Origin: an uncultured Lachnospiraceae bacterium
Lineage (GTDB): Bacteria > Bacillota > Clostridia > Lachnospirales > Lachnospiraceae
Direction: 5' to 3'
Assembly (NCBI GenBank): GCA_946407725.1
Contig: CAMJPM010000021.1
Coordinates: 1-40,968 of the forward strand
Length of the DNA: 40,968 nucleotides
In this document: positions 1 to 40,968 of the stretch, one piece after another
Position numbering within the stretch: position 1 is the stretch's first letter
How the letters are laid out: each line of letters starts with the position of its first letter
The notes under the pieces: generated by a model
The model's input: only the letters and a program-made list of their open reading frames with translations
What the model was told of the DNA's origin: nothing
Database searches by the model: none
Program-made: the position numbers and the translations under genes

Positions 1-2729
1 AGGAAGAGGAGCAGAAGAGGCAGGAAGAGGAGCAGAAGAGGCAGGAAGAGGAGCAAAATCCTCCGGAAGAAGAACAAAATCCGCAGGAAGAAGAACAGAA
101 AAAACAGGAAGAAGAACAGAAAAAACAGGAAGAAGAACAGAAAAAACAGGAAGAAGAGCGGAAAAAGCAGGAAGAAGAGCAGAAAAAGCAGGAAGAAGAG
201 CAGAAAAAACAGGAAGAGGAACAGAAGGTAACAAAGATCACCGTTGACAATGATGTTATAAGCTTCGGGACAATAAAGGCAGGAGAAAGCCCCAGACCGG
301 TGAGCTTTGTGATAAATAACGCAGGAAATACTGAAGTATCCATAGGATGGAGTCAGACGGATTCTACCGGAGCTTTTATACTTAATATGCCCTCAAATGT
401 CAGTATCCCTCTGAAGGCGGGAAGCAGCTTGCAGGGCAGTGTGGAAACCACAGGAAAGGATCTTGCGCCCGGAGACTATTCCACGACGCTGGTATTTACG
501 GATCTTAACGGCCATGAAGCAAAAGCCACCATAAATGTGTCGCTTAGAGTGGAAAAGGCAGGTCCTGTTATTAACAAGGTAAAGATAAGGCCAGGCAGTG
601 TTGATGTAAGACAGGGCGATGAAGCTGAGTTTACCGCAGATGTTGAGGGAGAGAACGATCCCGATACGTCGGTTACATGGAAGGTACAGGGGAACTCTTC
701 CTCTGATACATGGATATCCGACGGGGGAACGCTCCATATATCAAATGACGAGACGGCGTCTTCACTGACGGTAGTGGCTGTTTCTAAACAGAATGAGAAT
801 TTCAAGGATACCGCTTCAGCTTATATCTCCAAGGGCAAGTATATCGTCAATGCCTTTGTGGAGCCCTCCGACGCCGGATACGTAAACGGCAAGGGATCCT
901 TCACCGGCGGTGAGCGTACAACTCTTACGGCGGTTGCGGAAAAGGGCTATAGGTTCAAGGAGTGGAAAGACAGCGATAATAATCATGTGAGTGACAGCGC
1001 ATCCTTTACCACGGATAAGATCACCTCCGATCTCACTTATAAAGCTGTTTTCACCCAGTCCGAGTATGAGATAAAGGTAAAGTCTTCAAATAAGGACATG
1101 GGAACAGTCAAGGGTGGTGGTTATGTGGACAGTGGAGACAGCGTCGTCATAGAGGCAATACCGAATGACGGGTATGATTTTGAAGGCTGGTATGAAAAGG
1201 ACAAGCTGGTAAGCGAGGATAAAAAGCTAAAGATAAAGGATGTCAAGAAGAGCCATGTGTTCGTGGCCGAGTTTAAGAAGAACAAGTATGTGGTCACCGT
1301 ATCCGCAGCACCATCAGAGGGCGGAAAAGTAAGCGGCGGAGGAAACTATAAGGGAGGCGATGAGGTAAATTTAAATGCCACACCTTCAAAGGGATATCTC
1401 TTTAAGGGATATGTTTTAAATAACCAGGTGATATCCACCTCAACCTCCTACAAGATAAAGAAGCTGGACAGAGACCTCAGTATATTGGCATATTTTGAAA
1501 AGGAAGGCGCGGTAAACCATACCATTAAATCCGGAGTTGCCAATTCCGGCGGAGTTATCCTTCCTTCAGGAGAGATCTCAATTGCGGACGGCAGCAGCAT
1601 CACATATTCCATAGCACCGGACAACGGTTACGGGATACTGATGGTTTCCGTGGACGGAAAGCAGATAGGAGCTTATTCCTCATTTACCTTTGAGAATATA
1701 AGAGAAGACCACACGATCTCCGTGGCCTTTGCTCCCAAGGAGAATTCCGTAAACAATGTAAAGATGTCGAAGATCATAAGCGTTAAGGAAGCCGATGCCA
1801 TAGCGGTGGCAAAGCTTAAAAAGGCAAAGGCTGACGAAGAAAAGATCGTTTCAAAGGTCATTACTCCTGAAATGTTTCTGGCCATGCAGGAAGAGGAGGC
1901 TAAAGAGAAGGAAGGCGACACTGAGACTATAGTGGTGCCGCAGGAGCAGAACCTTGTAGGCATGGATGATACAGAGAATCTTGAGGATGTGGTGAAGGAA
2001 TACAATCCCGACACTGCAGTGGGAGTTTACCAGTCTCTGGATATCACAAAAGAAACCGCGGAAAAGCTTATAGACAGCGGCGGAGACGCCATTCTCCTAA
2101 ATGAAGCATACGAGCTGGGATACCTGGATGTACTCATAAACAATGAGTATGTAACCCCCGGAAAAGAGGGGGAGATCCAGGGCCTTGAAAACGACACCAC
2201 TGTAAAGAACCTCCAGGAAGTCATAAAATCCTGCCTTACAAGGGAAGAAAAGCTTATGATGATGGAGGGGAAGGAAATAGTATTCTCCTTTACCATATCC
2301 GGAGCGGAGAATCCCGGAGAATTCGAAAAGGAAGCCATGAAGGGCGCAAAGGGTGTAAGTGTGGACCGTTACCTCTACATGACACTTATAAAGTCTGTTG
2401 ACGGCGTGCCTTCCCTTGTGGAAGAGCTTGAGACTCCCATGCAGATAACCCTTCTTATTCCGGAGGATTTAAGGGAAAAGGATAAGAACAGCAAATTCTG
2501 TATCATAAGGAACCATAACGGAGAGGTGGATGTGCTGGAGGATATGGATGATGATCCCGATACGGTGACCATTATGACCGACAGGTTTTCACCCTATGCC
2601 ATCGGGCATTTCTCCGGAGAGAATAACAGGATAATATTTATTGTATTTTTTGCAGGGATTGCGCTGACAATTCTCACAGTGTTTACGTATATAAATATGA
2701 AAGACAGAAAGAAAAGAAGGAAAGCCTGA
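1..2729 (+). CDS. Surface protein with heptad repeat, InlB-like repeats and C-terminal TM anchor (5' end outside window)
   Basis: The reading frame is open from base 3 to the TGA at 2727-2729, so the gene starts before the window; a GTG at 300 is internal. It begins with about ten copies of a 7-residue E/Q/K unit (EEEQKKQ and variants), a likely rigid coiled coil. Next come two Ig-like beta domains (about bases 230-560 and 570-830) and four divergent InlB-type repeats (about 830-1740), each with a G-Y-x-F/I core. A charged, mostly helical region of about 300 residues follows. The end is a hydrophobic helix (about 2626-2690) followed by KDRKKRRKA, a typical stop-transfer anchor; no LPxTG sorting motif is seen. 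The build suggests a cell-surface adhesin or stalk protein held in the membrane. The ligand is unknown. The next large gene also carries InlB-type repeats, so the two may be functionally paired (inference). Confidence 0.85.
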   Translation, partial: EEEQKRQEEEQKRQEEEQNPPEEEQNPQEEEQKKQEEEQKKQEEEQKKQEEERKKQEEEQKKQEEEQKKQEEEQKVTKITVDNDVISFGTIKAGESPRPVSFVINNAGNTEVSIGWSQTDSTGAFILNMPSNVSIPLKAGSSLQGSVETTGKDLAPGDYSTTLVFTDLNGHEAKATINVSLRVEKAGPVINKVKIRPGSVDVRQGDEAEFTADVEGENDPDTSVTWKVQGNSSSDTWISDGGTLHISNDETASSLTVVAVSKQNENFKDTASAYISKGKYIVNAFVEPSDAGYVNGKGSFTGGERTTLTAVAEKGYRFKEWKDSDNNHVSDSASFTTDKITSDLTYKAVFTQSEYEIKVKSSNKDMGTVKGGGYVDSGDSVVIEAIPNDGYDFEGWYEKDKLVSEDKKLKIKDVKKSHVFVAEFKKNKYVVTVSAAPSEGGKVSGGGNYKGGDEVNLNATPSKGYLFKGYVLNNQVISTSTSYKIKKLDRDLSILAYFEKEGAVNHTIKSGVANSGGVILPSGEISIADGSSITYSIAPDNGYGILMVSVDGKQIGAYSSFTFENIREDHTISVAFAPKENSVNNVKMSKIISVKEADAIAVAKLKKAKADEEKIVSKVITPEMFLAMQEEEAKEKEGDTETIVVPQEQNLVGMDDTENLEDVVKEYNPDTAVGVYQSLDITKETAEKLIDSGGDAILLNEAYELGYLDVLINNEYVTPGKEGEIQGLENDTTVKNLQEVIKSCLTREEKLMMMEGKEIVFSFTISGAENPGEFEKEAMKGAKGVSVDRYLYMTLIKSVDGVPSLVEELETPMQITLLIPEDLREKDKNSKFCIIRNHNGEVDVLEDMDDDPDTVTIMTDRFSPYAIGHFSGENNRIIFIVFFAGIALTILTVFTYINMKDRKKRRKA
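3..227 (+). repeat. 21-bp tandem repeat coding EEEQKKQ heptads
   Basis: About ten in-frame 21-bp units encode E-E-E-Q-K-K-Q or close variants (K-R-Q, N-P-P, N-P-Q, R-K-K-Q). The array probably continues left of the window. The units differ mostly at third positions and at residues 5-7. Exact 21-bp periodicity makes copy number prone to slippage, so the length of this stalk may vary between strains (inference). Confidence 0.85.
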
Positions 2730-2777
2730 AGCAAATTATAAATGGAGCGGCTCTCAGAATACTAAGGAGGTCAGAAA

Positions 2778-3065
2778 ATGGTGAAATTGTTTGATGATGA
2801 ACTTTCAAATGTTTCCGGAGGTGTAATGCAGGCAAATAAGGATCTGGATACCTATGGAAAGAGTATACAGTGTCCCAACGGAGCCTGCGGAGGAACGATC
2901 ATGGATACAGTATACAAGGATACAAAAGAGGGTTTTGAAAGCGAACTTTATATGTGTACCTGCGGTGCCAAGTTTGTGGTATATAAGAACAGGGTCATCA
3001 TGAGGGATAACTGGACAGCAGAGTGCAAGAAGTATAAATATGATTACATCTATGCCAATGTCTGA
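2778..3065 (+). CDS. Small protein with double-glycine leader and Cys-pair (zinc-ribbon-like) body
   Basis: This 95-residue protein starts at an ATG with a strong AAGGAGG site 9 bases upstream. Its first 15 residues, ending DDELSNVSGG, match the double-glycine leader of bacteriocins and other peptides exported by C39-peptidase ABC transporters (E-L-x-x-V-x-G-G). The body is not a short toxin: it has Cys32 and Cys37, then Cys60 and Cys62, which can form a zinc ribbon, plus Cys83 and a Lys/Tyr-rich tail. It lies 48 bases after the surface protein gene and upstream of an ECF sigma factor; a second protein of the same build follows that sigma gene. No transporter or maturase is visible in the window. 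It could be an exported or modified peptide, or an intracellular zinc-ribbon protein with a leader-like start. The family is not recognised and the function is unknown. Confidence 0.8.
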   Translation: MVKLFDDELSNVSGGVMQANKDLDTYGKSIQCPNGACGGTIMDTVYKDTKEGFESELYMCTCGAKFVVYKNRVIMRDNWTAECKKYKYDYIYANV

Positions 3066-3114
3066 AATATCCCGGCAAGGGGAGAAGCTGATTTAACCGG
3101 CATCAAGTGAGTTG

Positions 3115-3258
3115 CAATTCAGCGGACTGACAGGCTGCTGAATTGTGACAACACTCTTGACGTGATTTGGATTTTTCCTGTAAACTGTGACAGAAAGCAT
3201 TGTGATGAATGCCATCAGAGGCTGATGGCATTTATTGAATACAGGGGTATTGTCACAG
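3115..3258 (+). promoter_or_regulatory. Structured intergenic region before the ECF sigma gene
   Basis: The 215-base gap between the first Cys-pair peptide and the sigma gene holds three dyads. CAATTCAGC (3115-3123) pairs with 3137-3145. An 11-bp perfect hairpin with a 3-base loop lies at 3208-3232, followed by TATTG, which is a poor U-tract for a terminator. CTGTGACA (3185-3192) pairs with TGTCACAG (3251-3258) and encloses that hairpin. A possible promoter is TTGACG (3157-3162), 18 bases, then TAAACT (3181-3186). Together this could be a terminator followed by a regulated promoter for the sigma operon; the roles are inferred. Confidence 0.45.
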
Positions 3259-3280
3259 ACCCTTTACAGGATGGAACAAA

Positions 3281-3748
3281 ATGGATATAGAGACGATCTA
3301 CAGGGAGTATCACGACAAACTCCTTTCGTATATCAGGTATAAGGTCAACAATGAGGAGGACGCAGAGGATATCTGTTCCGAGGTCTTTATAAAGGTTCAG
3401 AAGAACCTCCATAAATATGAAGAGGAAAAGGCCTCTGTAGCCCGCTGGATATATGTGATAGCCGGTAATACCATAATAGATTATTACCGTTCAAGAAAGG
3501 TAAATGAAGAGATCCCGGAGGATCTGCCATCAGAAAGCGACCTGGAGGACGCAACACTTAACCGGATCACATGCGGAAATTTGGCATCCGCATTAAAGGA
3601 ACTGTCGGAAGAGGAAAGGCTTGTGATAATACTCCACTACTACGAGGATATGAGTTTAAAGGATATTGAACGTAAGACAGGGCTGTCCTACGGGCAGGTA
3701 AAGATAAGACATAACAGTGCGCTGAAGGTACTTCGTAAGCTGTTGTAA
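3281..3748 (+). CDS. ECF-type RNA polymerase sigma factor
   Basis: A 155-residue sigma-70 family protein of ECF layout. Region 2 is residues about 1-70, with the typical Y-x-x-Y/H-x-x-L-L-x-Y start, the E-D-A-E-D-I-x-x-E-V-F motif and R-W-I-Y-x-I-A-G-N-x-x-I-D-Y-Y-R-S. Region 4 is residues about 100-155, with L-S-E-E-E-R and the L-K-D-I-E-R-K-T-G-L-S-Y-G-Q-V-K-I-R helix-turn-helix. No anti-sigma factor or extra C-terminal domain is encoded next to it. The gene for a double-glycine-like Cys-rich small protein begins 14 bases after its stop, so the two are almost certainly cotranscribed. The context suggests it controls the peptide pair and perhaps the surface protein genes on either side (inference). 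Confidence 0.92.
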   Translation: MDIETIYREYHDKLLSYIRYKVNNEEDAEDICSEVFIKVQKNLHKYEEEKASVARWIYVIAGNTIIDYYRSRKVNEEIPEDLPSESDLEDATLNRITCGNLASALKELSEEERLVIILHYYEDMSLKDIERKTGLSYGQVKIRHNSALKVLRKLL

Positions 3749-3762
3749 GGAAAGGTTCGGAT

Positions 3763-4053
3763 ATGGCGAATGAAGCTATTGAGAAAAAACTGAAATTCAT
3801 ATTCGGATTCCAGAGATTTGTACAGGATCCGGAATTGAAAGAGATCATTGAAGAAACTGAGAACAACATGGAATTATTCAGGCTTTCTGACGTTGATTTA
3901 TTCAGTGTTTCGGCCGGCGCGGATACAGAGAACAGCTACGTTTTCGGGAGTTGTCCTAATTGCGGACAAAACTGCAAACAGTATTTTGCACCGGGCAGCC
4001 CTGAATTGCTGACATGCTCAAATTGCAGCCACCAGTATAGTGTTCCTGGCTGA
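3763..4053 (+). CDS. Nif11-like leader protein with C-terminal zinc ribbon
   Basis: A 96-residue protein with its ATG behind an AAGGAAAGG site. Residues 1-50 are helical and resemble Nif11-type leaders: an F-x-x-F-V-x-D-P-E-L-K-E-I-I core, then L-S-D-V-D-L-F-S-V-S-A-G-A, which sits where the L-x-x-V-x-G-G cleavage motif of natural-product precursors would be. The remaining ~43 residues hold Cys64-x2-Cys67 and Cys85-x2-Cys88 with extra Cys71 and His90, a clear zinc-ribbon arrangement. It is 14 bases downstream of the ECF sigma gene. Together with the 95-residue protein upstream it makes a pair built as leader plus Cys-pair body. Whether it is cleaved, exported, modified or stays in the cell cannot be told from sequence. 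Confidence 0.8.
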   Translation: MANEAIEKKLKFIFGFQRFVQDPELKEIIEETENNMELFRLSDVDLFSVSAGADTENSYVFGSCPNCGQNCKQYFAPGSPELLTCSNCSHQYSVPG

Positions 4054-4107
4054 GAACCGATTTCGATTTCCAATTTCCAATTTTTTAAAATTTCTTAAAA
4101 TTTACTC

Positions 4108-4162
4108 TTGATTTTTAAAAGGGATTGTGATATGTTCTTTTGACATAACACGAATCCCTTTT
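4108..4162 (+). promoter_or_regulatory. Possible promoter with overlapping long dyad upstream of the giant surface protein
   Basis: The gap 4054-4373 (320 bases) has no gene. It contains TTGATT (4108-4113), 17 bases, then TATGTT (4131-4136), a fair promoter. Overlapping it is an inverted repeat: AAAAGGGATT (4117-4126) pairs perfectly with 4153-4162, and the arms continue inward to about 18 bp with one bulge and one mismatch. The dyad spans the -10 region and the predicted start point, so it could be an operator. It could instead be a terminator for the zinc-ribbon gene, but the run after it is only CCCTTTTACG. The rest of the leader has a weaker hairpin (GCAAAA/TTTTGC, 4208-4226). I found no known riboswitch there. 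Confidence 0.4.
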
Positions 4163-4373
4163 ACGTTTACGAAAAAACAGTTTCAAGGATTCATATCAAT
4201 AAAAAATTGCAAAAGTTCTTTTTGCAGTATTTCTCACAAAAAACAAAACAGAGGAAAGCAGTGGTATTTTTTGCTGTCCTGATCCCGGGGATTTTTGTTT
4301 AAACGTAAACGGGGGGATGCGGACAGACAGGATAACGCCATTTGCCTTTCCTTAGATCAGGGAGGAAAGCTCT

Positions 4374-7300
4374 ATGGTAAAAAACAAATGCAGGTTTATG
4401 TATGGTTTTCTTTTTGCGCTCTGTATGGCATTAATCACGCCTGCGCAGATCTGTGCATCGGCGATGACAACAGCGGCGGAGCAGGAAGAAACAGACTCCG
4501 GGACGGAAATGACCGGAAGTGAAAACAGTGTAAATCAAGTGGATATCAGCACCCTTACCAACAGTCCGTCGGAGGATGCGCTAAAGGCGGAATTCTACGG
4601 GGCAGAATCAGGCGTGGAATATATGCCTTCACTGCTTCCTGACGGGAGTTATGGAATGGTAAAGGGGCAGAAGTGGTTTGCGGGAACCGGAACCACATCA
4701 TCCGACAAAAAGGTACTAAAGGTTAATAACAAGGGAATAGTAATGGCCAGAAGATCCGGTACCGCAGAACTCACGGTATACGGGGCAAAGTACAGGGTCA
4801 TCGTTTCAGAACCCGCATTGTCTAAAAAGACTCTGAAAATGAATGTGGGAGATACCGAGACAGTCTCTTTAAACGGACTCTGTGAGACCCAGAAGCTCTC
4901 ATGGCTATCAGGCAGGGGGGATGTGGCACAGGTACATAACGGAAAGATATATGCCGTCGGTGTGGGGAGCACAAAGGTTTATGCCTGCAGCGGAGGTAAA
5001 AAATATGCAGTTTCCGTTAAGGTAAAGGAAAAGCCGGGCACCACCTGCATAATGGATGTTCCGGTGTCAAAGAAGACAAAGATACGGCTTAAGGATGCAA
5101 AAAATACTAAATGGTCCTCCTCGGGAAACGCGGTAAGCGTGGAAAACGGAAAGGTAAAGGCCGCTTCCCCGGGAATGTATACTATAAGGGATCTCTCCGG
5201 AAACAGTATCAGGGTTTACGCAAATGACCCCGCACCGGATCCGGGAACGGGGCTTTTTGAAACCGGCAGGGATAACCGGTATGCAGTAAAGCTGAAGACC
5301 GGTGAAAGGCTTTTTGTGAACTTTCCAAACTCCCATGAGTGTCCGCTATGGAAGGCATCTTCCCCTTGGGTGGCTGCAATGGACAATTACGGGATAATCT
5401 ATGCAGACGCCCCCGGAAATACCAGGCTTTCGGCAAAAACAGCCGGTAAAAAGATCGTGATAGATGTGACGGTGGGAAGCGAGAGCACAAAGGTCAGCAA
5501 CAGAGTGAAAGTAAAGAAGCAGGTAGTAGACAATATAAACGGAACAGGAGGTGTATATGTCACTGTCAGTCCGGATACCGGAAGAATACAGGAAACAAAG
5601 GGAAACGGAAAGGATGATCCAAAGAAGAACGGGAGAAATCCTGAGGGTACGTCAGAAAACAGTATATCGGGAAAATCTGAAGAATACCAGGATAATGAGG
5701 CTGCAGAGAAACAGGAAAATGAAGTGAGCACCGGCGGTGAAGAAATAGAAGCTGAGGACGGTGGAAAACCTGATGAGGGCAGCACAGTAAGTGATGGCAG
5801 TACAGGCAGTGAGAGCAGCACAGTAAGTGATGACAGTACAGGCAGTGAAGGCAGCACAGGCAGTGAGGGCAGCACAGTAAGTGATGACAGTACAGGCAGT
5901 GAGAGCAGCGCAGGCAGTAATGGCAGCGGAAAATCTGATGACGGCAGTGCTGGCAGTGACAGCGGAAATACCGGTAACGTAAGCGGAGGAGGAACCGAAA
6001 CAGCTGACAACGGAAACAGCGGTAACGGAGATAAGGCCGGAGCAGAAAACGGAACACAGACAAGTGACAGCGGAAATACCGGTAACGTAAGCGGAGGAGG
6101 AACCGAAGCAGGAGATAACGGAAACAGCGGTAAGGGAAACAGAGGAGGAGCTGAAGCAGGAGATAACGGAAATACCGGTAACGGAGATAAGGATGGAGAG
6201 GGAACCGGAACAGATAACGATAACGGGAATGAAAACGAAAACGGCGGAAAGGCTGCTGAAAGAAGTATTACAGTCACCTTCGATACCTGCGGAGGAAGCG
6301 CCGTAGAGGAGCAGAGTGTATGTTTTGCGGGTAAAGCCGCAAGACCCGAAGACCCGGTTAAAGACCACTATGATTTTGCAGGATGGTATAAGGGAGATTA
6401 TCTATATGATTTTGACAATGCCCTGGCAGAGAATATAACCCTTACCGCCCACTGGGATAAAAAGACCTATCTGATTTCTCTTGACCCCTGCGGAGGCATC
6501 TTAAATGAGTCCGGAATAAAAAGGATATTCGGGGAAAAGGTGGGGGATCTGCCCGCACCGGAAAGGGAGCATTATATTTTTGACGGCTGGTACACGGCAC
6601 CATCTGCCGGAGCCAGGCTGGATAATGAGCTGACAGTGGACAGGGATATGGAGATATACGCCCACTGGACAAAAAAAGCCTATACCGTAAGCTTTAATGC
6701 CAAAGGCGGGAACTGCAGTACCGAAAGAATAAGCGTTTTTTACGGGGAAACATACGGGATACTGCCTGTTCCGGTGAAAAAAGGCTACAATTTTAAGGGA
6801 TGGTATTCGGATGAAGCATACGGAACAGAGATCAAGTCTTCAACTACAGTGGATTTTACGGGAAGCATAATGCTCTACGCCCTGTGGAACCCGAAAGACA
6901 TAAAGGTCACCTTTAACGCAAACGGCGGAAGTATCACCGAAAAAGAGAGAATTGTCAAATACATGGAAAAGTATGGGATCCTTCCCACTCCCACAAGGAC
7001 GGGCCACACCTTCACCGGCTGGTATACTTCGGCTTCCGGAGGCACTGCAGCAGATAAAAATGACGAAATGACATCGGATAGCAATATCACGCTGTATGCC
7101 CACTGGAAAGCAAACAGCTACAATGTGAAATTTGAGCCCAACGGTGGAACCTGTTCCACTTACTGTGTGGAGGTAAAATACGGAGAGAATTACGGCACCA
7201 TGCCGGCACCTTCAAGGACAGGATATACTTTCAGCGGCTGGTATACGGCAGCTTCCGGAGGTAAAGCGGTTCAGCCTTCCACGGTGGTGGGCATTACCGA

Positions 7301-9296
7301 GGATCAGACCCTCTACGCCAGATGGACAGCAAATACCTATAAGGTCACCTTTAACGCAAACGGCGGAACCTGCGGCGAAAGCACGAGAAACGTGACCTAT
7401 ACATCAAAGTACGGCACTATGCCGACACCTTCAAGGACAGGATATACCTTTAAGGGATGGTTCACAGAAAAGTCGGGGGGAAGCCAGGTTAAAGCCGAAA
7501 CAAAAGTATCAATTCTTGCGAACCAGACACTTTACGCCTCCTGGAACGCAAACGTCTATGATATCAAATTTGATGCCAACGGGGGAAGCTGTAAGATAAC
7601 TTCCCAGAAAGCAACCTACGGACAGAAGTACGGAAATCTTCCAACACCCACACGTGCAGGCTACAGCTTCAGTGGCTGGTATACCACTAAAGCTTCAGGC
7701 GGAAGTCTTGTAAACGCTTCCACAGTGGTTTCGGTTGCAGCTGCCCAGACACTTTACGCGAGATGGAACATAAACAGCTATACCGTCACCTTTAACGCAA
7801 ACGGCGGAACCTGCAGCGAAAGCACGAGAAAAGTGACCTATGCATCAAAGTACGGCACTATGCCGACACCTTCAAGGACAGGATATACCTTTAAGGGATG
7901 GTTCACAGAAAAGTCGGGGGGAAGCCAGGTTAAAGCCGAAACAAAAGCAGCCATTCTTGCGGACCAGACGCTTTACGCCTCCTGGGGTGCGAACGTTTAT
8001 GATATCATATTTGACGCCAATGGGGGAAGCTGTAAGATAATTTCCCAGAAAGTAACCTACGGACAGAAGTACGGAAGCCTTCCCACACCTACACGAACAG
8101 GCTACAGCTTCAGTGGCTGGTATACCGCTAAAGCTTCAGGCGGAAGTCTTGTAAACGCTTCCAAAGTGGTTTCGGTTGCAGCTACCCAGACACTTTATGC
8201 GAGATGGAACATAAACAGCTATACCGTCACCTTTAACGCAAACGGCGGAACCTGCAGCGAAAGCACGAGAAAAGTGACCTATGCATCAAAGTACGGCACT
8301 ATGCCGACACCTTCAAGGACAGGATATACCTTTAAGGGATGGTTCACAGAAAAGTCGGGGGGAAGCCAGGTCAAAGCCGAAACAAAAGTATCCATCCTTG
8401 CGAACCAGACGCTTTACGCTTCCTGGAGTGCGAACGTTTATGATATCAAATTTGACGCCAACGGGGGAAGCTGTAAGATATCTTCCCAGAAAGCAACCTA
8501 CGGACAGAAGTACGGAAGCCTTCCTACACCTACACGAACAGGCTACAGCTTCAGTGGCTGGTATACCGCTAAAGCTTCGGGCGGAAGTCTTGTAAACGCT
8601 TCCACGGTGGTTTCTGTGACAGCTGCCCAGACACTTTATGCGAGATGGAGCATAAACAGCTACACCGTGACCTTTAATGCCAACGGGGGAAGCTGTGGCA
8701 CCAAAACCCAGACAGTGGTATATAACAGCACATACGGAAAACTGCCTGCTGCAGAAAGGGAGGGCTATACATTTGGCGGATGGTATAGCGATAAAAACTA
8801 CAGGCAGAAGGTATCAGCAGGTGATAAGGTGACCATAACAGCAAACCAGACCCTGTACGCAAAGTGGACACTGTACTCATACGTGCTGAAATGGTCATCA
8901 CCACTGGCAAAGGTAGGGAAATTCCTGGGAACCAACGGAGCCGCTTCCTCCACCAGAGGCTGGAAGCGCATAAAATACACGGATCCCAAAGGAAATATAG
9001 TCTATACCGACCCCTATAAATCATCGGGAAGGATCGAGGTAAAACCCGGCACCACTGTGTACCTGGAGGCCATATCGGGAGATTCGCCCGACCCTGGTCA
9101 TTTTTACTCGGACATCACATGGTATGCTGATGGCAGCAAGGCCATAGGTAATGATTTTAACAGCCATGGAAGCCATCAGCTTGTTTCCTCCCATTATGCC
9201 CCCCATGTATCCGGCACCTTACGATGTGCAGAGGACAGATGGGCATCGGATGACAACGGAAAGCTGAATTTCTGGTGGCACGTGGAGTTCTGTTAA
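4374..9296 (+). CDS. Giant secreted InlB-repeat surface protein
   Basis: 1640 residues, starting at an ATG with GGAGGAAAG upstream. Residues 1-30 are a signal peptide (charged start, hydrophobic core, A-S-A cleavage-like end). Residues about 60-390 form bacterial Ig-like (BIG2-type) domains with V-x-x-G-x-x-x-V-x-A patterns. Residues about 460-630 are a low-complexity linker rich in Ser, Gly, Asp, Asn and Thr. Residues about 630-1500 are 12 InlB B-repeats (Listeria-Bacteroides repeat family): V-T-F-x-x-N-G-G, then Y-G-x-x-P-x-P-x-R-x-G-Y-x-F-x-G-W-Y/F, then L-Y-A-x-W. Repeats 6-11 are three near-identical pairs. The last ~145 residues are a unique domain ending W-H-V-E-F-C. No LPxTG, TM anchor or SLH domain is seen, so attachment must be by another route. 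Most repeats carry a cysteine just after the N-G-G motif, unusual for a secreted Gram-positive protein. A terminator hairpin follows at 9344-9375. Confidence 0.9.
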   Translation: MVKNKCRFMYGFLFALCMALITPAQICASAMTTAAEQEETDSGTEMTGSENSVNQVDISTLTNSPSEDALKAEFYGAESGVEYMPSLLPDGSYGMVKGQKWFAGTGTTSSDKKVLKVNNKGIVMARRSGTAELTVYGAKYRVIVSEPALSKKTLKMNVGDTETVSLNGLCETQKLSWLSGRGDVAQVHNGKIYAVGVGSTKVYACSGGKKYAVSVKVKEKPGTTCIMDVPVSKKTKIRLKDAKNTKWSSSGNAVSVENGKVKAASPGMYTIRDLSGNSIRVYANDPAPDPGTGLFETGRDNRYAVKLKTGERLFVNFPNSHECPLWKASSPWVAAMDNYGIIYADAPGNTRLSAKTAGKKIVIDVTVGSESTKVSNRVKVKKQVVDNINGTGGVYVTVSPDTGRIQETKGNGKDDPKKNGRNPEGTSENSISGKSEEYQDNEAAEKQENEVSTGGEEIEAEDGGKPDEGSTVSDGSTGSESSTVSDDSTGSEGSTGSEGSTVSDDSTGSESSAGSNGSGKSDDGSAGSDSGNTGNVSGGGTETADNGNSGNGDKAGAENGTQTSDSGNTGNVSGGGTEAGDNGNSGKGNRGGAEAGDNGNTGNGDKDGEGTGTDNDNGNENENGGKAAERSITVTFDTCGGSAVEEQSVCFAGKAARPEDPVKDHYDFAGWYKGDYLYDFDNALAENITLTAHWDKKTYLISLDPCGGILNESGIKRIFGEKVGDLPAPEREHYIFDGWYTAPSAGARLDNELTVDRDMEIYAHWTKKAYTVSFNAKGGNCSTERISVFYGETYGILPVPVKKGYNFKGWYSDEAYGTEIKSSTTVDFTGSIMLYALWNPKDIKVTFNANGGSITEKERIVKYMEKYGILPTPTRTGHTFTGWYTSASGGTAADKNDEMTSDSNITLYAHWKANSYNVKFEPNGGTCSTYCVEVKYGENYGTMPAPSRTGYTFSGWYTAASGGKAVQPSTVVGITEDQTLYARWTANTYKVTFNANGGTCGESTRNVTYTSKYGTMPTPSRTGYTFKGWFTEKSGGSQVKAETKVSILANQTLYASWNANVYDIKFDANGGSCKITSQKATYGQKYGNLPTPTRAGYSFSGWYTTKASGGSLVNASTVVSVAAAQTLYARWNINSYTVTFNANGGTCSESTRKVTYASKYGTMPTPSRTGYTFKGWFTEKSGGSQVKAETKAAILADQTLYASWGANVYDIIFDANGGSCKIISQKVTYGQKYGSLPTPTRTGYSFSGWYTAKASGGSLVNASKVVSVAATQTLYARWNINSYTVTFNANGGTCSESTRKVTYASKYGTMPTPSRTGYTFKGWFTEKSGGSQVKAETKVSILANQTLYASWSANVYDIKFDANGGSCKISSQKATYGQKYGSLPTPTRTGYSFSGWYTAKASGGSLVNASTVVSVTAAQTLYARWSINSYTVTFNANGGSCGTKTQTVVYNSTYGKLPAAEREGYTFGGWYSDKNYRQKVSAGDKVTITANQTLYAKWTLYSYVLKWSSPLAKVGKFLGTNGAASSTRGWKRIKYTDPKGNIVYTDPYKSSGRIEVKPGTTVYLEAISGDSPDPGHFYSDITWYADGSKAIGNDFNSHGSHQLVSSHYAPHVSGTLRCAEDRWASDDNGKLNFWWHVEFC
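5770..6250 (+). repeat. Low-complexity Ser/Gly/Asp coding linker
   Basis: Short imperfect repeats encode units such as S-T-V-S-D-D-S-T-G-S-E and S-G-N-T-G-N-V-S-G-G-G-T-E. At the DNA level the sub-repeats are AGYRGCAGYRCAGGCAGTG-like, and a segment near 5955-6000 recurs at 6065-6105. The segment separates the Ig-like domains from the InlB repeats and should be an extended, disordered spacer. It produces long open frames on the opposite strand that have no independent support. Confidence 0.7.
7335..8657 (+). repeat. Three tandem 441-bp copies within the InlB repeat region
   Basis: Matching points recur exactly 441 bases apart: the segment coding M-P-T-P-S-R-T-G-Y-T-F-K-G-W-F is at 7420, 7861 and 8302. 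Each 441-bp unit codes two different InlB repeats (147 residues), so repeats 6/7, 8/9 and 10/11 are higher-order copies. The copies differ at only a few positions, pointing to recent duplication or ongoing gene conversion, while the flanking repeats 1-5 and 12 are divergent. Confidence 0.9.
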
Positions 9297-9343
9297 AAAT
9301 AAAAGGGTATACGAATAGTTACCTTTGTATTGCAAATCTGACA

Positions 9344-9375
9344 GAAAAGCAGTAGACTTTTGTTTACTGCTTTTC
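9344..9375 (+). terminator. Likely intrinsic terminator after the giant surface protein
   Basis: GAAAAGCAGTA (9344-9354) pairs over 11 bp with 9365-9375, with a 10-base loop. The right arm ends CTTTTC, which supplies a short U-run inside the stem. It lies 48 bases after the stop codon. Its presence argues against translating the next gene from start codons at or before 9325. Confidence 0.65.
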
Positions 9376-9389
9376 ATCATTAAAAGAAT

Positions 9390-9427
9390 TATAATTCCAT
9401 CGGTGTCCGGAAGACAGGATACCGATG
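9390..9427 (+). promoter_or_regulatory. -10 element and dyad upstream of the EAL gene
   Basis: A TATAAT lies at 9390-9395. Directly after it is the dyad CATCGGT (9398-9404) / ACCGATG (9421-9427) with a 16-base spacer. A closely similar dyad, with the same flanking CCATCGGTG and ACCGATGA, precedes minC at 12142-12171. It may be an operator at the start point or an RNA hairpin at the 5' end of the message. Confidence 0.45.
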
Positions 9428-9456
9428 AACACAGGGCCAGGGGGATGGTACAGAAA

Positions 9457-11964
9457 ATGAACGGACAGTCGGAACTTTCCAGTTATATTAAAGAACATAT
9501 AGAAGACGCTATAGAAAAAAACAGTATAAAAATATACTATCAGCCGGTCATAAGAACCGTAACAGGGGAAATGTGCGGCAAGGAGGCACTTGTGCGATGG
9601 GATGATCCTGTCCATTCCATGCTGCTGCCGGAACAGATAGTCCCGGTTCTTGAGGAAGCGGGACTTATCCATAAGCTTGATATCTTTGTGATAAAGAAGG
9701 TATGTGAGCACTACAGCCACTGTTACGAAAGAAAGGATCCCCTTATACCCATTTCCTTCAACCTGTCCTTGCTGGACTTTACCCTTTGCGATATCATATC
9801 CGTCCTGAATGAGGAAACGGAAAAAAACAGGGTTCCCAGACAGATGATAAAGGTTGAGATCACCGAGAGGCTGATCGCACATGACAGGGAGTTCATAGGA
9901 GCCGGATTAAGAAAGCTCCGAGAGGAGGGCTACGGCATTATCATGGATGACTTCGGAAACGACCGTTCTTCCATAAATATATTCAAGAGCTATGTATTTG
10001 ACGAGCTTAAGATAGATATGCATGCCCTTTGGGAAAATAACGAAAAATCAAAAAAGCTCATCGGATATCTTTGTTCCATGGCAAAGGCCATGGGGATAAA
10101 AGCCACGGCGGAATGCGTGGAAAGCGCGGAACAGGTGGATTTCTTAAATTATGCGGGCTGTGAAAAAATGCAGGGAAATTATTTCTGTACCCCCATGTTC
10201 TTCTGGGATCTCATACCCTATTGCAGGGAGAAGGGGCTTACGGTGGAACACCCCGGCCTGAAAGAGTATTATGATGTCATAGGACAGGTGGATGTGATGG
10301 AAAGGTCTAATGTCTCCTATGCTATTACAGAGTTCATAAACGGAAATATCCGTTTTATATATATAAATGAGAAGTTCAGGAAGAATTTAAGCAGCCTGGA
10401 GGTAATGGATTATGATTCCCTGGAGGGTCTCTGCAACGACCCTGAATACGATATCAACTTCAAATTCAATAATATGATGAAGAGATCGAAGGAGAGAAAG
10501 AAGGAGCAGATCATAGATTTCGTCTGGAATGGAAACTATTGCATAGGAAAAGTAAGCCATCTAACGGGCGCGGATAAAAGGGAAGCCTGCGAGGTGTGGC
10601 TTATGAATCTTTCCATGGATTCAAGGGTAAATCATCTTCAAAAGATAAATGATGCCTTAGACAGCGTCTACTCCATTTTTGACAGAGTGGTGGCATTTGA
10701 TCCCGAAAAGGACAGGATTACCGTGCTCTATAAGGATACGGAATACACGGCCAACTATGAGGGAAATTCCTATTCCATCAATGTGTCGGCTTATATAAAA
10801 CAGGAAATCTACCCCGATGACAGGGAAAGGTACAGGCAGTTCGCAGATTTCAAAAATCTCATGACAAGGATCAAGGGATCAGGACGCAGCTTTATTTCTG
10901 GCTGCTTCAGATTTAGGAATGAAAGGGGAAATTACGTCTGGAGAGAGCAGTACATAATACCGGAGCGCATGCATGAGGAAAAGCGGAAATTCCTTATCTG
11001 CACCAAGGAGGTGGATGAGAAGCAGCTGGCCCTGCTCATGGGTTTAAGCTCCTTTATCCCCACGGGAGCAGGGGAAAAGAAGAATGAGGGAGAGATCCCG
11101 GAGGATGTGCTCTGGAGAAACGCCATAGAATCGGCGCCGGTGGGGGTTTTCTGGAAGGACAGGAATAGAAGGTTCCTGGGGGTAAACAAGGTGTTTCTGG
11201 AGTATTACGGCTTTGATTCCGAGGCCGAGGTACTGGGGAAGACCGATGAGGATATGAACTGGCACATTGATCCTGTTCCCTTTAAGGAGGATGAGGAGAA
11301 GATCCTGAATTCGGGAAGCCATATCAAGAATGTGGCCGGAAAGTGCATTGCCCGGGGAGAAAACAGGGATATACTTGTAAATAAGGCTCCTATAATAAAA
11401 GACGGAAAAATAGTGGGCCTCATTGGCTTTTTCAGGGATATTACCGAGAGATCAGCCATATACGAGGCTGTTAAAAACGTATCATTTACCGATTCCGTAA
11501 CAGGTCTGTTAAACGTCAGGGGGATAATGGGAGCTATTCCAAAATTTGAGGAGGCCTATGAGAATAATAACATGGATTTTGCCATGATGGCCTTTCATGT
11601 GCATGACTACAGGGAGATACGTGAGGAATTCGGCCGGGAACACACGGGCAATATTATGAAGGCCGTGGCTGACCGCATAAGGAGAAGTACCGGTAATTCG
11701 GCTGTTATAGGCAGAACGGGTTCAAATCTCTTCCTTGTCATACGTCAGGTGGAGAAAAAGGAGGAGGGACCATCCCTTATGCAGAGTATCAGTAATGACA
11801 TAAGATCCCTTCGTGAGGTTGACGGAAAGCCATGTACCATTTATACTTCTGCAGGTTATGCTTCATATTCAGAATGTGAGAGCATAGAGGCTCTATACAG
11901 TGCCACCATGAAGCGGATGAATGACCAGATGGAGAGAATAAGGCGGTTTACCGGGCGGTATTAA
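9457..11964 (+). CDS. EAL-PAS-degenerate GGDEF protein, probable c-di-GMP phosphodiesterase
   Basis: The frame is open from 9325, but that start lies in the preceding terminator. ATG 9457 has AGGGGG 12 bases upstream and gives 835 residues beginning M-N-G-Q-S-E-L; ATG 9445 is an alternative. An EAL domain comes first (about 15-275). Its metal and catalytic residues appear intact: EAL at 43-45, F-N-L-S, E-I-T-E, D-D-F-G, L-K-I-D, E-C-V-E and M-Q-G. Loop 6 after D-D-F-G reads N-D-R-S-S instead of T-G-Y-S-S. A middle sensory region (about 290-530) and a clear PAS domain (about 545-665, with G-V-F-W-K-D and R-D-I-T-E-R) follow. The C-terminal GGDEF fold (about 670-830) has lost the signature: R-T-G-S-N-L-F replaces G-G-D-E-F. 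The order is the reverse of the usual GGDEF-EAL. It probably degrades c-di-GMP under PAS control. Confidence 0.88.
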   Translation: MNGQSELSSYIKEHIEDAIEKNSIKIYYQPVIRTVTGEMCGKEALVRWDDPVHSMLLPEQIVPVLEEAGLIHKLDIFVIKKVCEHYSHCYERKDPLIPISFNLSLLDFTLCDIISVLNEETEKNRVPRQMIKVEITERLIAHDREFIGAGLRKLREEGYGIIMDDFGNDRSSINIFKSYVFDELKIDMHALWENNEKSKKLIGYLCSMAKAMGIKATAECVESAEQVDFLNYAGCEKMQGNYFCTPMFFWDLIPYCREKGLTVEHPGLKEYYDVIGQVDVMERSNVSYAITEFINGNIRFIYINEKFRKNLSSLEVMDYDSLEGLCNDPEYDINFKFNNMMKRSKERKKEQIIDFVWNGNYCIGKVSHLTGADKREACEVWLMNLSMDSRVNHLQKINDALDSVYSIFDRVVAFDPEKDRITVLYKDTEYTANYEGNSYSINVSAYIKQEIYPDDRERYRQFADFKNLMTRIKGSGRSFISGCFRFRNERGNYVWREQYIIPERMHEEKRKFLICTKEVDEKQLALLMGLSSFIPTGAGEKKNEGEIPEDVLWRNAIESAPVGVFWKDRNRRFLGVNKVFLEYYGFDSEAEVLGKTDEDMNWHIDPVPFKEDEEKILNSGSHIKNVAGKCIARGENRDILVNKAPIIKDGKIVGLIGFFRDITERSAIYEAVKNVSFTDSVTGLLNVRGIMGAIPKFEEAYENNNMDFAMMAFHVHDYREIREEFGREHTGNIMKAVADRIRRSTGNSAVIGRTGSNLFLVIRQVEKKEEGPSLMQSISNDIRSLREVDGKPCTIYTSAGYASYSECESIEALYSATMKRMNDQMERIRRFTGRY

Positions 11965-12029
11965 AGTCCATCAGGGATGAAGCTTTTTACAGACTTTTTA
12001 CAGACTTTTTAACAGTTAAAAAAAATTAC

Positions 12030-12058
12030 TTTAAAAACAGATAAAATTAGTGTAAAAT
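12030..12058 (+). promoter_or_regulatory. Probable minC promoter
   Basis: TTTAAA (12030-12035), a 17-base spacer, then TAAAAT (12053-12058), in an A/T-rich stretch. A start near 12065 would give minC a leader of about 138 bases, which contains a small GCTTAA/TTAAGC hairpin (12122-12138) and the dyad/pseudoknot at 12142-12187. Just upstream, ACAGACTTTTT is repeated directly at about 11990-12012. Confidence 0.45.
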
Positions 12059-12141
12059 ATTTTGGCATGTCGGAAAATGCGTAAGAATCAATCGGTTTTT
12101 TTATCAGAGATGACAGGTGAAGCTTAAGATATTTAAGCATC

Positions 12142-12187
12142 CATCGGTGCCGGGCAGGCACGTCACCGATGAGTTTTTCCTGCCTGC
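12142..12187 (+). promoter_or_regulatory. Dyad and possible H-type pseudoknot in the minC leader
   Basis: CATCGGTG (12142-12149) pairs with CACCGATG (12164-12171). GCAGGCA in its loop (12154-12160) is complementary to TGCCTGC downstream (12181-12187). The two helices interlock, which is the topology of an H-type pseudoknot. The first stem is followed by GAGTTTTT, so it could also be a terminator stem, with the second helix present either jointly or as an alternative. The second helix ends 15 bases before the minC start codon, close enough to affect ribosome access. It matches no riboswitch class I know. Confidence 0.5.
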
Positions 12188-12202
12188 GACAGGGTACATA
12201 AT

Positions 12203-13000
12203 ATGGAACAGAATGTTACAATCAAGGGAGTGAGGTCGGGAATAGTCTTAAGGCTGAATGAAGAGCTGTCATTCGAAGAGCTTCTTTTTCAGATTTCCGA
12301 AAAGTTTGAATCTGCTTCATCATTCTTCGGGACGTCAAAGATCGTATTAAAGATCGAGGGCAGGAACATAACCGGTGAGGAAACGGAAAAGATCCTGGAT
12401 GTTATAAAGGAAAAGACAAAGCTCAGGATTAATGCGGTTATAACGGATGACAAGGATCTGGATACAAAGCTCAATGAGGGTATCACAAAGGATAACGAAA
12501 TATCCGAGGCCGAAAAGGATAAAAAGATAGACATGCTCATGGAAGAGAATGCGCATCTTAAGGAAAGACTGGCATCGCTTACGGGTATTGACGGCAGGAA
12601 TGCCGAGATACATATCGGATCGCTCCGTTCGGGCATGAGTTATGAGGCGGAACAGAGCCTTATAATCCTTGGAGATGTTAAAAACGGAGCTACAGTTACC
12701 GCAGGAGGCAGCATCTTTGTCATAGGCACACTGACCGGAATAGCCGGCGCTGGAGTTTATGGGGACAGTACGGCCTTTGTAATGGCTCTCAATATGGATC
12801 CCCTGCAGATCAGGATAGCCGATTCACTGGCTATTTCAGAGGATCAGGACCCGGTGGATTTCTCAAAGACCGGGCTTAGCAATTCCGTCCGCCATGTGGA
12901 CAACGGCCCGGAGGTTGCGGAAATAACCGACGGACATATAATTATTAAACCCTACGACAGGGAATTTTTGGAAAACTGTGCTTTTCTTAATGATAAATAG
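12203..13000 (+). CDS. minC: Septum site-determining protein MinC
   Basis: 265 residues. The N-terminal MinC domain (about 1-100) inhibits FtsZ assembly in the family. A charged, helical linker (about 105-130) leads to the C-terminal beta-helix domain (about 140-235). That domain carries the family pattern G-D-V-x-x-G-A-x-V-x-A-G-G-S-I-x-V-I-G-x-L-x-G-x-A-x-A-G and later D-P-L-Q-I-R-I-A, used for dimerisation and MinD binding. A 25-residue tail follows. With minD and minE directly downstream it forms the division-site selection set: MinC rides on membrane-bound MinD and blocks polar Z rings. There is only a weak Shine-Dalgarno (ACAGGG), and a structured leader lies immediately upstream, so translation may be controlled. 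Confidence 0.95.
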   Translation: MEQNVTIKGVRSGIVLRLNEELSFEELLFQISEKFESASSFFGTSKIVLKIEGRNITGEETEKILDVIKEKTKLRINAVITDDKDLDTKLNEGITKDNEISEAEKDKKIDMLMEENAHLKERLASLTGIDGRNAEIHIGSLRSGMSYEAEQSLIILGDVKNGATVTAGGSIFVIGTLTGIAGAGVYGDSTAFVMALNMDPLQIRIADSLAISEDQDPVDFSKTGLSNSVRHVDNGPEVAEITDGHIIIKPYDREFLENCAFLNDK

Positions 13001-13099
13001 TAAAGGTCACTTTCGTTTATACGTCTGTGACGATTGAAATCCTGAGGGTACAGGTTTATCATACAGTAGTTTTACGTTTTTTGAAAGGAGTAACTAATA

Positions 13100-13888
13100 A
13101 TGGCAGAAGTAATAGTTGTGACTTCCGGTAAAGGGGGAGTAGGAAAGACAACAACGACGGCCAATCTGGGCACCGGACTTTCCAAGCTGGATAAAAAGGT
13201 GGTGCTGGTGGATACTGATATAGGTCTTAGAAATCTGGACGTTGTTCTCGGTCTGGAAAACAGGATAGTTTACAACCTGGTGGACGTGGTTGACGGAAAC
13301 TGCAAGATATCCCAGGCTCTTATCAAGGATAAGAAGACTGACGGGCTCTATCTCCTTCCGGCGGCCCAGACAAGGGACAAGGATGCGGTGACACCGGATC
13401 AGATGCGTGCTCTGGTAGAGGAGCTGAGAAAGGATTTTGACTATATCCTTTTAGACTGTCCCGCAGGTATAGAACAGGGATTTAAAAACGCCATTGCGGC
13501 TGCTGACAGGGCTCTTGTGGTTACTACTCCTGAAGTTTCTGCCGTTCGTGACGCAGACCGTATTATAGGCCTTCTCGAGGCAAACGAGATCAGGAATATA
13601 CGCCTTATAGTAAACAGACTGAATGTGGATATGGTAAAGCACGGAAACATGATGACTGCGGAGGACGTTGTGGAGGTTCTTTCCATAGACCTTATCGGAG
13701 TGGTTCCCTATGATGAGAAGATCGTGGTTTCCACCAATACCGGTACTCCCCTTGCAGGAGAGGACACACTGGTTGGACAGTCATACATGAATATCTGTAA
13801 GAGAGTAATGGGCGAGGCTGTCCCCTTCCTTAATCTGGAAACAAAGAAGGGATTTTTTGCCAAACTGGGTGAACTGTTTAAGAGTTGA
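13100..13888 (+). CDS. minD: Septum site-determining ATPase MinD
   Basis: 262 residues starting behind GAAAGGAG. The deviant Walker A motif K-G-G-V-G-K-T-T is at residues about 11-18. The switch I-type V-D-T-D-I-G-L-R-N-L-D and the Walker B L-L-D-C-P-A-G are intact. The C-terminal stretch (about 246-262) is an amphipathic membrane-targeting helix with F-F-A-K-L-G-E-L-F-K. As in other bacteria it should bind the membrane in the ATP form, recruit MinC, and be released by MinE. It lies 99 bases after minC and 88 bases before minE. Confidence 0.97.
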   Translation: MAEVIVVTSGKGGVGKTTTTANLGTGLSKLDKKVVLVDTDIGLRNLDVVLGLENRIVYNLVDVVDGNCKISQALIKDKKTDGLYLLPAAQTRDKDAVTPDQMRALVEELRKDFDYILLDCPAGIEQGFKNAIAAADRALVVTTPEVSAVRDADRIIGLLEANEIRNIRLIVNRLNVDMVKHGNMMTAEDVVEVLSIDLIGVVPYDEKIVVSTNTGTPLAGEDTLVGQSYMNICKRVMGEAVPFLNLETKKGFFAKLGELFKS

Positions 13889-13976
13889 TATCTTATTTGG
13901 TTCAGGAAGGGTTACGCTGACAGGATGAAGGATTCTCTCAGCACTGGTTATTATTCAGACAGGAGGCCGTGATACC

Positions 13977-14261
13977 ATGAGATTTATGGATCTGTTTAAG
14001 AAAAAGTCATCCAGCGAGGTGGCAAAGGACCGGTTGAAAATGGTGCTTGTTTCAGACAGGAGCGCCGTCAATCCGGAGATAATGGAGAGGATAAAGAATG
14101 ATATTATCCAGGTTCTGGCAAAGTATGTGGAGATAGATCAGGAGGGACTGGATATAAAGATCACACAGGTGGACGCTGAGGGCGAAGACAGGGCTAATGG
14201 CTCTACGGTTCCCGCACTTTATGCGAATATTCCCATTAAGTCCATGAAGCAGAGCAACTGA
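13977..14261 (+). CDS. minE: Cell division topological specificity factor MinE
   Basis: 94 residues. The short N-terminal membrane-binding part (M-D-L-F-K-K-K) is followed by the MinD-interacting segment (A-K-D-R-L-K-M-V-L-V-S-D-R) and a C-terminal dimerisation domain with I-x-x-V-L-A-K-Y-V-E-I-D. An AGGAGG lies 12 bases before ATG 13977; a second ATG at 13986 would also fit. Presence of MinE means pole-to-pole MinCD oscillation is possible, as in clostridia and unlike Bacillus subtilis. The set is not linked here to mre or rod genes, which is a common arrangement in relatives. Confidence 0.95.
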   Translation: MRFMDLFKKKSSSEVAKDRLKMVLVSDRSAVNPEIMERIKNDIIQVLAKYVEIDQEGLDIKITQVDAEGEDRANGSTVPALYANIPIKSMKQSN

Positions 14262-14330
14262 CAGTTCCGTTCACCATTGGGAATGGCTTTGCAAAAATAC
14301 AAAGGAAAATAAAAAAACAGACCGTTTCTG

Positions 14331-14348
14331 TGGTATAATCTTATACCA
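14331..14348 (+). promoter_or_regulatory. Extended -10 promoter inside an 18-bp palindrome
   Basis: TGGTATAAT at 14331-14339 is an extended -10 element. It forms the left arm of the palindrome TGGTATAA-TC-TTATACCA (14331-14348). No good -35 is present (A-run), as expected for an extended -10 promoter. The likely start is about 14346 and the glycosyltransferase start codon is at 14364, giving a very short leader that holds the GGAGG at 14350-14354. A dimeric repressor covering the palindrome would block the promoter (inference). Confidence 0.5.
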
Positions 14349-14363
14349 TGGAGGCGGTTTTTT

Positions 14364-15416
14364 ATGATTAAGATCAGTGTTATCATTCCATGCTATAACG
14401 TCAGCCTGTTTATCGACCGGTGCATGGAATCCCTGGAAAAGCAGACTATAGGCATCAATAATCTGGAGATTATCCTTGTAAACGACGCATCAAAGGACGC
14501 TACTCTGGGTAAGCTTTTATTGTGGGAAATGAAGTACCCGGACAATATCTGTGTGATCCCCTTAGAGCAGAATGTGATGCAGGGGGCGGCGAGAAACATC
14601 GCCCGGGACTACTGCCACGGCGAGTATATTGCATATCTGGATGCGGATGACTGGCTCGTACCCTCGGCCTTTGAGAAGATCTACAGGGCTGCCAGACAGA
14701 ACAGGGCGGAGATAGTAAATTACCTGTCAAAGAAGGTCTACGGGAATCCGGAAAATGACGATCCTGGCACAAAGAGCGGGAAAAAAGACAGGATGATCGT
14801 AATAAACAATAACGAAGACAGGCTTCACTATTTTGCCAGGGGAGGAGCACCGTTACTTCGGGGCTGCTGGGACAAGCTTTTCTTAAGGGAATTTGTGATG
14901 GAGCACGATCTGAAGTTTGCGGAGGGGGTTTTTGACGAGGAAAGCCTTTTTACCACTCCCGCATATATGCACATGAAGCGCATTTATGAGCTGAATGAAT
15001 ATCTTCACAGATATTTCCAGAATTCCATAAGCTCCACCTATAACCTGATGATAGACATAAAAAGACGGGATGACAACGCAAAGACCTGGATAGCGACCTA
15101 TGAGGTATTAAAGGAGGATGGATCCCTGGAATCCCAGCATGAGCTTGTGGAATGGTTCTTTGTCATCAATTATTATATAAGATCCTTTATCTTTGCGGCG
15201 TCCAGAAATATCATGTATGACGTGGAAACGGTGAATATCATGCAGGATACGGTTCACACCCTGTTTCCGGATTATATGAATAACAGGACACTTATGGGCA
15301 TGAAGCTCTATGCAAAATCCATGAAGTTAATAGAAGTCAAGGTGGATGAGGACAATATCGGGGAGTATAACGAAAAGTGGCTTGAGATCTGTAAGGAGAA
15401 TGTGGGCGGCATCTGA
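14364..15416 (+). CDS. Family 2 glycosyltransferase
   Basis: 350 residues with a GT-A fold at the N-terminus: I-S-V-I-I-P-C-Y-N-V at the start, V-N-D-A-S-K-D for nucleotide binding, G-A-A-R-N-I-A, and the metal-binding D-A-D-D near residue 95. W-D-K-L-F and E-D/E-E-S-L-F blocks, typical of capsule and cell-wall polysaccharide transferases, follow. The last ~120 residues are helical. It should transfer a nucleotide-activated sugar to a cell-surface glycan or protein; donor and acceptor are not predictable. The next gene is a clear tandem paralogue and its ATG shares the final base of this gene's TGA. GGAGG 9 bases upstream sets the start. Confidence 0.88.
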   Translation: MIKISVIIPCYNVSLFIDRCMESLEKQTIGINNLEIILVNDASKDATLGKLLLWEMKYPDNICVIPLEQNVMQGAARNIARDYCHGEYIAYLDADDWLVPSAFEKIYRAARQNRAEIVNYLSKKVYGNPENDDPGTKSGKKDRMIVINNNEDRLHYFARGGAPLLRGCWDKLFLREFVMEHDLKFAEGVFDEESLFTTPAYMHMKRIYELNEYLHRYFQNSISSTYNLMIDIKRRDDNAKTWIATYEVLKEDGSLESQHELVEWFFVINYYIRSFIFAASRNIMYDVETVNIMQDTVHTLFPDYMNNRTLMGMKLYAKSMKLIEVKVDEDNIGEYNEKWLEICKENVGGI

Positions 15417-16459
15417 TGAAAAAGATATCGGTTATAGTACCTGTCTATAACGCTGAAAAATACATAAACAGATGCTTTTCCTCCCTTATGTCCCAGACCA
15501 TCGGGAGTGACTCTCTGGAAATACTGGCGGTGGATGATGCTTCCACGGATAACAGCTTAAGCCTTATTTCCGGATGGGAGAAAAAATATCCGGAGAGTGT
15601 TGCACTTATCGCCCTTGAGACCAATGTGATGCAGGGAGCCGCAAGGAATATTGCGATGCAGTATGCGAGCGGCGAGTATATTGCCTTTCTGGATGCGGAT
15701 GACTGGCTGCTGCCCTTTGCACTGGAGCATATATATGAAAAGGCGGTTAAGAGCGGCGCAGACATAACAGGTTATTTCTCACGCAATGCCACGGAGTATT
15801 CCCCTGACGACCTGGACTACAGGATGGATAAAAAAAATGAATTCCTGAAGCTCACCGGGAGCGCTGACCTTATAAAGCTTTTATTTACCGGACGCACCAT
15901 GAGGGGCTGCTGGGACAAGATGTATAAGAGGAGCTTTGTTGAAAAGCTTTCTTTAAGGTTTGCGGAGGGTGTTTTTGATGAAGAGAGTCTTTTTACCGTT
16001 CCGGCCTTCCTTTCGGCAAAAAAATACTATATCCTCTACGAGGAGCTTCACAGATATTTTGAAAATCATGAGAGCACGGTATTCAATCTGGCAAAGCACA
16101 TGGAGCACCGGGATGACAACGCAAAGACCTGGTTTGAGCTCTACCATGTACTAAAGGAGGGCGGGTATCTCCTCCGTGAAAAGGAGGTTACTGAGGCGCT
16201 TTTCATACAGAATTACTTTAACAGATCCTTTCTCATCAATATCCCCAGAGGACTTAAATATGACGTATATACTGTTATATCCATGCAGGATACGGTCAGG
16301 GAATTTTTTCCGGAATACCGGAAAAACCCGATCCTCATGCAAATGAGGAGCCTTAAATATACGGAGAGACTTATGGCCTATGAGGTAAATGACGCCAATA
16401 TGGGAGGATTTGAGGATATTATCAGGGAGTTTGCACAAAATGTCGGAAACGAGCTTTGA
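15416..16459 (+). CDS. Family 2 glycosyltransferase (tandem paralogue)
   Basis: 347 residues, the same architecture as the preceding protein. Shared blocks include N-V-M-Q-G-A-A-R-N-I-A, the D-A-D-D-W-L catalytic site, R-G-C-W-D-K, the F-A-E-G-V-F-D-E-E-S-L-F segment and R-D-D-N-A-K-T-W. Similarity over the whole length shows a tandem duplication followed by divergence. The start codon overlaps the previous stop by one base (TGATGA context), so the two are translationally coupled. Two related enzymes side by side suggest they add successive sugars in one glycan (inference). Confidence 0.88.
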   Translation: MKKISVIVPVYNAEKYINRCFSSLMSQTIGSDSLEILAVDDASTDNSLSLISGWEKKYPESVALIALETNVMQGAARNIAMQYASGEYIAFLDADDWLLPFALEHIYEKAVKSGADITGYFSRNATEYSPDDLDYRMDKKNEFLKLTGSADLIKLLFTGRTMRGCWDKMYKRSFVEKLSLRFAEGVFDEESLFTVPAFLSAKKYYILYEELHRYFENHESTVFNLAKHMEHRDDNAKTWFELYHVLKEGGYLLREKEVTEALFIQNYFNRSFLINIPRGLKYDVYTVISMQDTVREFFPEYRKNPILMQMRSLKYTERLMAYEVNDANMGGFEDIIREFAQNVGNEL

Positions 16460-17534
16460 AAAGCTGTCTGTCTGTATAATCACCAGAGATCAGTGTTCCA
16501 GGCTGGAAAAGTGCTTAAAGGCAGTGAAATCATACCTGCCGGGAGCAGACATAGCGGTGCTTGACACCGGAAGCCATGATGACAGCCTTGAAATGGCGGC
16601 AAAGTATACGGATAACACCGGTACCTTTGAATGGTGCGATGATTTTTCAAAAGCAAAGAACGCATGTATGGCACAGGCTAAAAACGATCTGGTGCTGGTT
16701 CTTGACAGTGATGAATATATGGAAGAGGGGGAAGAGAGGTATGGCAGCCTTATATCCCTTTATAAAAAATATCCCGGGGCGGTCGGCAGGATAAGGAGAA
16801 AAAATTCCTTTGTAAACGACCGGGGACAGAAGGTCTGCTACGAGGAATGGATAAACAGGGTATTTGACAGAAGGCTTTTTCATTACGAGGGCAGAATACA
16901 TGAGCAGCTTAATTCCCTGTCCGGAAAAGAAATAAAAACCTATAAAACGGATATCAGGGCTTTTCACGACGGATATGACCTTGAACCGGAGGAAAAGAAA
17001 AAAAAGGCGGAGAGAAATGCCTCTCTTTTATTAAAGGAGATGGGGGAAAAGGCGGATGATCCCTATCTTTGCTATCAGCTGGGAAAGACCTTCTTTGTCT
17101 CGGAAAATAAGGAGAAAGCCGCTCTGTATCTTACAAAAGCCCTTGAATTAAAGCCGGATCCCGGCATGGAGTATATGGAGGATCTCCTCTGCCTTACAGG
17201 ATATGCGCTTCTGGATACGGGGAAAGCGGCAGAGGCTTTTTCAACACTAAAGCCCTTCAGGGAGCAGAGGAGGTATGGCAATAATGCCGACTTCATGTTT
17301 TTATACGGGCTTATTCTGATGAATACTCTTAAATTTGATGAGGCCAGGGAAACCTTTGTTTTCTGCACTTCCCTTCCTCCCTCAAATACTGAGGGCACCT
17401 CCTCGTATTTAGCCTGGTACAATGCGGGAGTGATCTCGGAGGTTCTGGGAGATAAGAGATCCGCCGCCATGTATTACGGCAGGGCAGGGGATTTTGAGAG
17501 GGCCGCAGAGGGCAAAAAAAGGTGCATGAAATAA
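16440..17534 (+). CDS. Glycosyltransferase 2 with C-terminal TPR-like region
   Basis: The frame is open from 16389, but the ATG at 16440 has AGGGAG 10 bases upstream and fits the family start (S-V-C-I-I-T-R-D). It overlaps the preceding gene by 20 bases. 364 residues. Residues 1-170 form a short GT-A domain of the B. subtilis SunS / N-glycosyltransferase-like type: I-A-V-L-D-T-G-S-x-D-x-S, F-E-W-C-D-D-F-S-K-A-K-N, the L-D-S-D-E site, then R-V-F and Y-E-G-R-I-H-E. Residues 190-364 are helical TPR-like units (Y-Q-L-G-K-T-F, A-L-x-L-K-P-D, G-x-x-x-x-x-x-L-G-D-K-R-S-A-A-M-Y-Y). This layout is common in transferases that glycosylate proteins or peptides. It is the last gene of the three-gene operon. 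Confidence 0.85.
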   Translation: MSETSFEKLSVCIITRDQCSRLEKCLKAVKSYLPGADIAVLDTGSHDDSLEMAAKYTDNTGTFEWCDDFSKAKNACMAQAKNDLVLVLDSDEYMEEGEERYGSLISLYKKYPGAVGRIRRKNSFVNDRGQKVCYEEWINRVFDRRLFHYEGRIHEQLNSLSGKEIKTYKTDIRAFHDGYDLEPEEKKKKAERNASLLLKEMGEKADDPYLCYQLGKTFFVSENKEKAALYLTKALELKPDPGMEYMEDLLCLTGYALLDTGKAAEAFSTLKPFREQRRYGNNADFMFLYGLILMNTLKFDEARETFVFCTSLPPSNTEGTSSYLAWYNAGVISEVLGDKRSAAMYYGRAGDFERAAEGKKRCMK

Positions 17535-17560
17535 AAAAACATAAAAATAAGCGTGATTTT

Positions 17561-17589
17561 TTGACAAAGACAGGTAAAGGTGTTATTTT
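17561..17589 (+). promoter_or_regulatory. Promoter of the ptb-buk operon
   Basis: A perfect TTGACA (17561-17566), a 17-base spacer and TATTTT (17584-17589) lie in the 146-base gap before ptb. No terminator with a T-run is evident after the glycosyltransferase genes. The leader of about 85 bases contains the short palindrome ATCCCCCCGGGGAT (17612-17625). Confidence 0.6.
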
Positions 17590-17680
17590 TTTATCTGTTG
17601 TATTTTGTTGAAATCCCCCCGGGGATGTTTTAGCGGCGTTAAAGATACTGTTAAAGTTACAATATAGAAGGAGAAACAAT

Positions 17681-18601
17681 ATGAGCAAGCATTTTGATGA
17701 CATTATCGCACAGGTTAAGTCCATTCCCATGAAAAAGCTGTCAGTGGCGGCAGCGGAGGACGAAAATGTTCTGGAGGCCGTCCGCAAGGCAAGGAGAGAG
17801 GGCATAGCCAATGCCATTCTTGTGGGTGATGCGGACAAGATCACTGAGATCGGAAAAAAGCTGGACATGGAGCTGGATAAATATGAGATCATCGATATCA
17901 AGGATCCCATTGAGGCAGCCCATCAGGCAGTGAAGCTGGTGCATGACGGCGAGGCTGAGATGTATATGAAGGGTCTTATCCAGAGCAAGGATTTCTTAAA
18001 GAGCATATTGGACAAGGAAGTGGGCTTAAGGACAGGAAAGACCCTTTCCCATGTGTGCGTATTTGAGATAAAGGGCATAAAGCAGCTTCTCTTCCTTACG
18101 GATGTGGCCTTCATGACCTATCCCACACTGGAGGAAAAGGTGGCGATCATAGAGAATACCGTGGATGTATGCGCTGCATGCGGCATAGAGAATCCCAAGG
18201 TTGCGCCCCTTGCGGCAGTTGAGGTGGTAAATCCCAAGATGCCTGTAACTTTGGAGGCTGCAGAGCTCACAAAGATGAATGAGGAAGGGAAGATCAAAAA
18301 CTGTATAGTTGACGGGCCTTTGAGCGCAGATCTGGCCATCTTCCCTGAGGCTGCACTCCACAAGGGAGCTACAGACAGAAAGATACAGGGAGACGCCGAT
18401 ATACTGCTTTTCCCTGATATTCACGCCGGAAATATCGCATATAAATTTATCGTACATACAACAGAGTTTAAGAACGGCTGCATCCTTACAGGAACAAAGG
18501 CACCCGCCATACTCACCAGCCGTTCGGACAGTGTGGAGACTAAGGTAAATTCCATCGCTCTGGCGTCAGTAGTTGCAGAGCACTTAAGAAAGCAGAAATA
18601 A
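17681..18601 (+). CDS. ptb: Phosphate butyryltransferase
   Basis: 306 residues, the usual length for Ptb. It converts butyryl-CoA and phosphate to butyryl phosphate and CoA in the cytoplasm, the first step of the kinase route to butyrate. It shows the phosphate acetyl/butyryltransferase fold: A-x-A-x-D-x-x-V-L-E-A-V, A-I-L-V-G-D, K-G-L-I-Q-S/T, T-H/S-V-x-V-F near residue 125, V-D-G-P-L-S-x-D-x-A, and the C-terminal D-I-L-L-F-P-D-I-x-A-G-N-I-x-Y-K block. The strong GAAGGAG and the butyrate kinase gene 36 bases downstream settle the identity over phosphate acetyltransferase. Confidence 0.94.
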   Translation: MSKHFDDIIAQVKSIPMKKLSVAAAEDENVLEAVRKARREGIANAILVGDADKITEIGKKLDMELDKYEIIDIKDPIEAAHQAVKLVHDGEAEMYMKGLIQSKDFLKSILDKEVGLRTGKTLSHVCVFEIKGIKQLLFLTDVAFMTYPTLEEKVAIIENTVDVCAACGIENPKVAPLAAVEVVNPKMPVTLEAAELTKMNEEGKIKNCIVDGPLSADLAIFPEAALHKGATDRKIQGDADILLFPDIHAGNIAYKFIVHTTEFKNGCILTGTKAPAILTSRSDSVETKVNSIALASVVAEHLRKQK

Positions 18602-18637
18602 AATAGAACAGACACCACAAGAAAGGAGAATTTCAAC

Positions 18638-19708
18638 ATGGCAATCAAGTCACTTATCATCAACCCGGGTTCAACATCCACAAAGATCGCAGTATTTGAA
18701 GATGAGAACATGCTCTTTGACAAGACCCTGCGTCATACAAATGAGGAGATAGCACAGTTTGATTCCATAATAGCCCAGAAGGGTTTCAGAAAGGATATCA
18801 TCATTGATTTCCTGAATGAGCAGAATTTCGATATTAAGAGCCTCAATGTCATTGTTGGAAGAGGCGGTCTTGTAAAGCCGGTTTCCGGAGGCACCTATAT
18901 TGTAAATGATGCCCTTGCCCATGATCTTGAGATAGGAGTACAGGGACAGCATGCCAGCAACCTGGGAGGACTCCTTGCCCGTGAGATAGGTGACGAGATC
19001 GGGGTTGATGCGTATATCGTGGATCCCGTTGCAGTAGATGAGATGGAACCCATTGCCAGGATCTCAGGTAACGAAGCCATTGAGAGGACAGCCATTTCCC
19101 ATCCCTTAAACCAGAAGGCAATGGCCAGGCGCTATGCTAAGGAGATTGGTAAAAGATATGATGAGCTTGACCTGATCGTGGTACATATGGGCGGCGGTGT
19201 TTCCTGCGGAGCCCACCATAACGGACGTATCGTGGATGTTTTCAACGCTCTTGATGGAGACGGCGCATTTTCACCTGAGAGGGCGGGCGGACTTCCCGTA
19301 GGTCCCCTTGTAAAGCTGTGCTTCTCCGGAAAATATACAGAAGCGGAAGTCAGAAAGATGCTGGTGGGAGAAGGCGGATTAAATTCCTACCTGAAATGCA
19401 ATGATATGATGAAATGCCAGCAGATGGTAAAGGACGGGGATAAGAAGGCCGCACTGGTAATAGACGCTTTCATATATCAGATCTCAAAGAACATAGGAGC
19501 CATGGCTGCGGTTCTTAAGGGACATGTGGACCAGATCATCTTAACAGGCGGTATCGCCCATGATAAACAGGTAACAGAGAGTATTACGGAAAGAGTCGGC
19601 TTTATTGCACCCGTTACCATCTATGCGGGTGAGGATGAGCTTCTGGCCCTTGCCCAGGGCGCGCTGCGTGTGATGAATAAGGAAGAAGAGGCAAAAATCT
19701 ATTCATGA
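18638..19708 (+). CDS. buk: Butyrate kinase
   Basis: 356 residues of the acetate/butyrate kinase (ASKHA) family. It transfers phosphate from butyryl phosphate to ADP, yielding butyrate and ATP. Visible motifs are the N-terminal [20 protein letters not shown], the [15 protein letters not shown] block specific to Buk, and I-I-L-T-G-G-I-A. Its length (acetate kinases are near 400) and the ptb partner support butyrate rather than acetate. The start follows AGAAAGGAG. Its ATGA overlaps the secA start codon, an odd coupling of fermentation to the protein secretion motor. Confidence 0.95.
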
Positions 19709-22296
19709 GTATTTTTGAGAAGTTCTTTGGAACCCACAGCGAGAGGGAATTAAAGAAAATAATGCCCTCCGTTGAAAAGATATTGTCCATGCATGATGAA
19801 ATGGCAAAGTTGAGCGATGAGGAATTGAAGGCCCAAACCGTCAAATTCCGAAAGGCTCTTTCAGAGGGAAAGACATTGGAAGACATTCTCCCTGAAGCCT
19901 ATGCCACCGTGAGGGAAGCGGGAAAAAGGGTGCTTAATATGGAGCACTTCCCGGTACAGCTCATAGGCGGGATAATTCTTCATCAGGGACGTATCGCCGA
20001 AATGAGAACAGGTGAAGGAAAAACTCTGGTCGCCACCCTTCCGGCATACTTAAATGCCCTTGAGGGGAAGGGTGTCTTTGTGGTGACCGTAAACGACTAT
20101 CTTGCAAAGCGTGACGCGGAACAGATGGGGCAGATACATGAGTTTCTCGGACTTTCCGTGGGACTTATCCAGAACGGCATGACCAGTGCCGAGAGGCAGA
20201 AATCCTACAGCTGCGATATCACCTATGTCACAAATAACGAGCTGGGTTTTGATTACCTAAGGGACAATATGGCGATCTACAAGAACCAGCTGGTGTTAAG
20301 GGATCTTAATTACGCCATAATCGACGAGGTAGACTCCATACTTATTGATGAAGCCCGTACACCCCTTATCATTTCCGGACAGAGCGGAAAATCCACAAAG
20401 ATGTATGAAGCCTGTGAGATACTGGCCCATCAGATGCAGCGGGGCGAAGCCAGCAGCGAGGAGCTCTCCAAGATGGACGCCATCATGGGTATCGAGATAG
20501 AGGAGACCGGAGATTTTATCGTAAATGAAAAGGATAAGATCGTTAACCTGACAGAGCAGGGCGTGAAGAAGGTGGAGCAGTTCTTCCACATTGAAAACCT
20601 GGCAGATCCTGAGAATCTGGAAATACAGCACTGTATAATACTGGCGCTGAGAGCCAATAATCTGATGCACAGGGACAAGGACTATGTGGTAAAGGACGAC
20701 CAGATCCTCATAGTAGACGAATTCACCGGACGTATCATGCCGGGAAGACGTTATTCCGACGGCCTCCATCAGGCCATTGAAGCAAAGGAGCATGTGAAGG
20801 TAAAGCGGGAGAGCAAGACCCTTGCCACCATAACCTTCCAGAATTTCTTTAATAAATTCAGAAAAAAGGCGGGTATGACAGGTACGGCCTTAACGGAGGA
20901 AAAGGAATTCCGTGAGATCTACAGCATGGACGTTATCACCATACCCACAAACCGGCCCATGATCAGAAAGGACCTTCAGGATGCCGTATTTAAGACAAAG
21001 AGGGAAAAACTGAAGGCCATCTGTGATGAGATCGAGCGGGTACACGCCACAGGACAGCCGATCCTGGTGGGTACCATAACCATAGAAGCTTCCGAGGAGC
21101 TGTCGGCCCTCTTAAATAAAAGAGGTATCAAGCATAACGTGCTGAATGCCAAGTTCCATGAAATGGAAGCGGAGATAGTTTCCCACGCCGGAGAGCACGG
21201 GGCCGTCACCATAGCCACAAACATGGCAGGCCGTGGTACCGATATAAAGCTGGATCCCGAGTCAAAGGATGCCGGAGGTCTTATGATCATCGGTACGGAG
21301 AGACATGAGGCCAGGCGTATAGACAACCAGCTCCGCGGACGTTCAGGACGTCAGGGAGATCCCGGATCCTCCAGATTTTATATCTGTTTAGAGGATGACC
21401 TTATGAGGTTATTCGGTTCCGACAGGCTGATGCAGGTGTTTGAAGCCCTGAACGTGCCTGAGGGAGAGCAGATAGAGCATGGAATGCTCACAAAGGCCAT
21501 AGAAAAGGCCCAGATGAAGATCGAGGAGAATAACTTCGGTATCAGAAAGAACCTCCTTGATTATGACGCCGTAAATAACGACCAGAGGGAGATCATCTAT
21601 GATGAGAGACGCAAGGTTCTTGACGGCGAGAATATGAGGGATTCTATCTACGGCATGATCACGGATATAACGGAAAATGCGGTGGATATGACCATAGGAG
21701 AGGATCAGAAGACTGAGGACTGGGATATCCCGGGTCTTAACCAGCTTCTGCTGCCCATAATCCCCATGGAGCACATAAAGACTCCGGATGTAAGAAATAA
21801 GAGCGTGGCCGAGCTGAAGCACATGCTTAAGGAAAAGGCCGTAAAGATCTACGAAGACAAGGAAGCCGAGTTTCCGCAGCCCGAGATGCTACGGGAGATC
21901 GAGCGGGTGATCCTCTTAAAGGTAATAGACAGAAAGTGGATGGATCACATTGATGATATGGAGCAGCTCCGTCAGGGTATCGGACTCCAGGCCTTCGGAC
22001 AGAGGGATCCGGTGGTGGAATACAGGACCGCCGGTTTTGAGATGTTCGACCAGATGACTGCGGCCATAAAGGAAGACACTGTAAGGCTCTTGATGCATGT
22101 CCATGTTGAGGAAAAGGTGGAGAGAGAGCAGGTGGCCAAGGTCACAGGCACCAACAAGGATGATTCCGTCAAAAAGGGCCCGAAAAAGAGAACAAATAAA
22201 AAGATATATCCCAATGATCCCTGTCCCTGCGGCAGCGGGCTGAAATATAAAAATTGTCACATGAAAAAAGGCGGTATGGAAAATGCTGGAGCTTGA
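19705..22296 (+). CDS. secA: Preprotein translocase ATPase SecA
   Basis: 863 residues, close to the normal size. SecA drives post-translational protein export through SecYEG. Walker A is M-R-T-G-E-G-K-T-L near residue 100, Walker B is [13 protein letters not shown], and motif VI is [10 protein letters not shown]. The preprotein cross-linking, helical scaffold and wing domains are collinear. The C-terminus keeps the SecB/zinc-binding SEC-C motif C-P-C-G-S-G-x-K-Y-K-N-C-H. The ATG overlaps the buk stop by four bases, and the prfB start lies inside its last 14 bases, so buk, secA and prfB should be translated from one message. Confidence 0.97.
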
Positions 22297-23413
22297 TAAT
22301 CTGAAGGTTGAGCTGGAAGGATACAGGATCCCCCTTCAGGATCTCTATAAATCCCTGGATCTTGAAAGCAAGGAAAACAGGATAGTGGAGCTTAACCGGA
22401 GAATGGAAGAGCCGGATTTCTGGAACGATCCCGAGACAAGCACCAGACAGAGCAAGGAGCTGGGGAGCTTAAAGGAGGACGTTGCCACCTATAAAAAGCT
22501 TTCGGGACAGTTTGAGGACATGTTTGACCTTATAGACATGGCCAACGAGGACAATGATGAGGTTCTGGCCTCCGAGATAAAGGAGGAATACGAGGGCTTT
22601 AAGGCGGACTATGAGAGGATACGGTTAAAGACCCTGCTCTCCGGCGAATATGATAACTGCAACGCCATACTCCGGCTTAATGCTGGAGCAGGAGGCACAG
22701 AGTCCTGTGACTGGTGCAGCATGCTTTTCCGTATGTACAGCAAATGGTCAGAGAGCCACGGCTTTAAGCTGGAGGTGCTGGATTCCCTTGACGGGGACGA
22801 GGCGGGCTTAAAGAGCTGCACCTTCCAGATAAACGGTGAAAACGCATACGGCTATTTAAAATCTGAAAAGGGAGTGCACCGTCTTGTGCGTATAAGCCCT
22901 TTCAACGCCCAGGGGAAGAGGCAGACCTCCTTTGTTTCCCTGGATGTCATGCCGGATATAGAAGATGACATAGATGTGGAGATAAAACCCGATGATATAA
23001 GGGTAGATACCTACCGTTCCTCGGGAGCCGGAGGACAGCATATCAATAAGACAAGCTCCGCCATAAGGATCACTCACTTCCCCACGGGAATAGTGGTGAC
23101 CTGTCAGAATGAGCGTTCCCAGTTCCAGAATAAGGACAAGGCCATGCAGATGCTGAAGTCAAAGCTCCTTATGCTGGCTATGGAGAATAACGCTGAAAAG
23201 CTCTCAGAGATAAGAGGCGAAATAAAGGACAACGCCTGGGGATCCCAGATAAGGTCCTATTTCCTGCAGCCTTACCAGCTGGTAAAAGATCTTCGGACCG
23301 GGGTGGAAATAGCCCAGGCTGACAGCGTGCTGAACGGGAATATCGATCCCTTTATTAACGGTTATCTCGTATGGGTATCCAGGGGAATGCCCCAGCAGGG
23401 AATCGGGGATTAG
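22283..23413 (+). CDS. prfB: Peptide chain release factor 2, without the programmed frameshift
   Basis: 376 residues in one uninterrupted frame. It releases peptides at UGA and UAA. RF2 identity rests on the S-P-F anticodon-like tripeptide ([11 protein letters not shown]) and the universal G-G-Q ([12 protein letters not shown]). In many bacteria this gene contains an in-frame UGA near codon 25 that must be bypassed by +1 frameshift for autoregulation. Here the equivalent region (about bases 22340-22380) reads straight through with no UGA. The ATG overlaps secA by 14 bases, the common secA-prfB order. Confidence 0.95.
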
Positions 23414-23476
23414 CAGCGGCTGTAAATAAAACCGGAGTATATATTCGCTTCGAAAAATAAAAGGAATGTCGGAAAT

Positions 23477-24700
23477 ATGGTAAATATAGCGGTTCTGGGG
23501 TATGGAACGGTGGGATCGGGTGTAGTAAGGGTTCTGACCACCAATCAGGAGAAGATAGACAAAAAGGCCGGGGTGCCTGTCAGGATCAAATATGTACTGG
23601 ATCTCAGGGACTTCCCGGGAGACCCTGTGCAGGAGAAAATAGTACACGACTACAACGTGATCTTAAATGATCCGGAGATAAAGGTGGTTGTGGAGGTAAT
23701 GGGAGGCCTGAAGCCTGCGTATGATTTCACAAAAGCGGCTATTATGGCGGGAAAGAGCGTCTGTACCTCAAATAAGGAGCTGGTGGCAGAGTACGGCTCC
23801 GAGCTTCTGGAGCTGGCGCGTGAAAAAAACGTAAACTATATGTTTGAAGCCAGCTGTGGTGGAGGTATCCCGGTGATACGCCCCTTAAACAGCTCCCTCA
23901 CCGCAGAGGACATAGACGAGGTGTCAGGTATACTTAACGGCACCACCAATTACATTCTTTCCGAGATGACGGAAAAGGGTTCGGATTTCAATGATGCCCT
24001 TAAGGAAGCGAAGGCGCTGGGATATGCCGAGAGAAATCCGGAAGCCGATGTGGAGGGCTATGACGCCTGCAGAAAGATCGCGATTCTGTCCTCACTGGCC
24101 TTCGGAAAGACGGTTAAATACAGTAAGATCCACACTGAGGGTATTACGAAGATCACTCCCGAAGACATTACCTTCGCAAAGGAAGCGGATATGGCTATAA
24201 AGCTTTTAGCCAGCGCTTATAAGGATGTAAAGGAGGACGGAACAGAGGACTATTACGCCATGGTGGCACCTTTCCTTGTGCGCCACGGACATCCCCTTTA
24301 TAATGTCAATGGTGTCTTTAACGCAGTGTTTATCCACGGGAATATGCTTGGGGATACCATGTTCTACGGCAGCGGGGCGGGCAGCACGCCCACAGCCAGC
24401 GCTGTAGTGGCTGATGTGGTGGATGCGGTACGCCATCTTAACAGAAGTCTCTATGTGTTCTGGGACCAGGATGAGCTTACTCTCTCTGATAACGGTTCCC
24501 ATGTAAGACCCTTCTTTATCAGGGTACCTGCAGAAAAGAAGGAAGAGGCGGCTAAGCTGTTCAATGCAGAAAAGACGGTGGAGAGCAGCGATATCCCGTC
24601 AGAGGCAGCGCTTATCACCGCCTTCATGCAGGAAAATGAATTCCGGAAAAAATGCGAAGAAGCCGGATACGTCATAAGCAGTATCAGGGTGAATGTGTAG
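23477..24700 (+). CDS. hom: Homoserine dehydrogenase
   Basis: 407 residues. It reduces aspartate semialdehyde to homoserine with NAD(P)H, the branch to threonine and methionine. The N-terminal Rossmann motif is V-L-G-Y-G-T-V-G-S-G-V. Further signs are T-S-N-K-E-L-V-A, the catalytic region A-S-C-G-G-G-I-P-V-I-R-P, G-I-L-N-G-T-T-N-Y-I-L, A-x-x-L-G-Y-A-E-x-x-P-x-x-D-V-x-G-x-D, and Y-G-x-G-A-G-x-x-P-T-A-S-A-V. A short ACT-like C-terminal region (about 345-407) suggests threonine feedback. The stop codon is part of the first hairpin of the array that separates it from lysC. Confidence 0.95.
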   Translation: MVNIAVLGYGTVGSGVVRVLTTNQEKIDKKAGVPVRIKYVLDLRDFPGDPVQEKIVHDYNVILNDPEIKVVVEVMGGLKPAYDFTKAAIMAGKSVCTSNKELVAEYGSELLELAREKNVNYMFEASCGGGIPVIRPLNSSLTAEDIDEVSGILNGTTNYILSEMTEKGSDFNDALKEAKALGYAERNPEADVEGYDACRKIAILSSLAFGKTVKYSKIHTEGITKITPEDITFAKEADMAIKLLASAYKDVKEDGTEDYYAMVAPFLVRHGHPLYNVNGVFNAVFIHGNMLGDTMFYGSGAGSTPTASAVVADVVDAVRHLNRSLYVFWDQDELTLSDNGSHVRPFFIRVPAEKKEEAAKLFNAEKTVESSDIPSEAALITAFMQENEFRKKCEEAGYVISSIRVNV

Positions 24701-24854
24701 GATAGCGAATTTTATCGAAAATTCGCTATCCTATAGATCATTGAATTTCATCGGAAATTCAATGATCGTACCTGGCACGTGTCTTGCTTTTTAAGACACG
24801 TGTCCCGCGGAACGCGGGATTTCCGAACGCATTTTCCGATTTTGCGTTCGGAAA
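24699..24854 (+). repeat. Array of five consecutive hairpins between hom and lysC
   Basis: Five nearly back-to-back inverted repeats fill this stretch. (a) 24699-24713/24718-24732, 15 bp, loop ATCG. (b) 24736-24748/24755-24767, 13 bp, loop CATCGG. (c) 24774-24785/24793-24804, 12 bp with one G-T pair, 7-base loop. (d) 24803-24809/24813-24819, 7 bp, loop GAA. (e) 24820-24831/24843-24854, 12 bp, 11-base loop. Units b and c recur in inverted orientation at 32558-32630, and e recurs at 28058-28088, with compensated base-pair changes. None is followed by a T-run typical of a terminator. They look like interspersed palindromic units of a genome-wide family. Confidence 0.85.
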
Positions 24855-24938
24855 CCTATAGAAAACCGGACTTGAAAAGCGGAATTCTATATTTCGCTTA
24901 CTATATATTGGTTCATGAAAGGAGCGGCATCGGTTGAA

Positions 24939-26147
24939 ATGCTATTAGTAAAGAAATTCGGAGGAACCAGCGTCGGCGATAAGGAGAGGATAATGAATGT
25001 TGCCAGGCGCTGTGCAAAAGACTGGCAGGAGGGCAACAACATAGTTATGGTTCTTTCTGCCATGGGAAAACAGACGGATGTACTCATCGATCTCGCCCAT
25101 GAGATCAGTCCCAATCCGCCAAAGAGAGAGCTGGACATGCTCCTTACAACGGGAGAACAGACAAGTGTGGCGCTTATGTCCATGGCTTTTGCTACCATGG
25201 GAATACCCGCAGTATCCTTAAACGCATTCCAGGTTTCCATGCATACCACCAGGGTATACGGAAACGCACGGATAAAGCGTATAGATACGGACCGTATAGA
25301 ACATGAACTGGAGAGCAGGAAGGTGGTTATAGTGACCGGCTTCCAGGGCGTGAATAAATATGACGATTACACCACACTGGGCAGGGGAGGATCTGATACC
25401 ACTGCGGTTGCGCTTGCCGCAGCCCTTCATGCCGACAGCTGTGAGATATTTACGGATGTGGACGGGGTATTCACTGCGGATCCCAGAATAGTTAAGGGAG
25501 CCCGTAAGATCAAGGAAATTTCCTATGATGAGATGCTGGATCTGGCGACCCTGGGTGCAGGGGTCTTACATAACCGTTCCGTTGAACTGGCTAAAAAATA
25601 CAATGTTCCCCTTATAGTACGTTCAAGCTTAAATGAAACCGAGGGAACTGTCATAAAGGAGGTAGCTAAAGTGGAAGGAATGCTGGTTTCTGGAGTTGCT
25701 GCTGATAAGAACACTACCCGTGTTTCTGTTCTGGGACTGGAGGACAGGCCCGGCGTGGCATTTAGGCTTTTTGATCTCATAGCGAAAAAGAACATAAATG
25801 TGGATATGATATTGCAGTCCATAGGACGTGACGGAACAAAGGACATATCCTTTACGGTACCTTCGGATGACGGACAGACCGCTGTTGAAACCATAAATGA
25901 CAATTTAAAATCACTCAGGGCCAAATCAGTGAGCTTTAATGACCATGTGGCAAAGGTTTCGGTGGTGGGTGCCGGAATGATGAGTTCTCCCGGAGTGGCT
26001 GCAAGAATGTTTGAATGCCTCTATAATTCGGATATAAACATCAACATGATATCCACATCGGAGATAAGAGTAACGGTTCTGATAGATGAAAAGGATACGG
26101 AAAGGGCGCTTCAGGCAGCCCATGACGCTTTCGGACTGGAGGATTGA
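24939..26147 (+). CDS. lysC: Aspartate kinase (aspartokinase)
   Basis: 402 residues from ATG 24939, which gives the family start M-L-L-V-K-K-F-G-G-T-S-V. An upstream ATG at 24915 would place its own codons over the AAAGGAG at 24918-24924, so it is less likely. The enzyme phosphorylates aspartate, the first step to lysine, threonine and methionine. Kinase motifs are K-F-G-G-T-S-V, T-T-G-E-Q-T-S, L-G-R-G-G-S-D-T-T-A-V-A-L-A-A and F-T-D-V-D-G-V-x-T-A-D-P-R. Two C-terminal ACT domains (about 255-402) provide lysine or threonine feedback. A strong terminator lies 100 bases downstream, inside the convergent neighbour. Confidence 0.95.
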   Translation: MLLVKKFGGTSVGDKERIMNVARRCAKDWQEGNNIVMVLSAMGKQTDVLIDLAHEISPNPPKRELDMLLTTGEQTSVALMSMAFATMGIPAVSLNAFQVSMHTTRVYGNARIKRIDTDRIEHELESRKVVIVTGFQGVNKYDDYTTLGRGGSDTTAVALAAALHADSCEIFTDVDGVFTADPRIVKGARKIKEISYDEMLDLATLGAGVLHNRSVELAKKYNVPLIVRSSLNETEGTVIKEVAKVEGMLVSGVAADKNTTRVSVLGLEDRPGVAFRLFDLIAKKNINVDMILQSIGRDGTKDISFTVPSDDGQTAVETINDNLKSLRAKSVSFNDHVAKVSVVGAGMMSSPGVAARMFECLYNSDININMISTSEIRVTVLIDEKDTERALQAAHDAFGLED

Positions 26148-26161
26148 TACTGCAGGGAGGA

Positions 26162-27001
26162 TCAGTTCCAGTAATCCTGATGGTATTCAGGGCTTTTATA
26201 ATCCGGTTTTTCCTGTACCGGATTCTCATAATTCAGGTTTTCAGCGCGGGAGTCAGGGCTCCCGCCTTTTTTTAACTCCTCATAGAAGAGTGCGGTGGCG
26301 ACCGTGATATTGGGATTTAACCATAACAGCGCAAGACCGCAGGAGAGAAGTGAGAGTACATAGTATCCGAAATAGCTTAAATACAGGAGAAAGAGCTGTT
26401 TCTTATGCCCCTTCATCATCTTAAAGGAAGTGCTGACCAGGTCACGGGCTCTGATGCTCTGGTCTTCGTAATACATGAAAAAGGTCATGGAAGCTCCCAG
26501 ACCTATCCACGTGATCCAGATTAAGTAGATCACAGAGACCACAGCAAGTATGTAAATCCCAGTGACTGCGGAGTTTTCGGATGAACTGAACACGGTAAAG
26601 AAAATATAGGCTCCCGTTCCGAAGGAAAAGAGGATGACAGCGGGCAGCATGCAGAGAAATATCCAGAGACATGCTGAAATCACCGTCAGGGGATTGTGGG
26701 TGAAACAGAAAAATATGTCGGAAAGTACACCATTTCTGTCATGGGCTATATCAAAGGATATCTTATTTACACCCAGGGCAAAAAACAGGGAAATAAAAGA
26801 CAGAAGGATAGAAAACGGAATCGACAGTACTGCTCCCGTTAAAGGGAAACTTAAAAAGCTGTCTAAACCGGAAATGAGACCGAAAGGTGCTGACAGCATA
26901 TTTAATACCACTGTATAAATGATATAGGCACCTATAACGGTGCCGTAATTTCCTAAAAGTTTTTTCCGGGCCTCAGCCCTTATCTCTTTTGATTTTTTCA
27001 T
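26162..27001 (-). CDS. DUF975 family multi-spanning membrane protein
   Basis: 279 residues from the ATG complementary to 26999-27001 (a GTG two codons earlier is possible). The start M-K-K-S-K-E-I-R-A-E-A-R-K-K-L-L-G-N-Y-G is typical of DUF975 integral membrane proteins of Firmicutes. About six hydrophobic segments follow, and a polar, Asp/Glu/Tyr-rich tail of about 40 residues ends Q-D-Y-W-N. Function in this family is unknown. The C-terminal coding part contains, on the opposite strand, the terminator of lysC, so the sequence there serves two purposes. Gaps of about 80 bases separate it from the next minus-strand gene. Confidence 0.82.
   Translation of the reverse strand: MKKSKEIRAEARKKLLGNYGTVIGAYIIYTVVLNMLSAPFGLISGLDSFLSFPLTGAVLSIPFSILLSFISLFFALGVNKISFDIAHDRNGVLSDIFFCFTHNPLTVISACLWIFLCMLPAVILFSFGTGAYIFFTVFSSSENSAVTGIYILAVVSVIYLIWITWIGLGASMTFFMYYEDQSIRARDLVSTSFKMMKGHKKQLFLLYLSYFGYYVLSLLSCGLALLWLNPNITVATALFYEELKKGGSPDSRAENLNYENPVQEKPDYKSPEYHQDYWN
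26246..26273 (+). terminator. Intrinsic terminator of lysC, inside the opposing gene
   Basis: GCGGGAG (26246-26252) pairs with CTCCCGC (26259-26265), 7 bp and GC-rich, 6-base loop, followed by C and seven Ts. Orientation fits termination of plus-strand transcripts from lysC. It falls within the last codons of the minus-strand DUF975 gene. Confidence 0.85.
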
Positions 27002-27082
27002 GATCACTGTCTGTCAGGGGGATGCCGGAGTAACTCCGGTGTCAGACTGTCCTTTAAAATTTATGCCGGAATAAATCCGTTT

Positions 27083-27619
27083 TCAGACTGCCGCTGAGAA
27101 GTTCATTCCGGAAAGCAGTCCCCTGTCCCGCTCCTTCTGGTTTTTCATATAGGGATTGTTTTCGTTTGGATATTCTATCTTTGTATTGGTCTCTCCGCCG
27201 CTGACGAAGCTTCTTCCGCACTCGGGACAGATACCCATTTTAAGCCTGACAGAGGCCTGAAGAACCTTTCCTCCGTCCTCCGCAGCCTTTTTATATGCAT
27301 TTGAAACATGCTCTCCCTCGTGGGCGCGAACTGCACTGGGAGCAGCTTCCGGAGAAATGTGAGACGCTGATTTAAAGGATACCATCTCGTCGGATCCGTC
27401 CTGATATTTTCTTTCCTTGCATGTCTCGCACTGGGCGGGAGAGGATTTGTGGGCGCCGATGACCTTTGTGGATTCACCGGGATTTAATATGGGTTTTTCG
27501 GGCTTTTCAGTGGGAGATACCCCGGGTACGTAGCCTGACACACCTGAAACAGCCGATACGGGGGAACCGTAGTCAGCAAAGGGATTTCCGTAAAATCCTG
27601 CACTGATACCGTCGATCAT
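27083..27619 (-). CDS. SprA-related putative metalloprotease with HEGEH motif
   Basis: 178 residues. Two ATGs lie 6 bases apart; the second (27617-27619) is chosen because AAAGGAGG is then correctly spaced and it forms an ATGA overlap with the upstream gene's stop. A central R-A-H-E-G-E-H-V-S-N-A motif matches the zinc-protease H-E-x-x-H and the SprA-related family (H-E-x-E-H-V-x-N-A). Two Cys pairs (C-E-T-C and C-P-E-C-G) flank it and could bind a second metal. The N-terminus (about 1-50) is Gly/Pro/Ser-rich. No signal peptide is visible. Substrate unknown. Confidence 0.75.
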   Translation of the reverse strand: MIDGISAGFYGNPFADYGSPVSAVSGVSGYVPGVSPTEKPEKPILNPGESTKVIGAHKSSPAQCETCKERKYQDGSDEMVSFKSASHISPEAAPSAVRAHEGEHVSNAYKKAAEDGGKVLQASVRLKMGICPECGRSFVSGGETNTKIEYPNENNPYMKNQKERDRGLLSGMNFSAAV

Positions 27620-28011
27620 ATCCATCCTCCTTTCCCGTTATCCTGAAGCTCTTCATACATCTCGTCATAGAGTTCTTCGTATAACTCGTTGAAATCGTTA
27701 TGATAATCCTTAAATATCCCGGGGTGGGATACAAAAAAGGTGATGACCGATGCTGTGATAAAGGCTATGAGGGCCATGCTGATGGCTCCCATAAACATAC
27801 CGATCTTTGCCCTTAGGGCTATTCCGTTTCCGGAAGATGACAGCAGGGAGAGAACTATGGCAGTGGCACCGAAGAGAAAGGGAGGCAATACAAAGATGAA
27901 GCCCAGGGCGCCTAAAATGCCCAGTATCAGGGATGCTGTAGCCAGTCCCTCGCCCTTGTCCCTTATCTTTACTTCCGCACTGCTGCCCGTGCTGTTAAAC
28001 GATCCGTCCAT
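27616..28011 (-). CDS. Small membrane protein (DUF4190-like)
   Basis: 131 residues from the ATG at complement 28009-28011. The frame is open further upstream to 28251, but that part would run through its own promoter (28109-28137) and a repeat hairpin, so the short form is preferred. After a polar N-terminus (M-D-G-S-F-N-S-T-G-S-S), a G-L-A-T-A-S-L-I-L-G-I-L-G segment typical of DUF4190 proteins starts the first of two or three membrane helices. The acidic tail is rich in Tyr, Glu and Asp. It is the first gene of a two-gene minus-strand operon with the HEGEH protein (4-base overlap). Confidence 0.72.
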   Translation of the reverse strand: MDGSFNSTGSSAEVKIRDKGEGLATASLILGILGALGFIFVLPPFLFGATAIVLSLLSSSGNGIALRAKIGMFMGAISMALIAFITASVITFFVSHPGIFKDYHNDFNELYEELYDEMYEELQDNGKGGWI

Positions 28012-28057
28012 CTGCTTACGTTCCGGGAAAATACCTTTCTTTATCACACACTGGAAC

Positions 28058-28088
28058 TCCGAATGCATTTTCCGATTTTGCATTCGGA
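28058..28088. repeat. Single copy of hairpin unit e in the 5' leader of the minus-strand operon
   Basis: TCCGAATGCA (28058-28067) pairs with 28079-28088 around the 11-base loop TTTTCCGATTT. This loop is identical to that of hairpin e at 24820-24854. The stem differs by one base pair that has changed on both sides (C-G there, T-A here). It lies between the minus-strand promoter and the start codon at 28011, so it is transcribed as part of the leader. Confidence 0.8.
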
Positions 28089-28108
28089 ATCCATAAATAT
28101 ACGAATAT

Positions 28109-28137
28109 ATTATACTATTAAACAAGAGATTTATCAA
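28109..28137 (-). promoter_or_regulatory. Promoter of the minus-strand operon
   Basis: Read on the minus strand: TTGATA (28137-28132), 17 bases, then a perfect TATAAT (28114-28109). The predicted start is near 28102, giving a leader of about 90 bases with hairpin e'. It is divergent from the plus-strand promoter at 28166-28194. Confidence 0.7.
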
Positions 28138-28165
28138 CCGGGTTTTCCTGATTGTTGATAAAATG

Positions 28166-28194
28166 TTGATAAAAAAAGGCATTAGAACTATAAT
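28166..28194 (+). promoter_or_regulatory. Promoter of the REC-GGDEF-EAL gene
   Basis: TTGATA (28166-28171), 17 bases, TATAAT (28189-28194). The same TGTTGATAA sequence occurs twice, at 28153-28161 and 28164-28172, exactly 11 bp apart (one helical turn), and TTATCAAC occurs inverted at 28131-28138 in the divergent promoter. The repeats may be regulator sites placed over both -35 elements. Confidence 0.65.
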
Positions 28195-28239
28195 TATGAA
28201 AAGGGCCTGATGTGTCAGTGCACCGGGCCGGATCTGATA

Positions 28240-28274
28240 AGGAGCTGTCACAAAATTAATTTGTGACAGCTCCT
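28240..28274. repeat. Perfect 15-bp palindrome in the leader of the REC-GGDEF-EAL gene
   Basis: AGGAGCTGTCACAAA (28240-28254) pairs perfectly with 28260-28274 around ATTAA. No T-run follows on either strand close by. It lies 24 bases before the start codon, inside the predicted 98-base leader, so it will form a stable hairpin next to the ribosome site. It could equally be the core of a small mobile palindrome. Confidence 0.8.
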
Positions 28275-28298
28275 AACTAAAATGCGGCAGGAATTATC

Positions 28299-29999
28299 AT
28301 GAATGAATTCGTAGAGAGCAGACTGCACTTTAAGAGAAAAGTAATGGTGGTTGATGACGAAGAGATCAACCGGAAGATACTGGAGAAGATCCTTTCCCCG
28401 GAATACGAGGTGATCCTTGCGGAAAACGGGGACGAGGCCATGGCACTCGTGCGGGAGAATAAGGATACCCTTTCCATTATACTTCTGGATCTTCTGATGC
28501 CGGGGACGGACGGGTTCTCGGTGCTTGGGATGATACAGGGGGATGTGGAATTAAAGCATATTCCGGTAATAGTCTTAACAAGCGAGACTACGGCTGAGGT
28601 ACAGAGCTTAAAAATGGGTGCGGCGGATTTTATTCCAAAGCCCTATAATGTGCCGGAGGTGATCCTTGCCCGCATAGGAAAGACCATACAGCTCTATGAG
28701 AGCATAGATATCGTGTCAGCCACCCAGTACGACGAGCTCACGGGACTATACAATAAAGACTACTTTATGGAATATGCCTCCGTCATAGACCAGTATTATC
28801 CGGACACCGGAATGGATGCCATAGTCCTCGATATAAACAGGTTCCATGTATTAAATGAGCTTTACGGAAGAGCCTTCGGGGACAGGCTCCTGAAAATGAT
28901 CGGGAACTCGGTCCGGGGATATATCATGGATAAGAAGGGCATAGCGTGCAGATATAATGCAGACGGTTTCCTTGTCTATATGCCCCACACGGAATCTCCG
29001 GAAAAGCTTTTTCTTGCAATTACCGATCACATTTCGGGAGAACTGAACGATGCCCGCATGAGGATAAGGATGGGGATCTATCCTGAGGCCGATAAGAAGC
29101 TGGATCTCCATAAACGCTTCGATCGCGCTCTCTTTGCCTGCAATTCCGTAAAAGGGGATTACAGCAGACAGATAGCCTGTTATGACACTGAAATGCATGA
29201 GCAGGAGGCCTATAACGAAAGACTTGCAGGGGATATGGAAAAGGCTCTTGGGGAACGGCAGTTTATCGTCTATTACCAGCCGAAATTCAATATTCAGGGG
29301 GATGAGCCTTATCTTTCCTCGGCAGAAGCCCTTATTCGCTGGAAGCATCCTGAGCTTGGGATGATAAGTCCCGGAAAATTTATTCCCATATTTGAGGAAA
29401 ACGGAATGATCAGGCGTCTGGACCGCTTTGTCTGGCGGGAGGCTGCAAGACAGGTGGCGGAATGGAAGGATAAATATGGTATAGCCGTCCCTGTTTCCGT
29501 AAACGTTTCAAGGGTAGACCTGATGAAACCCGGTTTTGTGGATGAGATCACAGGCATATTAAAGGACTGCGGCATAGGACCAAAGGAGTATATGCTGGAA
29601 GTGACGGAATCGGCCTATACAGAGGATTCCGACAGGATCATCAGCATAGTGAATGAATTAAGGACTCTTGGGTTCACAATTGAAATGGATGATTTCGGTA
29701 CCGGATATTCCTCGCTCAATATGCTCTCATCCCTGCCTATTGATGTGCTTAAGCTGGATATGCGCTTTGTAAGGGACATTCATGAAAATGAAAAGGATCT
29801 CCGGATGGTGGAGCTCATTGTGGATATTGCGAAATATCTGAACTTAAAGGTGGTTGCCGAAGGGGTTGAAAAGAAGGAACAGTACGCCCTGTTAAAGGAT
29901 GCCGGGGTACACATTATCCAGGGCTTCTATTTTTCCAGGCCCGTTCCGGATGGGGAGTTCGAAAAGTTTATTGAAGAAAGGAAAGGTAAAAGGGTATGA
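28299..29999 (+). CDS. Response regulator with degenerate GGDEF and intact EAL domain
   Basis: 566 residues. The receiver (about 12-130) has V-V-D-D-E near residue 17, phosphoacceptor Asp64 in L-L-D-L-L-M-P-G, and the conserved T (L-T-S) and K (P-K-P). A GGDEF fold (about 148-290) keeps D-E-L-T-G-L-Y-N but has R-Y-N-A-D-G-F in place of G-G-D-E-F, so it is unlikely to make c-di-GMP. The EAL domain (about 310-560) is complete: A-E-A-L-I-R-W, V-N-V-S, E-V-T-E-S, D-D-F-G-T-G-Y-S-S, L-K-L-D and E-G-V-E. It should be a phosphorylation-controlled c-di-GMP phosphodiesterase in the cytoplasm. The next gene, an HPt protein, overlaps by 4 bases (ATGA) and is its likely phosphodonor or acceptor. Confidence 0.92.
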   Translation: MNEFVESRLHFKRKVMVVDDEEINRKILEKILSPEYEVILAENGDEAMALVRENKDTLSIILLDLLMPGTDGFSVLGMIQGDVELKHIPVIVLTSETTAEVQSLKMGAADFIPKPYNVPEVILARIGKTIQLYESIDIVSATQYDELTGLYNKDYFMEYASVIDQYYPDTGMDAIVLDINRFHVLNELYGRAFGDRLLKMIGNSVRGYIMDKKGIACRYNADGFLVYMPHTESPEKLFLAITDHISGELNDARMRIRMGIYPEADKKLDLHKRFDRALFACNSVKGDYSRQIACYDTEMHEQEAYNERLAGDMEKALGERQFIVYYQPKFNIQGDEPYLSSAEALIRWKHPELGMISPGKFIPIFEENGMIRRLDRFVWREAARQVAEWKDKYGIAVPVSVNVSRVDLMKPGFVDEITGILKDCGIGPKEYMLEVTESAYTEDSDRIISIVNELRTLGFTIEMDDFGTGYSSLNMLSSLPIDVLKLDMRFVRDIHENEKDLRMVELIVDIAKYLNLKVVAEGVEKKEQYALLKDAGVHIIQGFYFSRPVPDGEFEKFIEERKGKRV

Positions 30000-30334
30000 T
30001 CACAGTTGAAAAACTTAAAGAGCTGGGATGCAATACGGAAGAGGGACTTGGCAGGTGTTTTGGAGATGAGTCCTTTTATCTCAGCCTTGTTCCCGGTGCT
30101 TTTGAGAAGGAGAGGTACGAAAATCTGGACAGACTCATAAAAGAGGGTAATATGGGGGACGCCTTTGAAGAGGCCCATGCCATGAAAGGGGTTCTTGCCA
30201 ATCTTTCGATTACACCGTTATTCGATGTGGTCAGTGAGATCACGGAGCTGCTCCGGGCAAAGGCCGAAACGGATTACTCCCCGCTCATTGAGAAAATGTG
30301 GGAGGTTTACACTCCTTTCGGGGAAATGTTGTGA
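29996..30334 (+). CDS. Stand-alone HPt phosphotransfer protein
   Basis: 112 residues, helical. The sequence A-H-A-M-K-G-V-L-A-N-L holds the phosphorylatable His61 in the HPt pattern (A-H-x-x-K-G-x-x-x-x-L). The rest of the four-helix bundle is recognisable though divergent. It starts in the ATGA overlap with the REC-GGDEF-EAL gene, so the two are made together. In phosphorelays such proteins pass phosphate between receiver domains. No histidine kinase is encoded in the window. Confidence 0.85.
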   Translation: MITVEKLKELGCNTEEGLGRCFGDESFYLSLVPGAFEKERYENLDRLIKEGNMGDAFEEAHAMKGVLANLSITPLFDVVSEITELLRAKAETDYSPLIEKMWEVYTPFGEML

Positions 30335-30398
30335 AACACCCGGTCCGCAGCGGAATGTGTGATAAATCCGCGATGGGTGGCCGGGAACTCGCTGTTAC

Positions 30399-30427
30399 TT
30401 GTTTTTTAAATCCTGATTGTGTAAAAT
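30399..30427 (+). promoter_or_regulatory. Promoter predicting a leaderless mRNA for the REC-HPt gene
   Basis: TTGTTT (30399-30404), 17 bases, TAAAAT (30422-30427). The ATG of the next gene is at 30434, only 6 bases after the -10, so transcription would start at or next to the start codon. Consistent with this, no Shine-Dalgarno sequence precedes that ATG. Confidence 0.55.
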
Positions 30428-30433
30428 AAGCGC

Positions 30434-31477
30434 ATGTCTAATTCGAAACCAAGTGCACTCGTAGTAGATGACGAGCGCATTAACCTGTTGATTTTTAATA
30501 AGATGCTTGTGTCTTTTGGGGTGGAGTCTGCAAATGCCACCAACGGATATGAGTGTGTTGAGCTTTGCTCAAAGAGGAGATTTGACTATATTTTCCTGGA
30601 TATAAGAATGCCGGGAATGGACGGCTTTGATACCTTGAAGGAGCTTAATAAGCTGTGCTCGGGAAATTTTGATGTACCGGTCATCTGCATCACAGGTGAC
30701 ACTGACAACGGCAGAAAAAAGGAGATTCTCGCCTCGGGTTTTACGGATCTGATGAGCAAGCCCATAAACAAGAAGGTTCTGGAGGATATGCTTAAGAAAT
30801 ACGCACATCCGGGAGTGAACATTTTTTCGGTCACTGACGAGGATGAGGACGAGGATGAGGATGCCGAGGAAAGGCTTCCTGACTGGGTAGGTTCCATACC
30901 GGAGCTGGACGCTGAATATGGCGTGATGCACTGCGGATCCGTGACAGATTTTCTCAATGCTTTAAGGATATTTAACGATTCCATCAATGACAGGTCATAC
31001 CTTATCGACAAGTATATAAAACAGGGGAATCTGGAGGATCTCAAGCTTACTGTCCACTCGCTTAAAAGCACGGCGGGGGCAATAGGCGCAAAGCAGCTTG
31101 CCGAGATGTCAAAGCTTTTGGAAAAAGCGTGCGAAGAGCACAATACCCCGTTTATTTATAACCTCACGCCGGAGTATCTGAATAAATACCGGGCCATAGG
31201 GGATCATATCAGAAAGTACTGGAAAGGCCCCGACGGTGAGGAGAACTTAAGATATATCACTGAAAACGAGCTGATGGATGCCTATAATACCATAGAAGAG
31301 CTTATGGGCAGGTATGATCTTGGAAACATAGACAAGATATTAAAAACCCTTGAAAAATGTGAAATGTCCGACGAATGGAGGGAACTGTTCAATGACCTTA
31401 ATATCTACTTAAGGCGCATGGACTGGGAAAAGGCAAGGGAGATTATGGAAGACTTTAAGAAGAGGGGCGGAAAATGA
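30434..31477 (+). CDS. Receiver-HPt hybrid signalling protein
   Basis: 347 residues. The receiver (about 5-125) has V-V-D-D-E at 10-14, phosphoacceptor Asp56 in F-L-D-I-R-M-P-G-M-D-G, I-T-G-D and S-K-P-I-N-K. An acidic linker (D-E-D-E-D-E-D-E-D) follows. The HPt domain (about 160-260) has His208 in V-H-S-L-K-S-T-A-G-A-I-G. The last ~85 residues form an additional helical domain (N-T-I-E-E-L-M-G-R-Y-D-L) resembling a second HPt-like bundle without its His. Such REC-HPt proteins usually come from hybrid kinases that lost the kinase module. It overlaps the next gene by 4 bases. Confidence 0.88.
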   Translation: MSNSKPSALVVDDERINLLIFNKMLVSFGVESANATNGYECVELCSKRRFDYIFLDIRMPGMDGFDTLKELNKLCSGNFDVPVICITGDTDNGRKKEILASGFTDLMSKPINKKVLEDMLKKYAHPGVNIFSVTDEDEDEDEDAEERLPDWVGSIPELDAEYGVMHCGSVTDFLNALRIFNDSINDRSYLIDKYIKQGNLEDLKLTVHSLKSTAGAIGAKQLAEMSKLLEKACEEHNTPFIYNLTPEYLNKYRAIGDHIRKYWKGPDGEENLRYITENELMDAYNTIEELMGRYDLGNIDKILKTLEKCEMSDEWRELFNDLNIYLRRMDWEKAREIMEDFKKRGGK

Positions 31478-32244
31478 AAAATACCATAGTTTTTATATAT
31501 GATGAACCCGGGTTTATGGTTCAGACTATTATCCAGAATATTGCCGATGCGGGAATGGAGGTCATAGATATCAATTCGGATATTTCGGAGATAGAGAGAC
31601 ACCAGTACGATTCCGATATCATCGTGTACTATATCGGAAATATGGAGGTGGGTATAAAAAGAGCATTGAAGTGCTTAAACGGCATGACCAGGGAATACAG
31701 AAAAACTCTCTGTGTCATCGGGGAGTCCAACAGTCTCCGGATAGCCGAGGAAAGCTGTGATCCCGGAGTTATCACTGCAAAATACAACAGGCCCCTGGAT
31801 GTGAGAAAGCTGGTGAGTGACCTTAAGCGCATGTTAAATACCAGGGTGGAGTATAACAGGAAGAAGTGCATCCTTCTAGTGGATGATGACACTGATTTCC
31901 TTCAGATCGCCTATTCCTGGTTTGACGGCAAGTATGAAGTGGATATTGTGAGCAGCGCAAGGGAAGCTATGAAATACCTGTCGGATAAAAAGCCGGATCT
32001 CATAATGTTAGACCACGAAATGCCCAGAATGAGCGGCTATGAATTTCTTTCCGAGCTGAGGAAAAACTGGAAGACGGCAGATATCCCGGTAATATTCCTT
32101 ACCGGCAAGGATGACAAGGAAAGCGTCATGCACATAATAGAGAAAAAGCCCAACGGATATCTGTTAAAGTCCACTCCCAGGGACCAGCTCCTTCTCAGCA
32201 TTGACAATTTCTTTGCCGATCATATTTTAAAGATCAAGTCCTGA
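31474..32244 (+). CDS. Pseudoreceiver-receiver protein
   Basis: 256 residues with two receiver-like halves. The N-terminal half (about 1-122) has the alternating pattern of a receiver but lacks the acid pair and has Tyr (D-I-I-V-Y-Y-I-G) where the phosphoacceptor Asp should be. The C-terminal half (about 128-250) is a normal receiver: L-L-V-D-D-D at 134-139, Asp180 in M-L-D-H-E-M-P-R-M-S-G, L-T-G-K-D, and a Lys near 223. There is no DNA-binding or enzymatic output domain. It starts in an ATGA overlap with the REC-HPt gene. The likely output is protein-protein interaction or acting as a phosphate sink (inference). Confidence 0.85.
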   Translation: MKNTIVFIYDEPGFMVQTIIQNIADAGMEVIDINSDISEIERHQYDSDIIVYYIGNMEVGIKRALKCLNGMTREYRKTLCVIGESNSLRIAEESCDPGVITAKYNRPLDVRKLVSDLKRMLNTRVEYNRKKCILLVDDDTDFLQIAYSWFDGKYEVDIVSSAREAMKYLSDKKPDLIMLDHEMPRMSGYEFLSELRKNWKTADIPVIFLTGKDDKESVMHIIEKKPNGYLLKSTPRDQLLLSIDNFFADHILKIKS

Positions 32245-32475
32245 AAGGATCTTTATGATCCTTTCATAATTCTCTTCTTCATGGGGAAAGGTGCAGTCTG
32301 TGCAGATCTTGATACTTTTTCCGTTCTTTTCCGTGTAACGGTGGTTGCCGGGACAGTCTTTTAACGCATAGAGCGGACAGTAGCAGAAAAGACAGTTTAT
32401 CCCCTTGTTTTCAGGCATTTCATGGCAAGGGTAATACCTGCAGTCCCTGTTTTCAAAATATTTGTATGAGTTCAT
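32227..32475 (-). CDS. Cysteine-rich small domain protein
   Basis: 82 residues with eight cysteines, several as close pairs (C-L-F-C-Y-C, C-T-D-C), plus Y-Y-P-C-H and P-L-Y-A-L-K-D-C-P-G. This is the pattern of the short 'cysteine-rich small domain' family seen in anaerobes, presumed metal-binding. Function is not established. The gene ends inside the last 18 bases of the convergent pseudoreceiver-receiver gene. No clear ribosome site precedes the ATG at complement 32475. Confidence 0.75.
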   Translation of the reverse strand: MNSYKYFENRDCRYYPCHEMPENKGINCLFCYCPLYALKDCPGNHRYTEKNGKSIKICTDCTFPHEEENYERIIKILSGLDL

Positions 32476-32544
32476 ACAGGTTCGACGGAGCTTTTTTTCC
32501 GTGTTTTATCCCTTCTTTTTTTCTTTTCAGTATGGCAGAATGTA

Positions 32545-32553
32545 TGATATAAT
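32545..32553 (+). promoter_or_regulatory. Extended -10 promoter upstream of the DegV gene
   Basis: TGATATAAT at 32545-32553 is an extended -10 element; the -35 region is weak (TTTCAG at 32525). The predicted start is near 32560, so the inverted copy of hairpins c and b (32558-32630) makes up most of the ~100-base leader before the ATG at 32664. Confidence 0.5.
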
Positions 32554-32557
32554 TCAA

Positions 32558-32630
32558 GCGGGACACGTATCTTAAAAAACAAGACACGTGCCGGGTACGG
32601 AAATTGAATTTCTGATGAAATTCAATTTCC
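32558..32630 (-). repeat. Inverted copy of the b-c hairpin element
   Basis: Read on the minus strand, 32630-32558 aligns without gaps to 24736-24808, with about ten differences in 73 positions by eye. Hairpin b' is 32599-32611/32618-32630 (13 bp, loop CTGATG); hairpin c' is about 32560-32573/32581-32592 with two mismatches. In b, three base pairs differ between the copies and all three have changed on both sides of the stem, so pairing is kept. It lies in the DegV leader. Confidence 0.85.
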
Positions 32631-32663
32631 TGTGAAAATCTGTTATACAGGGGTAGGAATACT

Positions 32664-33548
32664 ATGGCTTACGTGATTTGCTGTTCTTCGACAGCGGATT
32701 TATCAGAGGAGAGACTTGCTGAAAGAAACATAAAATGGGTGCCCTTTCACTTTCATATAGACGGTAAGGACTATCTGGATGATTACGGTCACAGTATGGA
32801 CTTAAAGGAGTTTTACAGAAGGGAGAGGGCGGGAGCAACCCCCACCACGTCACAGGTTAACGCAAAGGAATATGTGAATCTCTGGCGTCCCCTGCTGGAG
32901 AGCGGTCTTGATATCTTTCATCTCACTCTTTCCTCCGGTATTTCAGGCACCTATAATTCTGCAAATATAGCCGCTGAAGATGTGAGGGAGAGTTTCCCGG
33001 ACAGAAGGATAGAAGTCATAGATTCCCTCTGCGCCTCTGCAGGATACGGGCTTTATGTGGAGGAGATGGCGGATAAAAGGGATGAGGGCTTTGATATAGA
33101 TGAACTGAAATCATATGCCATAAAGCTGAGACCCTATATCAACCACTTTTTCTTTACCAGCGATCTCACCAGTCTGATAAGGGGAGGCAGGGTTTCACCC
33201 GCAGCCGGGACCATTGCGAATATCTTAAATATCTGTCCGGTGCTGAAAGTAAACAGCGAAGGAAAGCTGGTGAGTGTTTCAAAGGTCCGCACAAAGAAAA
33301 AGGTATATCAGGAAATGGTAAAGATCATGCTGCGGCATGCACAGAACGGGAAAGACTATGGCGGAAGATGCTATATTTCCTATTCGGACTGTCCTGAGGA
33401 TGCGGAAGCGGTGAAAAACAAGATAGAAGAAAGCTTTGATAATCTTAAGGGAAAGGTGGAGCTGTTCAGGATAGGGACAACCATAGGCTCCCACACAGGC
33501 GCTTCCACCGTGGCCCTGTTTTTCATAGGAGATGAGAGAACAAAGTGA
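32664..33548 (+). CDS. DegV family fatty acid-binding protein
   Basis: 294 residues with the DegV two-domain fold. Visible are the S-S/T-A-D-L start, the T-P-T-T-S-Q-V block, L-S-S-G-I-S-G-T-Y-N-S-A near residue 95, V-I-D-S, the R-G-G-R-V/I-S segment and C-P-V-L-K-V-N-S-E-G. Characterised relatives (FakB) hold a fatty acid for the kinase FakA during phospholipid synthesis; other DegV proteins are uncharacterised. Here no fakA is adjacent; instead a mecA-like gene overlaps by 4 bases (GTGA). The substrate is therefore inferred from the family only. Confidence 0.88.
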   Translation: MAYVICCSSTADLSEERLAERNIKWVPFHFHIDGKDYLDDYGHSMDLKEFYRRERAGATPTTSQVNAKEYVNLWRPLLESGLDIFHLTLSSGISGTYNSANIAAEDVRESFPDRRIEVIDSLCASAGYGLYVEEMADKRDEGFDIDELKSYAIKLRPYINHFFFTSDLTSLIRGGRVSPAAGTIANILNICPVLKVNSEGKLVSVSKVRTKKKVYQEMVKIMLRHAQNGKDYGGRCYISYSDCPEDAEAVKNKIEESFDNLKGKVELFRIGTTIGSHTGASTVALFFIGDERTK

Positions 33549-34177
33549 AATTTACGAGAGTAGGCGAAAATGAGATAAGGTGTATCCTGTCTGAGGAAGA
33601 GATGGTGGATTTCGGGATCGATCTGGATGATATTCTTGAAAAAAACGGAAAATCCGGCAGATTTTTCAGCGAAATACTGTCTCAGGCCGCAAAAGCGCTG
33701 GGTGAGAGTGAAACAAAGGAACTCAGAGGTTTAAGCGCACAGATCAGCATATTAAATGACAGGAGCATTTCCATTCTTCTTAAGACCAGAAAGGAGCCGG
33801 ATATCATTGAGCTGGCCGAAAGGCTTAGAAATGCCGGCAATGCACTGAAGGAATCCTTTGAAAAGAAGGGATCTGACAGGGATTCCCGGTCTTTTCTCGT
33901 GAGTTTTAAATCCATAGATGATGCGGTTTCTTTCTGCAGAGCGGGCAGCAGCGCGGGGCATCTCTTAAGCCGGTTCTTTAAAAACAGAAAGACAGATGAG
34001 TATATACTCTTTATACTGCACTATGCCTGTGATGAGACCCAGTATAAAAAGGTCAGGATATTAGCAGGTGAATTCGGAAAGATAAATGACGGGCAGACGG
34101 CATCGAAGGTTCATGTTCTGGAGAATTCAGACATGCTTATCAGTGATGATGCTTTTTTCAGACTTGGAGAATTGTAG
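33545..34177 (+). CDS. mecA: MecA-family adaptor protein
   Basis: 210 residues starting at a GTG that overlaps the DegV stop. The start M-K-F-T-R-V-G-E-N-E-I-R-C-I-L-S-E-E-E-M and the segment D-F-G-I-D-L-D-D match MecA/YpbH. An acidic, poorly conserved linker (about 100-120) leads to a C-terminal domain with F-x-S-I-D-D-A-V-x-F-C-R and Y-x-L-F-I/L-x-Y. In Bacillus, MecA delivers ComK and other targets to the ClpCP protease. Targets here are unknown. It is followed after 3 bases by a gene of unknown function. Confidence 0.85.
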   Translation: MKFTRVGENEIRCILSEEEMVDFGIDLDDILEKNGKSGRFFSEILSQAAKALGESETKELRGLSAQISILNDRSISILLKTRKEPDIIELAERLRNAGNALKESFEKKGSDRDSRSFLVSFKSIDDAVSFCRAGSSAGHLLSRFFKNRKTDEYILFILHYACDETQYKKVRILAGEFGKINDGQTASKVHVLENSDMLISDDAFFRLGEL

Positions 34178-34180
34178 ATC

Positions 34181-34771
34181 ATGTCACAGTACCTGGACGG
34201 AAACAGATTTGTATTTAATGACGAGTGTCCCCCTTTCACGGCAGAAGATGTGCTCTCCGGAATGGGGCTTCCCAAGGAGATGATCGAGCACGGGAATGTG
34301 CGGAAGAGCTATGATCTCGTCAAGGATGAAGCGAAGGATCTTATTAATATGACAGCAGGAGCTGTTTATTTTAAGATGCCGGATAGTTCCATCCCGCCGA
34401 CTCCCTCGGGCACAGGTGTGGTAGGGGTAATACTTACTGCGGGCAGCGAGATCAGCGGACGCAGCGACATGTATTTTGCCCAGGGAGAATATACAAAGGG
34501 CATGGTGATTAACGAGATCGCAGATTACTGCCTCATCACCTATGAAAAGATTATAAGGGAAAGGCTTCAGGTCTTATCCAGCAGAAAGGGAATGGAGCTT
34601 CTTCGCATGTATGAAGCTCCGGAAGAGATCCCTGTGGCGGAATTAAAATATGTCTGGAATGCCCTTGAAGCAGAAAAGAACATAGGGGTTTATCTTACCA
34701 GAGAGTCGACCCTGTATCCGGTTAAATCATCCTGTTTTATCCTTAAAGTAAAAGATGAAGGAAAACTCTGA
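34181..34771 (+). CDS. Unrecognised protein, possibly MetH-activation-domain-like
   Basis: 196 residues. I do not recognise it firmly. The middle (about 75-130) reads V-V-G-V-I-L-T-A-G-S-E-I-S-G-R-S-D-x-Y-F-x-x-G-E-Y-x-K-G-x-V-I-N-E-I-A-D-Y. That resembles the pattern of the cobalamin-dependent methionine synthase activation domain (T-x-G-x-x-x-x-x-x-x-x-x-x-x-x-x-G-x-Y-x-x-x-x-x-x-D-A-I-A). The C-terminus (V-K-S-S-C-F-I-L-K-V-K) is beta-rich. It sits 3 bases after mecA and 44 before galK, so it belongs to the degV-mecA operon. No metH is visible in the window. A stand-alone relative with another role is as likely. Confidence 0.6.
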   Translation: MSQYLDGNRFVFNDECPPFTAEDVLSGMGLPKEMIEHGNVRKSYDLVKDEAKDLINMTAGAVYFKMPDSSIPPTPSGTGVVGVILTAGSEISGRSDMYFAQGEYTKGMVINEIADYCLITYEKIIRERLQVLSSRKGMELLRMYEAPEEIPVAELKYVWNALEAEKNIGVYLTRESTLYPVKSSCFILKVKDEGKL

Positions 34772-34815
34772 GGTTTTCCGGTGCGGTTTCATACGGCAGA
34801 AAGGAGTATAGGTTA

Positions 34816-35988
34816 ATGGGAATAGTTGAGGAATTGAAGAAGGAGTTTACTGAAAGATTTGGGGGCGAAGGAGACATCAGGGTTTATTTCGCACCGGGCA
34901 GGGTAAATCTTATCGGAGAACATACTGACTATAACGGTGGACATGTGTTTCCCTGTGCCCTTTCCATGGGAAATTACGCAGTGGCAAGGAAGAGGGATGA
35001 TGAGACTGTCAGATGGTATAGTATGACATATCCCGAAAACGGTGTTTTTGAAAGCAGCATAAGGGGACTTGAGCCAAACGACAACGGACTCTGTTTTGAC
35101 TATCAGCTTGGGGTCATATGGGCTCTTGAGAAAAACGGACATAAGGTTCCCGGAGGCTTTGACATGGTAATGAAGGCAGACCTTCCGGCAGGAAGCGGTC
35201 TTTCGGCATCCGCTTCCATAGAGGAGCTTGCTGCCGTTATCTGCAGGGATCTCTACGACATGGATATTTCCATGGTGGACTGTGCCCTTATGGGACAGTA
35301 TTCGGAAAATGAGTATAACGGCATGAACTGCGGCATTATGGACCAGTTCGCATCGGCCATGGGAAAGAAGGATCACGCCATATTCCTTGACACGGCGACC
35401 CTTAAATACGAGTATGTTCCCCTTAATCTGAAAAATGAAAAGATAGTGATAACCAACAGCAAGGTAAAGCATTCACTGGCGGGAAGCGCCTATAATGACA
35501 GGCGCAGGGACTGCGAGAATGCCCTTAAGGACATTCAGTCGGTCAGGGATGTTAAGACCCTTGGGGATCTGAGTGAAGAGGAGTTTGAGGCAGTAAAGGA
35601 CGCCATAAAGGATCCTGTATGTGTACGCAGGGCGCGCCATGCGGTATATGAGAACCAGAGGGCGATCAAAGCCGTGGACGACCTGAAAAAGGATGATCTG
35701 AAGAGCTTCGGGGAGCTTATGAAGCAGTCACATATCTCCTTAAGGGACGATTATGAAGTGTCCTGTCCGGAGCTTGATATCCTTTCTGAAGAGGCATGGA
35801 AGATAGACGGGGTCATCGGTTCCAGGATGACGGGAGGCGGTTTTGGCGGCTGTACCGTATCCATAGTAAAAGAGGACAGCGTTGAGAACTTTAAGGAGAC
35901 CATTTCAAAGGTCTATAAGGAAAAGACCGGTATGGACTGCGAATTCTATATCGCAGACGCTGCAGACGGAGCCGGCAGGATAGAGTGA
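34816..35988 (+). CDS. galK: Galactokinase
   Basis: 390 residues of the GHMP kinase family. It phosphorylates galactose to galactose-1-phosphate with ATP. The galactokinase signature G-R-V-N-L-I-G-E-H-T-D-Y-N-G-G is at about residues 29-43. The ATP loop reads L-P-A-G-S-G-L-S-A-S-A-S-I-E (about 118-131), and the C-terminal motif is M-T-G-G-G-F-G-G-C. The start has AAAGGAG 9 bases upstream. galT follows after 88 bases on the same strand, giving two of the three Leloir enzymes; no galE or galM is in the window. Confidence 0.96.
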   Translation: MGIVEELKKEFTERFGGEGDIRVYFAPGRVNLIGEHTDYNGGHVFPCALSMGNYAVARKRDDETVRWYSMTYPENGVFESSIRGLEPNDNGLCFDYQLGVIWALEKNGHKVPGGFDMVMKADLPAGSGLSASASIEELAAVICRDLYDMDISMVDCALMGQYSENEYNGMNCGIMDQFASAMGKKDHAIFLDTATLKYEYVPLNLKNEKIVITNSKVKHSLAGSAYNDRRRDCENALKDIQSVRDVKTLGDLSEEEFEAVKDAIKDPVCVRRARHAVYENQRAIKAVDDLKKDDLKSFGELMKQSHISLRDDYEVSCPELDILSEEAWKIDGVIGSRMTGGGFGGCTVSIVKEDSVENFKETISKVYKEKTGMDCEFYIADAADGAGRIE

Positions 35989-36076
35989 ACCGGCGTTTGC
36001 AAGGGCAGAGAGACAGATCCGGCAGGACAGAGCGAACCGGAAAGAGACTTCCGTTTGAAAGAGAGGGGTATTCATT

Positions 36077-37570
36077 TTGGAAATTTATCAGTGTATTAAG
36101 GATCTTGTGGCATACGGCATAAACACCGGGCTTATTACCCCGGATGACGGGATATATGCGCGTAACCGTATACTTGACATATTGAAGCTGGATTCCTATG
36201 AGGAGCCGGAAAAGGTATTGAATACGGATCTTGAGGAAATACTGAAGGGAATTCTTTCCTATGCCTTTGAAAACTCCCTGATGGAGGATGACGGGCCGGT
36301 GAGCCGTGATCTCTTTGACACCAGGATCATGGACTGTCTGGTGATGCCGCCTTCCTTTGTAAGAAAGAAGTTTTTTGAGCTCTATGACGAAAGCCCCGTG
36401 AAGGCTACGGACTGGTATTATAAATTCAGCGGTGACACCGATTATATCAGAAGATACCGGATAAAAAAGGACATTAAGTGGAAGTCCGCTACAGAATACG
36501 GTGAGCTGGACATCACCATAAACTTAAGCAAGCCGGAAAAGGATCCCAAGGCTATAGCGGCAGCGGGAAAGGCAAAGTCCTCATCCTATCCGAAATGCCT
36601 GTTATGTGCGGAAAACGAGGGTTATGCAGGACGCATAAACCATCCCGCCAGGGAAAACCACCGAATTATCCCCATAGAGCTTGCTGGACATGATTTCTAT
36701 CTGCAGTATTCGCCCTATGTCTATTATAATGAGCATTGCATAGTCTTTAATAAGCAGCATGTTCCCATGAAGATAGACAGGCAGGCTTTTGAAAAGCTCT
36801 TTGCCTTTGTGGGGAAATTCCCCCATTATACCATCGGTTCCAACGCGGATCTCCCCATAGTAGGGGGTTCAATTCTTTCCCATGACCATTTCCAGGGAGG
36901 GAATTATGAGTTCCCCATGGCTCTGGCAGATGAAATGCGCGGCTTTAAGGTGAAGGGTTATGAAGATGTGCAGTGTTCTGTATTAAAGTGGCCCCTTTCC
37001 GTGCTCAGGCTTCGCCACAGGGATCCGGGGGTTCTTATAGACCTTTCGGATCACATCCTTTCCGCATGGAGAGGGTATACGGATGAGAATGCGTTTATTT
37101 TCGCGGAAACCGACGGAGTTCCCCACAATACCATCACACCCATAGTCAGGATGAGGGGAGAGGAATACGAGATAGATCTGGCCTTAAGAAACAATATCAC
37201 CACCGATGAATGTCCTCTGGGAGTATATCATCCCCATAATGAGCTGCACCATATCAAGAAGGAGAATATCGGCCTTATTGAGGTGATGGGGCTTGCCATT
37301 CTGCCGGCCAGGTTAAGGGATGAGATGGGAGTATTGAAGGAAAAGATACTTTCCGGCGCTTCCTTAAGGGAAGACGAAATGACCGAAAAGCATGCGGACT
37401 GGGCGGAAGAGTTCCTTAAAAAATACGACAGTATAGACAAGGACAATATTGACGGCATTGTCAGGGACGAGATCGCATACGTTTTCATGCGGGTATTGGA
37501 GGATGCCGGAGTATACAAGCAGACCGCAGAGGGTCAGGAAGCGCTGAAACGCTTTACGGATTCGCTGTGA
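36077..37570 (+). CDS. galT: UDP-glucose--hexose-1-phosphate uridylyltransferase, class II
   Basis: 497 residues from a TTG start preceded by GAGAGGGG. It swaps galactose-1-phosphate and UDP-glucose to UDP-galactose and glucose-1-phosphate. The length and the N-terminal all-helical region mark the Firmicutes class II form, unlike the ~350-residue E. coli type. The active site is S-H-D-H-F-Q-G-G near residue 272. Other family blocks are C-L-L-C-x-E-N-E-G-Y, H-C-I-V-F, H-N-T-I-T-P-I-V-R and C-P-L-G-V-Y-H-P-H-N-E-L-H-H-I-K-K-E-N-I-G-L-I-E-V-M-G-L-A. It forms an operon with galK. Confidence 0.95.
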   Translation: MEIYQCIKDLVAYGINTGLITPDDGIYARNRILDILKLDSYEEPEKVLNTDLEEILKGILSYAFENSLMEDDGPVSRDLFDTRIMDCLVMPPSFVRKKFFELYDESPVKATDWYYKFSGDTDYIRRYRIKKDIKWKSATEYGELDITINLSKPEKDPKAIAAAGKAKSSSYPKCLLCAENEGYAGRINHPARENHRIIPIELAGHDFYLQYSPYVYYNEHCIVFNKQHVPMKIDRQAFEKLFAFVGKFPHYTIGSNADLPIVGGSILSHDHFQGGNYEFPMALADEMRGFKVKGYEDVQCSVLKWPLSVLRLRHRDPGVLIDLSDHILSAWRGYTDENAFIFAETDGVPHNTITPIVRMRGEEYEIDLALRNNITTDECPLGVYHPHNELHHIKKENIGLIEVMGLAILPARLRDEMGVLKEKILSGASLREDEMTEKHADWAEEFLKKYDSIDKDNIDGIVRDEIAYVFMRVLEDAGVYKQTAEGQEALKRFTDSL

Positions 37571-37639
37571 GCGGGTCTGTTACAGAAAATGGATTGCTTC
37601 GTGACAGATCCCCGGAACCGGTTTGCAGGAGAGATATAA

Positions 37640-38926
37640 GTGGAAAAGATCGTTGAATGGATAAGCCTTGTTATTCTGGTAATGCTGTCGGCCTTTTTCT
37701 CCGGTTCGGAGACGGCTCTTACCGGAATAAACAGGATCAGGCTCCGGGCCAATGCGCCTGAAAATGATAAACGGGTAAAAAGGCTGCTGGCCATTCACGA
37801 CGATTCCGTAAAGATGCTGTCAGCGGTGCTGATCGGAAATAATATCGTCAATATGGCGGCGTCTGCCCTGGCCACAGTCATTGCCATAAGGATAAACCTG
37901 CCGGTGGGGATAATGACCGCCATAATGACTTTTTTTATCCTTATTTTCGGAGAAATAATGCCAAAAAGCGTGGCGGCTGCCTTTTCCGAACCCATTGCCC
38001 TGGCAGTTTCGGGTCTTATCAGCGTCCTTATGTGGGTCTTTACACCGGTGATCTTTGTGATCAACGGCATTTCTTCTTTTATCCTTGGACTATTCGGAAT
38101 AGACTTAAAAGCTGCGGATAACAGCCTGACGGAGAACGAGCTCAGGACCTTTGTGGATGTGAGCCACGAGGACGGGGTCATTGAGAGATCCGAGAAAAAG
38201 ATAATAAATAACGTGGTGGATTTCGGCGACAGCAGGGCGAGGGATATAATGATACCACGTATCGACGTTACGCTGGTAAACATCAATGCGGACTTTAAGG
38301 ATGTGGCGGAGAAATTCGCAAACGACCTCTATTCCAGGATCCCGGTCTTTGCCGAGGACACCGACAATATCGTCGGTATTCTGCATATGAAGGATGTGTT
38401 TTTTGCTGACAGGGAAAACTTCCGTATAAGGGATGTGATGCGGGAGGCCTGGTACACCTTTGAAATGAAGAGGACAAGTGAGCTCCTTTTAGAAATGAAA
38501 AAGAACTCCGTGACCATGGCCATAGTTCTGAACGAGTACGGGGCAGCGGAAGGCATTGTCACTATGGAGGATCTTTTAGAGGAAATCGTTGGCGAGATAA
38601 GGGATGAATATGACGCCGACGAAGTGGATCTTATCCGCAGGATCGATAAAAACGGCAGAGAGTTTGATGTGGACGGCGGCGTAAAGCTCGACGACCTGAA
38701 TGATGCCCTGGGCACCTCATTTTCCTCTGAAGATTACGACACCTTAGGAGGTCTTGTCATAGAAAAGCTGGATCATCTTCCCGGGGCGGGAGAATCCTGT
38801 GAAACGGAGGACGGCATAAGGCTAGAGGTCATAAACACGGAAAAGAACCGCATCGGGAGGGTAAAGGTCCTGCTCCCCGAACCCTTCAGCCCGGATACTG
38901 TATCCGACAGTGAAAAGGAAGAGTGA
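37640..38926 (+). CDS. CNNM/CBS/CorC_HlyC membrane protein (hemolysin C family)
   Basis: 428 residues from a GTG behind AGGAGAG. Residues about 1-180 form the CNNM (DUF21) membrane domain with three to four helices and F-S-G-S-E-T-A-L-T, plus F-G-E-I-M-P-K. A CBS pair follows (about 200-325: R-D-I-M-I-P-R-I-D-V, I-V-G-I-L-H-M-K-D, A-I-V-L-N-E-Y-G-A-A-E-G-I-V-T-M-E-D-L-L-E-E-I-V-G-E-I-R-D-E-Y-D). The C-terminal CorC_HlyC domain (about 340-415) has D-Y-D-T-L-G-G-L-V. Relatives export magnesium (YhdP/MpfA, CorC); the hemolysin name is historical. Upstream is galT; downstream lies the rho leader. Confidence 0.9.
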   Translation: MEKIVEWISLVILVMLSAFFSGSETALTGINRIRLRANAPENDKRVKRLLAIHDDSVKMLSAVLIGNNIVNMAASALATVIAIRINLPVGIMTAIMTFFILIFGEIMPKSVAAAFSEPIALAVSGLISVLMWVFTPVIFVINGISSFILGLFGIDLKAADNSLTENELRTFVDVSHEDGVIERSEKKIINNVVDFGDSRARDIMIPRIDVTLVNINADFKDVAEKFANDLYSRIPVFAEDTDNIVGILHMKDVFFADRENFRIRDVMREAWYTFEMKRTSELLLEMKKNSVTMAIVLNEYGAAEGIVTMEDLLEEIVGEIRDEYDADEVDLIRRIDKNGREFDVDGGVKLDDLNDALGTSFSSEDYDTLGGLVIEKLDHLPGAGESCETEDGIRLEVINTEKNRIGRVKVLLPEPFSPDTVSDSEKEE

Positions 38927-38952
38927 GGCACTTTACAGATAACATTTTTAAT

Positions 38953-38981
38953 TTGCTTTTTTCTTCCAATAGTTGTATTAT
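38953..38981 (+). promoter_or_regulatory. Probable rho promoter
   Basis: TTGCTT (38953-38958), 17 bases, TATTAT (38976-38981). A start near 38988 gives a leader of about 270 bases before the rho start codon at 39259. The leader would begin just before GTAACTAATC (38992-39001), which can pair with 39082-39091. Confidence 0.5.
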
Positions 38982-38991
38982 GACTAAAAAA

Positions 38992-39141
38992 GTAACTAAT
39001 CAGAACCCCCTGTGATATGAACATATTTTCATCGAAAACTTGTTTTCGTATGAAAATATGATCATATCACAGGGCGGTAACGATTAGTTACCGCCCCCGC
39101 ATCTTAGCAAAAAATGATTTATCATTTTTTGCTAAGGTGCG
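38992..39141 (+). promoter_or_regulatory. Large structured 5' leader of rho
   Basis: The 332-base stretch from corC to rho has no gene but very strong dyads. Hairpin 1, 39008-39074: 13 + 11 + 7 bp with one mismatch, one bulge and a 2-base loop. Hairpin 2: GGGCGGTAAC (39072-39081) with 39087-39096, sharing three Gs with hairpin 1. Hairpin 3: 39098-39118 with 39121-39141, 21 bp with one G-T pair and loop TT. GTAACTAATC (38992-39001) can pair with 39082-39091, which would enclose hairpin 1 and break hairpin 2. Alternative folds of this kind are typical of attenuators. No T-run follows hairpin 3. Confidence 0.6.
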
Positions 39142-39258
39142 AGATGGGGGTTCTGAAGTCAAATCCTTCGCCGGAAGCATACCGGTGATCCGGAGATCAG
39201 ATTAGGAACTGTGAAATATTCTGACACAGATCATGAATACCCAGAAAAAAGAGGATAT

Positions 39259-40746
39259 ATGAGAGAAAAATTAGAGACACTTCCATTACTGCAACTTAGG
39301 GAGCTGGCTAAGTCCAGGGGAATAAAGGGCATTTCCACCATGAAGAAGGCAGAGCTTATCGACATTCTCGTGGAGGAAGCCGAAAAGATGGAGAACGAGG
39401 AAAAGCAGAAAACCGCTGTTAAGGAGTCTTCCGGGGAAAACTCCAAGGAGAATCCGAGGGAATCCGCAAAGGAAGCTTCAAGGGAAAATCCAAAGGAGAA
39501 CCCTAAAGAAAACCCTAAAGAAAACACTAAAGAAAATACGAAAGAGACTTCGGGGGAAGCTTCAGGAGACAGTAAGATGGATCCTGAAAACAGGATATCC
39601 CAGGAAAAAGAGGCTCTGGATTCCGGTGAGGTGGCTAACGGTATTCTGGAGGTCATGTCAGACGGCTACGGCTTCATCAGATGTGAAAACTATCTTCCGG
39701 GAGAAAATGATGTATATGTGGCTCCCAGCCAGATCCGCCGGTTTAATTTAAAGACCGGGGACATCATTGTGGGAAATACAAGGGTTAAGACCCAGGGTGA
39801 AAAATTCTCGGCCCTGCTTTATGTGAAATCGGTCAACGGCTACTCTCCTTCGGAAGCGCAGCACAGATATAATTTTGAGGATATGACTCCCATATTCCCG
39901 GATCAGCGCCTCAATCTGGAGAGCGGTAACAACAACGTTGCAATGAGGATAATGGATATTCTGAGCCCTGTAGGCAAGGGACAGAGAGGAATGATAGTAT
40001 CCCCTCCGAAAGCCGGTAAAACAACGCTCTTAAAGCATATCGCCAAGTCCGTCACCAGATCTTATCCGGATATCAGGCTTATCATCCTTCTTATTGACGA
40101 GCGCCCGGAGGAAGTAACGGATATAAAGGAATCCATTCAGGGTAAGAATGTGGAGGTTATATATTCCACTTTTGATGAGCTTCCCGAGCACCATAAAAGG
40201 GTGTCGGAAATGGTAATTGAAAGGGCGAGGCGTCTGGTTGAGCATAAACAGGACGTTATGATACTTTTAGATTCCATCACAAGGCTTGCAAGAGCCTATA
40301 ACCTTACGGTTCCGCCTTCAGGACGTACCCTTTCAGGAGGTCTTGATCCTGCTGCCCTGCATATGCCAAAGAGATTTTTCGGTGCCGCCAGGAACATGAG
40401 AGAGGGCGGAAGCCTTACGGTACTTGCCACAGCCCTGGTTGAAACCGGAAGCAAAATGGATGATGTGGTTTACGAGGAATTCAAGGGTACCGGTAATATG
40501 GAAATGGTATTAAACCGGAAGCTGCAGGAAAAGAGGGTGTTCCCGGCCATTGATCTGCAGAAATCCAGCACCAGAAGAGACGACCTTCTTTTAACTCCTG
40601 ACGAACAGGAGGCTACGGACATAATCCACAAGGCGTTAAACGGCCTTAAATCAGATGATGCGGCAGAGAAGCTTATCGACCTCTTCAGCAGGACCAGAAA
40701 CAACAGGGAATTCATTGATATGGTAAAGAAGATCAGGTTTTATTGA
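39259..40746 (+). CDS. rho: Transcription termination factor Rho
   Basis: 495 residues from ATG 39259, preceded by AAAGAGGA. The frame is open from a GTG at 39211, but the M-R-E-K-L-E-T-L start fits the family. Rho is the hexameric RNA helicase that ends transcription. The N-terminal Rho_N SAP-like domain (about 1-45, [22 protein letters not shown]) is followed by a disordered insert (about 50-130) with repeated E-N-P-K / E-N-T-K units. The cold-shock RNA-binding domain ([14 protein letters not shown]) and the ATPase core come next: Walker A P-P-K-A-G-K-T-T, Walker B L-L-D-S-I-T-R, Q-loop/R-loop G-G-L-D-P and [11 protein letters not shown]. Core residues are intact. The stop codon lies in the loop of a hairpin at 40729-40762. 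Confidence 0.96.
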
Positions 40747-40763
40747 TATAAAGCCTGATCTTT
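40729..40763 (+). terminator. Hairpin over the rho stop codon, possible weak terminator
   Basis: AAGATCAGG (40729-40737) pairs with CCTGATCTT (40754-40762), and the arms extend inward through TTTTA/TATAAAG to about 14 bp. Only TTTAGCGG follows, so the U-run is poor. The rest of the gap to the tRNA (40764-40840) holds short GCGG/TTGCGG repeats and a T-run at 40815-40823 but no other gene. Confidence 0.4.
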
Positions 40764-40843
40764 AGCGGTTTGTGCGGTTTTGCGGCTTCCTGCGGATTGA
40801 AAAGGCTTTGTTACGTTTTTTTTTGCGGCTTGAAAAAAAGTGA

Positions 40844-40872
40844 TTGACAGTTGCGGTACTATTAGATATAAT
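40844..40872 (+). promoter_or_regulatory. Consensus promoter of the tRNA-Pro gene
   Basis: Perfect TTGACA (40844-40849), exactly 17 bases, perfect TATAAT (40867-40872). The predicted start is about 40879, some 37 bases before the mature tRNA. Such a full-consensus sigma-A promoter fits a stable RNA gene, possibly the first of a tRNA cluster beyond the window. Confidence 0.85.
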
Positions 40873-40915
40873 AATTTTTGCGTCACATCTTAAAAGTGAA
40901 CGTGGCGGCCCTGAA

Positions 40916-40968
40916 CGGGGTGTGGCTCAGTTTGGCTAGAGCGCCTGGTTTGGGACCAGGAGGTCGCA
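40916..40968 (+). tRNA. tRNA-Pro (UGG anticodon), 3' part outside window
   Basis: The acceptor strand CGGGGTG (40916-40922), D stem GCTC/GAGC with loop AGTTTGGCTA, and anticodon stem CCTGG/CCAGG are present. The 7-base loop TTTGGGA has anticodon TGG at 40951-40953 with G37 after it, as in bacterial tRNA-Pro. The window ends after the variable loop, so the T arm and acceptor 3' strand cannot be checked. Confidence 0.92.

Follow-up and report, generated by a model that had tools for sequence, protein, structure and literature searches.

A leader-bearing small protein linked to an ECF sigma factor in a putative NHLM-type export locus of Lachnospiraceae

FlgM is an anti-sigma28 factor tied to flagellar secretion, and NepR and CnrY are class II domains of soluble ECF anti-sigma factors. 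FlgM provides a precedent for an inhibitor whose fate is tied to secretion (PMC6978683). Anti-sigma factors usually lie near their own ECF gene, soluble ones exist and are hard to find by sequence, and for some ECF sigma factors no regulator can be recognised in the neighbourhood (PMC8103513). NHLM exporters have been described together with RiPP precursors (PMC2887384). For the C39 peptidase domain of LahT, Leu at −12, Leu at −7 and Val, Ile or Leu (or Thr) at −4 of the leader are important, changes at Glu −8, Glu −5 and Ala −3 are tolerated, cleavage occurs after GG, GA and GS, and just the last 13 leader residues are required (PMC6363468).

The stretch of DNA analysed here (the window) is contig C21, 40,968 bp in length, of an uncultured Lachnospiraceae genome (G000; 3.28 Mb, 98% complete). 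Its first genes encode two small proteins, which with their homologues we call FAM1 and FAM2, and two large ones, SURF1 and SURF2, around a sigma factor (Table 1). A preliminary description had reported an ECF sigma factor flanked by two leader-bearing small proteins, 14 bases from the second and with no visible anti-sigma factor. This was borne out: the three open reading frames lie where it placed them, the sigma stop and FAM2 start are exactly 14 bases apart, and inspection of open reading frames around positions 2600–4500 revealed none resembling an anti-sigma factor. The middle frame matches Pfam Sigma70_r2 (E 4e-17) and Sigma70_r4 (E 1e-11), so that one short protein combines the two sigma70 regions (2 and 4) characteristic of ECF sigma factors. 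Both promoter-like hexamers in front of it are identical in three species (G000, G007 and G015), and a promoter scan also recovers this pair, its three matches in the region being at chance level; the sigma gene appears to be preceded by a conserved promoter of ordinary type in these species. The order FAM1–sigma–FAM2 recurs in G007 and also in G015, where a contig break interrupts it, with SURF2 after FAM2 in all three genomes, and a Lachnospiraceae MAG from roe deer rumen (JAFVEU010000153.1) encodes the same FAM2 protein as G007. SURF1 ends in a hydrophobic helix with a basic tail (hydropathy), and its C-terminal part is 76% identical to the SURF1 of locus L054. At its other end (40900–40968) the window seems to break off within what looks by eye like a tRNA with a TGG loop; ARAGORN reports none.

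Table 1 Features of the locus within the window.
Feature	Position	Strand	Basis or detail
SURF1, large and apparently secreted protein (3′ part)	1..2729	+	Pfam Flg_new_2, InlB-type repeats
FAM1, 95 aa, predicted exported small protein	2778..3065	+	C39 motif LFDDELSNVSGG
FAM1 leader, residues 1–15, ending G14-G15	2778..2822	+	C39 motif
Promoter-like TTGACG-N18-TAAACT in front of sigma	3157..3186	+	Hexamer conservation
Group-I ECF sigma factor, 155 aa	3281..3748	+	Pfam Sigma70_r2, r4
FAM2, 96 aa	3763..4053	+	Predicted helices 3–21, 23–35; C39 motif 41–52; Cys-pair core 53–96
FAM2 leader, 52 aa, ending A51-G52	3763..3918	+	C39-type motif
SURF2, 1640 aa, InlB/List_Bact_rpt protein	4374..9296	+	Pfam

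Three C39 matches occur in the window genome, and the linked C39-peptidase ABC transporter that the preliminary description had proposed to seek was found on the neighbouring contig C132 (L094). This contig encodes, in order, a HlyD-like protein, an ABC protein with a C39 domain (ABC1), a second ABC protein (ABC2), a double-glycine (GG) peptide and the beginning of a protein that looks secreted and whose repeat continues into the first bases of the window; the 5′ end of SURF1 appears to lie here. Over 39 bases, which fall within a 21-base repeat, the two contig ends are identical, and a 36-base pattern of the repeat, with up to three mismatches allowed, is absent from all other contigs of the genome. 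In so repetitive a sequence the overlap by itself is weak evidence; the putative join is based on the 39-bp end overlap together with synteny in L054 and L055. The order from the HlyD-like gene to FAM1 lies on a single contig in L054, L069 (G005), L070 (G027) and L072 (G025), and in the relative G015 one contig holds HlyD–ABC1–ABC2–GG peptide–SURF1–FAM1 while another starts with sigma–FAM2–SURF2. ABC1 (TIGR03796) scores 911.5 bits against a cut-off of 853.3 and ABC2 (TIGR03797) 723.9 against 709.4, and the C39 domain aligns with that of LahT at 249 bits over 144 aa; the HlyD-like protein (TIGR03794; 160 aa) stays below its cut-off, with 43.9 against 156.2 bits over profile positions 1–65 only. 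These data are best explained if the window holds the right half of an NHLM-type locus, exporting through a C39 peptidase ABC exporter, with the predicted full order HlyD-like–ABC1(C39)–ABC2–GG peptide–SURF1–FAM1–sigma–FAM2–SURF2. The window genome has a second NHLM C39 exporter gene, split over three open reading frames (L092, G000:C67, 3166–5359) and adjoined by a divergent FAM1-like GG peptide (5613–5978), and in L243 (G019:C54) a single NHLM exporter lies among three FAM1-like GG small proteins and an ECF sigma.

Single-sequence searches of 99 genomes retrieved FAM1 from 21 and FAM2 from 22, all of one genus. FAM1 (L4-FDD-E8-L9-SN-V12-S-G14-G15) has every residue expected of a C39 substrate (Leu −12, Leu −7, Val/Ile/Leu −4 and G/A/S −1), and FAM2 (L41-SDV-D45-L46-FS-V49-S-A51-G52) has the same residues with Ala in place of Gly at −2, where cleavability is a prediction; homologues have sites such as LSDDELENISGG. 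The strict motif was kept in 24 of 25 FAM1 rows, the single miss being an L052 copy without leader retained in the alignment, compared with 4 of 99 other small open reading frames (all four further GG peptides by eye), 1 of the N-termini of 287 larger proteins and 0.4% of shuffled sequences. Just 3 of 24 FAM2 proteins keep the strict form, while a relaxed form, which admits further residues at −4, Ala at −2 and G/A/S at −1, fits all 24, including four with Ala-Ala, compared with 10 of 99 small frames, 45 of 287 larger proteins and 4% of shuffles; a FAM2 match with internal stops (L086, G019:C119) was excluded from this alignment. The predicted C39-type leaders of both families therefore exceed chance, in agreement with the double-glycine-type leaders first noted on both proteins. 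The Nif11-like character first ascribed to the second leader was not upheld, the complete profile lists holding no match of Nif11 or NHLP leader models to either window protein, and none being found among the matches listed for their relatives; the bacteriocin leader model TIGR01847 weakly matches 10 of 25 FAM1 members (best E 0.0011).

The sigma factor is associated with FAM2. Profile searches of 48 genomes of the genus, counting FAM2 where the match took in its own leader (starting at profile position 8 or lower), found sigma in 31 and FAM2 in 28: both occur in 28 genomes, sigma only in 3, FAM2 only in none and neither in 17 (p=3e-10; p=3e-7 within the 38 exporter-bearing genomes). For the 22 genomes at least 90% complete the corresponding figures are 15, 0, 0 and 7. 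An NHLM exporter over cut-off is present in 9 of the 17 genomes with neither gene. The genomes with sigma only (G002, G022 and G026) are all less than 90% complete; since the gene next after sigma in G002 and G022 is a different one (glmM-like by eye), FAM2 is not merely cut off there, and a G026:C64 frame with a variant leader, matched from profile position 15, was not counted. FAM2-profile matches of any kind at E≤0.001 occur in 38 of the 48 genomes, most of them spanning no more than the GG site and the Cys part. Mapped on a SecA tree of 44 genomes, the sigma gene requires 8 gains or losses and FAM2 requires 9, so the pair is not confined to one clade, and by our reading of this tree the negatives among the best genomes represent roughly three or four independent events. 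The co-occurrence is nevertheless inflated, because several of the negative genomes are incomplete and the two genes frequently adjoin; shared absence of neighbouring genes is partly expected in incomplete genomes, and joint transfer can make adjacent genes co-vary.

FAM2 adjoins sigma in 19 of 31 sigma loci, downstream in 17 and upstream in two (L271 and L272), and the run ABC1–ABC2–sigma–FAM2 is found in L230 and L231; among the 12 loci without an adjoining FAM2, L257 and L260 hold another GG peptide in that place. As the window genome has just 9 sigma70 region-2 matches, chance neighbours are unlikely. Sigma and FAM2-leader distances co-vary after removal of SecA distance (partial rho 0.65, p=0.0002, n=26; 0.64 without G004, whose leader was wrongly trimmed), also where the genes are non-adjacent (0.66, p=0.004, n=9), so that FAM2 commonly lies beside the sigma gene and co-evolves with it, as would be expected of an anti-sigma factor. 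The sigma factor and the FAM1 core show no such relation (0.01, p=0.41, n=14), compared with 0.52 for sigma and FAM2 in the same 14 genomes, in which the FAM2 leader and FAM1 core co-vary weakly (0.22, p=0.04). On these patterns sigma and FAM2 belong together as a predicted module.

FAM1 appears to have a different partner. The linkage originally drawn between the sigma factor and the pair of small proteins holds for FAM2, found with sigma in 28 of 28 genomes, but FAM1 lacks a clear tie to sigma (p=0.067 over the 48 genomes, p=0.71 within exporter-bearing ones), and the trio, although kept in the relatives named above, is therefore better described as two modules side by side. For 20 of 25 FAM1 genes the immediate upstream neighbour is SURF1 (the exceptions being in L052, L060, L074, L075 and L092), and the SURF1 C-termini are homologous in all 20 pairs (E 1.1e-11 or better), a pairing from which we infer that SURF1 and FAM1 form an export pair. 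The modules meet repeatedly, since G006, G012 and G029 hold FAM2–SURF1–FAM1 in that order, with sigma in front in G006.

Within FAM2, mean pairwise identity is 51% before the motif, 52% in the C39 motif and 27% in the core (core value from those 190 of the 276 pairs that were comparable). The helices upstream of the motif are thus as conserved as the motif itself, even though the last 13 leader residues suffice for LahT. Of 29 FAM2 proteins, 14 with GG and 5 with AG carry a Cys-rich core, in 7 the site defined by the motif is Ala-Ala, followed by a Cys-free tail of 15–31 residues, and 2 with AG and 1 with GG (G014, its site read by eye as VAGG) lack a Cys-rich core. The seven Ala-Ala forms, among which G031 and G043 are near-copies, keep the helices and the hydrophobic residues at −12, −7 and −4. 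The N-terminal part and the predicted docking residues of FAM2 therefore persist where the putative cargo is lost. In six of the seven a Gly follows at the next residue, which would allow cleavage in a shifted register. A third core type (KAGVxI...DCYxLSGGxxLTDxQLxDLIxQS) was observed in L061 (45–365), L090 (9673–9993), L091 (6347–6709), L235 (6431), L257 (636–905) and L260, on a FAM2 leader in L091 and on short leaders in L061, L090, L257 and L260, which indicates that leaders and cores are swapped. A second FAM2 copy of the window genome (L052, G000:C2, 9370–11452) adjoins a dicarboxylate symporter with a weakly HATPase-like N-terminus, and a similar-looking protein (by eye) follows sigma in G032 (L270). 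Outside the genus, in a goat-rumen Clostridia MAG (L132), a 76 aa protein beginning 223 bases after a sigma homologue combines a C39-type leader (LNEEQLNEAAGG) with a LysM-like core (by eye).

We are fairly confident that FAM1, and the GG peptide beside ABC2, are exported: ABC1 would cut them after Gly-Gly, and FAM1 would be released as a small Cys4 protein, probably metal-binding, that acts outside with the co-encoded SURF1, its presumed partner from the gene pairing. Sigma and FAM2 would form a control module, in which FAM2 holds sigma with its conserved N-terminal helices and offers its C39 motif to the exporter for binding or cleavage, so that sigma activity follows export capacity by a logic like that of FlgM. 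Position, co-occurrence, co-variation and an N-terminal part kept without cargo lead us to see in FAM2 a regulator touching both sigma and exporter. The motif, the linkage, the co-occurrence, the co-variation and the cargo-less FAM2 proteins that keep helices and docking residues are observed; direct binding of sigma by FAM2, its inhibition and its release by the exporter are what we infer from them. Taken as a whole, an NHLM-type locus with FAM1 as cargo and FAM2 binding sigma and docking on the exporter is our preferred reading, held tentatively and at slightly less than even confidence. Several findings count against it, namely the low pTM (0.38) of the FAM2 model, the three genomes with sigma alone and the 12 of 31 sigma loci without a FAM2 neighbour, the displaced Gly in six of seven Ala-Ala forms, the weak FAM2 leader–FAM1 core co-variation and the occurrence near the module in relatives of STAS, SpoIIE-type phosphatase and (by eye) RsbW-like genes. 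The most specific form of this reading makes FAM2 an exporter-sensing anti-sigma factor whose helices bind the ECF sigma and whose tail docks on the C39 domain, exporter availability freeing sigma, with a cargo-less regulator in seven species and a FlgM-like checkpoint on a peptide ABC exporter; we put this forward as an unlikely but specific proposal.

That 19 of 29 FAM2 proteins carry a Cys-rich core behind GG or AG fits FAM2 being merely another exported small protein, with the long leader as an exporter-specific tag and sigma driving FAM2 and other cargo genes. The mixing of leaders and cores agrees with this, as do ECF sigmas of a separate, well supported clade beside NHLM exporters in four further loci (L212, L215, L218 and L243) of a census of 40 exporter loci, 39 of them taken by score order (one already collected was skipped) and G020:C57 chosen separately. 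FAM2, however, follows sigma more closely than it follows the exporter, 7 of 29 members have no cargo, and the leader sequence co-varies with sigma, a relation not required of a gene that only belongs to the regulon; we consider plain cargo a real possibility, if somewhat doubtful. Partner switching, in which an RsbW-like anti-sigma factor, a STAS protein and a SpoIIE phosphatase encoded elsewhere control sigma and FAM2 is a target gene, appears quite improbable. Such genes were seen by Pfam in L084 (STAS and SpoIIE) and L059 (STAS), by eye near FAM2, FAM1 or sigma in L067, L071, L085 and L272, and as HATPase-like proteins (by eye) after sigma relatives in Butyrivibrio FCS014 (L136) and L148, but the four HATPase-like proteins scanned (L084, L067, L085 and L136) gave no Pfam match, none was seen near the window sigma, and the listed loci with such genes are a minority. 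Pfam matches of 24 FAM2 members likewise included no anti-sigma family.

Each core contains two Cys pairs, which are conserved across FAM1 and in most FAM2 proteins, and C32, P33 and C60 are invariant in the FAM1 core (residues 16–95, Cys4). The zinc-ribbon likeness first proposed for them stands as regards the pairs and is weaker as regards FAM1, whose C-x4-C and C-x-C are looser than a classic ribbon. The FAM1 model (pLDDT 80, pTM 0.69) presents the core as a folded domain, for which fold searches gave no convincing match, while the FAM2 model is poorer (pLDDT 74). The FAM1 Cys4 protein probably binds metal, zinc being suggested by the Cys spacing. The cores were also said to be unlike typical bacteriocins, and profile lists for window FAM1 and FAM2 indeed hold no bacteriocin core. 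The RiPP-like system then envisaged, with FAM1 and FAM2 as precursors matured by an unlinked enzyme, would suit the published company of NHLM exporters, but no maturase was recognised by eye in the window, L052–L055 or L094, no LanC-like match occurs in the window genome and the model of the FAM1 core shows a folded domain, so we judge it very improbable. That both are intracellular zinc-ribbon proteins with leader motifs by chance is scarcely credible, despite weak zinc-ribbon Pfam and PDB sequence matches, given how consistently the motif is kept and the exporter in the same locus.

If FAM2 does bind sigma and exporter, leader peptides carry regulation beyond their role as export tags, and cells can couple the expression of an exported set to its pump's state. 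The locus further suggests Cys4 small proteins, rather than modified peptides, as NHLM-type cargo in this Lachnospiraceae genus. With the NHLM/NHLP system (TIGR03794, TIGR03796, TIGR03797; PMC2887384) it shares a C39 ABC1 and an ABC2 over NCBIfam cut-offs and adjacent GG-leader small proteins; it differs in its short HlyD-like protein, in FAM1 and FAM2 matching no NHLP or Nif11 model, in a cargo that looks like a Cys4 small protein and in the ECF sigma, a word (sigma) absent from the available text of that paper. Its C39 domain is close to that of LahT, and LahT and PCAT1 with its substrate CtA (PMC6363468, PMC6959990) are further known counterparts, whose available descriptions contain no comparable regulator; the cargo here is Cys-paired, and FAM1 has 15+80 residues in leader and core compared with 24+66 in CtA. 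The likeness to FlgM is one of proposed logic only, an exporter relieving sigma inhibition, with a flagellar exporter there and an ABC/C39 exporter and ECF sigma here. FAM2 resembles the soluble ECF anti-sigma factors NepR and CnrY in being a short, predicted helical protein beside an ECF gene, a resemblance only, and instead carries a C39 leader motif and often cargo. As a system, the locus is NHLM-type export in a new variant form, and the coupling of sigma to FAM2 is its surprise.
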